Assembly (NCBI RefSeq): GCF_000517545.1
Contig: NZ_BAIV01000026.1
Coordinates: 1-64,000, forward strand
Length of the DNA: 64,000 bases
Reading direction: 5' to 3'
Source of the DNA: Bacteroides reticulotermitis JCM 10512
GTDB lineage: Bacteria; Bacteroidota; Bacteroidia; Bacteroidales; Bacteroidaceae
Numbering within the stretch: the stretch's first letter is position 1; each line of letters begins with the position of its first letter. The notes beneath the pieces are model-generated. The model made no database searches. It was not told where the DNA came from and was given only the letters and a program-made list of their open reading frames with translations. Position numbers and translations under genes: made by a program. Positions 1-64,000 of this stretch are shown piece after piece.

Positions 1-795
1 CTAAATAATTTGCAATACTCTTTCTGTATTTCAAATATTTCATTCATGAATCTCGGAGTTTAAAGACCTAAGCTTTTGCATTGAAAGGTTCGATATCTAT
101 TATGTATTGATCTGCACCTATAAATAGCTGGAATCTCATCATAATATTCATATATTGTCGCTCCTATGGTTACTTATGAAGGGAACCTTGGTACGTTCCT
201 TTGGCCTCGATTCATTTCTCCGTTTATATAAGTAGTAAATGTAACGTTCTGATAGGCTATTTCGTGCCCCTATGCGCTCTATTGTCTAAGCGGATAAACA
301 TTTCCCTTTTCTCTCTTTGGACCTCTTAACGGGCTTCTATGCCGGCTTGTGCATATCCCTGAGGATGGCTTGTCTCTATTTCTTGCAGCACCGCCCGAGC
401 ATATTACGGTTTATATGGAAGAATTTCTTAACTTATCGGCAAAAAAACAAATCCCTAGCTGAGACTAAACTTCAATAGTCTTGATTTTTTGGACTAGAAT
501 TCTGAGTCATTTATATTACATATGTTTATATAACTTACTGTATTCTTTCTTGAATAAACCATTTTGGGTCCTTTTAATCCTCTGCGCCTTTTCAAGAAAT
601 AAGGGTTTTTATGCTGACTTTCTTTTATTAGGTACTAAAATAGAGAGGGGATAAAGTATTTGGCAAGTGATAAGACGATAATTCATGTGCTTTTCTTATA
701 TTTGGGCCTGTATTCAAGCGTAGGCGACCGCAATATTTGCTTGAGGAAATGAGTCTATTGCTTTGAATAATTAAACATAATTGTAACATACTAAA
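1..795. other. gene-free stretch
   Basis: No open frame of useful length or recognisable protein fragment was seen on either strand. The only interpretable signal is a perfect Bacteroides -7 box, TATATTTG, at 697-704, which could start the transcript of the rhamnose mutarotase gene beginning at 796. No good -33 box sits at the expected distance. The stretch may be the end of an upstream intergenic region whose gene lies outside the window. Confidence 0.4.
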
Positions 796-1181
796 ATGAT
801 GACTGAAGGTTATAAAGTAAGAGCGTATGAGGGTCCGGTAAAAAGATATTGCCAGACAATGGATTTGAAAGGTGAACCGGAATTAATTGCGGAATATGTA
901 AGGCGACATAGTGAAGCGAGGTGTGGCCTGAAATCAAGGCAGGCATCCGAGAAGTGGGAATCTTAGAGATGGAGATTTATCTCTTGGAGAATCGCCTCTT
1001 TATGATTGTTGAAACTTCGCTTGACTTTGATTGGGATACAGCGATGAATCAGTTGGCTAAGTTACCACGACAGGAGGAGTGGGAGAACTACATGGCAATA
1101 TTCCAAGCATGTGCGGAGGGAGCAACTTCGGATGAGAAGTGGAATATGATGCAACGGATTTTTTATTTATACAATAGTTGA
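796..1181 (+). pseudogene. rhaM: L-rhamnose mutarotase, frameshifted
   Basis: RhaM interconverts the alpha and beta anomers of L-rhamnose so that the isomerase can use the sugar; it is a small cytosolic ferredoxin-like-fold enzyme. The first frame (from 796) encodes VKRYCQTMDL and AEYVRRHSEA. The second (from 921) continues with WPEIKAGIREVGILEMEIY, LFMIVET and the C-terminal W-MM-RIFYLY. Both halves match the family in order. The frame changes near 919-921, where one base, probably a G of a GGG run, appears to be missing. Restored, the protein is about 128 residues, including roughly 15-20 N-terminal residues beyond the usual family start. The change fits the sequence-error pattern seen throughout this window, so the gene may be intact in the organism. 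The other rhamnose gene here is the GH78 rhamnosidase 5 kb downstream. Confidence 0.8.
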
Positions 1182-1204
1182 ATTCGACGCTGGCGCGAAC
1201 CGAT

Positions 1205-1239
1205 GTAAAAAAGAAAAAGGCACCCAAGAGTGGAAGCCT
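1205..1239 (-). terminator. terminator after tRNA-Met
   Basis: On the minus strand a stem-loop (AGGC...GCCT arms with an inner CCAC/GGGTG pairing, 1218-1239) is followed by a T-rich run, TTTTTCTTTTTT, 24 bases after the tRNA 3' end. This is a standard Rho-independent terminator layout for a single tRNA transcript. Confidence 0.7.
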
Positions 1240-1262
1240 CTCAAATACCTTATTTCTTACAG

Positions 1263-1336
1263 TAGCGGGACCCGGGATTGAACCGGGGACCTCATGATTA
1301 TGAATCATGCGCTCTAACCGGCTGAGCTATCCCGCC
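1263..1336 (-). tRNA. tRNA-Met (CAU anticodon)
   Basis: A 74-base cloverleaf can be drawn. The 7-bp acceptor stem is GGCGGGA with TCCCGCT and discriminator A; the D arm is GCTC/GAGC; the anticodon stem is CATGA/TCATG around loop TTCATAA, giving anticodon CAU; the T arm is CCCGG-TTCAATC-CCGGG. The CCA end is not encoded next to the discriminator. The first pair of the acceptor is G-C with no mismatch, so this is more likely elongator Met than initiator. A lysidine-modified Ile tRNA also has a CAU anticodon and cannot be excluded by eye. Confidence 0.93.
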
Positions 1337-1559
1337 ATCATTTCTGATTGCGGGTGCAAAGATAGAGGTTTTTCTATAAACGCCAAAAAAAAAGGCATCT
1401 TTTTTGGCCTTGTTTTATGCTTCTATGCTTACATTTCCTTTAAATCAGGATTTTAGAGCAACGAAAAAAATGCTTGGTTAGAATAAAGTGCCCGATTTAT
1501 AGCTATTTATTTAGAAAAAGTCTCTATCTTGGCAACGTTAAAAACAAATTAAGCTTGCT

Positions 1560-1946
1560 ATGAAGAAAGAAAAAATTCATTTGGAGTACTTACTTAATGC
1601 AACTTCTAAAAGTATCCTTTGGGCAGCAATCAGTACACCTACCGGACTAGAGGATTGGTTTGCTGACAGAGTCGTCTCGGATGATAAAAACGTAGAGTTT
1701 CATTGGGGGAAAACAGAGCAAAGAAGTGCTGAGATTATAGCAATTCGTTCGTTTTCCTTTATTCGTTTTCGTTGGTTGGACGATGAAAACGAACGTGATT
1801 ACTTTGAAATAAAGATGGGATACAATGAACTGACAAGCGACTATGTACTTGAGATCACGGATTTCGCAGATGCGGATGAAGTTATTGATATGAGGGAATT
1901 GTGGGAATCTCAGGTAGCCAAATTGAGAAGAACGTGTGGATTTTAG
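1560..1946 (+). CDS. START-like (AHSA1-type) domain protein
   Basis: This 128-residue acidic protein resembles the small START-like/AHSA1 proteins common in Bacteroidetes. It opens with a strand reading KIHLEYLLNATSKSILWAAIS, has the family-typical GLEDWFADRV after the first helix, and ends in a long C-terminal helix, WESQVAKLRRT. Such folds hold a hydrophobic cavity; the ligand and role of this subfamily are unknown. There is no signal peptide, so it should be cytosolic. It lies about 75 bases upstream of the LptF/LptG-type permease in the same direction and may share its transcript, although a separate -7 box lies between them. Assignment rests on fold-level motifs only. Confidence 0.7.
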   Translation: MKKEKIHLEYLLNATSKSILWAAISTPTGLEDWFADRVVSDDKNVEFHWGKTEQRSAEIIAIRSFSFIRFRWLDDENERDYFEIKMGYNELTSDYVLEITDFADADEVIDMRELWESQVAKLRRTCGF

Positions 1947-1989
1947 TTAACTTTCAACTAAAAATTTTCGATGATCCTTTTTTTTGTGC

Positions 1990-1997
1990 TAATTTTG
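1990..1997 (+). promoter_or_regulatory. -7 box before the LptF/LptG-type gene
   Basis: TAATTTTG is a perfect TAnnTTTG box. A weak TTTC at 1966-1969 lies 20 bases upstream in the -33 position. The start codon of the permease gene is 26 bases downstream. Confidence 0.5.
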
Positions 1998-2023
1998 CAT
2001 CTTAAATGTAGGAACCTATTGAG

Positions 2024-3922
2024 ATGCTGCGCATAAAAAAATTAGATATATTTATCGTTAAGAGCTTTTTGATGCTCTTTATCGGCACATTTTTTATTTG
2101 TCTATTCATCTTCATGATGCAGTTTCTGTGGAGGTATGTTGATGAATTAGTCGGAAAAGGATTAGAAATGAGCGTGATGGCTCAGTTCTTTTTCTATTCA
2201 GCATTAACTTTGGTGCCAGTAGCACTGCCGTTGGCAGTGCTACTGGCTTCTTTGATTACATTCGGTAACTTTGGCGAGCGTTATGAACTGCTTGCTATGA
2301 AGGCTGCCGGTATTTCTTTACTTAAAATCATGCGTCCACTGATTTTCTTTGTATGTGGCCTGGTTGGAGTCTCTTTCTATTTCCAGAATATAGTAGCACC
2401 TATCGCTCAAGCCAAGCTGGGAACACTTATCATCTCAATGAAGCAAAAGTCGCCGGAGCTGGATATTCCGGAGGGCGTGTTCTATTCCGATATTCCGGAC
2501 TATAACTTGAAAGTGGCTAAGAAGAACCGAAAAACGGGAGTATTGTATGATGTGATGATCTATAACCTGAAAGATGGGTTCGAAAATGCACATATCATCT
2601 ATGCTGATTCGGGACGATTGGAAATGACAGCCGATAAGCAACATCTTTGGCTGCATCTGTATGACGGTGACTTGTTCGAGAATCTGAGAGCCCAGAATAT
2701 GAAGTCGCAGAATGTTCCGTACCGGCGCGAGTCTTTTCGAGAGAAACATTCGATCATTGAGTTTGATTCTGAATTCAATATGGCCGATGCCAGTATCATG
2801 AACAATACGTCCAGTGCTAAGAATATGATTGCATTGCAGGCTTCAATCGATTCAATGACGGTGTTGGGTGACAGTATTGGGAGGCAATATTACCAAGAAA
2901 TATCGGATGGAAACTTTCGTGCCCCCTATGGGCTGACCAAAGAAGATACGACCAAGATCATGCAGGCAGACATACGCTCATACAATATGGATAGTCTTTA
3001 TGAGGTAGCCACTTTGATGCAGAAGCAGAAGATTATCACAACGGCAGTCAGCCGGGCTGAAAATATAGGAAGTGACCTTACCATGAAAAGTTATACCATG
3101 GCAAATAACGATTACAGTATGCGTAAGCATCAGACGGAGTGGCATAAGAAAATAACGATATCCCTTTCCTGCCTGCTCTTCTTCTTTATTGGCGCTCCTT
3201 TGGGCGGTATTATCCGTAAAGGAGGGTTAGGTATGCCCGTTATTGTTTCGGTATTTGTGTTTATCATCTATTATATTATCGATAATACAGGTTATAAGAT
3301 GGCGCGTGACGGCAAGTGGATTGTCTGGATGGGTATGTGGACCAGTACGGCTATTCTTGCACCTTTAGGGGCTTTTCTTACCTATAAATCAAATAATGAC
3401 TCAGTCGTTTTGAATGCCGATGCGTATATCAACTGGTTTAAGAAGATAGCGGGAATTCGAAGTGTCCGGCATCTGTTTAAGAAAGAAGTGATAATTCACG
3501 ACCCCAACTATCAACGTTTACCGGGCGATTTGCAAACGCTTACAGCTGAATGTGAGGCCTATGTTGCGAAGAGACGGTTGCAGAAACCACCCAACTATTT
3601 CCAATTGTGGATGTCGGCAGAAAAAGATGATGAGATTGTGCATATAAACAATCACCTGGAAGGCTTGGTGGAAGAAATGTCGAATACCGAATCGGTTACG
3701 TTACTGAGTGCACTTAATAGTTATCCGGTAATTCCTGTAACTGCTCATATGCGTCCTTTCCCTATTTATTGGTTAAACATATTGGCCGGGGTTGTTTTCC
3801 CTGTCGGATTATTCTTTTATTTCCGTATTTGGATATTCCGCGTGCGTTTGGCCAAAGACATGGAACGAATCATGAAGAACAACGAACAAGTTCAATTCAT
3901 CATACAGAATATAAATAAATGA
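2024..3922 (+). CDS. LptF/LptG (YjgP/YjgQ) family LPS-export permease
   Basis: Members form the membrane part of the LptB2FG ABC transporter, which extracts lipopolysaccharide from the inner membrane and pushes it onto the Lpt bridge. The 632-residue protein has three N-terminal membrane segments (about residues 15-40, 55-82 and 100-125), a long periplasmic beta-rich region (about 135-375) and three more membrane segments (about 378-400, 405-425, 440-455). The conserved cytosolic loop [17 protein letters not shown], which docks on LptB, is present. After residue 460 there is an extra region of about 170 residues ending in one more membrane segment near 580-605; this makes it much longer than the roughly 360 residues of the proteobacterial proteins. 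It overlaps the start of ribBA by four bases (ATGA), so the two are translationally coupled. Confidence 0.85.
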
Positions 3923-5141
3923 GAGATATGAAAGATATTAAAATGGATAAAATAGAAGATGCGATTGCCGACTTCAAGGAAGGCAAGTTTGTCATTGTAG
4001 TCGATGATGAAGATCGCGAGAATGAAGGTGACCTGATTATTGCTGCAGAAAAGATAACTCCCGAGGATGTGAATTTTATGTTGAAATATGCTCGTGGCGT
4101 TCTCTGTGCACCGGTTACGCTCTCTCGTTGTAAAGAGCTCGATCTACCTCATCAGGTGAGTGACAACACTTCTGTGTTAGGCACTCCTTTCACAATAACG
4201 ATTGATAAATTAGAAGGCTGCACTACCGGAGTCTCAGCAGCAGACCGTGCAGCAACGATTCTGGCTTTGGCAGATCCTAAATCTACGCCGTCCACTTTTG
4301 GCCGTCCGGGACATATCAATCCCTTGTATGCACAAGAAAAAGGCGTACTTCGCCGTGCCGGACATACCGAAGCTACCATTGATTTGGCACGTTTGGCTGG
4401 GCTTTATCCGGCAGGTGCTTTGATGGAGATTATGAATGATGACGGCTCTATGGCTCGTTTACCGGAACTTCGTCAGCTGGCTGATGAGCATGGATTGAAA
4501 TTGATATCCATCCGTGATTTAATTGCCTATCGACTCAAGCAAGAATCAATTGTAGAGAAAGGGGTAGAGGTAAGCATGCCTACCGAACATGGAATGTTTC
4601 GCCTGATTCCTTTCCGTCAAAAATCGAACGGATTGGAACATGTCGCTTTGTTTAAAGGTGAATGGAAAGAAGACGAAGCCATTTTGGTACGTGTTCACTC
4701 CTCTTGCGTTACCGGAGATATCTTTAGTTCCAGACGTTGCGACTGTGGTGAGCAGTTGCACAAAGCGATGGAAATGATTGATAAAGAAGGTAAAGGAGCA
4801 ATCGTTTATCTTAATCAGGAAGGCCGTGGCATTGGCTTGATGGAAAAGATGAGAGCTTATAAACTTCAGGAAGACGGAATGGACACAGTAGACGCCAACG
4901 TTTGTTTGGGACACTTGGCCGATGAGCGCGATTACGGTGTAGGAGCGCAGATACTCCGCGAACTGGGTGTGCATAAGATGAAACTTATGACGAATAATCC
5001 GTTAAACGTGTTGGTTTGGAAGCCTATGGTTTAGAGATTACAGAGAATGTAGCTGTTGAAACTGTACCGAATCCATTTAACGAACGCTATCTGAGAACAA
5101 AGAAAGAAAGAATGGGACATAGTCTTCATTTTAACAAGTAA
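3919..5141 (+). CDS. ribBA: bifunctional RibB-RibA, riboflavin synthesis (frameshift)
   Basis: This fusion makes both riboflavin precursors: RibB forms 3,4-dihydroxy-2-butanone 4-phosphate from ribulose 5-phosphate, and RibA is GTP cyclohydrolase II. RibB occupies about residues 8-205, with the acidic motif [13 protein letters not shown] (27-39) and the GHTEAT motif. RibA follows, with zinc ligands in [17 protein letters not shown] and the GTP-binding [11 protein letters not shown]. The open frame stops at 5034, but one G is missing at about 5001 (CCGTTAAA for CCGGTTAAA). Restoring it recovers [19 protein letters not shown] and the normal end LHFNK at 5141, for a 407-residue protein. Riboflavin synthesis is normally essential, so a sequence error is likelier than real loss. 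A second Met at 3928 is an alternative start. No FMN riboswitch was seen upstream. Confidence 0.9.
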
Positions 5142-5223
5142 TTAGCTCATTTACTTTCATATATCAGATATTATAGCTTATTTTGCAGCATATTCATTTA
5201 TAACAATTAACAAAGAAAACAGA

Positions 5224-6417
5224 ATGAATCAATTATCAGATCGTTTGAACAGCTTGTCACCTTCGGCAACACTTGCCATGTCACAAAAGAGTAATGAACT
5301 CAAGGCACAGGGCGTTGATGTAATAAACTTGAGTGTAGGAGAACCCGATTTCAATACTCCTGACCACATCAAAGAAGCTGCAAAAAAAGCCATCGATGAT
5401 AACTACTCACGTTATTCACCGGTTCCGGGTTATCCGGCTTTGCGCAATGCTATCGTAGAAAAATTGAAGAAAGAGAATGGCTTGGAGTATACAGCCGCTC
5501 AGATCTCTTGCGCAAATGGTGCTAAACAATCGGTTTGTAATGCAATTCTGGTATTGGTTAATCCGGGAGATGAAGTGATTGTTCCGGCTCCTTATTGGGT
5601 GAGCTACCCGGAGATGGTTAAACTGGCCGAAGGTACTCCGGTTATTGTTTCAGCCGGCATTGAACAAGACTTTAAAATAACTCCTGCTCAATTGGAAGCT
5701 GTGATAACTCCTAAAACCAAAGCCTTGATTCTTTGTTCTCCTTCCAATCCTACCGGATCGGTTTACAGCAAAGAAGAGTTGGCCGGATTGGCTACTGTAT
5801 TGGCTAAGTACCCGCAGGTTATTGTATTGGCCGACGAGATTTACGAACATATCAACTACATCGGAGCACATCAGAGCATCGCTCAGTTCCCGGGCATGAA
5901 AGAACGCACAGTAATCGTGAACGGAGTTTCGAAAGCATATGCTATGACCGGATGGAGAATCGGTTTCATCGCCGGCCCGGATTGGTTGGTGAAAGCATGC
6001 AATAAGCTACAGGGACAGTATACCTCAGGACCTTGTTCAGTTTCTCAGAAAGCTGCTGAAGCTGCCTATACAGGTACACAAGAACCCGTAAAGGAAATGC
6101 AAAAAGCTTTTGAACGTCGTCGTGATTTGATCGTGGAATTGGCGAAAGAAGTTCCGGGATTTGAAGTAAATGTTCCGCAAGGCGCATTCTACCTGTTCCC
6201 TAAATGCGATAGCTACTTTGGTAAGAGCTTCGGTGATCAAGTTGTAAAAGACTCAGATGATTTGGCCATGTATCTGCTTGGAGAAGCTCACGTAGCTTGT
6301 GTAGGCGGAACATCCTTTGGTGCCCCCGATTGCATCCGAATGAGTTATGCAACTAGCGATGAAAACATTGTAGAGGCCATTCGCCGCATCAAGGAAGCAT
6401 TAGCTAAGTTGAAATAA
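5224..6417 (+). CDS. aspC: aspartate aminotransferase, class I PLP enzyme
   Basis: Transfers the amino group between aspartate or glutamate and 2-oxo acids, using pyridoxal phosphate in the cytosol. The 397-residue sequence has all class I fold-type I marks: SVGEPDFNTP near the N terminus, the CSPSNPTG motif (about 171-178), the cofactor-binding VLADEIYEHI, and the Schiff-base lysine K237 in NGVSKAYAMTGWRIGF with the phosphate-binding Arg245. Length and motifs fit the subgroup typified by Thermus and Bacillus AspB. It stands alone between ribBA and a strong terminator. The exact amino-acid preference cannot be read from sequence. Confidence 0.9.
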   Translation: MNQLSDRLNSLSPSATLAMSQKSNELKAQGVDVINLSVGEPDFNTPDHIKEAAKKAIDDNYSRYSPVPGYPALRNAIVEKLKKENGLEYTAAQISCANGAKQSVCNAILVLVNPGDEVIVPAPYWVSYPEMVKLAEGTPVIVSAGIEQDFKITPAQLEAVITPKTKALILCSPSNPTGSVYSKEELAGLATVLAKYPQVIVLADEIYEHINYIGAHQSIAQFPGMKERTVIVNGVSKAYAMTGWRIGFIAGPDWLVKACNKLQGQYTSGPCSVSQKAAEAAYTGTQEPVKEMQKAFERRRDLIVELAKEVPGFEVNVPQGAFYLFPKCDSYFGKSFGDQVVKDSDDLAMYLLGEAHVACVGGTSFGAPDCIRMSYATSDENIVEAIRRIKEALAKLK

Positions 6418-6434
6418 GTCTATTTGAACATACA

Positions 6435-6476
6435 AAGAGGGGTACCGTCTATTTATTGATAGAAGGTACCCCTCTT
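6435..6476 (+). terminator. terminator after aspC
   Basis: A perfect 12-bp stem, AAGAGGGGTACC with GGTACCCCTCTT, is separated by an 18-base loop. It starts 18 bases after the aspC stop and is followed by CTTTAT. The strong stem supports termination although the T run is short. Confidence 0.75.
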
Positions 6477-6544
6477 CTTTATGAAAGGCATACCCAAAAG
6501 CCGCTTTCGTTTCTCTGCTTAGAACCTAATACGAAATACATATC

Positions 6545-9286
6545 ATGAAAAAAAGCCTTATTATCTACCTGTTCCTGAGCCTGAGTATGTTTGCTTTTAG
6601 TAAGAAAGCCCCAATCAGCACCTCTTGTCTGCAAACGGAAATGCGTGTCAACCCCAAGGGGCTTGATTGCATCACTCCTCGATTAAGTTGGGAAATCTCC
6701 TCCGAAGCGCGAGATGTACAACAATTATGTTATCATGTTCTCGTATCGTCCTCCCTCGATAAACTGAATCAGGATGAAGGCGATTTATGGGATTCCGGGC
6801 TCGTTACTTCCAATCAGTCAGTTTATATCCCATACGGCGGTCAAGCGTTGGCGAGCCGGATGAAATGTTATTGGAAAGTAAAAGTGAAAACCAATCAAGG
6901 CACTACCTCCTGGAGCGAGCCTTCCAATTGGGAAATGGGACTTATGCATCCGACAGATTGGCAAGCCCTATGGATTGGACGGAGTTTTCCTGCGGATAAA
7001 TTGGTAGGAAAGACCAGCGTACCTGCCCGCTATGTACGCAAATCGTTTTATTTGAAGACAAAAAAGGTTCAGAAGGCAACGCTTTATGTCAGCGGACTGG
7101 GATTCTACGAAGCCTTTTTGAATAGTCAGAAACTGGGCGACCAAGTGCTGGCACCTACACCTACCGACTATTCAAAGTCAGTAAAATACAATACTTTTGA
7201 TGTAACCGGAAACTTGTCGGGAGATGAAAATGTGATAGGCGTTGTGCTGGGTAACGGTCGCTATAGCACGATGCGAATGCCGGGTGTGCGGCATTTTGGT
7301 TTGCCCTGCCTACTTGCTCAGTTAGAGGTAGTGTACGAAGATGGTGATAGAGACCTGATAGCTACCGATACTTCTTGGAAAATAACGGCAGATGGCCCCA
7401 TCTTGGCAAATAGTGAATTTGACGGAGAGGCGTACGATGCCCGTAAAGAGATGCCCGGATGGAATACCTCGGGGTTCGATGATCAGAGTTGGCTGCAAGC
7501 AGAGTTAGTGACTGCACCGGGCGGAAGAATGGAAGCGCAACTCAATCGGAACATCAAGATAATGGATACGGTAAAACCGATTGCACTAAACGAATTGGGC
7601 AACGGAGCTTACGTATTGGATATGGGACAAAACATGGTCGGATGGCTCCGGATGCAAGTGAAAGGAGAAAGAGGTGATCAAGTAAAACTGCGTTTTGCCG
7701 AACTGTTGCAAAAGGACGGAACACTCTATACAGCCAATTTGCGCAGTGCCGATTGTACGGATACCTATATAATGAAAGGGACTTCGCCAGAAACATGGGA
7801 GCCAACTTTTACCTATCACGGTTTCCGTTATGTCGAACTGACGGGATTCAGAGAAAAACCGTCCCTGGCTGACTTCGAGGGACAAGTGATTTATGATGAA
7901 ATGGAACTCACCGGTAAGTGGGTCACCTCCGATACGCTACTGAATCGTATCTATCAGAATTCATATTGGGGTATCCGTAGCAACTATCGCGGAATGCCTA
8001 CCGATTGTCCGCAACGTGACGAACGCATGGGTTGGTTGGGCGATAGAGCGGTCGGATCTCAGGGCGAAAGCTATATGTTCAACAATCATCTTTTATATGC
8101 TAAATGGCTCGATGATATTGAACAAGCGCAGAAGGAGGGTGGTGCCGTGCCCGATGTAGCTCCTAACTATTGGGATGTTTGTACCGATAACATGACTTGG
8201 CCCGGCGCCTATCTAATCATTGCGAACATGCTTTATGAACAGTTTGGCGATTTAGCACCCATCGTGAAGCATTATGATTCGATGAAGAAGTGGATGTACT
8301 ACATGAAGGACAAATACATGGTAGACCACATCATGACGAAAGATAATTTCGGTGATTGGTGTATGCCTCCGGAGTCTCCGGAGTTGATCCATTCCAAAGA
8401 TCCTTCGCGAATCACCGAAGCCGCCGTTTTGGGTACGACATTCTATTATCACCTATCCGGCTTGATGAGTCGTTTTGCCACATTGGTCGGACATGCGCAA
8501 GATGCTGATGCCTTTCAGCAAGAAGCCCTTGCGGTAAAAGACGCCTTTAATACCAAGTACTTCCATGCGGATGCCGGGTATTACGGTAATAATACGGTGA
8601 CTGCGAATATTCTTTCTTTGCGGTTTGGTATGGTTCCCGAACAGTATCAGCAGGCTGTCTTTGCTAACATTGTTGAAAAAACGATGAAGGACTTCAACGG
8701 GCACGTGAGCACCGGGCTGGTAGGGATACAACAACTGATGCGCGGACTGTCCGACTATGGGCGTAGCGATCTGGCTTATCAGATTGCAACGAACCGCACC
8801 TATCCCAGTTGGGGCTATATGGTGGATAAAGGAGCCACTACGATATGGGAACTTTGGAATGGTGATACGGCAGACCCAGCCATGAACTCAGCCAATCATG
8901 TCATGCTACTGGGTGATTTAATCGTCTGGAATTATGGTTACCTGGCCGGGATAAACAATACGCCCGGCAGTGTAGGCTTCAAGCATATCACGTTGAAGCC
9001 CTATCCGGTGAAAGGGCTTGGCAGCGTCAAGGCATCTTTCCGGTCGGTGCATGGAGAGATAAAGAGTGACTGGCGAAAGGAGCAGGGCCACTTTCTTTGG
9101 AACATCACTGTGCCCTGTAATACTTCTGCCAAGGTGTATGTACCGGTTACCGATGCAAAGATGGATCGCAAGGAGCAGAGACTGCTTGAGAAAGAAGGAG
9201 CGAAGTTTGTAGGGGTGGAAAACAGATACGCCGTATTTGACTTTCCTTCGGGCAGCTATTCCTTAAAAACGCGTTATGCGGAATAA
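6545..9286 (+). CDS. GH78 alpha-L-rhamnosidase, exported
   Basis: Removes terminal alpha-L-rhamnose from plant glycans or glycosides. The 913-residue protein starts with a signal peptide (MKKSLIIYLFLSLSMFAFS, cut before KKAP), so it acts in the periplasm or at the surface. Next comes a fibronectin-like domain (about 25-135), a galactose-binding-like beta-sandwich (about 165-330) and the GH78 sandwich with DMGQNMVGWLR. The (alpha/alpha)6 catalytic barrel has the hallmark TDCPQRDERMGWLGD (about 488-502), which carries the general acid region. KGATTIWELWNGD near residue 765 and a C-terminal beta domain complete the usual architecture. There is no SusC/SusD pair beside it, so it is not in a classical polysaccharide utilisation locus here. 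It is flanked by terminators and probably monocistronic. Confidence 0.9.
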   Translation: MKKSLIIYLFLSLSMFAFSKKAPISTSCLQTEMRVNPKGLDCITPRLSWEISSEARDVQQLCYHVLVSSSLDKLNQDEGDLWDSGLVTSNQSVYIPYGGQALASRMKCYWKVKVKTNQGTTSWSEPSNWEMGLMHPTDWQALWIGRSFPADKLVGKTSVPARYVRKSFYLKTKKVQKATLYVSGLGFYEAFLNSQKLGDQVLAPTPTDYSKSVKYNTFDVTGNLSGDENVIGVVLGNGRYSTMRMPGVRHFGLPCLLAQLEVVYEDGDRDLIATDTSWKITADGPILANSEFDGEAYDARKEMPGWNTSGFDDQSWLQAELVTAPGGRMEAQLNRNIKIMDTVKPIALNELGNGAYVLDMGQNMVGWLRMQVKGERGDQVKLRFAELLQKDGTLYTANLRSADCTDTYIMKGTSPETWEPTFTYHGFRYVELTGFREKPSLADFEGQVIYDEMELTGKWVTSDTLLNRIYQNSYWGIRSNYRGMPTDCPQRDERMGWLGDRAVGSQGESYMFNNHLLYAKWLDDIEQAQKEGGAVPDVAPNYWDVCTDNMTWPGAYLIIANMLYEQFGDLAPIVKHYDSMKKWMYYMKDKYMVDHIMTKDNFGDWCMPPESPELIHSKDPSRITEAAVLGTTFYYHLSGLMSRFATLVGHAQDADAFQQEALAVKDAFNTKYFHADAGYYGNNTVTANILSLRFGMVPEQYQQAVFANIVEKTMKDFNGHVSTGLVGIQQLMRGLSDYGRSDLAYQIATNRTYPSWGYMVDKGATTIWELWNGDTADPAMNSANHVMLLGDLIVWNYGYLAGINNTPGSVGFKHITLKPYPVKGLGSVKASFRSVHGEIKSDWRKEQGHFLWNITVPCNTSAKVYVPVTDAKMDRKEQRLLEKEGAKFVGVENRYAVFDFPSGSYSLKTRYAE

Positions 9287-9293
9287 CTAAAAT

Positions 9294-9327
9294 AAAAGGC
9301 TGCTTCCTTTGTAGGGAGCAGCCTTTT
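9294..9327. terminator. bidirectional terminator between GH78 and ferredoxin
   Basis: AAAAGGCTGCTTCC pairs with GGGAGCAGCCTTTT (one G-T pair) around a 6-base loop. The stem is flanked by T-rich sequence on one strand and A-rich on the other, and it sits between convergent gene ends at 9286 and 9347, so it can serve both. Confidence 0.8.
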
Positions 9328-9346
9328 ATTTCTTTCTGGGATTGTA

Positions 9347-9517
9347 TTATTCAGCCGGGTGAATTGCTTCAGAAGGACAAACATCTGCGCAAGTTCCGCA
9401 GTCTGTGCATACATCTGCATTGATAGAATAGATATCACCTTCAGAGATAGCTTCTACCGGACACTCGTCGATGCAAGTTCCGCAAGCAATACAATCGTCA
9501 TTAATTACGTAAGCCAT
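9347..9517 (-). CDS. 2[4Fe-4S] ferredoxin
   Basis: This 56-residue electron carrier holds two bacterial-type clusters: CIACGTCIDECP (about residues 9-20) and CTDCGTCADVCP (about 37-48), each CxxCxxCxxxCP. The repeat symmetry and size match clostridial-type ferredoxins that serve pyruvate:ferredoxin oxidoreductase and similar enzymes in anaerobes. The start ATG at 9517 gives MAYVI, the normal family start. It is a single gene with its own -7 box (9556-9563) and ends at the shared terminator. Confidence 0.95.
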   Translation of the reverse strand: MAYVINDDCIACGTCIDECPVEAISEGDIYSINADVCTDCGTCADVCPSEAIHPAE

Positions 9518-9555
9518 TTTTTTAAGATTTAAATTATTAGTACTAATTCGTTTGG

Positions 9556-9563
9556 CAAAAATA
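9556..9563 (-). promoter_or_regulatory. -7 box for ferredoxin
   Basis: On the minus strand this reads TATTTTTG, a perfect TAnnTTTG box, 38 bases before the ferredoxin start codon. No clear -33 box was found. Confidence 0.5.
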
Positions 9564-9662
9564 AACCTTTTATTTGTGACTTACTATGCTTCTATGATTA
9601 AAATGACTTAATTTGTACGTCTTCTAAATAAGCAACACCTCTTATTTATGCTATATTTTTCG

Positions 9663-9670
9663 TATTTTTG
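9663..9670 (+). promoter_or_regulatory. -7 box for metA
   Basis: TATTTTTG is a perfect TAnnTTTG box 27 bases before the metA ATG. This spacing leaves only a short leader, so there is no room for a SAM riboswitch. Confidence 0.5.
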
Positions 9671-9697
9671 CAATCAAATTACTAATATATAGCGATT

Positions 9698-10615
9698 ATG
9701 CCTTTAAACTTACCCGATAGACTCCCTGCGATAGAGCTGCTAAAGGAAGAAAATATCTTTGTAATAGACGCCTCACGCGCCACACAACAGGATATTCGTC
9801 CCTTACGGATTGTGATATTGAATCTGATGCCGCTCAAGATTACCACGGAAACAGATTTAATCCGTTTGTTATCAAATAGCCCTTTGCAGGTAGAAATGTC
9901 GTTTATGAAGATAAAGAGCCATACTTCTAAAAATACACCGGTTGAACATATGCAGGCTTTCTATACTGATTTTGAGGAGATGAGAGACGAGAAATATGAC
10001 GGGATGATTGTCACCGGTGCACCTGTGGAGCAATTCGATTTCGAAGAGGTTTCCTATTGGGATGAGGTTACCGAAATCTTTGATTGGGCACGTACCCACG
10101 TCACATCTACCTTATATATATGCTGGGCAGCCCAAGCCGGACTGTATCATCATTACGGAATACCTAAATACCCCTTGGAGAAAAAGATGTTTGGCATCTT
10201 CGAACATCGGGCTTTAGAACCTTTGCATGCTATCTTTCGCGGTTTCGACGATTGCTTCTATGTACCTCATAGCCGCCATACCGAATTGCGCCGGGAAGAT
10301 ATCCTAAAGAATCCGGAGCTGACTTTATTGTCCGAATCAAAGGAAGCGGGCGTTTATATGGTAATGGCTCGTGGAGGTCGTGAGTTCTTCGTGACCGGCC
10401 ATTCGGAGTATTCGCCTTTGACGTTGGATTCGGAATATCAGCGAGACTTGGAAAGAGGATTGGAAATCGAACTCCCCCGGAACTATTACCTGGATGATGA
10501 TCCCGAGAAAGGACCGGTCGTACGTTGGCGTGCCCACGCTAATTTGCTTTTTTCCAACTGGCTGAACTACTTTGTATACCAAGAAACTCCGTTTAATATT
10601 AACGATATTCAATGA
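9698..10615 (+). CDS. metA: homoserine O-acyltransferase MetA, probably acetyl-CoA specific
   Basis: Activates homoserine for methionine synthesis by O-acylation in the cytosol. The 305-residue protein has the full MetA fold with the catalytic Cys142 (TSTLYICWAAQAG), His235 and Glu237 (FVTGHSEYS) at the numbering usual for the family. In well-studied MetA proteins residue 111 tracks acyl specificity: Glu in Bacillus enzymes that use acetyl-CoA, Gly in the E. coli succinyltransferase. Here residue 111 is Glu (TGAPVEQFDF), so an O-acetyltransferase is the better call despite the common annotation as succinyltransferase. That is an inference from one residue plus overall similarity to the Bacillus type. 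It overlaps the downstream U32 gene by four bases. Confidence 0.9.
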   Translation: MPLNLPDRLPAIELLKEENIFVIDASRATQQDIRPLRIVILNLMPLKITTETDLIRLLSNSPLQVEMSFMKIKSHTSKNTPVEHMQAFYTDFEEMRDEKYDGMIVTGAPVEQFDFEEVSYWDEVTEIFDWARTHVTSTLYICWAAQAGLYHHYGIPKYPLEKKMFGIFEHRALEPLHAIFRGFDDCFYVPHSRHTELRREDILKNPELTLLSESKEAGVYMVMARGGREFFVTGHSEYSPLTLDSEYQRDLERGLEIELPRNYYLDDDPEKGPVVRWRAHANLLFSNWLNYFVYQETPFNINDIQ

Positions 10616-12438
10616 TCAAACAGCGTAAAATAGAACTTCTTGCTCCGGCAAAAAACTTGGAGTGCGGTATGGAAGCCATAAACCATGGAGCCGATGCAGT
10701 ATATATCGGTGCTCCGAAGTTTGGGGCTCGTGCGGCGGCTGTAAATTCATTGGAAGATATTGAGGCATTGGTGAATTATGCCCATTTGTATAATGTTCGC
10801 ATCTACGTCACGGTCAACACCGTCCTGAAAGAAGAAGAGCTGAAAGAAACGGAGGAGATGATCCACGCTTTGCATCGGGTCGGAGTAGACGCGCTCATTG
10901 TGCAAGACATGGGAATCACGAAACTGAATCTTCCGCCTATCCCGCTTCATGCCAGCACGCAGATGGATAATCGCACCCCCGAGCGGGTTAAGTTTCTGAG
11001 CGAAGCCGGATTCAAACAAGTCGTCTTAGCCCGGGAACTCTCTTTGCGTGAAATAGCCAAGATACATCAAACCTGTCCGGATGTGCCACTGGAAGTATTT
11101 GTTCATGGCGCCTTGTGCGTTAGCTATAGCGGACAATGCTACGTAAGTCAGGCTTGTTTCGGCCGCAGTGCCAACCGGGGAGAATGTGCGCAATTCTGTC
11201 GTTTACCTTTTAGTATGGTTGATGCCGACGGTAAGGTCATTATAAAAGAGAAGCATCTCCTTTCGTTGAAGGATCTCAATCAGAGTGATGAGTTGGAACA
11301 ACTCTTGGATGCCGGCGCCTCTTCTCTTAAGATAGAGGGACGGTTGAAAGATGTCTCTTATGTGAAGAATGTAACCGCTGCCTATCGGCAGAAGCTAGAT
11401 GCTATTCTGGCACGTCGTCCCGAATATGTGCGTGCCTCCTCCGGGAAGAGCCGTTTCACATTCACCCCTCAATTGGATAAGAGTTTTAGTCGGGGTTTTA
11501 CCCATTACTTCCTGCATGGGCGTGACAACGGAGTTCACTCCTTCGATACGCCCAAATCGCTGGGTGAGGAGATGGGAACCATGAAAGAAGCACGTGGCAA
11601 TTACATCACCGTAGCCGGCGTGAAATCATTCAATAACGGAGATGGTGTATGCTATATTGATGAACAAGGGCGATTGCAGGGATTCCGCATCAACCGGGTA
11701 GAAGCGAATAAGCTCTTTCCGCAAGAGATGCCCAAGATTAAGCCGCGCACGCCGCTGTATCGTAATTATGATCAGGAATTTGAGAAACTTCTTTCGCATA
11801 AGTCCGCAGAGCGTAAAATAAGCATTTCCGTTCGGTTGACTGAAAATGAGTCCGGTTTCTCACTATCGCTGACTGATGAAGACGGTAATAATGCGATCTT
11901 AGCGTTAGCTCGTGAAAAGGAGTTAGCTCGTACGCCGCAAACCGAGAACCTGAGGTCGCAACTACTTAAATTGGGAAACACTCCATTTGAAGCTCAAGAA
12001 GTGGAGATCGAATTTGCCGATAATTGGTTTCTGCCGGCATCTGTATTAGCGGATTTACGGCGGCAAGCTGTGGAAAAACTACTGTCCGTTCGCACCACGA
12101 ACTATCAACAGGAAGTAGCGGTGTGGAAACCAACAACGCATGCTTATCCGCAGACAGCACTGACCTATTTGGGGAATGTTATGAATACCCGGGCTGCCTC
12201 ATTCTATCAGGAGCACGGCGTACAGCAAATAGCACCGGCCTACGAGAAAGAACCGGTCAAAGATGCCGTACTGATGTTTTGTAAGCATTGCCTCCGCTAT
12301 AGCATGGGTTGGTGTCCGATTCATCAACGGGTACGTTCTCCGTACCGGGAGCCCTATTATCTACTATCTAATGACGGAAAACGTTTCCGTCTTGAGTTTG
12401 ATTGTAAAAACTGCCAAATGAAAGTAAAAACCGAGTAA
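10612..12438 (+). CDS. U32 family protein, probable 23S rRNA hydroxylation factor (RlhA-like)
   Basis: The 608-residue protein has an N-terminal TIM-barrel U32 domain (IELLAPAKNLECGMEAINHG, then GADAVYIGAPKFGAR) and the signature GALCVSYSGQCYVSQ followed by clustered cysteines (ACFGRSANRGECAQFCR, about 175-200), which bind an Fe-S cluster in this family. After about residue 300 it has the long C-terminal DUF3656-like region, ending in a second Cys group (MFCKHCLRYSMGWCP and CKNC). That architecture matches E. coli RlhA (YdcP), needed for hydroxylation of a 23S rRNA cytidine, rather than the short TrhP-type or true collagenases. Peptidase activity should not be assumed. It is coupled to metA upstream (ATGA overlap) and to the next gene downstream (TAATG overlap). 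Confidence 0.8.
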   Translation: MIKQRKIELLAPAKNLECGMEAINHGADAVYIGAPKFGARAAAVNSLEDIEALVNYAHLYNVRIYVTVNTVLKEEELKETEEMIHALHRVGVDALIVQDMGITKLNLPPIPLHASTQMDNRTPERVKFLSEAGFKQVVLARELSLREIAKIHQTCPDVPLEVFVHGALCVSYSGQCYVSQACFGRSANRGECAQFCRLPFSMVDADGKVIIKEKHLLSLKDLNQSDELEQLLDAGASSLKIEGRLKDVSYVKNVTAAYRQKLDAILARRPEYVRASSGKSRFTFTPQLDKSFSRGFTHYFLHGRDNGVHSFDTPKSLGEEMGTMKEARGNYITVAGVKSFNNGDGVCYIDEQGRLQGFRINRVEANKLFPQEMPKIKPRTPLYRNYDQEFEKLLSHKSAERKISISVRLTENESGFSLSLTDEDGNNAILALAREKELARTPQTENLRSQLLKLGNTPFEAQEVEIEFADNWFLPASVLADLRRQAVEKLLSVRTTNYQQEVAVWKPTTHAYPQTALTYLGNVMNTRAASFYQEHGVQQIAPAYEKEPVKDAVLMFCKHCLRYSMGWCPIHQRVRSPYREPYYLLSNDGKRFRLEFDCKNCQMKVKTE

Positions 12439-13475
12439 TGAAGAAATTCTCACTCAGAAGCATGTTGCGTGTTACAGCGTTTCGCAACGTAACCAGACAC
12501 GGTATCGGCAAACTTTCGCTTGCCTGGGTCGGATGCATGCTGATGAGTTTGACTCTTCTGTCAGGTTGTTATTACAAAGTGCCTGACTTAGAATCGGAAA
12601 AATACTCGCAAGACACCAAAGATTCGTTACGCTACTTGTATGAGCGGCATTATACGTTTGATACCAACCTCGAGGTAGTGAGCGATTCTGTCTCTTTGGA
12701 GTGCTTGCCCATTAAAGATACTTATATCCATTTGCATCGGGGCGATCGCGTTGTTGTTGCAGAGTTTGCCATTCACCCTGCCGATAGTGTGGATAGTGTT
12801 TGGGTGAAGTTGGCGCATGCGCAAGAAGAACAGGGCTGGTTGCGTGAGGTAGATCTGAAAACATCATTTGCTCCTACCGATAGCCTTTCGCAAGCTATTC
12901 ACTTCTTTAGTGATACGCACGCCTCCTATTTTGTCATTATATTCGCTCTATTCGTTGGTGCATATCTTTTTCGTGCATACCGTAAGAAGCAATTGCAAAT
13001 CGTCTATTTCAACGATATCGATAGCGTTTACCCGTTGTTTCTTTGTCTGCTGATGGCTTTCAGTGCGACTGTTTATGAAACCATGCAAGTCTTTGTACCG
13101 GATACGTGGGAGCATTTCTATTTCAATCCGACCCTGTCTCCTTTTAAAGTACCGTTTATTCTTTCCATATTTCTACTCAGCATCTGGCTTTTTCTAGTGG
13201 TAGTGCTGGCTGTCCTCGACGATTTGTTCCGGCAGTTGACTCCCGAGGCTGCGCTGACCTATCTGTTAGGACTCATGTCTTGCTGCATTTTCTGCTATTT
13301 CTTCTTTATTTTGACTACCCATTTCTATATCGGTTATATCTTTCTGGGGCTTTTCATGTCGATATTTGCCAAAAAAGTGCGTCGCAACGTACGGTATAAG
13401 TATCGCTGCGGACACTGTGGGCAACGGTTGAAAGAAAAAGGAGTTTGTCCGCATTGTGGGGCTATCAATGAATAA
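12438..13475 (+). CDS. membrane protein with extracytoplasmic SH3-like region and C-terminal zinc ribbon
   Basis: I do not recognise a named family. The 345-residue protein has a hydrophobic N-terminal stretch ending in LLSGCYYK, lipobox-like but about 40 residues in, so it may be either a membrane anchor or a lipoprotein signal with an overlong leader. Residues about 50-150 contain VSLECLPIKDTYIHLHRGDRVVVAEF and GWLREVDL, which look like a bacterial SH3 domain. About four membrane segments follow (near 160-178, 195-215, 235-265, 280-315), then a zinc ribbon CGHCGQRLKEKGVCPHCG at the cytosolic end. Its ATG overlaps the stop of the U32 gene, so it is coupled to it; the functional link is unknown. 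Confidence 0.7.
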   Translation: MKKFSLRSMLRVTAFRNVTRHGIGKLSLAWVGCMLMSLTLLSGCYYKVPDLESEKYSQDTKDSLRYLYERHYTFDTNLEVVSDSVSLECLPIKDTYIHLHRGDRVVVAEFAIHPADSVDSVWVKLAHAQEEQGWLREVDLKTSFAPTDSLSQAIHFFSDTHASYFVIIFALFVGAYLFRAYRKKQLQIVYFNDIDSVYPLFLCLLMAFSATVYETMQVFVPDTWEHFYFNPTLSPFKVPFILSIFLLSIWLFLVVVLAVLDDLFRQLTPEAALTYLLGLMSCCIFCYFFFILTTHFYIGYIFLGLFMSIFAKKVRRNVRYKYRCGHCGQRLKEKGVCPHCGAINE

Positions 13476-13548
13476 TTCCGGAACCTTCGGATTGCAGCAT
13501 TCACCTTTCATACCCCGTATACAGCCACCCTACACAAAGGTTGGTTTT

Positions 13549-13914
13549 TAGCTTTCAGCTTTCATTTTGTGAGATAACTTGCTGATATGCAATCCGATAA
13601 TCCTGAAGGCTAAGGCTGAAAGTAGTAACACTGCTTTCAGCTTGCGCAGACTCTAAACTTTTTGACTGGATTGCGAACTCCCGAAGCGGACAGCTTTAGG
13701 CCGGACCGGCGGACTCTGCTAATTTGAGTTGGCGATGTGTTTGGTTGCCGCATGGGAGCATAAATCAGGAGCTATATCAAGCGAACTTATTCCAAAATCT
13801 AAATCGGACTAATTTCTCCTAGAAGAGAAAACCTGAAAGCAATGAATGTAGCTGCTTTCAGGATAAAAGAGTTGTGTACTAGTTTATTACCTCCGATCCT
13901 GAAGGCTGAAAGCT
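13549..13914. repeat. CTGAAAGC-based inverted and direct repeats
   Basis: The word CTGAAAGC recurs in both orientations: around 13551-13564, 13601-13625, 13634-13641, 13832-13840, 13854-13862 and 13894-13913. Two pairs form perfect hairpins: GCTGAAAG (13615-13622) with CTTTCAGC (13634-13641), and CCTGAAAGC (13832-13840) with GCTTTCAGG (13854-13862). A direct repeat CCTGAAGGCT-A/G-A occurs at about 13602 and 13899. The region lies between convergent gene ends and has no credible gene. The function is unknown. Confidence 0.6.
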
Positions 13915-14103
13915 AAAATAGCAAACTTTTTTTCTTGCTGTTTGGGTCCGTAATTCCAGTGTGTTTCTTCTATTTGTTGTTTGATAAAACTAAGTTTGTG
14001 TGTAGCCCGAGATAAAAAGCGGGAAAGGTTAGCAATGAAAAAGAGAGGCAATATTTCCGTTATTCGTCAACTTTACCCGGACAGTTTTGCTGAGTCGTTG
14101 GAG

Positions 14104-14280
14104 TGTTTCAAAACAAGTATTCTTTTCATTCCAAACAAGTATTCTTATGCGTGCAAACAAGTAATGTTTCGGACTGGATGAAGCGGGCATCCGACTTTCT
14201 TCCCCCGGGCATTTGGCTGAAAGCCCCGGGCAATTGGGTTGCTTCCCCCGGGCATTTGAACGAAAGCCCCGGGCATTCGG
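14104..14280. repeat. 22-bp-period palindromic repeat array A
   Basis: Two linked blocks share a period close to 22 bp. In the first, AACAAGTA starts at 14112, 14134 and 14156. In the second, the palindrome CCCGGG followed by CA lies at 14204-14209, 14225-14230, 14247-14252 and 14268-14273 (centres 21, 22 and 21 bp apart), with alternating flanks TTCC and AAAG. A degenerate unit GCGGGCAT at 14183-14190 fills the step between them. The array lies between the ends of convergent genes (13475 and 14488). Short open frames across it are by-products of the repeats. Confidence 0.75.
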
Positions 14281-14487
14281 AAGCGGGCGAACGGTTGATT
14301 AATCCATGCACTCAACTCTTCTGTGGCAATAATGAATTTCGCCCCTCATCTATATTCAGGCTAAGCATAGGCCGGACTTAGGTGAGAGGCGAAATCAAAT
14401 CCGAAGTTACCGTTTACAAACTGCGTAATTTCTTTTTTGAAAGATAAAACTATTTTAGTGTCTACGCCGTTTCGATGACTTGTCACT

Positions 14488-16884
14488 TTAGAAACGACAG
14501 CGGAGATCTATACCGAACTGTGCCGGGCGTCCTTGTTGAGCAAACCCTTTGTTCATGGTTTCAAAGTAGAAAGCGTTGTAATCCTTATCGAGGAAGTTAC
14601 GTGTCCAGAAGCTGATCATCGCATCGCCTACTTCCAGGTTTACCCGTCCGTTCAAGGTTCCGTAGAATGCTTGGCTGGCATTATTCTGTTCAGTCCAGTA
14701 AATACGTCCCGCACCAACATAGTTAGCTTGGAAAACAACCCGGTCGAACAGCGAACGGGGGCTGCAAGTGATGGCATATTCTCCTCCGATATTCAGCGTG
14801 TGCTTGGGAACGAAAGGAACATAATTGCCATTATACGACGTGCCCAGCGTTTCGGCATCTTGCTTTTGGTTCGTTACATAGTCGGTAAACGTAGCATACG
14901 TATATCCGTAGCTTGCGTTCAGGCTTAGCGCGCTAGTCAGGCTCGCACGGAGAGATGCTTCAGCACCATAGCTGCGGCTTTTCCCCGCATTGACCGTAAT
15001 GCGTCCTAAACCACTTGGTGCAAACTGAGAAATCTGTTGGTCGCGTGTATCCATATAAAAGGCAGCAAGGTCCGCCCAAAGTTTACCTTCCCAAAGCGTG
15101 AGGTGGCTTCCCACTTCGTAGCTCCACGAATATTCAGGTTTGTATTGAGTAGCTTCTTTTATATCCGGTAGTTCTTTCTTCTGTTTTTCCAGCATGGCAC
15201 TGAAGGACGCGAAGTTCTTATCTTGAGCCAATGCGTCGAGTGCTGCGTTCTGCATACCTCCCTGCGCTATATCAGAAAACATTTGAATGTTATAACCTCC
15301 CGAACGGTGTCCTTTGGATACGGTTGCGTACACACTGTTTCCTTTATTCCATTCGTATTGCAGCGCGAACTTAGGCAGCAGTTGTAAGTAATCCGTCGAT
15401 ATCTTACCGACGAACGATGCCGGTGCTTCCAAGCCCTTACTGGTAATAGTCGGGCGAGGAGGAGGCATTATGGCAGAGAAGTCAAAATTCAACGGATCGG
15501 CAATCGAGTTATAATCCAATTTTATTTTCTCATACTCCAGGCGCAGCCCGACTGTTGCCGAGAGCCCTTCGATCAATAGATTGTTATAGGTCGATTGGTG
15601 ATAAACTGCTCCGTTTAAGATCGGAGTATCGAAACGACCACCTACCGATAAAGTCGAGTTGTTTACATCCATGCGAAGCTTGGGAGCTCCGGGGACGTTG
15701 CCTACCAGGTTTTCGAAGACATTATTCACATTGTCTTCAATCATAGTCTGCACTCCTTCCTGTCCGAATTGTACCGGGCCTGTAGTATGCAGCCATTGAT
15801 AGAAACCGGAAGCTCCGGTAGCCCATTGCCAGTTTCTGCCGGGCTTGGACTTGAACGTGACTTCTTCTGAAATGGTATTGCCCCTTTGTTTCTGCTCCAG
15901 TGTATAAATGTTCTTTTCCGTGAAATCCTGATCAAGGAACATCCGGTCGTTCAGGTTCTGATATCCGGTAACAGCGCTGAGGATAAAATTGCGCCCTTGG
16001 TACTCCAAGTTTACCCCGGCATTGAGCAAGCCTCGGCGGTAACTGCTCGGCTCGTTATACGAAATCTTGCCGATATATTCCGAGCGGGTTTCTTCCCCCT
16101 TCACGACACCGGTGTATTCGTAAGGATATCCACCCTGATCGTCATACTCATAACTTAAGGTCATGTCGACTTTCAGGTTGCTGGTAGGCATATAAATACC
16201 CCGGAAGCGTCCACCGCCGGCATTGCTCCGGTCTATTTTCCGGTTGTTAAGAGCCGAGTTCTCGAAGAATCCTCCCGTATGCTCGTAAAAGCCGCCGGTA
16301 GAGAATGCGAAAGTGTCCGATATGCGATGGTAATGCGTTAATGAAACATTGTAATTGTTGTAAGTGGCGGCTCCCATCCGGATGTCTGTGCCCTGATAGG
16401 TAAAGGGCGATTTGGTGTGAACCTTGATAAGCCCCCCCATGGTGTTGCGTCCGTATAGAGTTCCTTGCGGACCGCGGAGAATGTCGATACGTTCAATGTC
16501 GGCATAACTGAAATCGAAGGCCGACTTGTCGATATACGGAATATTGTCTACATAGAGTCCGACCGATGGCGTATTGATACGCGAACCGACGCCGCGAATG
16601 TACATCGAAGTCGTTAACTTAGAACCGTAATCCGGGATGAACAGATTGGGGATAAGCCCCGAGAGCGATTTGATCGAAGTCACCTGATTGGCTTGCATAT
16701 CTTTCTGAGACATGAGTGTTACCGACATGGGTTGTTCGCGTAGTTTCCGGTTTTCTTTGGGAGTAGCAATGATGACCACCTCTTCAATATCTACCACTTT
16801 GATAGAATCCTTTAGGTTATCTTCGGCCCATGCCGTTCCTGTTGTTAGAAAAGTGAGTGCTAAAAGTATACAATTCTTATTCAT
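14488..16884 (-). CDS. TonB-dependent outer-membrane receptor, probably iron-complex type
   Basis: A 798-residue outer-membrane transporter with a signal peptide (MNKNCILLALTFLTTGTAWA). The plug starts at once, with VEEVVIIATPKENRKLREQP as a possible TonB box region, and includes YIRGVGSRINTPSVGLYVD and ILRGPQGTLYGRNTMGG. The rest is a 22-strand barrel ending in aromatic FGIDLRCRF as usual. It lacks the N-terminal carboxypeptidase-regulatory-like domain of SusC proteins and has no SusD partner, so glycan uptake is unlikely; siderophore or another metal complex is more likely, but the substrate cannot be read. A LuxR-type regulator lies just upstream on the same strand and may control it. A TTACTTTG box at 16906-16913 could be its promoter. 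Confidence 0.85.
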   Translation of the reverse strand: MNKNCILLALTFLTTGTAWAEDNLKDSIKVVDIEEVVIIATPKENRKLREQPMSVTLMSQKDMQANQVTSIKSLSGLIPNLFIPDYGSKLTTSMYIRGVGSRINTPSVGLYVDNIPYIDKSAFDFSYADIERIDILRGPQGTLYGRNTMGGLIKVHTKSPFTYQGTDIRMGAATYNNYNVSLTHYHRISDTFAFSTGGFYEHTGGFFENSALNNRKIDRSNAGGGRFRGIYMPTSNLKVDMTLSYEYDDQGGYPYEYTGVVKGEETRSEYIGKISYNEPSSYRRGLLNAGVNLEYQGRNFILSAVTGYQNLNDRMFLDQDFTEKNIYTLEQKQRGNTISEEVTFKSKPGRNWQWATGASGFYQWLHTTGPVQFGQEGVQTMIEDNVNNVFENLVGNVPGAPKLRMDVNNSTLSVGGRFDTPILNGAVYHQSTYNNLLIEGLSATVGLRLEYEKIKLDYNSIADPLNFDFSAIMPPPRPTITSKGLEAPASFVGKISTDYLQLLPKFALQYEWNKGNSVYATVSKGHRSGGYNIQMFSDIAQGGMQNAALDALAQDKNFASFSAMLEKQKKELPDIKEATQYKPEYSWSYEVGSHLTLWEGKLWADLAAFYMDTRDQQISQFAPSGLGRITVNAGKSRSYGAEASLRASLTSALSLNASYGYTYATFTDYVTNQKQDAETLGTSYNGNYVPFVPKHTLNIGGEYAITCSPRSLFDRVVFQANYVGAGRIYWTEQNNASQAFYGTLNGRVNLEVGDAMISFWTRNFLDKDYNAFYFETMNKGFAQQGRPAQFGIDLRCRF

Positions 16885-16968
16885 TGACCATTATTTTGAT
16901 GGCTGCAAAGTAACGGCAATTTCCTTTACGGTGCAATCCTCATTTATTAGGATAAATTATTTTTTGCT

Positions 16969-17570
16969 TTAGATCCGGTCCGCTTCTATATAGCCGTTCA
17001 TTACGGCATAGATGGTTAGTCCCGAGACCGACTTAATGCCTAGCTTCTCCGTAATGTTCTTCCGATGCGTGATAACTGTTGTCAGGCTGATGTTGAGCTT
17101 GTCGGCAATCTCTTTGTTGATAAGCCCCTTAGTTATTAGTACCAATACCTCAATCTCGCGGGTGGAAAGTATATCCTGATGAGGGTGGTAGGCAGGGATA
17201 GGGGCATGCCCTTTACCGGATAGCCATCATGATGAGCGTGTTGGTGAAGCTTCAGGATATTCTTTACCAACATTTCTTCCGGTTCGTGAATGTTTAATAC
17301 ACGCACGCCCGAGAGCTGAAACTGCGGGCTGTCATTGGCTAGTACAATTGTTTTCCGGATACGTGGTAGAAAGAAAGCGGTGTGCTCTAGGTAGCTTTGC
17401 GCGGAAATAAAGTAATGAGCATACATATCCGGCGTGTCGTCCATTAACTCGCTGAAACGATGAAAAGTCCGAATCGTTGCCATGGGGATAATCCCTTCCA
17501 GAATTCCTTTCAGCCCGATGGCAGTTAGTGTATTCGGCTCTAGTATAGCTATTTCAGGTTTATTATTCAT
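16969..17570 (-). CDS. LuxR/NarL-type transcription regulator (frameshift)
   Basis: The N-terminal part (about residues 1-115, PEIAILEPNTLTAIGLKGIL) resembles a response-regulator receiver but lacks an obvious acidic phosphorylation pocket. The C-terminal part is a clear LuxR helix-turn-helix: STREIEVLVL, GLINKEIADKLNISLTTVITH and RKNITEKLGIKS. The open frame from 17570 runs out at 17136 because one base is missing near 17216 (CC on the plus strand where CCC is expected). With it restored the linker reads YPGKGHAPIPAYHPHQ and the protein is 200 residues, ending at 16969. It precedes the TonB receptor gene by 84 bases in the same direction, so regulation of iron or nutrient uptake is plausible but inferred. 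Confidence 0.8.
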
Positions 17571-17631
17571 TGTTTTGGGGAAGTAAGTTAAAATTCACTC
17601 CAATATCTTATAGGCTGTTTTTCGATGTTAC

Positions 17632-19290
17632 TTATTGAGAGATACCGAGGAAGCCGGCAACCGCTTCCGCACAACGTTCGCCATCTACCCCGGCGGAGAC
17701 AATACCGCCTGCGTATCCGGCACCTTCTCCACAAGGGAATAGGCCGTTGACTGTGGTATGTTGCAGCGTATCTTTATCGCGCACAATACGTAAAGGCGAG
17801 GATGTCCGGGTTTCTACTCCGATCATAACGGCCTCATTGGTGAGGAAGCCCCGGCTGCTACGCCCAAACTGTTGGAAACCCAGAGATAATCTTTGCGTGA
17901 TAAATTCGGGCATCCAGAAGTGAAGCGGAGAGGAGATCAGCCCCGGACTATACGACGATTCGGGTAGGTCATAACTCAACTTCTTACGTGTAAAGTCCTG
18001 CATACGTTGAGCGGGAGCCGTTTGGCGTCTGCCGCCCTGCAACCAAGACTGACGTTCTAACTCTTCCTGAAAGTGTAGAACAGCTAGCAAATCTGTGCTC
18101 ATGGTGGCTAACTGCGTGTTGCTCAGTGTCGGGTTGAGCGCGAGTAACTGTTCCCGTTGTTGTGCAGCCAACTCTTCGCTTTCTATTTTCAATTTCTCCT
18201 GTAAGAGGTCTTCGGGCTGTATTTCTACCACCATTCCCGAGTTGCTCCAGCGTGATCCGCGGTTGGAAGGAGACATCCCATTTACGACCACTTGTTCCGG
18301 TCCGCTTGCGGCAGGAACGATAAACCCACCGGGGCACATACAGAAACTGTACACTCCTCGTCCTTCGACTTGGGTCACAAAGCTGTATTCGGCAGCCGGA
18401 AGATGCTTACCCCGTCCGTCCCGGTTGTGGTATTGAATCTGGTCGATCAGCAACGAAGGGTGTTCCAAACGAACACCGACAGCAATCCCTTTGGCTTCCA
18501 TCGCTACATCGTTTGCAGCCAACCAGCGATATACATCGCGGGCGGAGTGTCCGGTAGCGAGAATAACAGGCCCCAGAAAAGTATTACCGGTATTGGTTTC
18601 TACCCCTTTGATCTTGTTCGCTTCAATAATGAGTGCGTCCATTCTGGTCTGGAAGTGAACTTCACCGCCACACTCCAGAATGGTGTTGCGCATATTCTCG
18701 ATTACCCGTGGTAATTTGTCTGTCCCGATATGCGGATGTGCATCTGCCAATATTGCGGTAGAAGCACCATGCTGGCAAAATACATTCAGTACTTTATCTA
18801 CATTGCCTCTCTTCTTACTGCGGGTGTACAGTTTGCCATCCGAGTAGGCACCTGCACCTCCTTCGCCAAAACTATAATTTGATTCCGGGTCGACAAGATG
18901 CTCCCGGTTGATCTGAGCCAAATCTTTTTTCCGCTCGCGTACATCCTTGCCACGTTCGATAACGATTGGACGCAGCCCCAACTCGATGAGTCGTAGCGCA
19001 GCGAATAAGCCACCGGGGCCTGCACCGACTACAATAACCTGCGGTTTTCCTTCTACATTATGATAGGTCGTATGCTCGTATTCGTCTTCTTTAGCCATCT
19101 CATTGGTGTAAACCCGTACCTTCAGATTTACGAAAATCGTTCGTTGCCGTGCATCAATGCTTCGTTTCAAGATGCGGATAGCGGTCATGTCGCGCAGCTT
19201 GATACCTTTTTCATCCGCTAGGAATTCTTTCAACTGCTGTTCGTTGGCAGCTATTTCGGGGAGTACACGTACTTGATATTCGTTGGTCAT
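17632..19290 (-). CDS. NAD(P)/FAD-dependent oxidoreductase of unknown substrate
   Basis: A 552-residue flavoprotein of the uncharacterised dehydrogenase group COG2509. An N-terminal region of about 85 residues (with RQRTIFVNLKVRVYT) precedes the dinucleotide-binding VIVVGAGPGGLFAALRL (about 86-102). Further FAD-family marks are YSFGEGGAGAYSDGKLYTR, PVILATGHSARD (about 245) and the C-terminal GLFPCGEGAGYAGGIVSA. There is no signal peptide. It is transcribed with radA upstream, but the 80-base gap and unrelated functions give no firm context. The substrate is unknown for the whole family as far as I know. Confidence 0.8.
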   Translation of the reverse strand: MTNEYQVRVLPEIAANEQQLKEFLADEKGIKLRDMTAIRILKRSIDARQRTIFVNLKVRVYTNEMAKEDEYEHTTYHNVEGKPQVIVVGAGPGGLFAALRLIELGLRPIVIERGKDVRERKKDLAQINREHLVDPESNYSFGEGGAGAYSDGKLYTRSKKRGNVDKVLNVFCQHGASTAILADAHPHIGTDKLPRVIENMRNTILECGGEVHFQTRMDALIIEANKIKGVETNTGNTFLGPVILATGHSARDVYRWLAANDVAMEAKGIAVGVRLEHPSLLIDQIQYHNRDGRGKHLPAAEYSFVTQVEGRGVYSFCMCPGGFIVPAASGPEQVVVNGMSPSNRGSRWSNSGMVVEIQPEDLLQEKLKIESEELAAQQREQLLALNPTLSNTQLATMSTDLLAVLHFQEELERQSWLQGGRRQTAPAQRMQDFTRKKLSYDLPESSYSPGLISSPLHFWMPEFITQRLSLGFQQFGRSSRGFLTNEAVMIGVETRTSSPLRIVRDKDTLQHTTVNGLFPCGEGAGYAGGIVSAGVDGERCAEAVAGFLGISQ

Positions 19291-19370
19291 ATGTTGAGTG
19301 GAGATTTTGAAAAGTTATTTATTATATAGTTTTTGATTTGCAGCCTGCTGCATCAATTTCCCTTTTAGTT

Positions 19371-20736
19371 TTATCCAAATAATGCACGGAACGCTTCTTC
19401 TACTTTCCGTACCGGAACCAGTTCGATCTTTATCTTCTTTCGGTCGATTCCTTGCAGGTTGTATTTAGGTAGCAGGAAACGTTTGAAACCGAGTTTTTCC
19501 GCTTCTCCGATTCGTTGTTCGATTCGGTTGACGGGACGTATTTCGCCTGATAAACCGATTTCTCCTGCCATACAAACTTCCTGCTCGATGGCTGCATCCA
19601 TGTTGGAAGATAGAATGGCGCTAATCACTGCCAGGTCGATGGCGGGATCGTTAACCTTCAGCCACCGGCAATATTCAGGAAGACATCTTTTTGTGCCAGC
19701 TTGAAGCCGACCCGTTTTTCGAGAACAGCCAACAGCATATTCATCCGGCGAATATCAAATCCCGTAGCCGAACGCTGCGGATTGCCGTATACAGCCGAAC
19801 TAACCAAAGCTTGTGTCTCTATCAGGAAAGGACGTACCCCTTCGATTGCGGAAGCGATAGCTACACCGCTCATTCCCTCGTGATCTTGGTTCAGCAGAAG
19901 TTCCGACGGATTGCTAACCTGACGCAGCCCGTCTTGCCGCATTTCATAAATACCCAGTTCGGCTGTGCTACCGAAGCGATTCTTTATGCTGCGCAGGATG
20001 CGATACATATAGTGCTGATCACCTTCAAACTGGAGAACCGTGTCGACAATATGCTCCAAAACCTTCGGGCCGGCAATGCTACCTTCCTTATTTATATGAC
20101 CGATCAGCAGTACCGGCGTATGGGTTTCTTTGGCAAACCGAAGAATAGCCGCGGAGCATTCCCGAACTTGCGCTACGCTTCCGGGAGAGGACTCAAGGCT
20201 TTCGGTAGAAATGGTTTGTATGGAATCGATAATAACTAAATCCGGATTGGTATTTTTGATGTGAACATAAATCTGTTCGAGTGACGTTTCGCAAACGATA
20301 AGACAATCATTGGAGATCTGTCCGAGACGGTCGGCACGCAGTTTCAACTGTCGCGCACTCTCTTCACCGGATATGTATAAGATCTTTCTTTCCGGCATTC
20401 GCAATACGGTTTGCAGCACCAAGGTCGATTTACCGATACCGGGTTCGCCGCCTATTAAAACCAGAGAGCCCGGTACTAAACCGCCTCCCAGCACGCGATT
20501 TAGTTCTTCATCGTGCATGTCGATTCTTTCTTCTTCGCCCGGTTCTATCTCACTGAGCGAAAGGGGCTTTGCTTTAGGCGTTTCAAGGCCTCCCATTGCC
20601 CGTCGGTTGCTTGGCTCTTTCCGTACAATCTCTTCTACATACGTATTCCACTCCCCACACGATGGGCATTTGCCTACCATTTGGGAGAATCCTGTCCACA
20701 GTTACTACACACATATACGGTTTTCTCTTTAGCCAT
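19371..20736 (-). CDS. radA: DNA repair ATPase RadA (two frameshifts)
   Basis: RadA is a RecA-like branch-migration helicase that processes recombination intermediates. Restored, it is 455 residues: zinc finger VCSNCGQDSPKW then GKCPSCGEW at the N terminus, Walker A GGEPGIGKSTL (about 97-107), the RadA-specific KNRFG motif (RSIKNRFGSTAELGIY), and a C-terminal Lon-protease-like domain (EVCMAGEIGLSGEIRPV). Two bases are missing: one near 20677 (TGG TAG where TGG GTA is expected, after PKW) and one near 19662 (GGTGG CTG where GGGCTG is expected, between NIAGG and LKVND). Each creates a stop, and each is a loss from a GGG run on the coding strand. Two independent losses in a well-conserved repair gene with no other damage argue for sequence error. 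Confidence 0.9.
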
Positions 20737-20839
20737 CTTCTATCTTTTTCTTTTTGGAACTCAAACCCTACAAAAGTAGATATAAACTGGGCAATGTCAA
20801 AACAATAGCTCAAAAAACGGAAGCAATACATCCGAACTA

Positions 20840-20874
20840 AATAAAAAAACTCCTATTACGTGGTGAATAGGAGT
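20840..20874 (-). terminator. terminator after ansA
   Basis: A perfect 9-bp stem (ACTCCTATT with AATAGGAGT, 20849-20874) is followed on the minus strand by a run of seven T. It starts 12 bases after the asparaginase stop codon. Confidence 0.8.
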
Positions 20875-20885
20875 CGTCTGTTCTT

Positions 20886-21926
20886 TTAGATGGTAATTTC
20901 GCCCGCAATGGATTGATTCATACGTTCGCGCACCTCATCGGGCGTATACCCATGTCCGAGTAAGAACATTAATTTGGTGACAGCCGATTCGGTTGTGCTG
21001 TCATAGCCGCAGACAACGCCTGCTTGTATCAGTTGATAGCCTGTCTCATACCGCTCCATCTCTACGGTACCAGCGTTGCATTGTGTGACGTTGACTATGA
21101 CGATGCCTTGTTTGCTCGATTCACAAAGTCGGCGTATGAACCATTCCTTGCGAGGAGCGTTTCCCGATCCATAGGTTTCCAGTACAATTGCTTTTAATCC
21201 TTCAATCTTTAAGATAGCCGTAATCACATTCTCCTGAATGCCGGGGAAAAGCTTGAGTACAACCACATTGGTATCTAGCAAATAATGAGGTTTCAACTCG
21301 CTATCTTCCGTGTAAGAGTCAATCTGCAAGTTTTTGTATTTGATGTGAATCCCGGCTTCGGCCAGCACCGGATAATTAAACGAACGGAATGCGTTGAAAT
21401 TCTCCGCATTCATCTTTGTTGTACGATTACCTCTCATCAGGTGATTCTCGAAGAAGATACAGACTTCCGGAACCAGCGGTTTGCCTTCACCATCATGTGC
21501 GGTGGCTATCTCAATGCTTGTCATTAGATTTTCTTTACCATCGGTCCGGAGTACACCGATCGGCAGTTGCGAGCCGGTGAGAATAACAGGTTTGGTCAAT
21601 CCTTCCAACATAAAACTTAAAGCGGAAGCGGTGTAAGCCATTGTATCTGTCCCATGCAAAATAACAAACCCATTATAGAGATGGTAATTATCGTTTATGA
21701 TTCGAACCAATTTCCGCCAAGCCTCCGGCTCCATGTCGGAAGAATCCATTGGAGGATCGAACTGATAAGTGACGATCGGGAAGTTAAATTTTTGCAATTC
21801 GGGAATATGTTTCTGTAATTGCTCAAAATTGAAATTCTCTAATGCTCCTGTTTCGGCATTTTCAATCATACCGATTGTTCCGCCGGTGTATATTAACAAA
21901 ACGGAAGCGTTTGGGTTTGTTGTCAT
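20886..21926 (-). CDS. ansA: type I L-asparaginase
   Basis: Hydrolyses asparagine to aspartate and ammonia. The 346-residue protein shows both catalytic Thr motifs: LLIYTGGTIGMI near residue 10-21 and LHGTDTMAYTASALSFM around 93-109, followed by PVILTGSQLPIG. There is no signal peptide, so it is the cytosolic type I enzyme, which generally has low affinity and is allosteric. A regulatory C-terminal domain with TQCNAGTVEMERYETG is present. It is a single gene with its own terminator, upstream of and divergent from the threonine operon. Asparaginase supplies aspartate, the precursor of the threonine pathway, but no shared control is visible. Confidence 0.9.
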   Translation of the reverse strand: MTTNPNASVLLIYTGGTIGMIENAETGALENFNFEQLQKHIPELQKFNFPIVTYQFDPPMDSSDMEPEAWRKLVRIINDNYHLYNGFVILHGTDTMAYTASALSFMLEGLTKPVILTGSQLPIGVLRTDGKENLMTSIEIATAHDGEGKPLVPEVCIFFENHLMRGNRTTKMNAENFNAFRSFNYPVLAEAGIHIKYKNLQIDSYTEDSELKPHYLLDTNVVVLKLFPGIQENVITAILKIEGLKAIVLETYGSGNAPRKEWFIRRLCESSKQGIVIVNVTQCNAGTVEMERYETGYQLIQAGVVCGYDSTTESAVTKLMFLLGHGYTPDEVRERMNQSIAGEITI

Positions 21927-22087
21927 CTGGTTTTAAACTGTATTATTCGCAAATATAAGAATATGTTTTATAAAAATGTAGCAAAGTGTCATAAAAATAA
22001 GGGGGCTATAGGGGGTGCTGAGGATTGAAATGATTCTTTTTATTAGAAAATAATCGAAAAAAGTGATAGTTTGAATGTTTTTATTAT

Positions 22088-22095
22088 TACTTTTG
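22088..22095 (+). promoter_or_regulatory. -7 box of the threonine operon
   Basis: TACTTTTG is a perfect TAnnTTTG box. It lies 36 bases before the leader-peptide ATG, so the leader would be on the thrA transcript. A TTTG at 22070-22073 is too close (14 bases) for a canonical -33 box. Confidence 0.5.
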
Positions 22096-22130
22096 CGACA
22101 CTTATCAAAACAAATGTAGAAAAAAGGTAT

Positions 22131-22190
22131 ATGATGAAGTACTATCCGCATACAGTCACATCCATGTGCACCACCACCCTTAGGGGTTGA
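22131..22190 (+). CDS. probable threonine operon leader peptide
   Basis: A 19-residue frame (MMKYYPHTVTSMCTTTLRG) lies between the operon promoter and thrA. Five of its residues are Thr, including three ACC codons in a row just before the end. It is preceded by AAAAAGG, a possible ribosome site 6 bases upstream. A Thr-rich short peptide upstream of aspartokinase-homoserine dehydrogenase is the layout of transcription attenuators such as E. coli thrL. The sequence itself is unlike thrL. A second Met follows the first. The call rests on composition and position only. Confidence 0.55.
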   Translation: MMKYYPHTVTSMCTTTLRG

Positions 22191-22236
22191 GGATAGTATT
22201 TGTGTATCTACGTGATTCACGCCTATAAGACTAGGC
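22141..22236 (+). promoter_or_regulatory. candidate attenuator structures in the thr leader
   Basis: AGTACTATCC (about 22138-22147) can pair with GGATAGTATT (22191-22200), one G-T pair, enclosing the Thr codons of the leader peptide. Downstream are CGTGATTCACG (22211-22221) and GCCTA-TAAGAC-TAGGC (22221-22236), the last followed by AAAAACAATTTTTAATTT. A ribosome stalled at the Thr codons would block the first long pairing, as attenuation requires. The terminator hairpin is not textbook, because the T run starts 8 bases after the stem. Confidence 0.35.
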
Positions 22237-22324
22237 AAAAACAATTTTTAATTTATTCGTAAACAATCAATCGTCCTGTATTTAAAAGTGATTACACAGG
22301 GCATTGTATTAAATAAGTATCTTC

Positions 22325-24759
22325 ATGAAAGTAATGAAATTCGGCGGGACATCCGTAGGTTCCGTGGACAGCATTTTAAGCGTAAAGAGAATTGTTGAGT
22401 CGGCCAACGAGCCGGTTATTGTTATTGTTTCCGCTTTGGGAGGCATAACCGACAGATTGATTAACACATCGAAGATGGCAGCCACCGGTGACCCGGCTTA
22501 CGAAGGAGAATTTCGTGAGATTGTTTTTCGCCATGTAGAGATGATTAAAGAAGTTGTTCCGGCTGGTGAAAGGCAAGTAGGGTTGTTGCGACGTATTGGT
22601 GAACTGCTAAATGAACTGAAAGATATTTTTCAGGGAGTTTATCTGATCAAAGATCTCTCTTCAAAAACAGCCGATACCATTGTAAGTTATGGTGAACGAT
22701 TATCGTCGGTCTTGGTTGCCGAACTGATCGAAGGAGCCGAATGGTATGACTCACGTACCTTTATTAAAACTGAAAAGAAACATAATAAGGATACACTGGA
22801 TGTAGACCTTACCAATAGTTTGGTGAAAGCGGCTTTTCAAAAGATACCGAAAGTGGCTTTAGTGCCGGGATTTATCTCTTCGGACAAGACAACCGGAAAC
22901 GTGACCAACCTGGGACGTGGAGGTTCCGATTATACCGCTTCTATCATTGCAGCAGCGCTTGATGCCAATAGTCTGGAGATCTGGACTGATGTGGACGGCT
23001 TCATGACTGCCGATCCGCGGGTTATCTCTACCGCTTATACGATTGCTGAATTGAGTTATGTAGAAGCGACCGAGCTTTGTAACTTTGGCGCTAAAGTGGT
23101 TTATCCGCCAACCATCTATCCGGTCTATCATAAAAATATTCCTATATTAATAAAGAATACGTTTAATCCTGACGGTGTAGGCACTGTTATCAAGCAAAAT
23201 GTAACCAGTCCGGAATGTAAAGCGATTAAGGGTATCTCGTCTATCAACGATACAAGCCTGATTACCGTACAGGGACTCGGTATGGTAGGGGTAATTGGTG
23301 TCAACTACCGCATATTCAAGGCGCTGGCTAAAAACGGAATCAGTGTATTCCTTGTGTCGCAAGCTTCTTCGGAGAACAGTACTTCGATTGGCGTGCGTAA
23401 TGCCGATGCCGATCTTGCTTGTGAAGTCCTGAATGATGAATTTGTCAAAGAGATCGAAGTTGGAGAAATCTCGCCGATCTTGGCCGAGAGAGATCTGGCT
23501 ACGGTAGCTATTGTAGGCGAAAATATGAAACATACACCGGGTATTGCCGGTAAGTTGTTCGGTACATTGGGCCGCAATGGTATTAACGTGATAGCTTGTG
23601 CACAGGGAGCTTCGGAAACCAACATCTCGTTTGTAGTCGATTCTAAGTCCTTGCGCAAATCGCTCAACGTAATTCATGACTCTTTCTTCCTCTCCGAATT
23701 CCAGGTACTGAACCTGTTTATTTGTGGAGTGGGTACGGTAGGAGGAAGCTTGGTTGAGCAGATTCGAAGCCAACAACAGAAACTTATGGTAGAAAATGGC
23801 TTGAAGCTGCATGTCGTAGGTATTATCGATGCTTCGAAAGCGATATTCAGCCGTCAGGGATTTGACTTGGCTAACTTCCGTGAGGAACTCAAAGATAAAG
23901 GAAAAGAAAGCTCGTTGGAAGCCATTCGCGAGGAAGTGGTCGGCATGAATATCTTCAACTCAGTATTTGTTGACTGTACTGCCAGCCCGGACATTGCTTT
24001 GCTCTATAAGGATTTCTTGCAACATAATATTTCGGTGGTAGCTGCCAATAAGATCGCGGCCTCTTCGGCTTACGAAAACTACCGGGAACTGAAAACAATT
24101 GCCCGCCAACGTGGTGTGAAGTTCTTGTTTGAAACTAATGTTGGAGCCGGACTCCCAATTATTAACACTATAAACGACCTGATTCACAGTGGAGACAAGA
24201 TATTGAAGATTGAAGCTGTTCTTTCGGGTACGCTGAACTATATCTTCAATAAGATCAGTGCCGATATTCCTTTTAGCCGTACCATCAAGATGGCGCAGGA
24301 AGAACGGTACTCCGAACCCGATCCACGCATCGACCTGAGTGGTAAAGATGTGGTTCGTAAACTGGTGATTCTGGCTCGTGAGGCAGGTTACTGTATTGAG
24401 CAGGAAGATGTGGAGACCAATCTTTTTGTACCGACTGATTTCTTCGATGGCTCGTTGGATGACTTCTGGAAACGTGTACCGAGCCTGGACGCTGACTTTG
24501 AAGCACGCCGCCAAGTCTTAGAAACAGAACATAAGCATTGGCGTTTTGTTGCCAAGTTAGACAATGGCAAAGCATCCGTAGGCCTGCAGGAAGTAGGAGC
24601 CAATCATCGTTTTACGGCTTGGAAGGTAGTAATAATATCATCCTATTGACGACCGAGCGCTACAAAGAGTATCCGATGATGATTCAGGGATACGGTGCCG
24701 GAGCCGATGTAACAGCTGCCGGAGTATTTGCCGACATCATGAGTATTGCAAACGTTTAA
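22325..24759 (+). CDS. thrA: bifunctional aspartokinase / homoserine dehydrogenase (frameshift)
   Basis: Catalyses the first and third steps from aspartate to homoserine. Restored, it is 811 residues. The aspartokinase domain begins [13 protein letters not shown] and contains [15 protein letters not shown]; two ACT domains follow (about 310-450), the likely site of threonine feedback; the dehydrogenase domain starts with the NADP fold [17 protein letters not shown] (about 461-477) and has [14 protein letters not shown]. The open frame ends at 24649 because one C is missing at about 24608 (CATCG where CATCCG is expected); restoring it gives [21 protein letters not shown] and the normal end IMSIANV. 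It is first in the operon with the mutase-like gene (11 bases on) and thrC. Confidence 0.93.
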
Positions 24760-24770
24760 TTGTCTGTCTT

Positions 24771-25992
24771 ATGAAACATATTATCATACTGGGTGACGGA
24801 ATGGCCGACTGGCCTGTGAAGTCACTGGGAAACAAGACGCTTTTGCAATACGCAAAGACGCCTTATATGGATCTATTAGCCCGAATGGGACGTAACGGAA
24901 GATTGGCAACAGTGCCCGCCGGATTTCATCCGGGAAGCGAAGTAGCAATATGTCTGTGCTTGGGTACAACCTACCTAAAGTGTACGAAGGACGCGGCCCG
25001 TTGGAAGCTGCCAGCATTGGGATTGATTTACAACCCGGTGAAATGGCTATGCGTTGTAACCTGATTTGTGTGGAAGAAGAGATTCTAAAGAATCACTCTT
25101 CCGGTCATATATCTACGGAGGAAGCCGATGTATTGATCCAATTCCTGCAAGAAAAGCTGGGAAACGATCGCGTACGCTTTCATTCCGGAGTACAATACCG
25201 CCATTTATTGGTGATCAAAGGAGGAAATAAACAGATTGATTGCACGCCTCCGCACGATGTTCCGCTAAAACCTTTCGGTCCGTTGATGGTAAAAGCTCTG
25301 GTGCCGGAAGCACAGGAAACTGCCGATCTAATAAACGAACTGATTCTGAAATCGCAGGAATTGCTGAAAGATCATCCGCTCAACCTGAAGCGTATGGCCG
25401 AAGGAAAAGATACGGCTAACAGTATTTGGCCGTGGAGTCCGGGTTACCGTCCGCAGATGCCATTGTTGGCTGATACCTTTCCGCAAGTAAAAAGAGGAGC
25501 CGTTATTTCGGCTGTCGATCTCATTAACGGGATCGGTTACTATGCCGGCTTGCGCCGTATAGCAGTTGAAGGAGCTACCGGACTTTATAATACCAATTAT
25601 GAGAATAAGGTTGCCGCTGCCTCGAAGCGTTGAAAACGGATGATTTCGTTTATCTGCATATTGAAGCTAGCGATGAGGCCGGACACGAAGGAGATATCGA
25701 CTTGAAATTGCTAACGATCGAGAATCTCGACAAACGGGCGGTAGGCCCTATCTATGAAGCGGTAAAAGACTGGGAAGAACCGGTTGCCATAGCCGTACTT
25801 CCGGACCATCCTACCCCTTGCGAACTTCGTACGCATACCTCTGACCCTATTCCTTTCCTGATCTGGTATCCGGGCATTAAGCCTGATGAGGTGCAGACAT
25901 ACGACGAAGAGGCTGCCTCTAATGGCGACTGCGGCCTGCTGAAGGAAGACGAGTTTATTAATTTGTTTATGAATTGTGGTGCTACAGAGTAA
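24771..25992 (+). CDS. ApgM-like phosphotransferase, probable homoserine kinase (two frameshifts)
   Basis: The 407-residue restored protein belongs to the cofactor-independent phosphoglycerate mutase superfamily: metal site IIILGDGMADWP at the start, the catalytic serine region GSEVANMSVLGY, EASDEAGHEGD and VLPDHPTPCELRTHT at the C terminus. A clade of this family located between thrA and thrC, in genomes without a GHMP-type thrB, has been proposed to be the homoserine kinase. That is exactly this context, so the inferred reaction is homoserine to O-phosphohomoserine, not glycolysis. Two bases are missing: an A near 24947 (GCAATATG for GCAAATATG) and a C near 25620 (GCCTCGAAG for GCCCTCGAAG). 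With both restored the three frame pieces join without other damage. Confidence 0.8.
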
Positions 25993-26025
25993 GTGCAAGT
26001 TGTAGCGCAAGAAGAAATAACGATT

Positions 26026-27327
26026 ATGAATTATTATAGTACAAACAAGCAAGCGCCGATGGCTTCGTTGCAAGAAGCTGTTGTGAAAGGGCTTGCTTCC
26101 GATAAAGGGCTTTTTATGCCTGTAACCATCAAACCACTTCCGCAGGAGTTCTACGACACGATCGATACGCTGTCTTTCCAAGAGATAGCCTACCGGGTGG
26201 CAGACGCTTTCTTTGGCGAAGACATTCCGGCCGATATCTTGAAAGAGATCGTATACGATACGCTCAACTTTGATGTTCCTTTGGTACAGGTGACGGAAAG
26301 TATCTATTCGTTGGAATTGTTTCACGGACCGACACTGGCTTTCAAAGACGTAGGCGGACGCTTCATGGCCCGCCTATTGGGTTACTTCATTAAGAAAGAA
26401 GGACAGAAAGATGTGAATGTACTGGTGGCTACCTCCGGAGATACGGGGAGTGCTGTTGCCAACGGATTCTTGGGCGTAGAAGGTATTCATGTATATGTGC
26501 TCTATCCGAAAGGAAAAGTCAGCGAAATACAAGAGAAGCAGTTTACGACACTGGGACAGAATATTACGGCTCTTGAGATAGACGGAACGTTCGACGATTG
26601 CCAGGCTTTGGTGAAGTCAGCGTTTATGGATAAAGAATTGAACGAACACCTTTCGTTGACTTCTGCCAACTCGATCAATGTAGCCCGTTTCTTGCCGCAG
26701 GCTTTCTACTATTTCTATGCGTATGCCCAGTTGAAACGTGCCGGAAAAGCAGACCAATTGGTTGTCTGTGTGCCTAGCGGAAACTTCGGTAACATTACTG
26801 CCGGATTGTTCGGCAAACGGATGGGCCTTCCCGTGAAACGCTTCATTGCAGCTAACAACCGCAATGACATATTCTTCCAGTATCTGCAAACGGGCCAATA
26901 CAATCCTCGCCCGTCTATTGCTACGATTGCCAATGCCATGGACGTAGGCGATCCGAGTAACTTTGCTCGCGTGCTCGATCTGTATGGAGCTTCTCATGAA
27001 GCGATTACCGCCGATGTTTCGGGAACTACGTATACCGACGAGCAGATTCGGGATACTGTAAAGGAGACATGGGAGAAACATCAATACCTGCTCGATCCTC
27101 ACGGTGCATGTGGTTATCGTGCGTTGGAAGAAGGTTTGCAAGCCGGCGAGATCGGTGTGTTCCTTGAAACCGCTCACCCGGCTAAGTTTCTGGAAACAGT
27201 GGAAGCCATCTTAGGTGAAAAGGTAGAGGTGCCTGTCAAACTACAAGAGTTTATGAAGGGAGAGAAGCAAAACCTGTCGATGACAAAAGAATTTGCGGAT
27301 TTCAAGAACTACCTGCTTGCTCTCTAA
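26026..27327 (+). CDS. thrC: threonine synthase
   Basis: Converts O-phosphohomoserine to threonine with pyridoxal phosphate. From ATG 26026 the protein is 433 residues, beginning MNYYSTNKQAPMASLQEAV, the usual start of the E. coli-like class; an upstream in-frame extension to 25993 has no coding support. The cofactor lysine is K107 in HGPTLAFKDVGGRFMARL. VLVATSGDTGSAVANGF and PSGNFGNITAG are the phosphate-binding and substrate loops. It is the last gene of the operon, 33 bases after the mutase-like gene. No clear terminator was found except the palindromic array beginning 44 bases downstream. Confidence 0.95.
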   Translation: MNYYSTNKQAPMASLQEAVVKGLASDKGLFMPVTIKPLPQEFYDTIDTLSFQEIAYRVADAFFGEDIPADILKEIVYDTLNFDVPLVQVTESIYSLELFHGPTLAFKDVGGRFMARLLGYFIKKEGQKDVNVLVATSGDTGSAVANGFLGVEGIHVYVLYPKGKVSEIQEKQFTTLGQNITALEIDGTFDDCQALVKSAFMDKELNEHLSLTSANSINVARFLPQAFYYFYAYAQLKRAGKADQLVVCVPSGNFGNITAGLFGKRMGLPVKRFIAANNRNDIFFQYLQTGQYNPRPSIATIANAMDVGDPSNFARVLDLYGASHEAITADVSGTTYTDEQIRDTVKETWEKHQYLLDPHGACGYRALEEGLQAGEIGVFLETAHPAKFLETVEAILGEKVEVPVKLQEFMKGEKQNLSMTKEFADFKNYLLAL

Positions 27328-27371
27328 ACTGATTGCCTAACCTTGGAATTGGTTTAATCGAATAAGTTATT

Positions 27372-27460
27372 TGTGCCACTGCAGTGGCACAGCCGTGCCA
27401 TCGCATTGTCACAGTTGTGCCAGTACGGTGGCACAACTGTTTCCACCCGTTGGCACGATC
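27372..27460. repeat. 22-bp-period palindromic repeat array B
   Basis: Four tandem imperfect palindromes of the form TGTGCCA-N5-TGGCACA. Unit 1 (27372-27391) is a perfect 20-bp palindrome with left half TGTGCCACTG. Unit 2 is 27395-27412 (GTGCCA...TTGTCAC), unit 3 is 27415-27436 (TTGTGCCA-N6-TGGCACAA, 8-bp arms), unit 4 is 27440-27456 (TTTCCA...TGGCAC). Centres are 22, 22 and about 22.5 bp apart. The array lies between the convergent ends of thrC and the thiamine pyrophosphokinase gene. The rest of this 295-base gap, 27465-27622, shows nothing I can assign. Confidence 0.8.
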
Positions 27461-27622
27461 GCAACAAACCGATGCCCTAGTTATGTTCTCTATAAGAAAG
27501 CAAAGAACACAACCGGTATCTGAAGTGATCCCTTTGCATATCGCATAAATCTACCGGCATTGATTCGGAGAATTAATGCGTTCTTTAAAAAAAAGAGACT
27601 AGTCATATGAATAATTGTGAAC

Positions 27623-28246
27623 TTAATACGTGAGGAAAATAAGGTATTCTCCTGTGCAATGAATGGTGAATTCATTGGCTGTTGCTTCATTCAGCGTCCC
27701 TTGCCACCAATTGTTGAAATCGCTCAGTGGGTAAAACAAGCCTTCGCCTCGTAGCCCTTTGGCGTTGAAGTTGAAGATCGATACTTGTTGCCCGACTTGT
27801 GAAGCGAATGTTTGCGTATGTTGTATCGGAATGAATACTCCGTAATCGGTAAACATACGTACCTCAATCCCACTTCTCATGTAGTCGATGAGCAAGCTGA
27901 TGTTTCCCAGTGTATGATCTTCCCGTTTCCCGGTCGCTCCTACGATCGCAATATTCCGTACGCCTTTCTTTTGCAAGTAATGTACAGCTTTAGTCTGGTC
28001 GTTGGTCTCCTGATCGGGAATATGTTGAATGAGATCGGCATATTTCACACGGTTTTCCGGTGAAAGCGAATCACCGTCACCGATGATCACATCCGGTGTA
28101 CGGCCGCGGGAGATGTATTCGTTGGCGGCTCCGTCGCAACAGACCACATAACGGGCTTCTTCCAATAATTGCAGAGGAAGTGGGAGAGACGGATATTCGC
28201 CTTTGGCAAGTATCACGGCTTCAGGGATATATGCTTTGTTTATCAT
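27623..28246 (-). CDS. thiamine pyrophosphokinase
   Basis: Transfers pyrophosphate from ATP to thiamine, making the cofactor TPP in one step from imported vitamin. The 207-residue protein has the family marks YVVCCDGAANEYISRG, VIIGDGDSLSPEN (metal and ATP site), QETNDQTKAVHYL and GATGKREDHTLGNISLL. The start is taken at 28246, where the ATG overlaps the pnuT stop (ATGA) and gives MINKAYIPEAVILAKG; a longer frame to 28390 only reads through the overlapping gene. It is third in the riboswitch-controlled thiamine uptake operon, so the cell traps thiamine as soon as it enters. Confidence 0.9.
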   Translation of the reverse strand: MINKAYIPEAVILAKGEYPSLPLPLQLLEEARYVVCCDGAANEYISRGRTPDVIIGDGDSLSPENRVKYADLIQHIPDQETNDQTKAVHYLQKKGVRNIAIVGATGKREDHTLGNISLLIDYMRSGIEVRMFTDYGVFIPIQHTQTFASQVGQQVSIFNFNAKGLRGEGLFYPLSDFNNWWQGTLNEATANEFTIHCTGEYLIFLTY

Positions 28247-28839
28247 TGGGCTTTCATCATTTGCTTCCATTTGAAGTAGCCAAAGATAGCGATAATGGAA
28301 TAAAGTCCGTATAAACCGGACGTAAAATAAAGCTCTTTGTAGATATAGAGTCCGCAGCACACGATGTCGACAATGATCCAAGCGAACCATTGCTCTACGA
28401 ACTTACGTGCCAACATCCACATCCCGATAATACTCAGTGCGGTGGTGAAACTGTCGAGCCAAGGGACGTTACTGTCGGTATAGCTGATTAAGATCCAGGC
28501 AATTCCTAGAAAAGCAATCAGGCAAACGGCCGTTACCGGCAGATAGAAACGAAGTGGCATATGGGTGATCGGAAGTTCATCCGGTGCATCGGCCTCCGCT
28601 TTCTTCTTCGCTTTGCTCCAACTTCCCTTCATCCATATCGCCCAACCGTAGGCAGCTGCTATCAGGTAGTAGATATTGATGCCGACATCCGCGTATAGGC
28701 CGGCATCATAGTACACAAAGATGTAGATAGCAGGCATCACGACGCCTGCTATCCATAAATAAATGCTCGCCCGGTATTCCAGCCACAAGTAAATGAGGCC
28801 GACAAAGGTACCGAAGATTTCGAGGTAATTCAACTCCAT
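28243..28839 (-). CDS. pnuT: PnuC/PnuT-family inner-membrane transporter, probably thiamine
   Basis: A 198-residue protein with about seven membrane segments, starting MELNYLEIFGTFVGLIYLWLEYRAS and containing the PnuC-type IWMKGSW, FTTALSIIGMWMLARKFVEQW and CCGLYIYKELYFTSGLYG. PnuC proteins move nicotinamide riboside by facilitated diffusion coupled to phosphorylation. The same fold carries thiamine (PnuT) when found with thiamine genes. Here it lies between a TPP-riboswitch-controlled TonB receptor and thiamine pyrophosphokinase, so thiamine is the likely substrate. Specificity is inferred from context; motifs alone say only PnuC family. Confidence 0.88.
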   Translation of the reverse strand: MELNYLEIFGTFVGLIYLWLEYRASIYLWIAGVVMPAIYIFVYYDAGLYADVGINIYYLIAAAYGWAIWMKGSWSKAKKKAEADAPDELPITHMPLRFYLPVTAVCLIAFLGIAWILISYTDSNVPWLDSFTTALSIIGMWMLARKFVEQWFAWIIVDIVCCGLYIYKELYFTSGLYGLYSIIAIFGYFKWKQMMKAQ

Positions 28840-28848
28840 ATAGTTCGA

Positions 28849-31086
28849 TTAAAAGCGAATCGATAAATGTCCCAGTACATTGGTTCCGGCCTGTGCGGCA
28901 TAACCGGCAGAGTCTACCCGATGGTTTACATCTTTGGCATACGAGCTGGAAGCCCATCCGTTGTTCTCATACTCCTCGTTGAAGAGGTTGTAGACAGTAA
29001 AGCCCAGTGTTACTTCTTTCACAACTTTCTTCGGTTTGAACGTATAGGCCAGGTTGAGGTTGCTTACAAAGTATTTATCCAATGTCAAAGCTTCCACCTC
29101 GGCATTGGTCATATACTGTTTGCCTACAAATTGCGTCTGAAGAGAAGCATCAAACCCATTGTACGTGAAAGCGAAACGGTTGTTCAGCAAGAAGTCCGGT
29201 GAGAAAGCGATACGGGTACTTTTATGAGTGACATCGACTACTTCTAGTAATTTCCAACCATCGTACACCGGAATGCTTTCTACGAAGTCCTGAATGCGGT
29301 TTTTGCTCCATGTCGCATTGATATCCCAACGGAACCATTTGCATGGTTTGATACCGAACATCAGCTCGACTCCCATGCGATAGCTGTCCGGTACGTTCTC
29401 CGTCAGCGCCTCACCGATGTCATTCAATGAACCGGTCAACACGAGTTGGTCGGTGTAATCCATATAATAGAAATTAGCTCCTGCTGTCAGCCATTCGTTC
29501 GCAAAGGCATATCCCAGTTCATAATCCAACAGCTTTTCCGCTTTCGGATAGGCACTTGGGTCGCCGTCGGTGTAGTTGTTGCGTGTCGGTTCTTTTTGGG
29601 CGACAGAGAAAGAAGCATAAGCCCGTTGGTGTGGTGTGATGCTCCAGTTAAGTCCTACTTTGGGATTGAAAAAATCGAATTTCTTATCTACAGCCAATGG
29701 GCGAAGTGCCAATTGGTTCCAGTCGTATTTATCGTTTACGCCGTCGATGGTGTAATTGATGTGGCGATACTGAAGATCGGCATAGGCGCTCAACTCGTTG
29801 GTCAGGTCGTAGCTGGCTTTCAAATAGATATTACCATCCGTTTTGCGGGAGTTATTGCGGTAGTACTCATGTCCCGGATCCAATGCTCCGATATAGTTTT
29901 TCAACCAGATCACCTTCCCGAAGTTATTGCCGCGGTATTGGTTGAGTCCGCCACCCAACGAAGCTGTCAGGCCTTTGCCGGTATAGTTGAGCGAGAATAC
30001 TCCTCCACCAAACTTATTATCCATCTTCTTTTGGCGAACCAAATCACTTGCTGATACTTCTTTTCCATCGAGCATGAATGGTTTGAGTCCGTATTCGACC
30101 AGCGTTCGGCCATCTTTATATTCCTCGTAGTAACCGTCTCCCTTGGTATAGTGTAACGCCAGGTTGAGGTTCCATATCGGTGAAAATGCATGATTAAAGA
30201 GTAACTGGTAATTCTTTTGCAGGTAATTGTCAGTCTGATCGTCATAAAAATGTTGCTTACCGTCATCCCCTTTATATTTACCACACGAATTGTATCGTCT
30301 GCCATGTTCAGCCATCTCTTCTTTGCTGGCATAGTTCCAGGCGTGATACGTTTTCTCTTTTCCGGCAAAGGCGATCAGTTTGACCGACGTGTTTCCGGCA
30401 AAGTAGCCCCCTTGCAGATAGTAGGAGCTCAAGTCCACCGATGCTCGATCGATGTACCCGTCCGTGCCGATGTTGGACAGTCGGGCATCGAATGTCCAAT
30501 GGTTATTGATCAGTCCCGTTCCTACTTTGACTGTTTCCTTATGGGTATTGAACGATCCGTAGGAACCATTGAACTCGGCGTAAGGTTTCATCGATGCGCT
30601 TTCGGTCTGCATATTGACACTGGCACCGAATGCTCCCGCTCCGTTGGTTGATGTACCGGCTCCCCGTTGCACTTGCATATCTTTTACGGAAGAAGAGAAG
30701 TCGGGCATATTGACCCAGAACAAATTGTGGCTTTCCGCATCGTTCATCGGTATGCCGTTTACGGTGATATTGATACGTGTAGCATCCGTTCCGCGCACCC
30801 GGAGGGTGGTGTAACCGATTCCGGCCCCGGCATCGGAGGTAGTCAGCGTGGAAGGTGTCATACTTAGCAGATAGGGTATATCTTGTCCGAAGTTAACCTT
30901 TTTAAGTTCCATCTGACTGATATTGGTGTAAGCGACCGGTGTCTTGGAAGTAGCACGTGTAGACACTACTTGTACCTCTTGTAAGTTGATAACTCGAAGG
31001 CTGTCGGACTCAGTATGTCTCTGTGCCTGTACAAACGTGAAGCCGATACCCGTCAGGGCAACAGCCATCATTACATTCTTTTTCAT
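28849..31086 (-). CDS. TonB-dependent receptor, probable thiamine transporter
   Basis: A 745-residue outer-membrane receptor with a signal peptide (MKKNVMMAVALTGIGFTFVQA). A possible TonB box region is VINLQEVQVVSTRA. The plug includes YTTLRVRGTDATRINITVNG and MQVQRGAGTSTNGAGAFGA, and the barrel ends NVLGHLSIRF. It has no SusC-type N-terminal domain. It is the first gene of the operon, 17 bases after the TPP riboswitch, with pnuT and thiamine pyrophosphokinase behind it. This order matches the known Bacteroides thiamine acquisition locus, in which the outer-membrane protein brings in thiamine. Confidence 0.9.
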   Translation of the reverse strand: MKKNVMMAVALTGIGFTFVQAQRHTESDSLRVINLQEVQVVSTRATSKTPVAYTNISQMELKKVNFGQDIPYLLSMTPSTLTTSDAGAGIGYTTLRVRGTDATRINITVNGIPMNDAESHNLFWVNMPDFSSSVKDMQVQRGAGTSTNGAGAFGASVNMQTESASMKPYAEFNGSYGSFNTHKETVKVGTGLINNHWTFDARLSNIGTDGYIDRASVDLSSYYLQGGYFAGNTSVKLIAFAGKEKTYHAWNYASKEEMAEHGRRYNSCGKYKGDDGKQHFYDDQTDNYLQKNYQLLFNHAFSPIWNLNLALHYTKGDGYYEEYKDGRTLVEYGLKPFMLDGKEVSASDLVRQKKMDNKFGGGVFSLNYTGKGLTASLGGGLNQYRGNNFGKVIWLKNYIGALDPGHEYYRNNSRKTDGNIYLKASYDLTNELSAYADLQYRHINYTIDGVNDKYDWNQLALRPLAVDKKFDFFNPKVGLNWSITPHQRAYASFSVAQKEPTRNNYTDGDPSAYPKAEKLLDYELGYAFANEWLTAGANFYYMDYTDQLVLTGSLNDIGEALTENVPDSYRMGVELMFGIKPCKWFRWDINATWSKNRIQDFVESIPVYDGWKLLEVVDVTHKSTRIAFSPDFLLNNRFAFTYNGFDASLQTQFVGKQYMTNAEVEALTLDKYFVSNLNLAYTFKPKKVVKEVTLGFTVYNLFNEEYENNGWASSSYAKDVNHRVDSAGYAAQAGTNVLGHLSIRF

Positions 31087-31103
31087 TTCGTTAATTTGTT
31101 AGT

Positions 31104-31186
31104 TCTCTACGCCGGCATTACCCGGTTCAGATTCCATGGGTATGTTCTCAGCCCGTCATATTAAGGCACCCCTACTCAGCGAATCG
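31104..31186 (-). promoter_or_regulatory. TPP riboswitch (THI box)
   Basis: Read on the minus strand, the segment holds the conserved aptamer blocks in order: AGGGGTGCC, GGGCTGAGAA, ATACCC, GAACC-GGGTAATGCCGGCGTAG. These form the TPP sensor helices. It sits 17 bases before the receptor start codon, so ligand binding most likely controls translation or early termination of the whole thiamine operon. High TPP should shut the operon off. Confidence 0.95.
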
Positions 31187-31229
31187 ACTGCAAACTTAGT
31201 TTTTTTACAGCAAGAATGCAAGAAAATCT

Positions 31230-31259
31230 TTTGTAATTAGAGGAAACAGTGTAATTTTG
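31230..31259 (+). promoter_or_regulatory. promoter of the MscS gene
   Basis: TTTG at 31230-31233 and a perfect -7 box TAATTTTG at 31252-31259 are 18 bases apart, close to the Bacteroides consensus. The start codon is 55 bases downstream. Confidence 0.55.
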
Positions 31260-31314
31260 CTACGCAAATAAAATATAGAAGTAACTCTTTTTATTGACTT
31301 TAATACATATAGGT

Positions 31315-32220
31315 ATGTTACTATTATTACAAGCAACTCAGTTGGCGGATTCCATTCAAGCAGGCGCAAAGGATATAGTCGAACAGGCAATGGATAAAGC
31401 AGATGGTCTGGATAAGTTATCGTTTATAACCGAACAACTTGTTGATTTCGGTATACGTGCCGGAGAACGTATTTTAATTGCGACGATTGTTTTCGTTGTC
31501 GGGCGTTTCCTTATTGCGTTACTCAATAAGTTTATCGGGCGTTTGATGGATCGTCGGAAAGTTGATGTCAGCATTAAAAGTTTTGTCAGGAGCTTAGTCA
31601 ATATACTGCTGACTGTTCTGCTGATTATTTCGGTGGTCGGAGCTTTGGGAGTTGAAACAACTTCGTTTGCGGCTTTACTTGCATCTGCCGGTGTAGCTAT
31701 CGGTATGGCATTGTCGGGTAACTTGCAGAACTTCGCCGGTGGCTTGATCATTTTGTTGTTTAAACCTTATAAAGTAGGCGATTGGATCGATAGCCAGAGC
31801 GTAAGTGGAACGGTGAAAGAGATTCAAATCTTTCATACAATACTTATTACAGCAGACAATAAAATGATTTATGTACCTAATGGTGCGATAAGTAGTGGGG
31901 TTGTTGTAAACTATAGCAATCAGAATACCCGACGGGTCGAGTGGATTATCGGCATTGATTATGGCGAGGACTATAATAAGGTCGAACAAATTGTTCGAAA
32001 ACTATTGGCGCAGGATAAGCGTTTGCTAGATGATCCGGTACCTTTTGTGGCTCTCCACGCTTTGGATGCCAGCAGTGTGAATGTGGTGATACGCGTCTGG
32101 GTGAAAAGAGAAGACTATTGGGATGTCTATTTCGATATAAACAAAGAAATTTACGAGACCTTTAATGCGGAAGGTATCAACTTCCCATTTCCGCAGCTTA
32201 CATTGCATAAAGGAAGCTGA
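31315..32220 (+). CDS. MscS-family mechanosensitive channel
   Basis: Opens under membrane tension to release solutes after osmotic downshock. From ATG 31315 (MLLLLQATQLADSIQAG) it is 301 residues; the in-frame extension to 31294 starts with TTG and is less likely. The three-helix MscS core is clear: TM1 about 42-66, TM2 about 83-105, and the pore helix TM3 with the alternating Gly/Ala motif ASAGVAIGMALSGNLQNFAGG (about 118-138). FKPYKVGDWID and IPNGAI-type strands begin the cytosolic vestibule. It lies next to the kdp potassium locus, which also serves osmotic balance, but on the opposite strand with its own promoter. Confidence 0.9.
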   Translation: MLLLLQATQLADSIQAGAKDIVEQAMDKADGLDKLSFITEQLVDFGIRAGERILIATIVFVVGRFLIALLNKFIGRLMDRRKVDVSIKSFVRSLVNILLTVLLIISVVGALGVETTSFAALLASAGVAIGMALSGNLQNFAGGLIILLFKPYKVGDWIDSQSVSGTVKEIQIFHTILITADNKMIYVPNGAISSGVVVNYSNQNTRRVEWIIGIDYGEDYNKVEQIVRKLLAQDKRLLDDPVPFVALHALDASSVNVVIRVWVKREDYWDVYFDINKEIYETFNAEGINFPFPQLTLHKGS

Positions 32221-32240
32221 TATTCTCGTATTTATTTTCA

Positions 32241-32280
32241 TAAACAATCAGGGCTGTTGAAAAGACAGCCTGATTGTTTA
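32241..32280. terminator. bidirectional terminator after the MscS gene
   Basis: TAAACAATCAGG-GCTGT pairs with ACAGCCTGATTGTTTA (one bulged G) around a 7-base loop. It lies between the convergent ends at 32220 and 32296 and has A/T-rich flanks both ways. Confidence 0.8.
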
Positions 32281-32295
32281 TAATACTCTTTATGA

Positions 32296-32550
32296 TTATT
32301 CGAAGTCTTCTTGCTTAAGGCCGAAATAACCTGCCAGTTCCTCTTCTTCTTCGGCTACTCCTACCAACCGATTGATTTTACTTCGCGTATCCAAATCGGT
32401 GAAATACTTTTCTACGACCTGATAAAGATCGAAGTTGTTAGTTGAACCTGCGGCTAATTCAAGAGACTCTACTACTTTTTCTACTGCTTGATGTATCTTC
32501 TGTTTGTCGATCAGATGCAGTTCGTTGCTATGAATCAAATATTTTTCCAT
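32296..32550 (-). CDS. small acidic protein, unknown
   Basis: An 84-residue frame starting MEKYLIHSNELHLID and ending AGYFGLKQEDFE. It is rich in Glu and predicted mostly helical, with no Cys, membrane segment or signal peptide. I do not recognise a family. It follows the kdp histidine kinase gene by 92 bases on the same strand and may be at the end of that transcript. Its frame is clean, with no competing gene on either strand and a shared terminator just beyond it, which supports it being real. Confidence 0.6.
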   Translation of the reverse strand: MEKYLIHSNELHLIDKQKIHQAVEKVVESLELAAGSTNNFDLYQVVEKYFTDLDTRSKINRLVGVAEEEEELAGYFGLKQEDFE

Positions 32551-32642
32551 GTTTGCTATATTTTAAAAAGTTTTGGTTTCTAGATAACATTCCGATATTG
32601 CATAAAGTTCAGTGAGCAAATCACATCTAACATACATTAAGT

Positions 32643-34121
32643 TTAAGAATTAAAACGCATAATAAAGGTACTTCCTTTCCCCAGTTCGCTGTCTACTGTC
32701 AGGCTGCCGTTGTGCGCTTCCATAAAATCCCGGGAGATGGATAATCCCAAGCCACTTCCTTGTACCTTCGTACCCGGTACCCGGAAGTAATGATCGAAGA
32801 TGCTCTTATGATAACGCGGGTCGATTCCTTTACCGAAATCTTGCACGTACATTTCTACCGTACCCGTATCTGTCTGACGTGCACCGATAATCACCCGTCC
32901 GTTTTCCGAGGAGTAACGAATGGCATTAGATAGCAGGTTGGTTAAGACCCAGGCAACCTTTTCACTGTCGACAAAGAGTTTGCCTATCTTGTCTTCCGGA
33001 TATTCCACTTCAATCTGGATGTTGAATTTTTCAGCCTGCACACGATTCGCTTTGATGGCGTACTCGATCAACTCGATCGGTTTGGTTATCTTCGGTTTCA
33101 GTTGTAGCTTGCCCGATTCTACCTGAGTCATATTCAGTAACTCCCCGATGATGCTCAACAAACGTTCGCTATTCTCTTTGATGCTGTCCGCCAAATCTTC
33201 CTGTTCACCGTTGAGTGCGCCAATGCGTTTGTCCTCCAGCAATTGCAAACTCATTAGAATGGCAGATACCGGTGTCTTTAATTCGTGTGAAATGGTAGAT
33301 ATGAAAGAAGTCTTTGCTGAATCCAACTCTTTGAACTCTGTTATATTTCTCAGCATGATGACGTATCCTTGTTTCTCCAAGGTCACCCCATTCTTGCCGG
33401 GTTGTGTAATTCCCATGTATTTAACCTGAAAAAAACTTTCTTTGTTGTCGGCATAGATCTTCAACGGCTCTTTCTTTTCTCTGGCCTTTTCCTTGCTTTC
33501 GGTAGCAGTCTCTCCCGGATGGCTAACTAACTCTCGGATTAGTCGGCGAAGCAAGTCGTTGCGCAAGGCAATCTCTTCGGCTGATTTCTGAATGATTTCA
33601 GTACGTTTCAGGTTGAGAACACTCAATGCCTCATCGTTGATAAAGAGAATCTCCAGTTCGTTGTTCAGTCCGATGATTGGTTCGTTGAGGCTGTTGATTA
33701 TGGTCTCCATATACTTTTTAGCAGCCTTCATGTCGGATAACGTACTGGCATGATAGTCGGCCAGACGTTTTGCCATACGATTGAAGTTCTTCGAAACTTC
33801 GATAAACTCCTGATTATTGCCCAGATCAAGTCGCTTTTCATAATTATGGTTGGCTATTTCTTGAATACCTCCCGTAATCTCCTTGATTGGGTTACTAATG
33901 GAGGCGGGCAGACGCACCCAGATTCCAACACCTGTGCAGATACATGCTACCCCTACGATGGAGATCCAAAGCAGCGCCCGTTGTAGTCCGAGATCGGCTG
34001 CCGGACTATTCGGCTCAGTAGCGGTCAATATTTGCAGGTTTACCACGGAGAGCATTACCAGCAATACAATCATTGCCACCAAAATACCAATGGCTAATGT
34101 TAGTTTCGTCTTTATATTCAT
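32643..34121 (-). CDS. sensor histidine kinase of the kdp locus
   Basis: A 492-residue membrane kinase: two membrane segments (about 7-29 and 48-68) with a very short periplasmic loop, a HAMP domain (about 70-122, NPIKEITGGIQEIANHNYEKRLDLG), a PAS domain (about 135-245), a HisKA helix with the phospho-acceptor in SHELKTPVSAIL, and a HATPase domain with N box LLSNAIRY, DFGKGID and GSGLGLSI. It starts 12 bases after the KdpD sensor gene, and that sensor lacks a kinase domain. The two together therefore probably replace the single KdpD of other bacteria. It may signal to the sigma-54-type regulator at the other end of the locus. Confidence 0.88.
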   Translation of the reverse strand: MNIKTKLTLAIGILVAMIVLLVMLSVVNLQILTATEPNSPAADLGLQRALLWISIVGVACICTGVGIWVRLPASISNPIKEITGGIQEIANHNYEKRLDLGNNQEFIEVSKNFNRMAKRLADYHASTLSDMKAAKKYMETIINSLNEPIIGLNNELEILFINDEALSVLNLKRTEIIQKSAEEIALRNDLLRRLIRELVSHPGETATESKEKAREKKEPLKIYADNKESFFQVKYMGITQPGKNGVTLEKQGYVIMLRNITEFKELDSAKTSFISTISHELKTPVSAILMSLQLLEDKRIGALNGEQEDLADSIKENSERLLSIIGELLNMTQVESGKLQLKPKITKPIELIEYAIKANRVQAEKFNIQIEVEYPEDKIGKLFVDSEKVAWVLTNLLSNAIRYSSENGRVIIGARQTDTGTVEMYVQDFGKGIDPRYHKSIFDHYFRVPGTKVQGSGLGLSISRDFMEAHNGSLTVDSELGKGSTFIMRFNS

Positions 34122-34133
34122 ACAGATATTGTT

Positions 34134-35261
34134 TTAAGTAAGTATAATTAAATCAGTGTCCGTCTCAGCTAGAAAGTGGAGGAACTTCTTATATTTGGGT
34201 ATGTTTACCAAAACCATCGGGAAGCTAAAAGCCGGATGTCCCATACAGACCGTTGTGATTTGACGATCGCGACAAGTCTCAATTATTTCGTCTATGATGT
34301 TCGAGGAGGCTACTTGTATGACTTCGCCTCCAAGTTCGGTTACGAGGTTGAAGTGATTTAGCAAATGTCGCTGTGTAGCCAATCGGATTCTGTCACTGCT
34401 CTCGGCCGGCGTTTGCACATAGAGTACATAAAACTCCGTGTTGTAGCGGGAAGCAAGGCGGGCTACTTTGCGAATAATATGACGCGGTGTCTTTTCGTTG
34501 CTACTGATGCAACCCAAGAACTTCTCATGACGTACTTTCTTATCTCCCGGAATCACTTCGTTCTCCACCTTTTTCCCAATCTTGAAAGCGACCTCTTTCA
34601 AGGCCAGCTCGCGGAGTTGGAGGATGTTCTCAGTCTTGAAGAAGTTGTTCAGGGCCAGTTGTACTTTCTCCGGGCTGTATATTTTACCCGCTTTCAACCG
34701 GTTGACCAGTTCTTCGGCAGTCAGGTCGATATTTACTACCTCGTCGGCATCTTGCAATACTTTATCGGGGATGCGTTCTTTAATCTCAATACCGGCAATG
34801 CTTTTCACCTCTTCGTTCAGGCTTTCAATGTGCTGAATGTTGACTGCGGAAATCACATTGATACCGGCATCCAATAGTTCGACTACATCTTGCCAACGTT
34901 TTTCATTGCGGCTACCTTCTATATTCGTATGGGCTAATTCGTCTACAATTACCAGCTCCGGATGTAATTGGATAATTGACTCCAAGTCCATCTCCTCCAA
35001 TTCTTTCCCTTTGTAGAAGACTTTTTTACGAGGTATGACAGGCAATCCTTCCAATAAAGCTTCCGTTCCGGCCCGTCCGTGGGTTTCGATGTAGCCAATT
35101 TGTACATCGACACCGTTGTCCAGCATCTCGTGTGCTTCTTGCAGCATACGATAACTCTTCCCTACACCGGCTATCATACCGATGTAAATCTTGAATCTTC
35201 CACGCCTCGAGCGTTTGATCAAGTCTAAAAAGTATTGTACGTTTTCCTCTCTTTTCTTCAT
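34134..35261 (-). CDS. kdpD: KdpD sensor module without kinase domain
   Basis: The 375-residue protein matches only the cytosolic N-terminal half of classical KdpD (about 900 residues). It has the KdpD domain with Walker A GMIAGVGKSYRML (about 28-40), GYIETHGRAGTEALLEGL and Walker B VIVDELAHTN, then a universal-stress-like domain from about residue 235 (RHEKFLGCISSNEKTPRHII to the end). The membrane helices and histidine kinase are absent, and the frame stops cleanly with no kinase fragment after it. The next gene, 12 bases on, is a separate histidine kinase. In classical KdpD this half senses potassium, ATP and c-di-AMP. A split arrangement is inferred. Confidence 0.85.
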   Translation of the reverse strand: MKKREENVQYFLDLIKRSRRGRFKIYIGMIAGVGKSYRMLQEAHEMLDNGVDVQIGYIETHGRAGTEALLEGLPVIPRKKVFYKGKELEEMDLESIIQLHPELVIVDELAHTNIEGSRNEKRWQDVVELLDAGINVISAVNIQHIESLNEEVKSIAGIEIKERIPDKVLQDADEVVNIDLTAEELVNRLKAGKIYSPEKVQLALNNFFKTENILQLRELALKEVAFKIGKKVENEVIPGDKKVRHEKFLGCISSNEKTPRHIIRKVARLASRYNTEFYVLYVQTPAESSDRIRLATQRHLLNHFNLVTELGGEVIQVASSNIIDEIIETCRDRQITTVCMGHPAFSFPMVLVNIPKYKKFLHFLAETDTDLIILT

Positions 35262-35312
35262 GACACTTGTTTGCTATACGATATAAGGATCAAGATTAAA
35301 TTTACGGCTCGA

Positions 35313-35885
35313 CTATTTGGCTGATTTATCCAATACGATATTCAGTTTGAGTACATTGACTTTCTTGGGGCCGAAAAGTCCCAATAGAGGAGCTTCAACA
35401 GCTTGGTCGACCAATGCCTTGACTGTTTCTTCGGACAGGTGGCGTGCTTGCGCTACTCGTTTCACCTGTACGTAGGCAGAGGCAGGGGTTATATCCGGGT
35501 CCAGACCGGAACCACTAGCGGTAACCATCTCGGCAGGAACTTCCGCACGATTGAGATAGGGATGATGAATTAAGAAGGTGTCGATGCGAGCTTCGACTTC
35601 CTTCAGGTAAGCTTCGTTTGTCGGTCCTTTATTGCTTCCTGCGGAGCGCGTAGCATCGTATCCGTCACCGGCATAGGAGGGGCGTCCCCAGAAATATATA
35701 TCTTGCGTGAATTGCTGGCCGATATGGGTAGAACCTACGACTTTCCCGTCAACAGTTAGCACTTCGGCATCCCCGGAATTTGGTCCGGCTACCTGTGCAA
35801 ATATCCACAATACCAATACATAGCATATGGCAAAGAATGCGCAGAATACAAGAGTTAGTCTGAATGATTTGATTAAATTCTTCAT
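35313..35885 (-). CDS. kdpC: potassium-transporting ATPase subunit C
   Basis: The 190-residue KdpC stabilises the KdpFABC complex and raises ATP affinity. One N-terminal membrane helix (about 9-31) anchors a periplasmic domain with GSTHIGQQFTQDIYFWGRPS, SGSGLDPDITPASAYVQVKRVA and a C-terminal PLLGLFGPKKVNVLKLN, all family-typical. It begins 14 bases after kdpB. Confidence 0.95.
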   Translation of the reverse strand: MKNLIKSFRLTLVFCAFFAICYVLVLWIFAQVAGPNSGDAEVLTVDGKVVGSTHIGQQFTQDIYFWGRPSYAGDGYDATRSAGSNKGPTNEAYLKEVEARIDTFLIHHPYLNRAEVPAEMVTASGSGLDPDITPASAYVQVKRVAQARHLSEETVKALVDQAVEAPLLGLFGPKKVNVLKLNIVLDKSAK

Positions 35886-35899
35886 TGTTACTTCATTTA

Positions 35900-37933
35900 T
35901 TAAAAGAAAAGTCCTACCAATAAATCGATCAATTTAATACCGACGAACGGAGCCAGAATTCCGCCTACTCCGTAGAGCAAGAGATTGCGTCGTAACAGAG
36001 CGGATGCACCGATCGGTTTGTACTGCACCCCTTTCAAAGCTAGCGGGATAAGTAAGGGGATGATTATCGCATTAAAGATAGCTGCCGATAAAATAGCGCT
36101 TTCAGGGCTATGCAGCCCCATAACATTCAGTGCCGCGAGTTGCGGGATAGAGACCATGAACAGAGCCGGGACGATGGCAAAGTATTTAGCCACGTCGTTG
36201 GCTATGGAAAAAGTAGTCAGTGTACCGCGGGTCATTAGCAACTGTTTGCCGATTTCGACAATCTCAATCAGCTTGGTCGGGTCATTGTCCAGATCGACCA
36301 TGTTACCGGCTTCTTTGGCCGCTTGTGTGCCGCTATTCATGGCTACGCCCACATTGGCTTGTGCGAGTGCCGGGGTGTCATTGGTTCCATCTCCCATCAT
36401 GGCAACCAGCTTACCGGCTGCTTGCTCTTTCTTGATATATTCCATTTTATCTTCGGGCTTGGCTTCGGCAATGAAATCGTCGACTCCGGCCTTCTCTGCA
36501 ATGTGTTTGGCTGTCAACGGATTGTCCCCGGTTACCATCACTGTCTTGACACCCATTTTACGCAAACGTTGGAAACGTTCCTGAATACCCGACTTGATAA
36601 TGTCCTGCAACTCGATAACTCCGGCTACTTTCTTGTTGATGCATACCACCAACGGTGTACCGCCATTGCTAGTTATATTGTGTATCACCTCTTCCGTTTC
36701 TGTTGGGAAAGCGTTTCCGGCAGCAACGGTAATGGTTCGTATGGCATCGAATGCGCCCTTTCGGATTTCCGTTCCGTCTTTGAGGTTGATGCCGGAACTT
36801 TTGGTCTCGGCGGTAAACTTAATCATACGGGCTCCTTCGATATTCAGGTTGCGCATGCGGAAACCGAGTTCCCGTCCCAACTCAATAATCGACTTACCTT
36901 CAGGCGTCTCGTCGGATGCCGAGGATAACAGACACGCTTCAACAAAAGCCTGTTCGTCCAATCCCGCAACCGGATAGAACTTAGTCGCCTTGCGGTTGCC
37001 GATGGTGATCGTACCTGTCTTATCAAGCAACAACGTATCCACGTCGCCGGCTGTTTCTACTGCTTTCCCTGACTTGGTGATAACATTGGCACGCAACGCA
37101 CGATCCATACCGGCAATACCGATGGCGGATAGCAACCCTCCGATTGTTGTCGGGATCAGACAGACAAACAACGAGAGGAAAGAAGCAATCGTGATAACCG
37201 TACCGGTATAATCGGCTAACGGTTTTAAGGTAATACATACAATGATAAAGACCAGCGTAAAGGTTGCCAGCAGAATCGTTAACGCAATCTCATTCGGCGT
37301 TTTCTGGCGCGAAGCACCTTCCACCAAGGCAATCATCTTGTCGAGGAAACTTTCTCCCGGGCGTGTGGTTACCATCACTTTGATGTGGTCGGATAATACT
37401 TTGGTACCACCGGTGACCGAGCTTTTATCGCCTCCCGCTTCACGGATTACCGGAGCCGATTCGCCGGTAATGGCGCTTTCGTCAATCGAAGCCAATCCTT
37501 CGATAATCTCTCCGTCAGCCGGAATCGTATCACCGGCCTCGCAAACAAATACATCGCCTTTTTTCAATTGCGAACTGCTTATTTGCTCAATCTGGTCGTT
37601 TACTACGAGTTTGGCAGGGGTCTCTTCGCGAGTCTTTCGCAGACTGTCTGCTTGTGCCTTACCACGTGCCTCCGCAATGGCTTCGGCGAAGTTGGCGAAG
37701 AGGAGCGTAATGAATAGGATGACAAACACGCATGTGTTATAAGCGAATGATCCCTGTGTGTCATCAAATAGCGAGTAGATCATCACTACGGACATGATGG
37801 CTGTACAAACCTCTACGGTAAACATGATCGGATTCTTGATCATCATTCGCGGATTTAGTTTCACGAATGATTGTTTCAAACTATATAGTACCTGCTCTTT
37901 CTGAAGTAAGGCAGTTGATTTGCTATCTTTCAT
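35900..37933 (-). CDS. kdpB: potassium-transporting P-type ATPase subunit B
   Basis: The 677-residue catalytic subunit hydrolyses ATP to drive K+ uptake. Visible P-type marks are the dephosphorylation motif TGES (about 156-159), the phosphorylated Asp304 in DKTGTITIG, MVTGDNPLTAKHIA and the hinge GDGTNDTPALAQA. Membrane helices lie at about 35-55, 65-85, 215-235 and 245-275, and three more follow at the C terminus. Length is that of E. coli KdpB. It begins 4 bases before the kdpA stop region's end, essentially abutting kdpA. Confidence 0.96.
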   Translation of the reverse strand: MKDSKSTALLQKEQVLYSLKQSFVKLNPRMMIKNPIMFTVEVCTAIMSVVMIYSLFDDTQGSFAYNTCVFVILFITLLFANFAEAIAEARGKAQADSLRKTREETPAKLVVNDQIEQISSSQLKKGDVFVCEAGDTIPADGEIIEGLASIDESAITGESAPVIREAGGDKSSVTGGTKVLSDHIKVMVTTRPGESFLDKMIALVEGASRQKTPNEIALTILLATFTLVFIIVCITLKPLADYTGTVITIASFLSLFVCLIPTTIGGLLSAIGIAGMDRALRANVITKSGKAVETAGDVDTLLLDKTGTITIGNRKATKFYPVAGLDEQAFVEACLLSSASDETPEGKSIIELGRELGFRMRNLNIEGARMIKFTAETKSSGINLKDGTEIRKGAFDAIRTITVAAGNAFPTETEEVIHNITSNGGTPLVVCINKKVAGVIELQDIIKSGIQERFQRLRKMGVKTVMVTGDNPLTAKHIAEKAGVDDFIAEAKPEDKMEYIKKEQAAGKLVAMMGDGTNDTPALAQANVGVAMNSGTQAAKEAGNMVDLDNDPTKLIEIVEIGKQLLMTRGTLTTFSIANDVAKYFAIVPALFMVSIPQLAALNVMGLHSPESAILSAAIFNAIIIPLLIPLALKGVQYKPIGASALLRRNLLLYGVGGILAPFVGIKLIDLLVGLFF

Positions 37934-37937
37934 AATT

Positions 37938-39644
37938 CTATAAACTTAAATGTTCGGCAATCGTACTTAAGGCATGTGCTGGGAAAAAAGACAACGCTGC
38001 AACGATGAAGATTATAACAAATGTCATCACTCCGAAGGTAGCTGTGTCTGTGCTTAATGTTCCCGCACTTACCGGGATGAAGGTCTTTTTGGCAAGAATA
38101 CCCGCGATAGCTACCTGTCCGATAATTGGGATAAAGCGTCCCAAAAGAAGTACCAATCCGGTAGAATAGTTCCAAAACCAGGTGTTGTCACCCAATCCTT
38201 CAAAGCCGGAACCGTTGTTGGCAGCGGAAGAGGTGAATTCGTATAGCATTTGGCTCAGTCCGTGATAACTCGGGTTGTTGAGCCATCCGCCTTCACTTGC
38301 CACCAATTGGGGAGCGTGTGTAAACAGATAAGCGGCCAGTGCCGTTCCCGATAGGATGATAAATGGGTGGAGTAGAGCAAGAATGGAGGCGATCTTCATT
38401 TCACGAGCTTCTACTTTCTTTCCTAAAAACTCAGGAGTACGCCCCACCATTAATCCACTGATGAAGACAGTAATAATAAGGAAAGTGAAATAGTTCATCC
38501 AACCAACGCCGACACCTCCAAACCAGGCATTGATCTGCATATTCAGCATCTCTACCATTCCGGAAAGCGGCATCATGGAGTCGTGCATACCATTGACCGA
38601 TCCATTGGATGTTGCCGTAGTGGAACCAGCCCAAAAGGCAGTAGCCGCTGCACCGAGGCGTACTTCTTTACCCTCCATAGATCCGTTTGTTTGAGCAATA
38701 CCCAAAGCGTCGATGCGTGGATTGCCTTGAGTCTCTTGTCCGATAATGACGCAGGTGCCTATCAGGTAGGCGGTCAGCATCACGCCGAATATGGTATATC
38801 CTAGTTTTTTGCGGTTGATATAGAAGCCGAAGGCCAAACACATAGCCATGGGTAGTAATAAGATGGAGCAGCCTTCTATCATATTGGTCAGGTACGTCGG
38901 GTTCTCCAACGGATGGGCGGAGTTGGCGCCAAAGTAGCCGCCACCGTTTGAACCGAGTTGCTTGATAGCGATGATGGCTGCTGCCGGTCCTTGCGAAATA
39001 TGTTGGGTTGTTCCTTCGAGCGTGGTAACATCCATTTTACCATTAAATCCCATCGGAACGCCTTGAAGGATTAAGAACAGACCGGCAATGAGCGAAAGTG
39101 GAAGTAGAATGCGGGTGCAGCTTAATACGAGGAAGTTCCAGAAGTTGCCGATTGTTTGGGACGTCTTGGCAGCCAGTGCTTTCATTATACCTGCCATAGC
39201 GGACATACCTGTAGCTGCTGCGATAAACTGGAATAGCATTATAACAAACAACTGCGTGAAGTAAGTCAGGCCGCTCTCTCCGCTATAATGTTGCAGGTCA
39301 CTATTCACCATGAAACTGATGCTTGTGTTGAATGCCTGATGAATGCTTTGCCCGATGTTTCCATCCGGATTGAGCGGAAGGCTACCTTGAGCTAGGAGAA
39401 GTACTATACCCCAGAAGAACCAGAAAAAATTGACAGTGAGCAAGGCTTTGAGAAATTGTTTCCAATTCATTTCCTCGTTCGGATTGATGCCGCTCAGTTT
39501 GAACATCAACCGTTCCAATGGTTTCATGAAGTCTAACCACGTCTTTTCTCCTTTATAAACCTTAGCTATGTATTTTCCCGTCGGATAACTGAGTAGCAAC
39601 ACCAAGACGAGTTGCGCTATAACACCTAGATATTCTGTATGCAT
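37938..39644 (-). CDS. kdpA: potassium-transporting ATPase subunit A
   Basis: The 568-residue K+ channel-like subunit has about ten membrane helices and the four selectivity-filter repeats of KdpA. Two are easily seen: NTSISFMVNSDLQHYSGE and KQLGSNGGGYFGANSAHPLE; FTSSAANNGSGFEGLGDN is a third. The N-terminal MHTEYLGVIAQLVLVLLLSYPTGKY leads directly into the membrane. It follows kdpF by 12 bases. Confidence 0.96.
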   Translation of the reverse strand: MHTEYLGVIAQLVLVLLLSYPTGKYIAKVYKGEKTWLDFMKPLERLMFKLSGINPNEEMNWKQFLKALLTVNFFWFFWGIVLLLAQGSLPLNPDGNIGQSIHQAFNTSISFMVNSDLQHYSGESGLTYFTQLFVIMLFQFIAAATGMSAMAGIMKALAAKTSQTIGNFWNFLVLSCTRILLPLSLIAGLFLILQGVPMGFNGKMDVTTLEGTTQHISQGPAAAIIAIKQLGSNGGGYFGANSAHPLENPTYLTNMIEGCSILLLPMAMCLAFGFYINRKKLGYTIFGVMLTAYLIGTCVIIGQETQGNPRIDALGIAQTNGSMEGKEVRLGAAATAFWAGSTTATSNGSVNGMHDSMMPLSGMVEMLNMQINAWFGGVGVGWMNYFTFLIITVFISGLMVGRTPEFLGKKVEAREMKIASILALLHPFIILSGTALAAYLFTHAPQLVASEGGWLNNPSYHGLSQMLYEFTSSAANNGSGFEGLGDNTWFWNYSTGLVLLLGRFIPIIGQVAIAGILAKKTFIPVSAGTLSTDTATFGVMTFVIIFIVAALSFFPAHALSTIAEHLSL

Positions 39645-39656
39645 AACTTTTCTTCT

Positions 39657-39740
39657 TTAAAATTTATCCGGCTTGATTAATACATAGATCAGATAGCCAA
39701 ACATAATAATACCTATTAAAAATAATATTGTGTACCACAT
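39657..39740 (-). CDS. kdpF: KdpF small membrane subunit
   Basis: A 27-residue single-helix peptide (MWYTILFLIGIIMFGYLIYV then LIKPDKF). The C-terminal pattern Y-L-x-x-L-I-x-P-x-x-F is the KdpF signature, and it lies directly before kdpA as in other kdp operons. A good ribosome site, AAAGAAAGGAGAGAAT, precedes the ATG. It stabilises the KdpFABC complex. Confidence 0.92.
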   Translation of the reverse strand: MWYTILFLIGIIMFGYLIYVLIKPDKF

Positions 39741-39779
39741 ATTCTCTCCTTTCTTTAAATATTCTCAAACCAATCAATG

Positions 39780-39787
39780 CAAATATA
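39780..39787 (-). promoter_or_regulatory. -7 box of the kdp operon
   Basis: On the minus strand this reads TATATTTG, a perfect TAnnTTTG box 40 bases before kdpF. In the same gap, a possible sigma-54 -24 element CTTGGCAC lies further upstream (plus coordinates about 39907-39914) but its -12 half is poor (TCGT for TTGC). The operon may therefore use the housekeeping sigma factor. The rest of the 298-base gap up to 40038 shows nothing else. Confidence 0.5.
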
Positions 39788-40038
39788 AAACAACTTTATA
39801 AATGCTATAATACTGAGTAGGCAAACTGCAAATTCAACTGAAAAGACCTCCATAATTCGATCACGTTTTAATTTATTAGACTGTTTATACCTTAATAAAC
39901 GAATCATGTGCCAAGTTTGTGCGACCGACCCTAAGCCTTTGATAGACAGTTGAACTTTTCAGCAATCCGAATAGGACGCAAAAAAGGAACCATTCCATTT
40001 TGAAAAGGTCTCCTTGTTGTTTTGGTAAGGGAGAGCGT

Positions 40039-41370
40039 TTACAGGTTTATTTTATACTCTTCTATTTTGCGGTAGAGTGTGGTTAAACCTATCTTCAACA
40101 GTCGCGACGCTTCAGTCTTGTTCCCATTGGTGTACTGCAATACTTTGGCGATGTGTCGGCGCTCGATAGTAGCGAGTTCGAAGTCGGATACATTCTTCCC
40201 GTCACTCTCCATCGTTACATTTTGCAGTTCCAAAGGTAAGTCTTGTAAGGTCAGTTGCTTATCGCAGACAATGACACTTCGTTCTATGGTATTTCTTAAT
40301 TCGCGGATATTTCCTTTCCACTCGGCGTTCTTTAAGGTTGCCAGAAACTCCGGGGTCATGCCGGTAACTGTTTTATTTAGTTTAGCCGACAGCTGGTTTA
40401 GGAAGACAGTGGTTAATAACTCAATATCCTCTTTGCGCTCACGCAACGGAGGAAGATGAATTTGGAATACGGATAAGCGGTAGTAGAGATCCTCGCGGAA
40501 GTTTCCTTTCTCAATCTCTTTTTTGGGATCGCGGTTAGTCGCTGAGATGATCCGTACGTTAACTTGAGTAGGCTTGGTGTCACCAATCTTGATATATTCT
40601 CCGGTTTCAAGCACGCGGAGGAGTTTCGCCTGTAGTTCGAAAGCCATCTCACCGATCTCATCCAAAAAGAGAGTACCACGGTCGGCTACTTCAAACAATC
40701 CTTTTTTATCTTTTATAGCTCCGGTAAATGAACCTGCTTTGTAGCCAAATAGCTCACTCTCGAGCAGGTCTTTGCCAAACGCGGAACAATTGATCGCAAC
40801 AAATTCGCCTTTTTCCCGGAGGCTGGCACGGTGAATAGCTTGGGCAAAGACCTCTTTGCCTGTTCCTGTTTCTCCGGTTAAGAGTACGGTGACGTCGGTT
40901 CGGGCAACCTTTTGCGCTAAGGATACAGCTTGTTGTACGCTTGGGGAGTTTCCTTGTATAGACTCAAACGAGTATGATGCCGGAACTGCGATTTTACCCT
41001 GATTCTTTTTAGCCTGCTGCATGGCACGACTAATGATCGGAATAATTTTATTGTGATCGTCTCCTTTGGTGATGTAATCGAATGCGCCGTTTTTAATAGC
41101 CTGCACTCCATCGGGAATATTGCCGTGAGCAGTTAGCAGAATAACTTCACACTCGGCATGGATCTTTTTAATTTCAGGAACCATATCAACTCCATTTCCG
41201 TCCGGGAGAAATACGTCGCAAAGTATCACTTGTGGGAGATGTTGTTTTAGCAATTTTAGGCCGGAAGAGAAATCGGTGGCTTGCAGCACTTCATATCCTT
41301 CAAGCTCCATCATTCGCGAGAGGAGTTTGCGAATCATAGGTTCGTCATCAATTATCAATAGCCTGTCCAT
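40039..41370 (-). CDS. sigma-54-dependent response regulator
   Basis: The 443-residue NtrC-family protein has a receiver domain with phosphorylated Asp52 (VILCDVFLPDGNG), an AAA+ domain with Walker A GETGTGKEVFAQAIH (about 168-182), the sigma-54 contact loop FGYKAGSFTGAI (GSFTGA in place of the common GAFTGA), Walker B GTLFLDEIGEM, and a Fis-type helix-turn-helix at the end (NKTEASRLLKIGLTTLYRKI). It is transcribed toward kdpF, 298 bases upstream. No OmpR-type KdpE is present in the window, so this is the best candidate partner of the kdp histidine kinase. That link is inferred from position. Confidence 0.88.
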   Translation of the reverse strand: MDRLLIIDDEPMIRKLLSRMMELEGYEVLQATDFSSGLKLLKQHLPQVILCDVFLPDGNGVDMVPEIKKIHAECEVILLTAHGNIPDGVQAIKNGAFDYITKGDDHNKIIPIISRAMQQAKKNQGKIAVPASYSFESIQGNSPSVQQAVSLAQKVARTDVTVLLTGETGTGKEVFAQAIHRASLREKGEFVAINCSAFGKDLLESELFGYKAGSFTGAIKDKKGLFEVADRGTLFLDEIGEMAFELQAKLLRVLETGEYIKIGDTKPTQVNVRIISATNRDPKKEIEKGNFREDLYYRLSVFQIHLPPLRERKEDIELLTTVFLNQLSAKLNKTVTGMTPEFLATLKNAEWKGNIRELRNTIERSVIVCDKQLTLQDLPLELQNVTMESDGKNVSDFELATIERRHIAKVLQYTNGNKTEASRLLKIGLTTLYRKIEEYKINL

Positions 41371-41395
41371 AGGGAGTAAGATTATAACTATCGTA

Positions 41396-41403
41396 CAAAA
41401 TTA
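41396..41403 (-). promoter_or_regulatory. -7 box for the sigma-54 response regulator gene
   Basis: The minus strand reads TAATTTTG, a perfect TAnnTTTG box 26 bases before the start codon at 41370. Confidence 0.5.
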
Positions 41404-41787
41404 GGAAAATATATCTTCCGAATGAAGAAAAGAGGTTGATTTTTATGAAAAGGCATTTACAGCTGCTGTCCGCTTCTGATCATCAGGTGGCATATGTGTA
41501 GAATGTTTCTTCATCAACGGGGCCTAATATAAGCATTTTGCAGGATGTTTTACTTGAGTATGTTGTCATAGTCACTTTTTTGCATATCTTTCAGAATGTC
41601 AGTCATTTATATTGCGTCTTCTTTTTGATATCGCTTTATTTTGATGAGCGTTCAGCATGGCTTGCTTTCTCCCTGAAAAATAGAGTCTCTAATGAACCAA
41701 AGAGGCTTTTTTCAATCTATAATGTAGATCCCTATTCGTACATTTGTGCAGTCGTTTTTTCTAGTTATTCGCTCTAATTAGCTAACT

Positions 41788-41877
41788 CACATAATGTGCG
41801 ACAGGTAATTCACATATTGTGGGACAGCTGTTCCACAACTGTGAGTCACCTGTTCCACATATTGTGCAACAGCTAAA
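41788..41877. repeat. 22-bp-period palindromic repeat array C
   Basis: Four short palindromes of the form CACA-N2-3-TGTG lie at 41788-41798, 41811-41821, 41834-41843 and 41856-41866. Centres are about 23, 22.5 and 22.5 bp apart. Offset by half a unit, a second near-palindrome TGTGGGACAG/CTGTTCCACA (41818-41837) is formed from the spacers, whose consensus is GACAG-N-TGTTC. It lies in a 956-base gap between the universal stress protein and the response regulator. The flanks, 41404-41780 and 41880-42215, show no gene I can support. Confidence 0.78.
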
Positions 41878-42221
41878 TCAAATGAGAAAAAATGTCTTTT
41901 TCTGGTTGTTTACTACTAACTATTGAAGGGAATTTGGTAAAGCATGCTACCTTTGGAAATGGGAGTTATTTATTAAAAAGCCGAGTCTCAAAAAAGTATG
42001 CGCATTGTATTGGTTTGTGGGATAGTGATTTATGCCAAAAAGTGACTTAGTCATACAGTCGATTGCATTTGTTCACTCACTTGAAAAACGCATCATGCAG
42101 GTTGATTAGCTATCGATGTAATGCATCTTCTAGCTTGCACTTAATGAGTAGTAGTGGTGAACAGTTTTTTCTAGCGTAGATTAACAAAGATTTATGTGTG
42201 GCTCTTCTCGTTTTAAACCGA

Positions 42222-42281
42222 AAGAAGCCGTTGCTACAAGTCTCGGACGTTTAATCCGAAGAACTTTCGCAACGGCTTCTT
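42222..42281 (-). terminator. terminator after the universal stress protein gene
   Basis: A perfect 13-bp stem, AAGAAGCCGTTGC with GCAACGGCTTCTT, encloses a 34-base loop that itself contains CGGA/TCCG. It lies 46 bases past the stop of the minus-strand gene. On the minus strand it is followed by CGGTTTAAAAC, so the T run is weak. Confidence 0.6.
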
Positions 42282-42326
42282 AGTTGGTTAGGTCAAATTA
42301 TTGAAAGGGATTTTATGATAAGCTAC

Positions 42327-43442
42327 TTATCCACGAAGTACCAATAGAGCTGTATTCAAACGTTCCAATAGTTTTCGTGACACACTCGGAACGAATATTC
42401 GCCCGAACAGGTTCCGGCGGCGTGTGTTGAGGCATATCACTGTTACATCTTTCTCTTCGATAAAGGAAGCGAGCGCGGCAGTGGTATCCGGTGAATCGAT
42501 TAATTCATAATCGATGTTGAAATGCTTATATTTCTCAATAAAACGGGTTTTCATTTGGGCTAGTTCTTGTTCCGACCACACTTCCCTTTTCTTCTTCCTG
42601 TCTGGATTGATAATGTGAACCAGCGTGATTTTGATATCCGAATACAAGGACAAGATAGTCACCAATTTATGGAAATGCGTCATCTCCCTTGATTGCAAAT
42701 TCGTTAGTATAGCGATATGCTTCACTTTCAAAATATCTTCTACACGGATTCCCTCAGGAACAGCCAGCACAGGGACATTAGTCATCTCAATAACATCGGC
42801 TGTCACATCACCGATAAAGTTGTTCTGATTGGCGTGACTACCTTTAGTTCCTAGTATGAGTAGGAAGGGTTTATACTCCAATACGAAGTTATCGATTTCT
42901 TCTTCTACAATGCCTTCCCGTATTGAATAGGAATAATTGACCGAAGGCCATTCCTTATCGGTGATTTTCTGGTCTATATCCCAACAAAGACTGAGCATTT
43001 GTTTGCGGGTGGTGTTCAATAACCCCTCTTCCGGCGACTCCTTTAGGTTGTCGGCAAAAGGAATATGTGAGGGGAAGTATATATTATTGTATACATGTAG
43101 GATCTTCACTTTGGCGTTTGTTTTTTGAGCGATGTTGAACGCCACCTGACACGCCTTTATAGAATAGGAGGAAAAATCTACCGCAACGAGAATGCGGCGA
43201 CGTCCATCGTCTATTTTATAAGTATCCTGATCGCTATAGCTAAATAGCTGGTTGGCTTCTATCACTGCCATAGCTCTGGTCAAGTCAGCTGCTTTTACTT
43301 TGATGTAAAAGTTTTCGACAGCAGAATCGTTATCGTCTACTTTTTCCAGATAGGCCGATACACCTTCTTTTTCCAGAATGTCTTTTAATATACGGGCTTT
43401 TGCTTTTGTATGCGTAGCAAGTGTCAGTAGTTGTTCATTCAT
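42327..43442 (-). CDS. universal stress protein with N-terminal DUF2007-like domain
   Basis: The 371-residue cytosolic protein has three parts. Residues about 1-68 (LLTLATHTKAKARILKDILEKEGVSAYLEK) resemble the small DUF2007 putative signal-transducing domain. A first Usp domain (about 82-228) runs from RRILVAVDFSSYSIKACQVAFNIA to the nucleotide-binding ILGTKGSHANQNNFIGDVTADVI. A second Usp domain (about 235-371), KHIAILTNLQSREMTHFHKLV, keeps the fold but ends without the G-x-x-G-x9-G loop, so it probably does not bind ATP. The gene is single, with its own promoter and terminator. It lies near the kdp locus, whose KdpD also carries a Usp-like domain. Confidence 0.82.
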   Translation of the reverse strand: MNEQLLTLATHTKAKARILKDILEKEGVSAYLEKVDDNDSAVENFYIKVKAADLTRAMAVIEANQLFSYSDQDTYKIDDGRRRILVAVDFSSYSIKACQVAFNIAQKTNAKVKILHVYNNIYFPSHIPFADNLKESPEEGLLNTTRKQMLSLCWDIDQKITDKEWPSVNYSYSIREGIVEEEIDNFVLEYKPFLLILGTKGSHANQNNFIGDVTADVIEMTNVPVLAVPEGIRVEDILKVKHIAILTNLQSREMTHFHKLVTILSLYSDIKITLVHIINPDRKKKREVWSEQELAQMKTRFIEKYKHFNIDYELIDSPDTTAALASFIEEKDVTVICLNTRRRNLFGRIFVPSVSRKLLERLNTALLVLRG

Positions 43443-43470
43443 GATTTTCTTATTTATTGGTTCCTCGTTA

Positions 43471-43478
43471 CAAAGTTA
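43471..43478 (-). promoter_or_regulatory. -7 box for the universal stress protein gene
   Basis: The minus strand reads TAACTTTG, a perfect TAnnTTTG box, 29 bases before the start codon at 43442. No -33 box was evident. Confidence 0.5.
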
Positions 43479-43692
43479 GTTTAATAGTAGAGGATGGTGA
43501 TGATCTTATTGACTTTAAAAGTATTCCATTTATCTCTATCTGTGAATAACTATTGAAGTGTGATCCATATAAGGACATTTTTGCGGGAATAAGGGTCACG
43601 ATTATCTCGCTTACTATACTGAACTTTGTAGTGCAGTCGGATGTTTGTGTGATGGACTGTGAAAACGTTGTTTAATTAAAAACGATTAGCCC

Positions 43693-43986
43693 ATGAAAGT
43701 AGCCCTGTTTTTAAGAGATAAGAAGATGAAAGCGTTCAATACGAAAGCTGTTCGAGTTTTGGTATGTAGTATGCTTAATGATAGTATTGCCGATCTGGAA
43801 GAAAATAGTATTCCCAATCTCAATATCAATTACGTTTCCCTGTGGATGTTGAATAAGAAAGTTGATGTGATTTACATCCCGGAGGAACAGCCTGATGCTG
43901 CGGAATTCTTTAAGAAAATAGACATCTCGGTCAAGACTTATGACGATATAAAGACGAGCTCGGAGTTACATCCGTTCTTGGTATAA
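43693..43986 (+). CDS. small NifX/dinitrogenase-cofactor-like domain protein
   Basis: A 97-residue cytosolic protein (MKVALFLRDKKMKAFNTKAV, later LWMLNKKVDVIYIPEEQPDAAEFFKKIDI). The alternating strand-helix pattern, an N-terminal strand reading VALFL and a central VDVIYI strand, resembles the small ribonuclease-H-like domain of NifX and NafY proteins, but no metal-binding His or Cys is visible. Treat it as a conserved-looking protein of unknown role. It converges with the AraC-type gene, and its stop codon lies inside the shared palindromic terminator. Confidence 0.6.
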   Translation: MKVALFLRDKKMKAFNTKAVRVLVCSMLNDSIADLEENSIPNLNINYVSLWMLNKKVDVIYIPEEQPDAAEFFKKIDISVKTYDDIKTSSELHPFLV

Positions 43987-44008
43987 ATCCGCTTAAGCGG
44001 ATTTATAC
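43981..44008. terminator. 28-bp perfect palindrome between convergent genes
   Basis: The left half GTATAAATCCGCTT is followed directly by its exact reverse complement, so the transcript folds into a long hairpin. The stops of both flanking genes (43984-43986 on plus, 44003-44005 on minus) lie within it. It can act as a bidirectional terminator for both. Confidence 0.85.
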
Positions 44009-44887
44009 TTTCTCGCGATAATACTTAGGAGTCATTCCCGTGCTTTTCTTGAAGAAACGGCCAAAGTAAGACGGATTGGGGAAATTTAGCTCTTCAGATA
44101 TTTGCAGTACGGTCAGATTGGTCGATTTTAGCATCATCTTGGCTCCCATGATGGCGGCTTGTTCAATCCACGAATTAATAGCTCTTCCGGTTTCCTTTTT
44201 CAGAACGGCTGATAAATATTTAGGTGAAATAAACATCTTGTCAGCATAAAAAGAAGCGGTTCTCCCGATTTTGAAGTGTTCTTTCAAAAGTGTCATGAAC
44301 TGCTGTACAATCTCTTTGTTTCTGGACGACATCTTTTCACAAGGTGCGATATCCCCTTCCTGCTCCAGATAAATAGTTCCAATTTCCATTAGTAAAGAAA
44401 ATAATAATCCTTTAATAATTTTCTCTTGAAATTGATTTTGCTTACCATTGAATGTCTCAATAATAAACGAGTGGTATCTTAAAAGATGTTGGATCTCTTC
44501 GGGGGTTACCTTGAGTATCGGATTCTCTGCGATTCTTCTAGGTAATTCAAAATTGTTCGGAAACGGTAGATCTGACAGGAAATCAATCGAACAGCAAAGT
44601 ACTTCGACAACGTGGTTCTCACAATGATCTATTTTCTCTACGATTTGATTGGGTAGAATAATTGAAATACTATTCTCCTCCACTATATACTCTTTGAAGT
44701 TGATCTTTACTTTCCCACGCCCTTTCAGGCAGATAATAAAAACGATTGCATCGATAGAGAATGGATAGTCGAAAGAAATATCCAATTTATCTCTCTGGTT
44801 GTTAGATGCGATGAAGTTTTTGATGATGTAAGGAGAAGATTCGGAAATATCAGAGAATTTAAGTCTTTCCAGCTTGTTCTTTGTCAT
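44003..44887 (-). CDS. AraC-family transcription regulator
   Basis: The 294-residue protein has an N-terminal cupin-like sensor (about 25-160, with GRGKVKINFKEYIVEENSISIILP) and a C-terminal double helix-turn-helix (about 190-292): RTASFYADKMFISPKYLSAVLKKETG and LTVLQISEELNFPNPSYFGRFFKKSTGMTPKYYRE. These are the XylS/AraC signature. It lies 462 bases upstream of, and divergent from, the MarR-RND efflux operon, so that operon is a plausible target; the distance makes it uncertain. It has its own -7 box at 44979-44986. Confidence 0.88.
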   Translation of the reverse strand: MTKNKLERLKFSDISESSPYIIKNFIASNNQRDKLDISFDYPFSIDAIVFIICLKGRGKVKINFKEYIVEENSISIILPNQIVEKIDHCENHVVEVLCCSIDFLSDLPFPNNFELPRRIAENPILKVTPEEIQHLLRYHSFIIETFNGKQNQFQEKIIKGLLFSLLMEIGTIYLEQEGDIAPCEKMSSRNKEIVQQFMTLLKEHFKIGRTASFYADKMFISPKYLSAVLKKETGRAINSWIEQAAIMGAKMMLKSTNLTVLQISEELNFPNPSYFGRFFKKSTGMTPKYYREKV

Positions 44888-45349
44888 ACTTATCAGTTTT
44901 TTTATTCACGCTCACTATTTTATAGAAAATTAGGTAATTGCAGCCCTAACTCATTATCTATGTCCTGAAGCATTGCTGCAAATATATCATATAATTGGTA
45001 TAGAAGAGTCTTTTATTTCTTTAAATCGGCAAAAAGGAACATTATTGAGGCGAATTGGTACAGTGTGTATGTCGATAATGGACTTCCAAAAAGGTTATTT
45101 ATGATATTATCCGCCTTTTAGATGCTTATTTATAGCTAAATCCTCCTTTTAAGGCTTTTTAAGCGGCAAAAAAGGCGAATGTGCAAATATGGACATTTAT
45201 GGGGCATATAAGATGAGTAATTATTTGTTGAAAGCCGGGATCTTTGCAAACACAGAAATTAGAAAGAGTTAGGGCACATGTCCTACTTTTTTCGAAACAT
45301 AGATTAAGTGGACTTATAATAATGAACGTTTAAAGAAAAAGTTGAAACA
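44888..45349. other. divergent intergenic region, AraC and efflux operon
   Basis: On the minus strand, 44979-44986 reads TATATTTG, a perfect -7 box 92 bases before the AraC-type start. On the plus strand, GATCTTTG at 45239-45246 is a near-consensus -7 box, with TTTG at 45224-45227 too close for a normal -33 box; it could serve the MarR operon. No gene is seen in the 462 bases. Confidence 0.45.
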
Positions 45350-45790
45350 ATGGAACAAAAAAATACGCAGCGGGTGGATAACCTGATATGGCGAGTTGCC
45401 AAGCAACTAAATAAAAGAAAGAGGGCTGTTCTGGAAGAATTTGACTTGACGTGCAGTCAGTATGATTTGCTTGCGGCCATATGGCAGAGCACGCGAGAAA
45501 AGAAGGGCGTGATTCAAGTCGATCTGGCAGAGAGAACGCAGATAGATCCGATGACTACCTCTACTATATTAAGAAATCTGCAAAAGCGCAACTTAATCAT
45601 TCGCGAACGAGGGCTTGTGAATACCCGCACGGTTGAAATCGAATTAACCTATTCAGGGAGTAGGCTGTATCAAATAGCTAAGAAACAGATTGATCAGATG
45701 AGGGAAGAGACCTACCAGAGTGTTGATCAACAACAAATAATATCCCAATTATTAATATTATCCAATAAATTGAATAAATCAAACCATTAG
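45350..45790 (+). CDS. MarR-family transcription regulator
   Basis: The 146-residue protein has the winged-helix core CSQYDLLAAIWQS, VIQVDLAERTQIDPMTTSTILRNLQKRNLIIRE and a wing region RTVEIELTYSG, flanked by N- and C-terminal dimerisation helices. MarR proteins usually repress a nearby operon and let go on binding small aromatic or toxic compounds. It is the first gene of the efflux operon, with the adaptor gene starting 4 bases after its stop, so self-regulation and control of the pump are likely. Confidence 0.9.
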   Translation: MEQKNTQRVDNLIWRVAKQLNKRKRAVLEEFDLTCSQYDLLAAIWQSTREKKGVIQVDLAERTQIDPMTTSTILRNLQKRNLIIRERGLVNTRTVEIELTYSGSRLYQIAKKQIDQMREETYQSVDQQQIISQLLILSNKLNKSNH

Positions 45791-45794
45791 AATT

Positions 45795-46901
45795 ATGAAA
45801 TTACTGAAGATTTTTTTTGGAACCACAGCTATGGCTTTATTGTTCACCTCGTGTGGAAATAAGGACAACTCAACAAGACAGGTTGTTGCACAAAAATATC
45901 CAACTACCGTAGTGAGTGAAAAAACAGAGAAGCTGTTGTCCGTCTATCCGGCCACCGTGAAGGGACAGGAGGATATTGAGATTCGTCCACGCATCGACGG
46001 GTTTATTGATGCGATCAATGTAGACGAAGGAGCAGTAGTACGCAAAGGGCAGACTCTATTTAGAATAAATTCTCCTCAGGCTGAACAGGCCTTGACTACG
46101 GCAGAAGCATCATTACAGAGCGCCAAAGCGCAGGTTAATACAGCGAAAGTGAACGTGAACAGAATCCGTCCGCTGGCTGAGAAAGGGATTATTGGAAAGG
46201 TTCAGTTGGAGACAGCAGAAGATTCTTATCAGTCTGCATTGGCTGGACTGGCGCAAGCGGAAGCTGCCTTGAAAAATGCCCGGGCAACAATCGGGTGGAC
46301 ACAAGTGACGAGTCCGGTTGATGGTTTCGTTGGTTCGATTCCTTTCCGATTGGGAAGTTTGGTGAGTTCGGCAAATGTGCTGACAACAGTGGCTAATACA
46401 GGAAATGTATTTGCTCATTTCTCTCTCAACGAAAAGCAGTTGGTTACTTTCTTAAATACATTGGAAGGAAATACTCAGGCTGAGAAAATAAAGAATGCAC
46501 CTCCGGTGACTCTTACTTTGGCCGATGGCACGGTTTATGAGCATGAAGGGAAAATAGGAACAATAACAGGCTCGATCAATATTACGACAGGTTCGGCTAA
46601 TTTCCGGGCAGAGTTCCCCAACAAAGAGGGAAAACTACGTAGCGGAACCAGCGGAAAGGTATCTGTACCCCGAGTTATTGAAAAGGCGATTGTTATTCCT
46701 CAGAAAGCTACTTTCTCACAGCAGGATAAGATCGTTCTCTTTTTAGCACAGGGAGATTCCGTAGTGCAGAAGGCTATTTCTGTTTTGCCTACTCCCGATG
46801 GTAAAAGCTATGTTGTTACTGATGGACTAACTGTCGGCGACCGGATTGTTACTGACGGTGTTGCTACCTTGTCGCATGGTAAGAAAATTCACTTCGACTA
46901 A
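45795..46901 (+). CDS. RND efflux periplasmic adaptor
   Basis: Joins the inner-membrane pump to the outer-membrane channel. The 368-residue lipoprotein has a signal ending in ALLFTSCGN (lipid-anchored Cys at about 20), a biotinyl-lipoyl half-motif PRIDGFIDAINVDEGAVVRKGQTLF, an alpha-hairpin with clear heptads (about 95-160), the second lipoyl half TQVTSPVDGFVGSI, and beta-barrel and membrane-proximal domains ending GVATLSHGKKIHFD. It is shorter at the hairpin than toxin-type adaptors, as usual for AcrA/MexA types. An 88-base gap separates it from the pump gene. Confidence 0.92.
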   Translation: MKLLKIFFGTTAMALLFTSCGNKDNSTRQVVAQKYPTTVVSEKTEKLLSVYPATVKGQEDIEIRPRIDGFIDAINVDEGAVVRKGQTLFRINSPQAEQALTTAEASLQSAKAQVNTAKVNVNRIRPLAEKGIIGKVQLETAEDSYQSALAGLAQAEAALKNARATIGWTQVTSPVDGFVGSIPFRLGSLVSSANVLTTVANTGNVFAHFSLNEKQLVTFLNTLEGNTQAEKIKNAPPVTLTLADGTVYEHEGKIGTITGSINITTGSANFRAEFPNKEGKLRSGTSGKVSVPRVIEKAIVIPQKATFSQQDKIVLFLAQGDSVVQKAISVLPTPDGKSYVVTDGLTVGDRIVTDGVATLSHGKKIHFD

Positions 46902-46989
46902 TATCTCTAATTAAAATATCTTGTAAAAGAGGCTTTTCCGGTAGCAAAGGGTTGCCGGGTGAGAATCTTTAACTCAAAACAAAAACAGT

Positions 46990-49900
46990 ATGTTAAAAAC
47001 ATTTATAGAAAGGCCCGTTTTGTCTACTGTAATATCCGTTATTATAGTGGCTCTGGGAATCATCGGCATTATTACTTTGCCCATTGAACAGTACCCGGAT
47101 ATTGCTCCCCCTACCGTTCAGATTCAGACCCAGTACCCCGGTGCCAGTGCGGATGTAGTCATGAAGAGTGTGATTATACCGATTGAAGAAGCTGTGAACG
47201 GTGTGGAAGGAATGACCTATATGACTTCTTCGTCATCGAACTCGGGGGTGGCTTCCATCTCAGTCTACTTTACGAAAGAGACTGATCCGGATATTGCTGC
47301 GGTAAACGTACAGAATCTTGTAGCTACGGCTACACCTCAGCTGCCGACAGAAGTTACTCAGATTGGAGTAACCGTGAAAAAGCAGTTGAGCAGCTACATC
47401 ATGATGATCTCCCTGTCGTCGGACAATCCGGAGTATGACGCTAAATTTATTCAGAACTATGCCAATATCAACCTGATCCCTCAGATTAAACGTGTGTATG
47501 GGGTAGGAGATGCTTCGGTAATGGGTGCTCAGGACTATTCCATGCGTATTTGGCTGAAGCCGGATGTGATGTCTTCTTATCAGATTAATCCGACTGAGGT
47601 GATTGCGGCTTTGCAAGATCAGAATATAGAAGCAGCTCCGGGTGAACTTGGACAGAATAGCGACCAGACTTATCAATATACATTAAAGTATACTGGCCGG
47701 TTGAAGTCGGTCGAAGAGTTTGACGATATCATCATCCGTTCGCAGAGCGGGCATGTACTGCGTTTAAGAGATGTGGCCGATGTGGAGTTGGGCGCGTTGA
47801 ACTATACTATTATGACTCGTACGAACGGAGATAACGCAGTGTTCCTGCAATCAGCCAGACAGCCGGGTCGAATGCTCAGGAATTGATTAATAAGATCAAA
47901 ACAGTAATCGATGCTGAAGCGGTATCTTTCCCTCCGGGCATGAAGGTGACGTATATGATGGACGCGAACGAGTTCTTAAGTGCTTCTATTTCTAAAGTGT
48001 TGCATACGTTTGTTGAGGCTTTATTGCTCGTGTTCTTAGTGGTGTTTATTTTCCTGCAAGACTGGAAATCGACGTTGATTCCGGCTATTGCAGTGCCGGT
48101 AGCTATTATTGGAACATTCTTCTTCCTGCAAGTATTAGGCTTCTCGATAAATATCCTGACGCTGTTTGCTTTAGTATTGGCTATTGGTATTGTGGTGGAT
48201 GATGCCATTATTGTGGTCGAGGCTGTTCATGCTCAAATGGAAAAAGGAGAGAAAGATCCTAAGACGGCTACTTTAGCGGCTATGAAGGAAATTACTCCGG
48301 CTATTATCTCTATTACCTTGGTGATGGCATCCGTGTTTATTCCGGTGAGCTTCATCGGTGGAACAAGTGGAGTGTTTTTCAAACAGTTCGGTTTGACGTT
48401 GGCTATTGCAATTGCTATATCGGCTGTTAATGCTTTAACACTGAGTCCGGCTCTTTGTGCTCTGTTCTTAAAACCTCACGAAGGTGATCCGAAGAAGAAA
48501 AAGAATTATATGCAACGTTTCTTTTATGCATTTAATATCTTCTTTAATGCCGGAACCCAGAAGTATAAGTCTTCATTGAAGTTTTTGGCAAGAAAGAACA
48601 ACCGCTGGATTTCATTGGCTATTATTGCGATAGCTTCCGTAGTTCTATATGGATTGATGCGCACAACTCCGACAGGGTTTGTACCTCAGGAAGACGGTGG
48701 TAGTATGATTGGTTTGGTTAGTTTGCCTCCGGGTTCTTCTTTGGAACGTACAGATTCAGTGGTACAAGAAGTTATTAAAATAACCAAAGAGATAGATGCT
48801 ATCGAATATGTAACAGAGATTAACGGGATCAACTTCCTGAGTGGTTTGGGGGGTATGTCCAGTTCTTATGCTACTTTGATGATTAAACTCAAGCATTGGA
48901 TGATAGAGATACCACACCTGACGAAGTTGCAGCTTATTTAACCAAGCGTACCCAGGAAATCAATAACGCAACTTTTATGTTCTTTGGGATGCCTACCCTG
49001 CAAGGGTTTGGTATGAGTACAGGTGTTGAACTAAAGATGCAGGACCGTACGGGAGGTGATATTCATAAGTTCTATGACGTTACCAATCAGTTCCTGGCTA
49101 AGATGAACCAGCGCGAAGAGGTAATGATGGCTATGACAACTTTCAACCCGAACTTCCCGCAGCGTGAAATTGAAGCAAACCTGCCGAAGATCAAAGAAGC
49201 CGGACTTACGTTGAGTGAAGTGATGACTACATTGCAGGCTTATATTGGTAGTATGTATATCTCTAACTTCAATCTTTACGGTAAGCAATTTAGGGTCATG
49301 CTGCAAGCACCTCCTGAATACCGGGAACAGTTGGAGGATATAGATGGAATTTCTATCCGTACAGCTTCGGGAGAGATGGCACCTATTACTGAGTTTATTA
49401 ATATCAAACCGGTTATCGGTCCGCAGTCACTAACTCGTTTCAATATGTTCCAGTCTATGGACGTAACGATTATTCCTAACTTCTCGAAAGGTACAGTACG
49501 GGTGATGTTATTAAGATTGTTGAGGAGGTTAGTAAAGAAGAGTTGCCGGTGGGTTATGCTTACGACTATTCGGGTATGACTCGTGAAGAAACGGGACAAG
49601 GCTCACAAATTATACTCATATTCTTGATCTGTCTATTGTTCGTTTATCTGTTGCTGTCTGCTTTGTACGAAAGCTATATTCTGCCATGGGCTGTATTGGC
49701 TTCGCTTCCTGTAGGTTTGGCGGGTGTGTTCGTCTTCCTGGAGATATTCGGGGCGAGTCATGGTATTGTGAACAATATCTATGTGCAGATCTCGTTGATC
49801 ATGTTGATTGGTCTGTTGGCCAAGAACGCGATTCTGATTGTGGAGTATGCAATCCAGCGGCGTCAACAAGGGCAGAGTATTGTGGAAGCGGCTATTAACG

Positions 49901-50142
49901 GAGCAGTAGCTCGTCTACGTCCGATCTTGATGACTTCTTTCGCGTTCATCTGCGGATTGTTACCTCTTATGTTTGCCAGTGGCGCAGGATCTATCGGAAA
50001 TCGGTCGATCGGTATCAGTGCCGTAGGAGGTATGTTAGTCGGTACGCTTATCGGTGTGATGGTGATTCCTACACTCTATATCTTATTCCAGATGTTGCAG
50101 GAGCGCATTAGCGGGAAGAAAGTAAAAGCTGCTAAGAAATAA
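46990..50142 (+). CDS. RND multidrug efflux pump, AcrB/MexB (HAE1) type (three frameshifts)
   Basis: The proton-driven inner-membrane pump of the tripartite exporter. The restored length is 1051 residues, that of AcrB. It starts MLKTFIERPVLSTVISVIIV with PIEQYPDIAPPTVQI, has the TM4 proton-relay pair in VLAIGIVVDDAIIVVEAVHAQ, SFIGGTSGVFFKQFGLTLAIAI, ALTLSPALCALFL, and a second half ending in TM10-12 (LLAKNAILIVEYA, RLRPILMTSFAFICGLLPL). Bases are missing near 47855 (after FLQSA; CCC to CC), 48898 (KLKHWDDRD; GGG to GG) and 49496 (SKGTGTGDV; GG to G). The four pieces rejoin perfectly, so sequence error is likely. Substrates cannot be predicted. Confidence 0.93.
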
Positions 50143-50159
50143 TGTTTAAAGAAAGAAGT

Positions 50160-51584
50160 ATGAAAAATAGAAAGATAAATGGATTTGTACTGTCAGGGCT
50201 TATTGCTCTGACAGGGCTATCGTCCTGCCAAGTAATGAATAGGTATAAATCTCCTGGGATAGATAGCGAGAACCTATATCGAGACGAGCAACCTGTTGAT
50301 ACCAACACGATTGCTAATATACCCTGGCAAGAGTATTTTCAGGACCCCTTCCTGCAATCGTATATACAAGAGGCATTGACTCATAATTACGATATGCTGA
50401 TTGTGCAGGAGCGCATTAAGCAGGCAGAAGCTGCATTGGGTATGGCGCGTGCCGCCTACTTTCCTGAACTGGCGCTAACCGCTCAGGCGAATCAGACCCG
50501 TTTGAGTAGTGCCGATCCTCTAACAGGAGCACCTAGAGAACGAAACTCACTTGCTTATCATACCGAAAAATACTCATTGGGAATTGTGGCTAGCTGGGAA
50601 CTTGACCTGTGGGGTAAGATGAATCGTCAGTCTCGGGCTAAGTATGCTCAAATGCTCAATAGCTATGCCGGGCGGAATCTGATGCAAACATCCTTAGTGT
50701 CGAATGTGGCCAATACGTATTATTCGTTGCTGGCGTTGGATGAACAATTGGCGGTAACCAATCATATGATTGTGCTGATGGAGGAAAACTTGGAAACAAC
50801 GGAAGCTTTACTGGAAGCCGGTAGTGCAACCGGAGCGGCTGTTGAGCAGATGAGAGCAGCTTTGTCTAGCACTAAAACGTCTATTCCCGATTTGGAAAGC
50901 AGTATCCGTCAGCTAGAGAATGCGATTTGTGTTATGTTGGGACGTAAGCCGGGACGAATTGTGAGATCATCTATTGCTTCACAAAAGGTGCCTACCAATC
51001 TATCGCATGGCGTTCCGGCGCAAATGTTGGCACGTCGTCCGGATGTCAATCAGGCCGAACTGGAATTCCGTTCCGCTTTTGAATTGACGAATGCCGCCAG
51101 AGCCAGCTTCTATCCTTCGGTTACGTTAAGTACCGGACTGATAGGATATTCTACAGCCAACGGATTGAGCCAGTTCTTTAAACCGGAAAACCTGTTTGCT
51201 AATATCGTAGGGGGAATGACTCAGCCATTATTTGCCCGTAAGCAGTTATTGACCCAGTTGAAAGTAGCGAAGTCGGATCAGCAGATTGCTTTGCTTAACT
51301 TTGAAAAAACGGTATTGACTGCCGGGCAGGAAGTTTCCGATGTTTTAGATACGTATGAATCTTCGGTCAAGAAGAATGCCGATCGCGGAATTCAGGTGGA
51401 ATCATTAACTAAAGCAGTAAGCTATACGCAAGAACTGTTGAAGGCTGGTGAAGTTACTTACCTGGAAGTGTTAAGTGCTCAGCAGGGGTTGTTGGAGGCA
51501 CAATTGAATCAGGTTAGTGACAAGTTGCAACAGCTGCAAGCGTCTTCCGATCTTTACCGGGCATTAGGTGGTGGTATTGAATAA
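50160..51584 (+). CDS. outer-membrane efflux lipoprotein, OprM/NodT type
   Basis: The exit channel of the pump. From ATG 50160 (MKNRKINGFVLSGLIALTG, lipobox LSSC) it is 474 residues; an upstream in-frame ATG at 50142 overlaps the pump stop but would put six polar residues ahead of the signal peptide, and the 50160 start has a better ribosome site (GAAAGAAG). Two outer-membrane-efflux repeats are visible, each with long helices: IKQAEAALGMARAAYFPELALTAQANQT with YSLGIVASWELDLWGKMNRQSRA, and MLARRPDVNQAELEFRSAFELTNAARASFYPSVTLS. It closes the operon and is followed by a strong terminator. Confidence 0.93.
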   Translation: MKNRKINGFVLSGLIALTGLSSCQVMNRYKSPGIDSENLYRDEQPVDTNTIANIPWQEYFQDPFLQSYIQEALTHNYDMLIVQERIKQAEAALGMARAAYFPELALTAQANQTRLSSADPLTGAPRERNSLAYHTEKYSLGIVASWELDLWGKMNRQSRAKYAQMLNSYAGRNLMQTSLVSNVANTYYSLLALDEQLAVTNHMIVLMEENLETTEALLEAGSATGAAVEQMRAALSSTKTSIPDLESSIRQLENAICVMLGRKPGRIVRSSIASQKVPTNLSHGVPAQMLARRPDVNQAELEFRSAFELTNAARASFYPSVTLSTGLIGYSTANGLSQFFKPENLFANIVGGMTQPLFARKQLLTQLKVAKSDQQIALLNFEKTVLTAGQEVSDVLDTYESSVKKNADRGIQVESLTKAVSYTQELLKAGEVTYLEVLSAQQGLLEAQLNQVSDKLQQLQASSDLYRALGGGIE

Positions 51585-51615
51585 TATTGTCTGATTTACG
51601 TGATATATATTTATA

Positions 51616-51654
51616 AAAAGAAAAGGCTTCCTATTACGGGTGGCCTTTTCTTTT
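51616..51654 (+). terminator. terminator of the efflux operon
   Basis: A perfect 12-bp stem (AAAAGAAAAGGC with GCCTTTTCTTTT) around a 15-base loop is followed by GTTTGT. It lies 31 bases after the channel gene stop. The rest of the gap to 51888 is A/T-rich with no gene or clear promoter seen. Confidence 0.82.
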
Positions 51655-51888
51655 GTTTGTATTTGTATAGTAAATAACCCTTTTTGTATACTTGTAGGTC
51701 TTATTTATCTTTTTTGAATGGTGTTTTTTGTTTTTGTAATAAACTGCTTGCTTATTTCGAATTTATTATAGAGATTTGCGAAAATGTTATCTATGTGGGG
51801 TTCTTGGACGATCTAAATCCTTTGTTGCCGAACGTCCGAATCTCGCATGAAACTAGACAATACTTTATTCACATAACATTATTATCAG

Positions 51889-53070
51889 ATGAACCAAACA
51901 CTGACTTTTATTCCTCCGGTAGTAAATTCTACACAAAGTTCTGTTTCTGTGGGAGCTTACGAGAAGAGTGTAAACTTGTACAATCAAGGTGAGTATTTGC
52001 AAGCATTTTATAGTTTGCTCGATTATTTGAACAGTAGTTTTCGGACTAAATACGGGAATGCGGATGGCACTGAATTTCACATTCCGCATGGCTCTATTCT
52101 GGTACATATCCGGATTCAAGACGAAACGATTTATATCAAAGCCGATTTTCTAATGTTACCCGAAAAAGGGTATGTTGCTATGTTACGGCAAGTAGCGGAT
52201 TTGAACCTAAATAAGCTCTTATTGCCTCGTTTTATTAAGCAAGATAACAGTTTGAAGATGGAGTATACCTGCCAATTGTCGCAAAGCCATCCTCATAAGA
52301 TGTATTTTGTTTTGCAAAACATTTGTCATGTTGGCGATAAGTACGATGATGAGTTTTGTACCAAGTTTGGTGCCAAACGCTGTTACGAACCGCAAGTCAC
52401 TCCCTATCCGCAAGAAGAAGTGGATCGTATTTATGACGGAATCCAACAGTTGGGACGCGAAACACTGGATGTGATAAAAGAATACGATTCTGAACGCAGA
52501 TATGGATATTCCTGGAATGTGCTTGATACCACATTTTATCAGATTTCTTATTTTGCCCGTCCGCAAGGTCAATTATTGAATGATCTGGATAAGGCTGTAT
52601 CTGATATGGACAGCAATTTGCCGGCAGAAGAAACCGTAGCCAAGGGAAAGGCTTTTCTGGAAAAACTAATGGCTATGCCTAAAGAAGAGCTAGCGGAAGA
52701 ACTCTACTTTGTAGATACATTGGTGTCGACCAAGCAGCGTTCGTCATTGAACAACATACAGTCTACGATGTCAGATGTCTATAAAGAAGCTACCGAGGCC
52801 ATTCAAATAGGCAATTATGAGCGTAGCACAGTTCGTCTGCTTTATATATTCTATGAAACTTATTTCTATGTCGATCTGCAAGATGATGTGAATGCGCTTA
52901 TTTCGCAAGCACTTCAGAAAGCTAGCCGGCAGCCGTTGGATAAAGCGTCCGGCACCCTCTATAAGGCTATGTATCAAATAATGGAAGGCGATTTGTCTAT
53001 AGACGAAGAAGTGCCACAGAACCAGTCGCAGCAGAAGAAGGGCTGGTTTGGCAAGATATTTGGAAAATAA
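51889..53070 (+). CDS. protein of unknown function paired with a trypsin-like protease
   Basis: I do not recognise this 393-residue protein. It has no signal peptide or membrane segment and should be cytosolic. The N-terminal part contains SVGAYEKSVNLYNQGEYLQAFYSLLDYLN, resembling a single TPR-like helical pair, then a mixed alpha/beta region (about 60-165) with FHIPHGSILVHIRIQDETIYIKADFLML. The second half is largely helical (about 180-370). The C terminus is basic, KKGWFGKIFGK. The protease gene starts 26 bases after its stop, so the two are probably co-transcribed and may work together. Confidence 0.65.
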   Translation: MNQTLTFIPPVVNSTQSSVSVGAYEKSVNLYNQGEYLQAFYSLLDYLNSSFRTKYGNADGTEFHIPHGSILVHIRIQDETIYIKADFLMLPEKGYVAMLRQVADLNLNKLLLPRFIKQDNSLKMEYTCQLSQSHPHKMYFVLQNICHVGDKYDDEFCTKFGAKRCYEPQVTPYPQEEVDRIYDGIQQLGRETLDVIKEYDSERRYGYSWNVLDTTFYQISYFARPQGQLLNDLDKAVSDMDSNLPAEETVAKGKAFLEKLMAMPKEELAEELYFVDTLVSTKQRSSLNNIQSTMSDVYKEATEAIQIGNYERSTVRLLYIFYETYFYVDLQDDVNALISQALQKASRQPLDKASGTLYKAMYQIMEGDLSIDEEVPQNQSQQKKGWFGKIFGK

Positions 53071-53096
53071 GGAATAACTACTTTAAACATAATTCA

Positions 53097-54175
53097 ATGG
53101 AACAAAATAAAATATATCAGCAGGTTTTCAAAGTAACCCATTCAGCAGGATCGGGAAGCTGTTTCTATTTGAAGAAATACGATCTTTTTGTGACAAACTA
53201 TCACGTAGTTAAGGGTTTTCAGATGTTGGCTGTACATGACAATGATCGGAATCCGTATTTGGCTAAGGTTGTCTTAGTTAATCCGGCTTTGGATATCGCT
53301 TTATTGGCTGTCGAAGGAGACTTCTCATCACTTGAGACACTCGACCTAGCCGGAGACGAATCGCTGGGTATTGGTGGCAAAGTGTATGTGGCCGGTTACC
53401 CTTATGGCTTGCCTTTTACGTTGACAGAAGGTTCGGTTTCGTCGCCTAAGCAGTTGTTGGAAGGCAAATATTATGTTCAGACTGATGCGGCGGTTAACCC
53501 AGGAAACTCAGGTGCCCTATCTTTAATGAGAAGCATGAAGTAGTAGGAGTAACCGTTAGCAAATTCAGTAATGCGGATAATATGGGATTCGGTATCCGTG
53601 TAGAAACCTTGCGTAAGTTGTTGGAATCGGTGGGTACGATCGACCGTTCGGCTTTTCATGTACAATGCGGAAGTTGCGATACGCTCATAAGCGAAACGGA
53701 AGAATACTGTCCTTCGTGTGGCGAGAAATTGCCTGAGGATGTTTTTGCCGAACGCGAACAATCTCAGTTAAGCGTGTTCTGTGAACGTACAATCAACGAA
53801 ATGGGAATCAATCCGATACTTGCACGTGATGGCTACGACTCGTGGAAATTCCATAAAGGAAGCTCCGAGATACGTCTCTTCGTCTATAACAATACCTATT
53901 TGTTTGCTGTTTCTCCGGTCAATCTATTGCCTAAAAAAGAGGTAGAGAAAGTACTCGACTATATCTTGAGCGAAGATTTCGGACTGTATAAGATGGGTAT
54001 TGAGGGGCGCCAGATCTATATGGCTTACCGTGTACATCTGTATGATATAACGGATGAGTCGGAAGCTGAGATTGGACGTAATTTGGTTGATCTGGTATTC
54101 AAAGCCGATGAAATGGACAATATGCTAGTGGAGCGTTTCGGTTGCGAGTTCTCCGAATATTCTAAACAAGACTAG
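53097..54175 (+). CDS. trypsin-like serine protease with zinc ribbon (frameshift)
   Basis: A 359-residue S1C-type (DegP-like) protease without a signal peptide. The catalytic triad can be traced: His in FVTNYHVVKGF (about residue 37), Asp in NPALDIALLAVEG (about 65), and Ser in AAVNPGNSGGPIFN (about 139). The open frame stops at 53543 because one G is missing near 53514 (GGTGCC for GGTGGCC), exactly at the active-site GNSGGP. Restoring it gives the canonical motif and continues to the normal end. A zinc ribbon (CGSCDTLISETEEYCPSCGEK, about 185-205) follows the protease domain, then an unassigned C-terminal domain of about 150 residues. There is no PDZ domain. The cytosolic location and zinc ribbon are unusual for DegP relatives. 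Confidence 0.82.
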
Positions 54176-54213
54176 AAGTTACGCTCTTTTTAATATATTA
54201 AAACGTACAATTT

Positions 54214-54266
54214 GAGTTCGTTAGTCTGCTTCTTTTAGCATGTAGACTTACGAACTCTTATTTTTT
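54214..54266 (+). terminator. terminator after the protease gene
   Basis: GAGTTCGTTAGTCT (54214-54227) pairs with AGACTTACGAACTC (54244-54257), one mismatch, followed by TTATTTTTT. It starts 39 bases after the protease stop. Confidence 0.8.
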
Positions 54267-54403
54267 AAATTATCTAATTGATTGTTAGTAATTGATAATA
54301 AGTCTCTTTGTGACAAAGAATTTGCGTAAAATTGTAGTATCAAACCACTGATGTGCAGTGGTCTGTGGCTGTAAGTAGAAACTAAATCAAATAATATATG
54401 GTT

Positions 54404-55285
54404 ATGAAAAGTTACATTTTATCATTGTCCCTTTTAACAGGATCCCTGCTGTTTACAGGGTGTGTGAGCAAGAAACAGTTTGTCGGCTTGCAAGCTGATT
54501 ACGGCAAGTTGCAGACGGAGAACAGTGACTTAAAAAGATCGTACCAAGATGCTCAGCTTCAATTGGCGGAATGTCGCACCAGTGGTAAAAGTTTGGAAGA
54601 CCGTTTGGTTGAGGCCCGGAAGAATAATGACGAGTTGCGCTCGGCTTATTCTGCTTTGCAAGGTTCACTAGATAAAAGTCTTTTGCAGAACTCGCAAGGT
54701 AATGTAAATATCTCTAAATTGGTGGACGAGATCAATGCTTCCAACCGCTTTATCAAACAATTGGTTGAGACGAAGAGCAAATCGGATTCTTTGAATTTAG
54801 TTCTTACTACCAACCTGACTCGTTCGTTGAGCCGGGAGGAGTTGAAGGATGTAGATGTCCAGGTATTGAAAGGCGTAGTGTACATCTCGTTGGCTGACAA
54901 TATGCTTTACAAATCCGGAAGTTACGAGGTGAACGAAAGAGCCGGAGAGACGTTGAGCAAAATTGCTAAGATCATTATGGATTACAGAGATTACGATGTG
55001 CTTGTGGAAGGTAACACCGACCCGGACCGAATCTCTCGTGCGAATATCCGGAACAACTGGGACTTGAGTGCGTTGCGTGCTTCCTCTGTTGTACAGGTGT
55101 TGCAGAATAGCTATGGAGTCGATCCGAAACGTTTGACTGCTGCAGGACGTGGCGAATACAACCCGATTGCCGACAACAGTACAGCATTGGGTAAACAACG
55201 TAACCGCAGAACTCAGATTATCGTAACTCCTAAGCTGGATCAGTTTATGGAACTGATTGATAAGGCACCGGAAACGACCGACTAA
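54404..55285 (+). CDS. OmpA-family lipoprotein
   Basis: Anchors the outer membrane to peptidoglycan. From ATG 54404 (MKSYILSLSLLTGSLLFTGC) it is 293 residues; the ATG two codons earlier is an alternative. The signal ends in a lipobox LFTGC. A coiled coil follows (about 25-85, LQADYGKLQTENSDLKRSYQDAQLQL) and then the C-terminal OmpA domain (about 155-285) with SKIAKIIMDYRDYDVLVEGNTDPD and YGVDPKRLTAAGRGEYNPIADN...NRRTQII. The NTD in GNTDPD takes the place of the common GHTD, but the Arg and Asp of the peptidoglycan-binding site are present. Confidence 0.9.
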   Translation: MKSYILSLSLLTGSLLFTGCVSKKQFVGLQADYGKLQTENSDLKRSYQDAQLQLAECRTSGKSLEDRLVEARKNNDELRSAYSALQGSLDKSLLQNSQGNVNISKLVDEINASNRFIKQLVETKSKSDSLNLVLTTNLTRSLSREELKDVDVQVLKGVVYISLADNMLYKSGSYEVNERAGETLSKIAKIIMDYRDYDVLVEGNTDPDRISRANIRNNWDLSALRASSVVQVLQNSYGVDPKRLTAAGRGEYNPIADNSTALGKQRNRRTQIIVTPKLDQFMELIDKAPETTD

Positions 55286-55305
55286 TTGTCGTTTGAGATA
55301 ATAGT

Positions 55306-55341
55306 AAAAGAGTCATCGGGTTTGCTTCCGGTGACTCTTTT
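55306..55341. terminator. terminator between ompA-like and ABC genes
   Basis: AAAAGAGTCATCGG pairs with CCGGTGACTCTTTT (one G-T pair) around an 8-base loop, with TTATTTG after it. It lies between convergent gene ends at 55285 and 55359 and can serve both directions. Confidence 0.82.
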
Positions 55342-55358
55342 TATTTGCTGCTCTATGT

Positions 55359-57095
55359 TTAAACTGGCGGCATGGTTTGTATGCTCACCATGCGGGCGAA
55401 TATTCCATTCCGTTCTTTTAGTTCTTCGGCCGAGCCTGTTTCAGCTACCGCACCGTCTTCCAAAACAACAATCTTGTCGGCATTGGCAACTGTTCGCATA
55501 CGGTGTGCAATGATCAATACCGTTTTGTTGCGTACCAGTTCGGATATTCCCGCCTGAATTTTAGTTTCGTTCTCTACATCGAGTGAGGCAGTTGCTTCGT
55601 CCAAGAGTACGATCGGAGCATCCTTCAGCAAAGCACGGGCAATCGAAACACGTTGACGCTCACCTCCCGAAAGCGTTTCCCCATTCTCACCAATAATGGT
55701 ATTGTACCCTTCCGGCATTCTGCCGACAAACTCGTCACATTGCGCAAGACGTGCTGCCCGCATCACCTCTTCGTTGCTGGCATCCCGCTTTCCGATGCGG
55801 ATGTTATCCATGACCGAAGCATTGAAAAGTATCACATCCTGAAATACAACCGAATAGTGTTTGAGCAAAGTTTCCGGTTCTATCTGGCTGATATCTTGTC
55901 CGCCCAGATATATTGTGCCTGCTTGGATATCCCAAAAACGTGCTGCCAGCTTGACTGCTGTGCTTTTACCGCTACCCGATGGTCCGACGAGTGCTGTAAT
56001 CTCTCCCTGTTTGGCTGTGAAAGAAACCTTTTTCAGCACTTGCTTGCCGGAAGCATAAGAGAAATCGACTTGATTGAATTCCAGTTCGTAACCGGTAGGA
56101 TTGAACTTGGTTCGTCCTTGTTGCACGGGCAAAGCTTCCATCTCATTCATTCGGTTGATGCGTATGTCGAGGTAGAATAATGCGGCCAGATTATTCATCA
56201 CTTCACTTATCGGACTGTATACACGTGACCCGATGACCATGAATATGAGATAAGTGAACAGATCGATAGTTTCGGTAGTCAATAGGCTGGCTCCCACAAT
56301 GATAACACTTGCCAGCCCCAGTTTTAAAATACTCTGCGATCCGTTTACGAAGATACCTGTCAGCAGCTCTCCTTGTGTTAACACCTTCTCGTAGCAGTTT
56401 ATCTTTCCGTCTAGTTTTTCGAGGTAATCTTCTTCCTGATTATAAGACTTTATCTCTTGAATCGTATCGAGCCCTTCCTGAATCTGTTCGCTAACGGCAC
56501 GTTTATTCAGGTAGTTTATTCGGTTGTCCCGGGTCATCTTTTTCTTTGCGATGAGAATCATGGCAAAGGCTAGTGGAACTACCCAAAATAGCGATAAGGC
56601 CAGTTGCCAGTTGTAGAAGAATAAACCGAGGGCAATCAGCGTGATGCTGATTAGTGAGGCGAACAGTTGCGGCACCGCATGCGAGAAGGTATGTTCCAAG
56701 TCCGTGCAATCGTCCATGATGGTGGCTGTAAGATCCGATAGATTCTTCTCTCCGAAGAAGGCCAGTGGCAGCTTTCTTAGCTTTTCGGCAAGTGAAATCC
56801 GTCTGTTGGCACTCTCGTCGTATACAGTGGTGAAAGTGCTGCGATACTGTAGGACGGCTATCACGAACATAATCGTTAAGAATGCGATCCCGAGTATGGT
56901 GTAATACATAGCTCCATGTAGCACGGAGTCGATCGGTTGAAGTATCGGGCGAAGATAATCTTCGAGAAACAGAAAAACAAAAACAGCCGGTAACATCAAG
57001 GCGATATCGAGTAGGGTGGTATATATGACACCTTTAGCAAAATCTTTCGCTCCTTTATCCGACAGGGCAAACCGTTTTTTTATATTTTCAAGCAT
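55359..57095 (-). CDS. ABC exporter half, permease-ATPase
   Basis: A 578-residue type IV ABC exporter half-transporter. Six membrane helices occupy about residues 18-305, with the coupling region SEQIQEGLDTIQEIKSYNQEEDYLEKL. The ATPase domain has Walker A GPSGSGKSTAVKLA (about 370-383), signature LSGGERQRVSIARALL, Walker B PIVLLDEATASLD and H-loop IIAHRMRTV, so it should be fully active. Its start overlaps the end of the second half-transporter gene by eight bases, which points to a heterodimer. The TetR repressor gene lies upstream in the same orientation. Substrate unknown; drug-like or peptide export is typical. Confidence 0.9.
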   Translation of the reverse strand: MLENIKKRFALSDKGAKDFAKGVIYTTLLDIALMLPAVFVFLFLEDYLRPILQPIDSVLHGAMYYTILGIAFLTIMFVIAVLQYRSTFTTVYDESANRRISLAEKLRKLPLAFFGEKNLSDLTATIMDDCTDLEHTFSHAVPQLFASLISITLIALGLFFYNWQLALSLFWVVPLAFAMILIAKKKMTRDNRINYLNKRAVSEQIQEGLDTIQEIKSYNQEEDYLEKLDGKINCYEKVLTQGELLTGIFVNGSQSILKLGLASVIIVGASLLTTETIDLFTYLIFMVIGSRVYSPISEVMNNLAALFYLDIRINRMNEMEALPVQQGRTKFNPTGYELEFNQVDFSYASGKQVLKKVSFTAKQGEITALVGPSGSGKSTAVKLAARFWDIQAGTIYLGGQDISQIEPETLLKHYSVVFQDVILFNASVMDNIRIGKRDASNEEVMRAARLAQCDEFVGRMPEGYNTIIGENGETLSGGERQRVSIARALLKDAPIVLLDEATASLDVENETKIQAGISELVRNKTVLIIAHRMRTVANADKIVVLEDGAVAETGSAEELKERNGIFARMVSIQTMPPV

Positions 57096-58859
57096 GATGA
57101 GCCTCCTTTCCTATTGTCCAGCGAACCGATTGCTGGTATTCGTTCCACATATGTAAATATATTCCCTGTTTCTGTAGGAGTTCGCTATGCGATCCTTCTT
57201 CCACTACTTTTCCTTCATTTAGAACCAGAATCCGGTCGGCATCTACGATACTGGTCAGGCGATGAGCAATCATTAGGACAGTCTTTCCTTTGGTCAGTTC
57301 GTTTAAAGCCTGATGTATCAGATGTTCGTTTTCGGGGTCGGCAAAAGCAGTCGCCTCATCCAATACCACGATCGGTGCATTTTTCAAAATGGCTCGTGCC
57401 AATACGATGCGCTGCTGTTCTCCGCCGGAAAGATAGGTTCCTTCTGTTCCGATCTTCGTGTTCAACCCCAGAGGTAGCTTCTCTATAATCTCCCGGCATT
57501 GTGCCATATCCAGTGCTCGCTCAACTTCTTCCATCGTCGCGTCCGGGTTGCCATATTTAATGTTTTCGAGTAGGGAAGTTTTAAACAGCTTGGTGTTCTG
57601 AAATACAAAAGAGATATGCTTCATCAACTCTTGCTGAGTGATGTCTTTCACATTAACTCCTCCTATTGATACGGCCCCTTCACTTGTTTCCCAAAAGCGG
57701 GGTACAAGTCTTGCGATAGTCGTTTTACCGCTTCCTGAAGCACCCACCAATGCAAACGTATTTCCTTGCGGAATGGTGAAATTAACGTTGTCCACCGCTT
57801 TTTGCATGGCATCCGGATAGCTAAACGTGACATCCTTAAAGTTGATGTCGAATTTTGTCAGCGGTGTGGGGCGGGTTGTTGTCGGCAATGTATTGAAACT
57901 TGTTAGCTGATCGAGTCGGTTTATTGCCTCGTTGGCTTGTCCCAATGCCTGGTCTAAATACATGCTTCTCATAATACTTTGTGAAAAGATGGGAGTAATG
58001 AGAATAAATAGGAAGAAGTTGAGTAAGACCGTGGCGAAATCTCCGGAATATCCGATCAGAAGAATGGAGATAGGCGCCAGTATGAAAACGAATGAGTTGA
58101 TGATTACTGTAAATGCCGACATCGGTTTTTCCCACAACCGGGTGTAGCCGTATACCATCTGTTTGTAGCTCATGATACTTTTATGGAAGTTTTTGAATGA
58201 GAAGATCGTTTGCTGGAATACCTTTACAACCGGAATTCCCCGTACATATTCCACCGCTTCCGTATTCATCTCTTCGAGTGAATTCATATAGCTTTTCATA
58301 AATTGACGTTCTTTGCCGCCCATCATCATGGTCATGACAGCAATAGAGGCAATCAGCGGAATCATACAAGCCAGTCCTAACTTCCAATCGAACACGAAGA
58401 TCAGAACGACCGCTGTTGCGGGTATTAATATCGTTCCGGCAAGGTCAGGTAATTGGTGTGCCAGAAAAGTGTGGGTGATACCTGCATTGTCGTCGATAAT
58501 TTTGCGTATACGTCCGCTGGTGTGATTGTCGAAAAAGCCGAGTGGCATTCGGATAATCTTTTCCATAGCTTCCCTACGCAGATTCGATTCGACTCTGAAG
58601 GCTGCAAGATGCGAAGACATCAGTGCGGCAAAGTAGAGAACGACACTTGTTATGGCGGAACCTGCTGCCCACCAGGCATAGCTAATAATCTCTGCGGAAG
58701 AAGAAAGGCCTCCTGTCTTGAGCAGTTCTTTGACAATGAGCCAGATCAGGATGAACGGCAACATGCTTGTCAATGCACTTAAGCCGATAGGGCCATTGCT
58801 ACAGGCAGGAGTATTTTCCGGCTGCCCATGTAGTGCTGTAGTCTTTTTAATGTATTCAT
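57088..58859 (-). CDS. ABC exporter half, permease-ATPase (frameshift)
   Basis: Partner of the downstream half-transporter. The intact frame from 58773 already covers most of it, but the true start is ATG 58859: MNTLKRLQHYMGSRKILLPV, then AMALSALSALTSMLPFIL after restoring one base near 58782 (CTTAAGCC where an extra A is expected on the plus strand). That gives 590 residues and completes the first membrane helix. Walker A is GASGSGKTTIARL, the signature LSGGEQQRIVLARAIL, Walker B APIVVLDEATAFAD and H-loop MIAHRLTSI. The catalytic Glu after Walker B is present, so both sites may hydrolyse ATP. An operator-like palindrome lies 49 bases upstream of the start. Confidence 0.88.
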
Positions 58860-58907
58860 ACGGTTGACTTTAAAATTGATATATTATGTTATTTCACGCT
58901 TTTCAAT

Positions 58908-58921
58908 AGCGAACAATGTTC
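58908..58921. promoter_or_regulatory. candidate TetR operator before the ABC exporter genes
   Basis: AGCGAACAATGTTC, with the palindromic core CGAACA-A-TGTTCG. The same word AGCGAAC-NN-TGTTC occurs 7 bases upstream of the TetR gene start. It lies 49 bases before the ABC exporter start codon, a natural position to block its promoter. Confidence 0.55.
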
Positions 58922-58937
58922 GGCTTTGTTCAAAAAA

Positions 58938-58967
58938 GAAGGGAAGACTTTTTCGTAGCTTCCCTTC
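58938..58967 (-). terminator. terminator after the TetR gene
   Basis: On the minus strand a 9-bp stem, GAAGGGAAG with CTTCCCTTC, is followed by a run of six T. It overlaps the TetR stop codon at 58966-58968. Together with the operator copy beyond it, this suggests the ABC genes are transcribed separately from the repressor gene. Confidence 0.75.
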
Positions 58968-59574
58968 ACAATCCGATTAATTCGCGCCACCCTGCGGTGC
59001 CGAATCGAAAGTGTTCTTTAAAGAAATCATGTATTTCCTGTTTTTCTAATTCGTGTGTAATGATCTCCCCTACAATACTTACCATAAATGCACATAAGGC
59101 ATGAATGAAGAAAGGAGAGACTTCCCGCGCTTGCGGATAATGCTTCTTAACTAACAACATATAATGATTGGACACATCGGTAAGGTATTCGGTGAAAATA
59201 TCCCGGAAGTTACTTAACGATGATCCTTCCGAATAGAAGAGCAAAAGGCGGAGTTCTTCCCGATACTTATCAAGCAGCTGTATATACGCCTCAACGGTCT
59301 CTTGTTGATAGGCGAGAGATGACATCAGATTGAAATCGATATGCTTCTCAGTATGCTTCTCCGATACAAAATGGAATAAGCTATTCCGGGCAGGTTCTAC
59401 GATCGTAAGGAATATCTCGTCCTTATTCCTAAAGTAATTATAGATATTGCTTAGACTTACCTCTGCATCTTTGGCGATCATACGCAAAGATGCATCCTTA
59501 TACCCTTTGCGGATAAATTCGCTTCGGGCAGCTTGTAAGATAGCTCTATATTTATCGTCTTTCAATACTCTCAT
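58966..59574 (-). CDS. TetR/AcrR-family repressor
   Basis: The 202-residue protein has the TetR helix-turn-helix at the N terminus: AILQAARSEFIRKGYKDASLRMIAKDAEVSLSNIYNYFRNKDEIF (about 12-55). The remaining helices form an unassigned ligand-binding and dimer domain. Such proteins repress exporters and let go on binding the exported compound. Two copies of the same inverted repeat, one before this gene and one before the ABC exporter pair, fit self-repression and pump control. Confidence 0.9.
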   Translation of the reverse strand: MRVLKDDKYRAILQAARSEFIRKGYKDASLRMIAKDAEVSLSNIYNYFRNKDEIFLTIVEPARNSLFHFVSEKHTEKHIDFNLMSSLAYQQETVEAYIQLLDKYREELRLLLFYSEGSSLSNFRDIFTEYLTDVSNHYMLLVKKHYPQAREVSPFFIHALCAFMVSIVGEIITHELEKQEIHDFFKEHFRFGTAGWRELIGL

Positions 59575-59580
59575 ATCATT

Positions 59581-59637
59581 AGCGAACGCTGTTCTTTTTC
59601 GCCTGCAAAGTAAGAGAGTTGCGCAGATATTGTCAAT
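59581..59637 (-). promoter_or_regulatory. TetR-gene promoter with candidate operator
   Basis: On the minus strand, ATTG (plus 59634-59637) and TTACTTTG (plus 59606-59613) are 20 bases apart, a reasonable Bacteroides promoter. The operator-like AGCGAACGCTGTTC at 59581-59594 follows, so it lies in the first transcribed bases and ends 7 bases before the ATG. This placement suits autorepression. Confidence 0.55.
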
Positions 59638-59688
59638 ACCTACTTTTCGGTATTTTAGAATTGAACTGAATTGTTGAAATAGTATCTC

Positions 59689-60159
59689 TTAACCGGATAA
59701 CTTTTTGAGTAGATCAATTCTCCTGAGATCTTTTTCCCGGCCGAAGAGAGTTAGTATTCTTATCTGCTCTTGCAACGTAGGGAATTTTAGAGTTAAGTTA
59801 CCGATAGTCATCGTTTGATTATCTTGAATAAGAACAGGTTGCCACTCCTTATACTTACAAACCTGTAAGTCTCCCATAACTTCTAAATCCAATAATGGGA
59901 AACGAAATCGCGCGAAATTGGAACGAAACAAATGATTCTCTTTAGTCAGAGGAGAAATCTGCCTATATTCTTTTAAAGACAATTGCAGCTTTTGAGCGCC
60001 TTCCGAAGTCGTTAGAATATCAATATCTGCTGTCTCGCCAATTTCGAATCCTTGTAAGATCATGGAAGCCCCTCCGATTAGATAAGAATAGGCGGAAACT
60101 TCATGCAATTCGCTGGCTATAAGAGCGAGGGTTTGGATTATTTTCTCCCGTGTAGTCAT
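59689..60159 (-). CDS. nucleotidyltransferase-fold protein
   Basis: The 156-residue protein has the nucleotidyltransferase active-site pattern: YLIGGASMILQGF (GG motif, about residues 25-37) followed by ADIDILT (D-x-D, about 45-51), and a third acidic strand LLDLEVMG. This resembles the toxin- or resistance-type enzymes such as AbiEii and MNT, but sequence alone does not fix its target. Its ATG overlaps the stop of the HxlR-type regulator gene by four bases, so the pair is translationally coupled. Regulator-plus-nucleotidyltransferase is compatible with a toxin-antitoxin or a drug-modification role. Neither is demonstrated. Confidence 0.75.
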   Translation of the reverse strand: MTTREKIIQTLALIASELHEVSAYSYLIGGASMILQGFEIGETADIDILTTSEGAQKLQLSLKEYRQISPLTKENHLFRSNFARFRFPLLDLEVMGDLQVCKYKEWQPVLIQDNQTMTIGNLTLKFPTLQEQIRILTLFGREKDLRRIDLLKKLSG

Positions 60160-60506
60160 TTTATATTTAGAATTTCCTTCATTTGTGGGCGGAAGTTATC
60201 GCCCCATTTTTCCATCTGTTCGATGAGTGGGAGGAGCGTTTCACCTGTTGACGTCATGGAGTATTCGGAGCGGGGAGGAAGCTCGGCAAATATTTTCTTT
60301 TGGATCACTCCGTGCATCTCTAACTCTTTTAACTGTTGATTTATGACCCGTGGGCTGGCTTCTTCAAATAGCCGATGAAGTTCGCTCGGTCGTTTTGCAC
60401 CTCTACTCAACTCCTGTATAATACAGCTTTTCCACTTTCCCCCGATTACTTCCATGGTGATTCTAATCCCACAATCAATGTCAAAAGGTATCTTCTTTTC
60501 GTACAT
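60156..60506 (-). CDS. HxlR-family transcription regulator
   Basis: The 116-residue winged-helix protein fits the HxlR family: CGIRITMEVIGGKWKSCIIQEL (the sensing Cys and W-K-x-x-I-I motif), RPSELHRLFEEASPRVINQQLKELEMHGVI and YSMTSTGETLLPLIEQMEKWG. The N-terminal Cys is at residue about 11. HxlR proteins often respond to aldehydes, quinones or oxidants through that Cys. It is followed by a coupled nucleotidyltransferase gene and divergent from the arginase gene, 180 bases away. Confidence 0.9.
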   Translation of the reverse strand: MYEKKIPFDIDCGIRITMEVIGGKWKSCIIQELSRGAKRPSELHRLFEEASPRVINQQLKELEMHGVIQKKIFAELPPRSEYSMTSTGETLLPLIEQMEKWGDNFRPQMKEILNIK

Positions 60507-60623
60507 ATCATCCTATTTTTGAACAAATATAGCTATTTACCCGGACATATAGAAGTAGCTTGCCGGCTAATCGCTAACTCCCATACGGGGGAATTAATCA
60601 GTATATGACTAATTTAGCCCTAC

Positions 60624-60654
60624 TTGTACAATCACAGAGAACAATCTACCTTTG
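60624..60654 (+). promoter_or_regulatory. promoter of the arginase-family gene
   Basis: TTG at 60624-60626, a 20-base spacer, then a perfect -7 box TACCTTTG at 60647-60654. Transcription would start near 60661, so any start codon before that, such as the in-frame one at 60605, is not usable. The first ATG after it is 60686. Confidence 0.7.
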
Positions 60655-60685
60655 CCTGAAGTTTATATTAACAGAAGGAACAGAC

Positions 60686-61645
60686 ATGAGAATCTTATTT
60701 TTATCTATCTGGCTCACTGTTGGAGTAGTTTTCGCAGTAGCACAGAAGAATACATTTACTAATAATCAAAGTATGGAAACAATTCGTTTAATCTATCCTC
60801 AGTGGCAAGGAGGAATTGTAACTCACTGGATGCCCGATATTCCGGCAGATGATGCTTCGAGAGGTTACTATCTGGGAGCACAACTGTTGAATATGCTGGC
60901 CCCTCAAACCTCTCAGAAGGTAGTGGAAGTCCCCATTACGTTGGAAATCGGAGAAAGAAAAGTCGAAAAAGGTATAAGTGACTATGCTGTAATTTTTGAG
61001 CAGACCAAGGCTGCGCTTGCCAAACTCCGTGAAAACAATCCAAAGAGAATGGTTACGCTGGGTGGAGAGTGTTCGGTCAGCGTGGTTCTGTTTACCTATT
61101 TGGCAGATAAATATCCGGAGGATGTTGCTATTGTCTGGATCGATGCGCATCCCGATATCAATCTTCCGTATGACGAATATAAAGGGTATCATGCGATGGC
61201 ATTGACCGCTTGTTTGGGACAGGGAGACGAAGTGCTCATGAACCTATTACCGAGCAGGGTAGATGCTTCTAAAGCATTAATCGTAGGGTTACGTGCATGG
61301 GAGAAAGAGGGTGGTACCAAAGAACGGCAGGAGAAACTAGGAATCAAAAGTTTATCGCCGGTCGAAGTAGCAGATAGTAGTCAGGCAATTCTGGCTTGGT
61401 TGAAGGGAACCGGAGCCTCCAAAGTAGTGATTCATTTCGATTTGGATGTCTTAGATCCGGCAGAGATTATTGCCGGAGTAGGGGTAGAACCGGGTGGCTT
61501 AAAGCTTGAAGAGGCTATTCGAATAATTAATGATGTCGCTTCCGCGTATGATTTGGTCGGGCTGACCATTGCCGAACCCATGCCGCGCATTGCTATTAAA
61601 TTGAAGAATATGCTCGAACGGTTGCCCCTACTAAACGATGAATAA
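60686..61645 (+). CDS. arginase/agmatinase-family hydrolase
   Basis: Manganese ureohydrolase fold. From ATG 60686 it is 319 residues; the metal-binding motifs are TLGGECSVSV (about 130-139), WIDAHPDIN (about 152-160) and HFDLDVLDPAEI (about 252-263). In canonical arginases the first motif has His rather than Glu (GGDH), so one metal ligand differs. The first 22 residues, MRILFLSIWLTVGVVFAVAQ, look like a signal peptide, implying a periplasmic enzyme. A second start, ATG 60773 (METIRLIYPQWQGG), would give a cytosolic enzyme with the usual family beginning. Promoter position permits both. Substrate (arginine, agmatine, other guanidino compound) is unclear. Confidence 0.8.
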   Translation: MRILFLSIWLTVGVVFAVAQKNTFTNNQSMETIRLIYPQWQGGIVTHWMPDIPADDASRGYYLGAQLLNMLAPQTSQKVVEVPITLEIGERKVEKGISDYAVIFEQTKAALAKLRENNPKRMVTLGGECSVSVVLFTYLADKYPEDVAIVWIDAHPDINLPYDEYKGYHAMALTACLGQGDEVLMNLLPSRVDASKALIVGLRAWEKEGGTKERQEKLGIKSLSPVEVADSSQAILAWLKGTGASKVVIHFDLDVLDPAEIIAGVGVEPGGLKLEEAIRIINDVASAYDLVGLTIAEPMPRIAIKLKNMLERLPLLNDE

Positions 61646-61660
61646 GTGATGCCCCATTAG

Positions 61661-61692
61661 CCAAAGGAGAGATACATCCATCTTTCCTTTGG
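61661..61692 (+). terminator. terminator after the arginase-family gene
   Basis: A perfect 8-bp stem (CCAAAGGA with TCCTTTGG, extended by GAGA/TCTT with a mismatch) lies 15 bases past the stop, followed by TTGTTGGGATTT. It lies between convergent ends at 61645 and 61715. Confidence 0.65.
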
Positions 61693-61714
61693 TTGTTGGG
61701 ATTTATTTATTACA

Positions 61715-64000
61715 TCATTCTATTCCCCAAGCTGTATTGGGCTTGGGGCCCAACTCGATTTCCAGCTTACCACCCTTGATAAGTTCGGAATGGGGGAAAT
61801 AGTAGGTGTTTAGTGATTGTCCGTTCAGACGGGCTGACTGTATATACACATTTTCTTTAGCATTATTCTTTACCTCGATTATAAATTCTTTTCCCGCATA
61901 ATACCTGTTATCCAATTGAATGGTAATCTTATCAAAAATAGGGGAAGTGATTTCGTATCGTGGCTCTGTGGAAGCTCCTCCTTGTACATCGAACAGTCCG
62001 ATAGCCATCAGTACGCCCAATGCTCCCATTTGGCCCTGATCTTCGTCGCCATTATAACCGCCATATGGAGTTATGTCACCGAACACATCTTGTTTGATTT
62101 TTCTTACCCAATACTGTGTTAGCCATGGTGCGCCGGCATGGCTGAATAAATGAGCCATATGCAAAGAAGGCTGGTTCTCATAATCGACCCAGTTCTGTGC
62201 GTGTTGACCGTGAGGAGATATGAAATTATAAGGTGCCGCCCATTCGAACTGTTGGTTCAACTTATCTACAAACGTGTTTTTACCACCAAGCATATGAATC
62301 AGATCTGGCAGATTGTGTGGAACATAATAGGTGAAGATAGCTGCATTGCTTTCTACAAAGCCGGGCATATTGAAACCTTTGCCAATAGGTGCAAAGTCCT
62401 TCAGCCAACTTCCGTCTTGGGTGCGCGGACGCATCCAACCCGTTTGTGCATCGAACATATAGCGATAGTTAAATGAACGATTGTAATATTTCCGGTAAAT
62501 ACTATCGTTACCCATGCCTTTAGCCAATTGCGACAAGCACCAGTCCTGATAAGCGAAATAGAGTGTCATTGCGCATCCTTCTCGGTGGGAACCTTTTCCG
62601 GGGATATTCTCCGGGACAAAGCCTTTCTCTATATAATGAGTCATGTATTTATTGGCGTCCGTTTCATAACCGGCGTGGTCTCGAATTCCTCCCGGTTCGG
62701 CATTTTTGATGCTTCCGGCCAAGGCATCATTCAGGTTGAAATCTTGTATGCCCTTGTTATAAGCGGCAGCAATTAAGGGAATTGCTTGGTCGCCTACCAT
62801 AACAAAGGTGTAATTTCCTCCGCTGGGCCCGCGTGCTACCAACCCTCCGGTAGGATAATAGCCTACCATCGTGGAGACAAATTCACTCATGATTTTAGGG
62901 TAAGCGATAGACCATAAGATGTTCAGATTAAACTCTGCCCCCCACAGTGCGTCGGAATTATATACGTTTCGCGTAGGAATTCCTTTCACCAACGGAACTT
63001 GGCAGATTTTAGGTATATCGCTTGTATGATCCGTATATTTCCCGTTCGCATCCGAATAGGTGTGGCGTCCTAATAGCGCATGCCATAAATCCGTATAAAA
63101 TTTGATTTTCTCTTGTTCGGTACCACCTTCCACTTGGATCTTTCCCAATTCATGATTCCACTCCGCATACGAATCCTCAACTGTACGATCAAAGTCCCAA
63201 TGATTAAGTTCGGCTTTCAGATTCAGGCGTGCTTGCTCTTCACTGACATACGACAGAGCGACTTTCATTAATAAAGGAGCATTTCCCAGACGCTTGAAAC
63301 GAACGTATCCTCCAATATCTTCGCCTTCCAAAGCCTGCTTGGTGGTTAGCTGCTTATCCTTATCGACCTTCTCCCATCCACCGAACTCACTGATTGCACG
63401 ATTGAATTGAGCTATAAAATAGACCGTACACGTTCTTTTCCTTCTGGAAGTAGGGGCCATAACAGCATAACCGCCAATCTCTTTTGCCGATATTCTTCGG
63501 ATTGCGGCTTTCTCCATGGCACCATCTCCGAGCAAAGCTCCCACATCGAATAGTAAATTAGCTGTCTCTTTTTGAGGAAAAGTATATCGGTGCATACCTA
63601 CTCGGGAAGTAGCTGTCAATTCAGCTTTGATGCCGTATTTATCGAGTATGATTTGATGATAGCCGGGTTTGACAATTTCCGTATCGTGCGAGAATCCCGA
63701 TTTGTAGACTTCCATACCTTTATGTCCGGTGATTTCGCCTGTTGTCGGCATGACCGGTACCCCGGAAATCTGCCAACAGTGTACATGGCTGAAACATCTG
63801 ACTTCAGTCGAGTCATAGAGGTATCCTGAATTCCAACCACCCTTCACCCAAGTGTCGGGGCTTAGGCTGACCATACCGTAAGGGCGGCTTGCCGAAGAGA
63901 AATAAAACCACCGCGATTTATGGGTGTCGACGCAAGGGTTGACATAGTCGACAGGGGTCTTGCCTTGCTCCACTCGTGCTTTTATTCCTGCTGTGGGAAT
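61715..64000 (-). CDS. GH92 alpha-mannosidase (5' end beyond window)
   Basis: Exo-acting, Ca2+-dependent inverting glycosidases of this family trim alpha-mannose from host N-glycans or yeast mannan. The frame is open to the window edge, giving at least 761 residues; the signal peptide and start lie outside. Family marks include VDYVNPCVDTHKSRW, SRPYGMVSLSPDTW, GYLYDSTEVRCFSHVH, the long (alpha/alpha)6 domain with RNVYNSDALWGAEFNLNILW and GGNYTFVMVGDQAIPLI, and GYNGDEDQGQMGALGVLMAIGLF near the C terminus. The last motif differs from the common GNEDCGQMSAWYVLSALGFYP, so this is a divergent branch and mannose specificity is likely but not certain. No SusC/SusD pair is visible in the window. Confidence 0.85.
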   Translation of the reverse strand: MPTAGIKARVEQGKTPVDYVNPCVDTHKSRWFYFSSASRPYGMVSLSPDTWVKGGWNSGYLYDSTEVRCFSHVHCWQISGVPVMPTTGEITGHKGMEVYKSGFSHDTEIVKPGYHQIILDKYGIKAELTATSRVGMHRYTFPQKETANLLFDVGALLGDGAMEKAAIRRISAKEIGGYAVMAPTSRRKRTCTVYFIAQFNRAISEFGGWEKVDKDKQLTTKQALEGEDIGGYVRFKRLGNAPLLMKVALSYVSEEQARLNLKAELNHWDFDRTVEDSYAEWNHELGKIQVEGGTEQEKIKFYTDLWHALLGRHTYSDANGKYTDHTSDIPKICQVPLVKGIPTRNVYNSDALWGAEFNLNILWSIAYPKIMSEFVSTMVGYYPTGGLVARGPSGGNYTFVMVGDQAIPLIAAAYNKGIQDFNLNDALAGSIKNAEPGGIRDHAGYETDANKYMTHYIEKGFVPENIPGKGSHREGCAMTLYFAYQDWCLSQLAKGMGNDSIYRKYYNRSFNYRYMFDAQTGWMRPRTQDGSWLKDFAPIGKGFNMPGFVESNAAIFTYYVPHNLPDLIHMLGGKNTFVDKLNQQFEWAAPYNFISPHGQHAQNWVDYENQPSLHMAHLFSHAGAPWLTQYWVRKIKQDVFGDITPYGGYNGDEDQGQMGALGVLMAIGLFDVQGGASTEPRYEITSPIFDKITIQLDNRYYAGKEFIIEVKNNAKENVYIQSARLNGQSLNTYYFPHSELIKGGKLEIELGPKPNTAWGIE

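Follow-up and report, generated by a model that had tools for sequence, protein, structure and literature searches.

The thr operon and its leader region

The window, the whole stretch of DNA analyzed here, comprises 64,000 nucleotides of Bacteroides reticulotermitis JCM 10512 and carries the thr operon: thrA, then a broken gene of the PhosphMutase/Metalloenzyme type, which we take to be the homoserine kinase gene, and then thrC. Frame changes at about 24583–24649, about 24950, and about 25620 break thrA and the gene next to it, whereas thrA of close relatives is open over approximately 815 codons. Short radA-like and response-regulator frames nearby (by eye) suggest indel errors of the draft assembly. 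An L-asparaginase gene (20886–21926) is transcribed divergently from the operon, and the intergenic region may thus serve both. Elsewhere in the window, a TPP riboswitch (31087–31183, minus strand) directly precedes a gene that appears by eye to be TonB-dependent receptor-like. The features of the thr region are as follows.

22088–22095, plus strand: -7 promoter box TACTTTTG, of the Bacteroides type TAnnTTTG
22114–22120, plus strand: strand 0 (ATGTAGA), shortly before the leader start, complementary to the S3 loop and the adjacent part of its 5' arm (TCTACGT)
22131–22190, plus strand: leader peptide frame MMKYYPHTVTSMCTTTLRG (codons 22131–22187) and its stop codon (22188–22190), conserved in relatives
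22140–22147, plus strand: strand 1, TACTATCC, the Tyr-Tyr-Pro codons, pairing with strand 2
22152–22178, plus strand: putative control codons Thr8, Thr10, Met12, and Thr14–Thr16
22176–22187, plus strand: hairpin Sc, ACCC(TTAG)GGGT, the last four codons before the stop, nearly invariant among relatives
22191–22198, plus strand: strand 2, GGATAGTA, beginning directly after the stop codon and pairing with strand 1
22202–22220, plus strand: hairpin S3, GTGTATC(TACGT)GATTCAC, with a TACGT/C loop in 57/58 leaders and partial covariation
22221–22236, plus strand: hairpin S4, GCCTA(TAAGAC)TAGGC, adjoining S3, present in 32/58 leaders, with two-sided changes in 5/5 counted pairs
22245–22249, plus strand: T tract, 8 nt 3' of S4
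22325–24741, plus strand: thrA, aspartokinase-homoserine dehydrogenase, presumably the gene under control, with the reading frame broken within about 24583–24649
25993–27327, plus strand: thrC, threonine synthase, downstream of thrA in the same direction

A preliminary description of this DNA had proposed a 19-residue frame downstream of the operon promoter with five Thr codons, three of them in a row, and we confirmed this frame at 22131–22187, between the -7 box and thrA. Its 19 codons include five for Thr (starting at 22152, 22158, 22170, 22173, and 22176, the last three consecutive) and one internal Met codon, and the peptide has TTT where TMT stands in most relatives. The conserved Met is an addition to the earlier account, which named Thr only. 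The proposed pairing around the Thr codons was likewise found: codons 4–6 are paired to the first eight bases 3' of the stop codon, and the stem therefore encloses the Thr codons (eight Watson-Crick pairs, or 11 with the adjoining G-T, A-T, and A-T). All 11 strand 1:2 pairs are contained in the MFE fold (227-nt fold, z = -2.2; 5/200 shuffles as stable). The further hairpins announced ahead of thrA are present at 22202–22220 and 22221–22236, the second ending exactly where the previously described feature ends. The Sc hairpin of the window, taken alone, has p = 0.17.

Conservation of the leader frame and of RNA structure

We located thrA in 30 loci from 61 genomes, the window's own included, and in 80 loci from named genomes, and searched upstream of it for a frame ending T-L/P-R-G or close to it. 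Such a frame precedes thrA in 65 of the 110 loci (65 of 111 entries, the window being counted twice; L031, missed by the pattern, was added), including loci titled Bacteroides, Phocaeicola, and Mediterranea, and 58 distinct leaders, L031 not among them, were analyzed. No such element was seen in the upstream sequence examined (for some only 211–700 nt) of the other 45 loci, which are mostly titled Prevotella, Paraprevotella, Prevotellaceae, or Bacteroidaceae; it occurs in none of the loci titled Prevotella or Paraprevotella among the 110. Leader-less loci also occur within the group (L013 and L030 of the window's genus, L052 of Mediterranea, and L054 of Phocaeicola coprocola), and of five further loci of the same genus, L166 has a leader, while none was seen in L167, L169, L170, and L171. 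Thus, this form is not common to all Bacteroidales. The conservation of frame and Thr codons that was to be checked across that order holds for the orthologous leaders of the Bacteroides group (58 distinct leaders), but fails for some loci of the group and for all loci titled Prevotella or Paraprevotella.

The peptide consensus is M-N/M-x-Y-Y-P-H-T-V-T-S-M-C-T-M-T-L-R-G. Lineages differ in its length and sequence but retain Thr and Met: each of the 52 distinct peptides contains three or more Thr, and 51 contain Met beyond codon 4. In the 58 distinct leaders, Thr makes up 23.6% of residues in the frame versus 5.3% and 3.0% in the other frames, and Met 13.3% versus 0.1% and 0.2%; Ile shows the reverse (2.2% versus 11.1% and 5.9%). 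Against dinucleotide shuffles, a Thr-rich frame is found at P<0.05 in 56/58 distinct Bacteroides-type loci, compared with 36/250 upstream stretches of other genes, which were scored in nearly the same way (over 330 rather than 320 nt and with somewhat broader length limits) and include one listed frame, in L069, that is itself a thr leader. A TAnnTTTG box, presumably the consensus of the Bacteroides-type -7 box, lies 28–49 nt ahead of the leader ATG in 58/58 distinct leaders versus 2/49 control stretches. The stretch from the hairpins to thrA diverges widely among the 58 leaders (by eye). Six Phocaeicola-like leaders (L053, L057, L059, L062, L063, and L064) encode longer peptides, in which Ile, Gly, and Met occur and Thr residues are fewer.

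In the window's genome, the leader pattern has one exact match, and the model marks only the site before thrA at E<0.1. When 15 weak order-level model matches were inspected singly, L123 and L127 were found to precede an aspartokinase gene; no link to a thr gene was seen in the others.

Conserved RNA structure overlaps and follows the leader frame. We counted the helices on named columns in 47 out of 57 distinct shorter sequences. Sc, S3, and S4 together covary, with two-sided changes in 8/16 pairs and 46 cells versus 20.4 in shuffles; 0/500 shuffles, in which kinship is not corrected, reach this level, and slid controls are lower. In S3, 3/7 pairs show two-sided changes in the 47 sequences, and two of the middle pairs are open in 19 and 26 of them, respectively. 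Sc gives no covariation evidence in the Bacteroides group because it is nearly invariant. RNAalifold on the full alignment returned only seven pairs, one with a two-sided change, probably owing to the variable length of the coding part. For strand 1:2, the native partner beats permuted partners (0/500 as good). Counted from the first stop-codon base, the S3 arm begins at a distance of 8–20 bases, and of 13–16 in 46/58 leaders.

Strand 0 forms a duplex with S3 that averages -8.8 kcal/mol over the 58 leaders versus -5.7 kcal/mol with shuffled upstream sequence; here too the native partner beats permuted ones (0/2000), and L014 and L071 show matched changes. This 0:3 duplex is an alternative to S3, with which it competes. 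In the clade of the window it has lost strength: the window and the four relatives examined for this carry a change in the S3 arm that weakens it without compensation, and the consensus S3 arm is a better partner for their strand 0 than their own, while S3 itself still pairs.

Leader codons and pathway layout

One homoserine dehydrogenase was found in the window's genome, thrA itself; its two matches are one broken gene and were counted once. Since thrA should then also supply methionine, sensing of Met by this leader, in addition to Thr, appears probable. We counted homoserine dehydrogenases in 34 genomes and in 87 of another order, some belonging to both sets. Among 38 leaders passing the filter, Met occurs in the last 18 residues of 13/13 with one enzyme versus 4/25 with two (Fisher p = 4e-7, kinship not corrected; by family, 4/4 versus 2/8, p = 0.06). 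Ile runs opposite to Met, occurring in 5/13 leaders with one enzyme and 21/25 with two. The clearest contrast lies within family f134: g275, with one enzyme, has Met in or beside the Thr run, whereas g220 and g303, with two, do not, except for an outlying Met of L200 outside the Thr/Ile run, which was counted against the rule. No leader was seen in G707 of the same family, which has two enzymes. Family f166 goes against the rule, with two enzymes and yet one Met in each of three leaders.

The filter (P<=0.02 for the Thr-rich frame) removed 48/86 loci, 29/42 with one enzyme and 19/44 with two, and many genomes of either kind therefore have no leader visible to this test. L002 (P 0.03) and L003 (P 0.025) were kept by hand. 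Some left-out loci agree with the rule, namely L141 and L254 (one enzyme, Met) and L206 (two enzymes, no Met). L237 was lost before the filter since its thrA start was not found, and the second homoserine dehydrogenase of G058 is a fragment at a contig end. Threonine as a sensed amino acid is supported, but probably not threonine alone; the in-frame enrichment and the enzyme copy number point to Thr together with, probably, Met.

We surveyed 296 genomes of the class and examined a subset of their thrA places, namely 28 loci and 42 stretches before thrA, together with 18 stretches of the initial genome set. In 36/85 distinct loci, thrA is preceded by a Thr-rich frame at P<0.05 (two Bacteroides-type loci set aside, five of the window's genus still included), compared with a like score in 36/250 upstream stretches of other genes; at a score of >=1.5, the counts are 24/86 loci versus 5/250 control stretches. 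The frames of other families sit in quite different RNA sequence. Ten leaders of family f157 (L164, L165, L198, L204, L205, L207, L212, L213, L214, and L218) have classical anatomy, with Thr and Ile codons and a canonical terminator 32–49 nt from the stop. The end of their frame complements the 5' arm of the terminator at -7.5 to -14.8 kcal/mol (a value without shuffled control); by eye, L207 and L214 depart from the other eight on both sides of this pairing, and the changes match. The two leaders compared with Rfam, L205 and L213, had no match there. A stop-codon hairpin at p<0.05 is present in 19/28 leaders outside f157 versus 0/10 within it; these hairpins differ in sequence between families (e.g., L247, L250, L162, L163, L186, L193, L199, L202, and L263). 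In family f105, L140 and L141 have a strong hairpin without a U tract 3' of the thr leader stop (by eye).

Proposed mode of action and relation to known systems

All 58 distinct leaders are short frames with codons for pathway products, located before a biosynthetic gene. In view of the conserved frame in Bacteroides and its counterparts in other families, the leader is very probably a translation-based sensor of Thr and Met, of a kind well known elsewhere, and on the sequence evidence we consider it likely that it controls the thr operon in cis in response to Thr. With the control codons inside the stem and strand 2 where a terminating ribosome would sit, the layout is consistent with sensing of Thr and Met by the translating ribosome. 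With ample charged Thr-tRNA, and probably also Met-tRNA, the ribosome would reach the stop codon and cover strand 2, S3 (with S4 or the following U tract) would form on the nascent RNA, and transcription would end or stall ahead of thrA. A ribosome halted at the Thr or Met codons would disfavor S3, and transcription would continue. The least certain step is the last one, in which S3/S4 might stop RNA polymerase alone, do so with Rho, or act on RNA stability.

For intrinsic termination at S3/S4, we regard the chances as even. A consensus scan of 22000–22400 found no terminator-like site, and no pairing of strand 2 with S3/S4 of the f157 kind was seen (by eye). Equilibrium folding with a ribosome mask (three footprints, two transcript ends) gave S3 a value of 0.71–0.76 in the window with the ribosome at the stop codon for two footprints and the longer transcript, versus 0.01 for the third footprint; over the 58 leaders, S3 rises and falls about evenly under this mask, with no consistent rise. 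Because the results changed with the footprint, we draw no support from the folding model. The layout of amino acid attenuation given in the preliminary description therefore stands as a sensing leader peptide for the thr operon, while a search of the window for the classical terminator/antiterminator pair gave none, and we assign the leader to the leader-peptide kind, not to the classical attenuators.

A sizable minority chance goes to an otherwise identical sensor of Thr/Met whose output is a Rho-loading, pausing, or RNA-cleavage site, exposed or hidden by the ribosome and signaled by S3/S4. The scan result is in line with such an output, as are the strong hairpins of L140 and L141 and the T tract of S4-type leaders, which begins no more than 3 nt from S4 in just 3/32 and is displaced in 29/32. 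It fits less well with the leaders without S4, in 22/26 of which four consecutive T begin no more than 3 nt from S3 (background 6%), with the U tract that does follow S4 in L053, L059, L063, and L138, and with the canonical terminators of the related family f157. That a structured RNA sensing a metabolite or protein is the functional part and the frame incidental is unlikely: the S3 loop and Sc are almost invariant and S3 covaries in part, but the Thr and Met enrichment is restricted to the leader's own frame, thrA of other families is preceded by Thr-rich frames in quite different RNA, and codon choice tracks pathway layout. Even less probable is a small functional peptide acting in trans; its sequence is conserved, yet length and sequence vary between lineages while Thr and Met stay, and the model matches only the one site in this genome. 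A chance frame without function, a reading favored by the Thr-rich frames at P<0.05 in 36/250 control stretches, is already contradicted by conservation across loci (56/58 distinct Bacteroides-type loci, the conserved peptide, and the covarying hairpins) and can practically be dismissed.

Returning to the translation-based sensor, we tentatively propose, at a little short of an even chance, an old thr leader of Bacteroidia whose amino acid vocabulary changed along with the layout of the pathway. It would read Thr, in most cases plus Ile, in genomes whose second homoserine dehydrogenase can supply methionine, and Thr plus Met in those with thrA alone. In Bacteroides and several other families, the switch would be a stop-codon hairpin, not a canonical terminator, and in Bacteroides also a UACGU-loop hairpin competing with the strand shortly before the leader start. 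In the gut, Bacteroides are dominant bacteria, and a leader reading Thr and Met would provide a direct, testable rule for their thr operon. If leader codons track homoserine dehydrogenase copy number, pathway wiring could be read from a frame of 20 codons, and the lack of a canonical terminator raises the question of how attenuation works in the phylum Bacteroidota.

An Rfam search with the window and nine relatives found no family that fits the leader. RF00506 (Thr_leader) is not among the window matches at the gathering score, nor at E<=5 in 21930–22330; RF01692 (Bacteroid-trp) has no match in the window, and the one match of this genome is on another contig. Our literature search on leader-peptide attenuation in Bacteroides returned no thr case, the most relevant survey lying outside its reach, and three strings of the leader peptide did not occur in the literature searched. 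In its main text, PMC7366714 notes that short frames in B. thetaiotaomicron 5' UTRs resemble attenuation leaders, and the word threonine is absent from that text. PMC7903761 reports eight new small proteins of B. thetaiotaomicron of at least 32 residues, so the thr leader peptide is not among them as far as that partial list goes. The main text of PMC2965389 has no entry for Bacteroides or threonine, and PMC4833913, in the part available, treats leader genes in Bacteroidetes in general terms only.

The enterobacterial thr attenuator (thrL, RF00506) has a canonical terminator. It shares with the window a Thr-rich leader peptide before thrA in the same operon, but the window leader has Thr and Met codons and an unrelated peptide and does not match RF00506. 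The E. coli attenuator responds to Thr and Ile, according to PMC12925634. The f157 leaders likewise have a Thr-rich peptide before an aspartokinase-homoserine dehydrogenase thrA; they differ in having Ile instead of Met, a canonical terminator with a 5' arm complementing the frame end, no significant stop-codon hairpin (10/10), and two homoserine dehydrogenases. Vitreschak et al. (2004) reportedly predicted Thr/Ile/Met attenuation of a single thrA in Pasteurellales, which, though in another phylum, resembles the window in that the control codons include Met and no bifunctional enzyme other than thrA is present. That work is also said to mention attenuators in Bacteroidetes/Chlorobi; it may already list Bacteroidetes thr attenuators, and part of the present picture was then possibly predicted there.

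The nearest catalogued relative of the thr leader is the Bacteroidete trp leader, RF01692, which stands among the candidates of PMC2864571. Its match in this genome (L226, G000 contig C64) has the frame MRTMLVNTYWWWHPLQLRQS, with a WWW peptide, before a trpB-like gene. Unlike the thr leader, it has Trp instead of Thr/Met and is followed by a GC-rich hairpin and a U tract (by eye), which the window thr leader is without. The two leaders of the same genome are alike in their short frame with a run of product residues, the stem around the control codons, the hairpin after that stem, and the biosynthetic gene (trpB by eye) that comes next.
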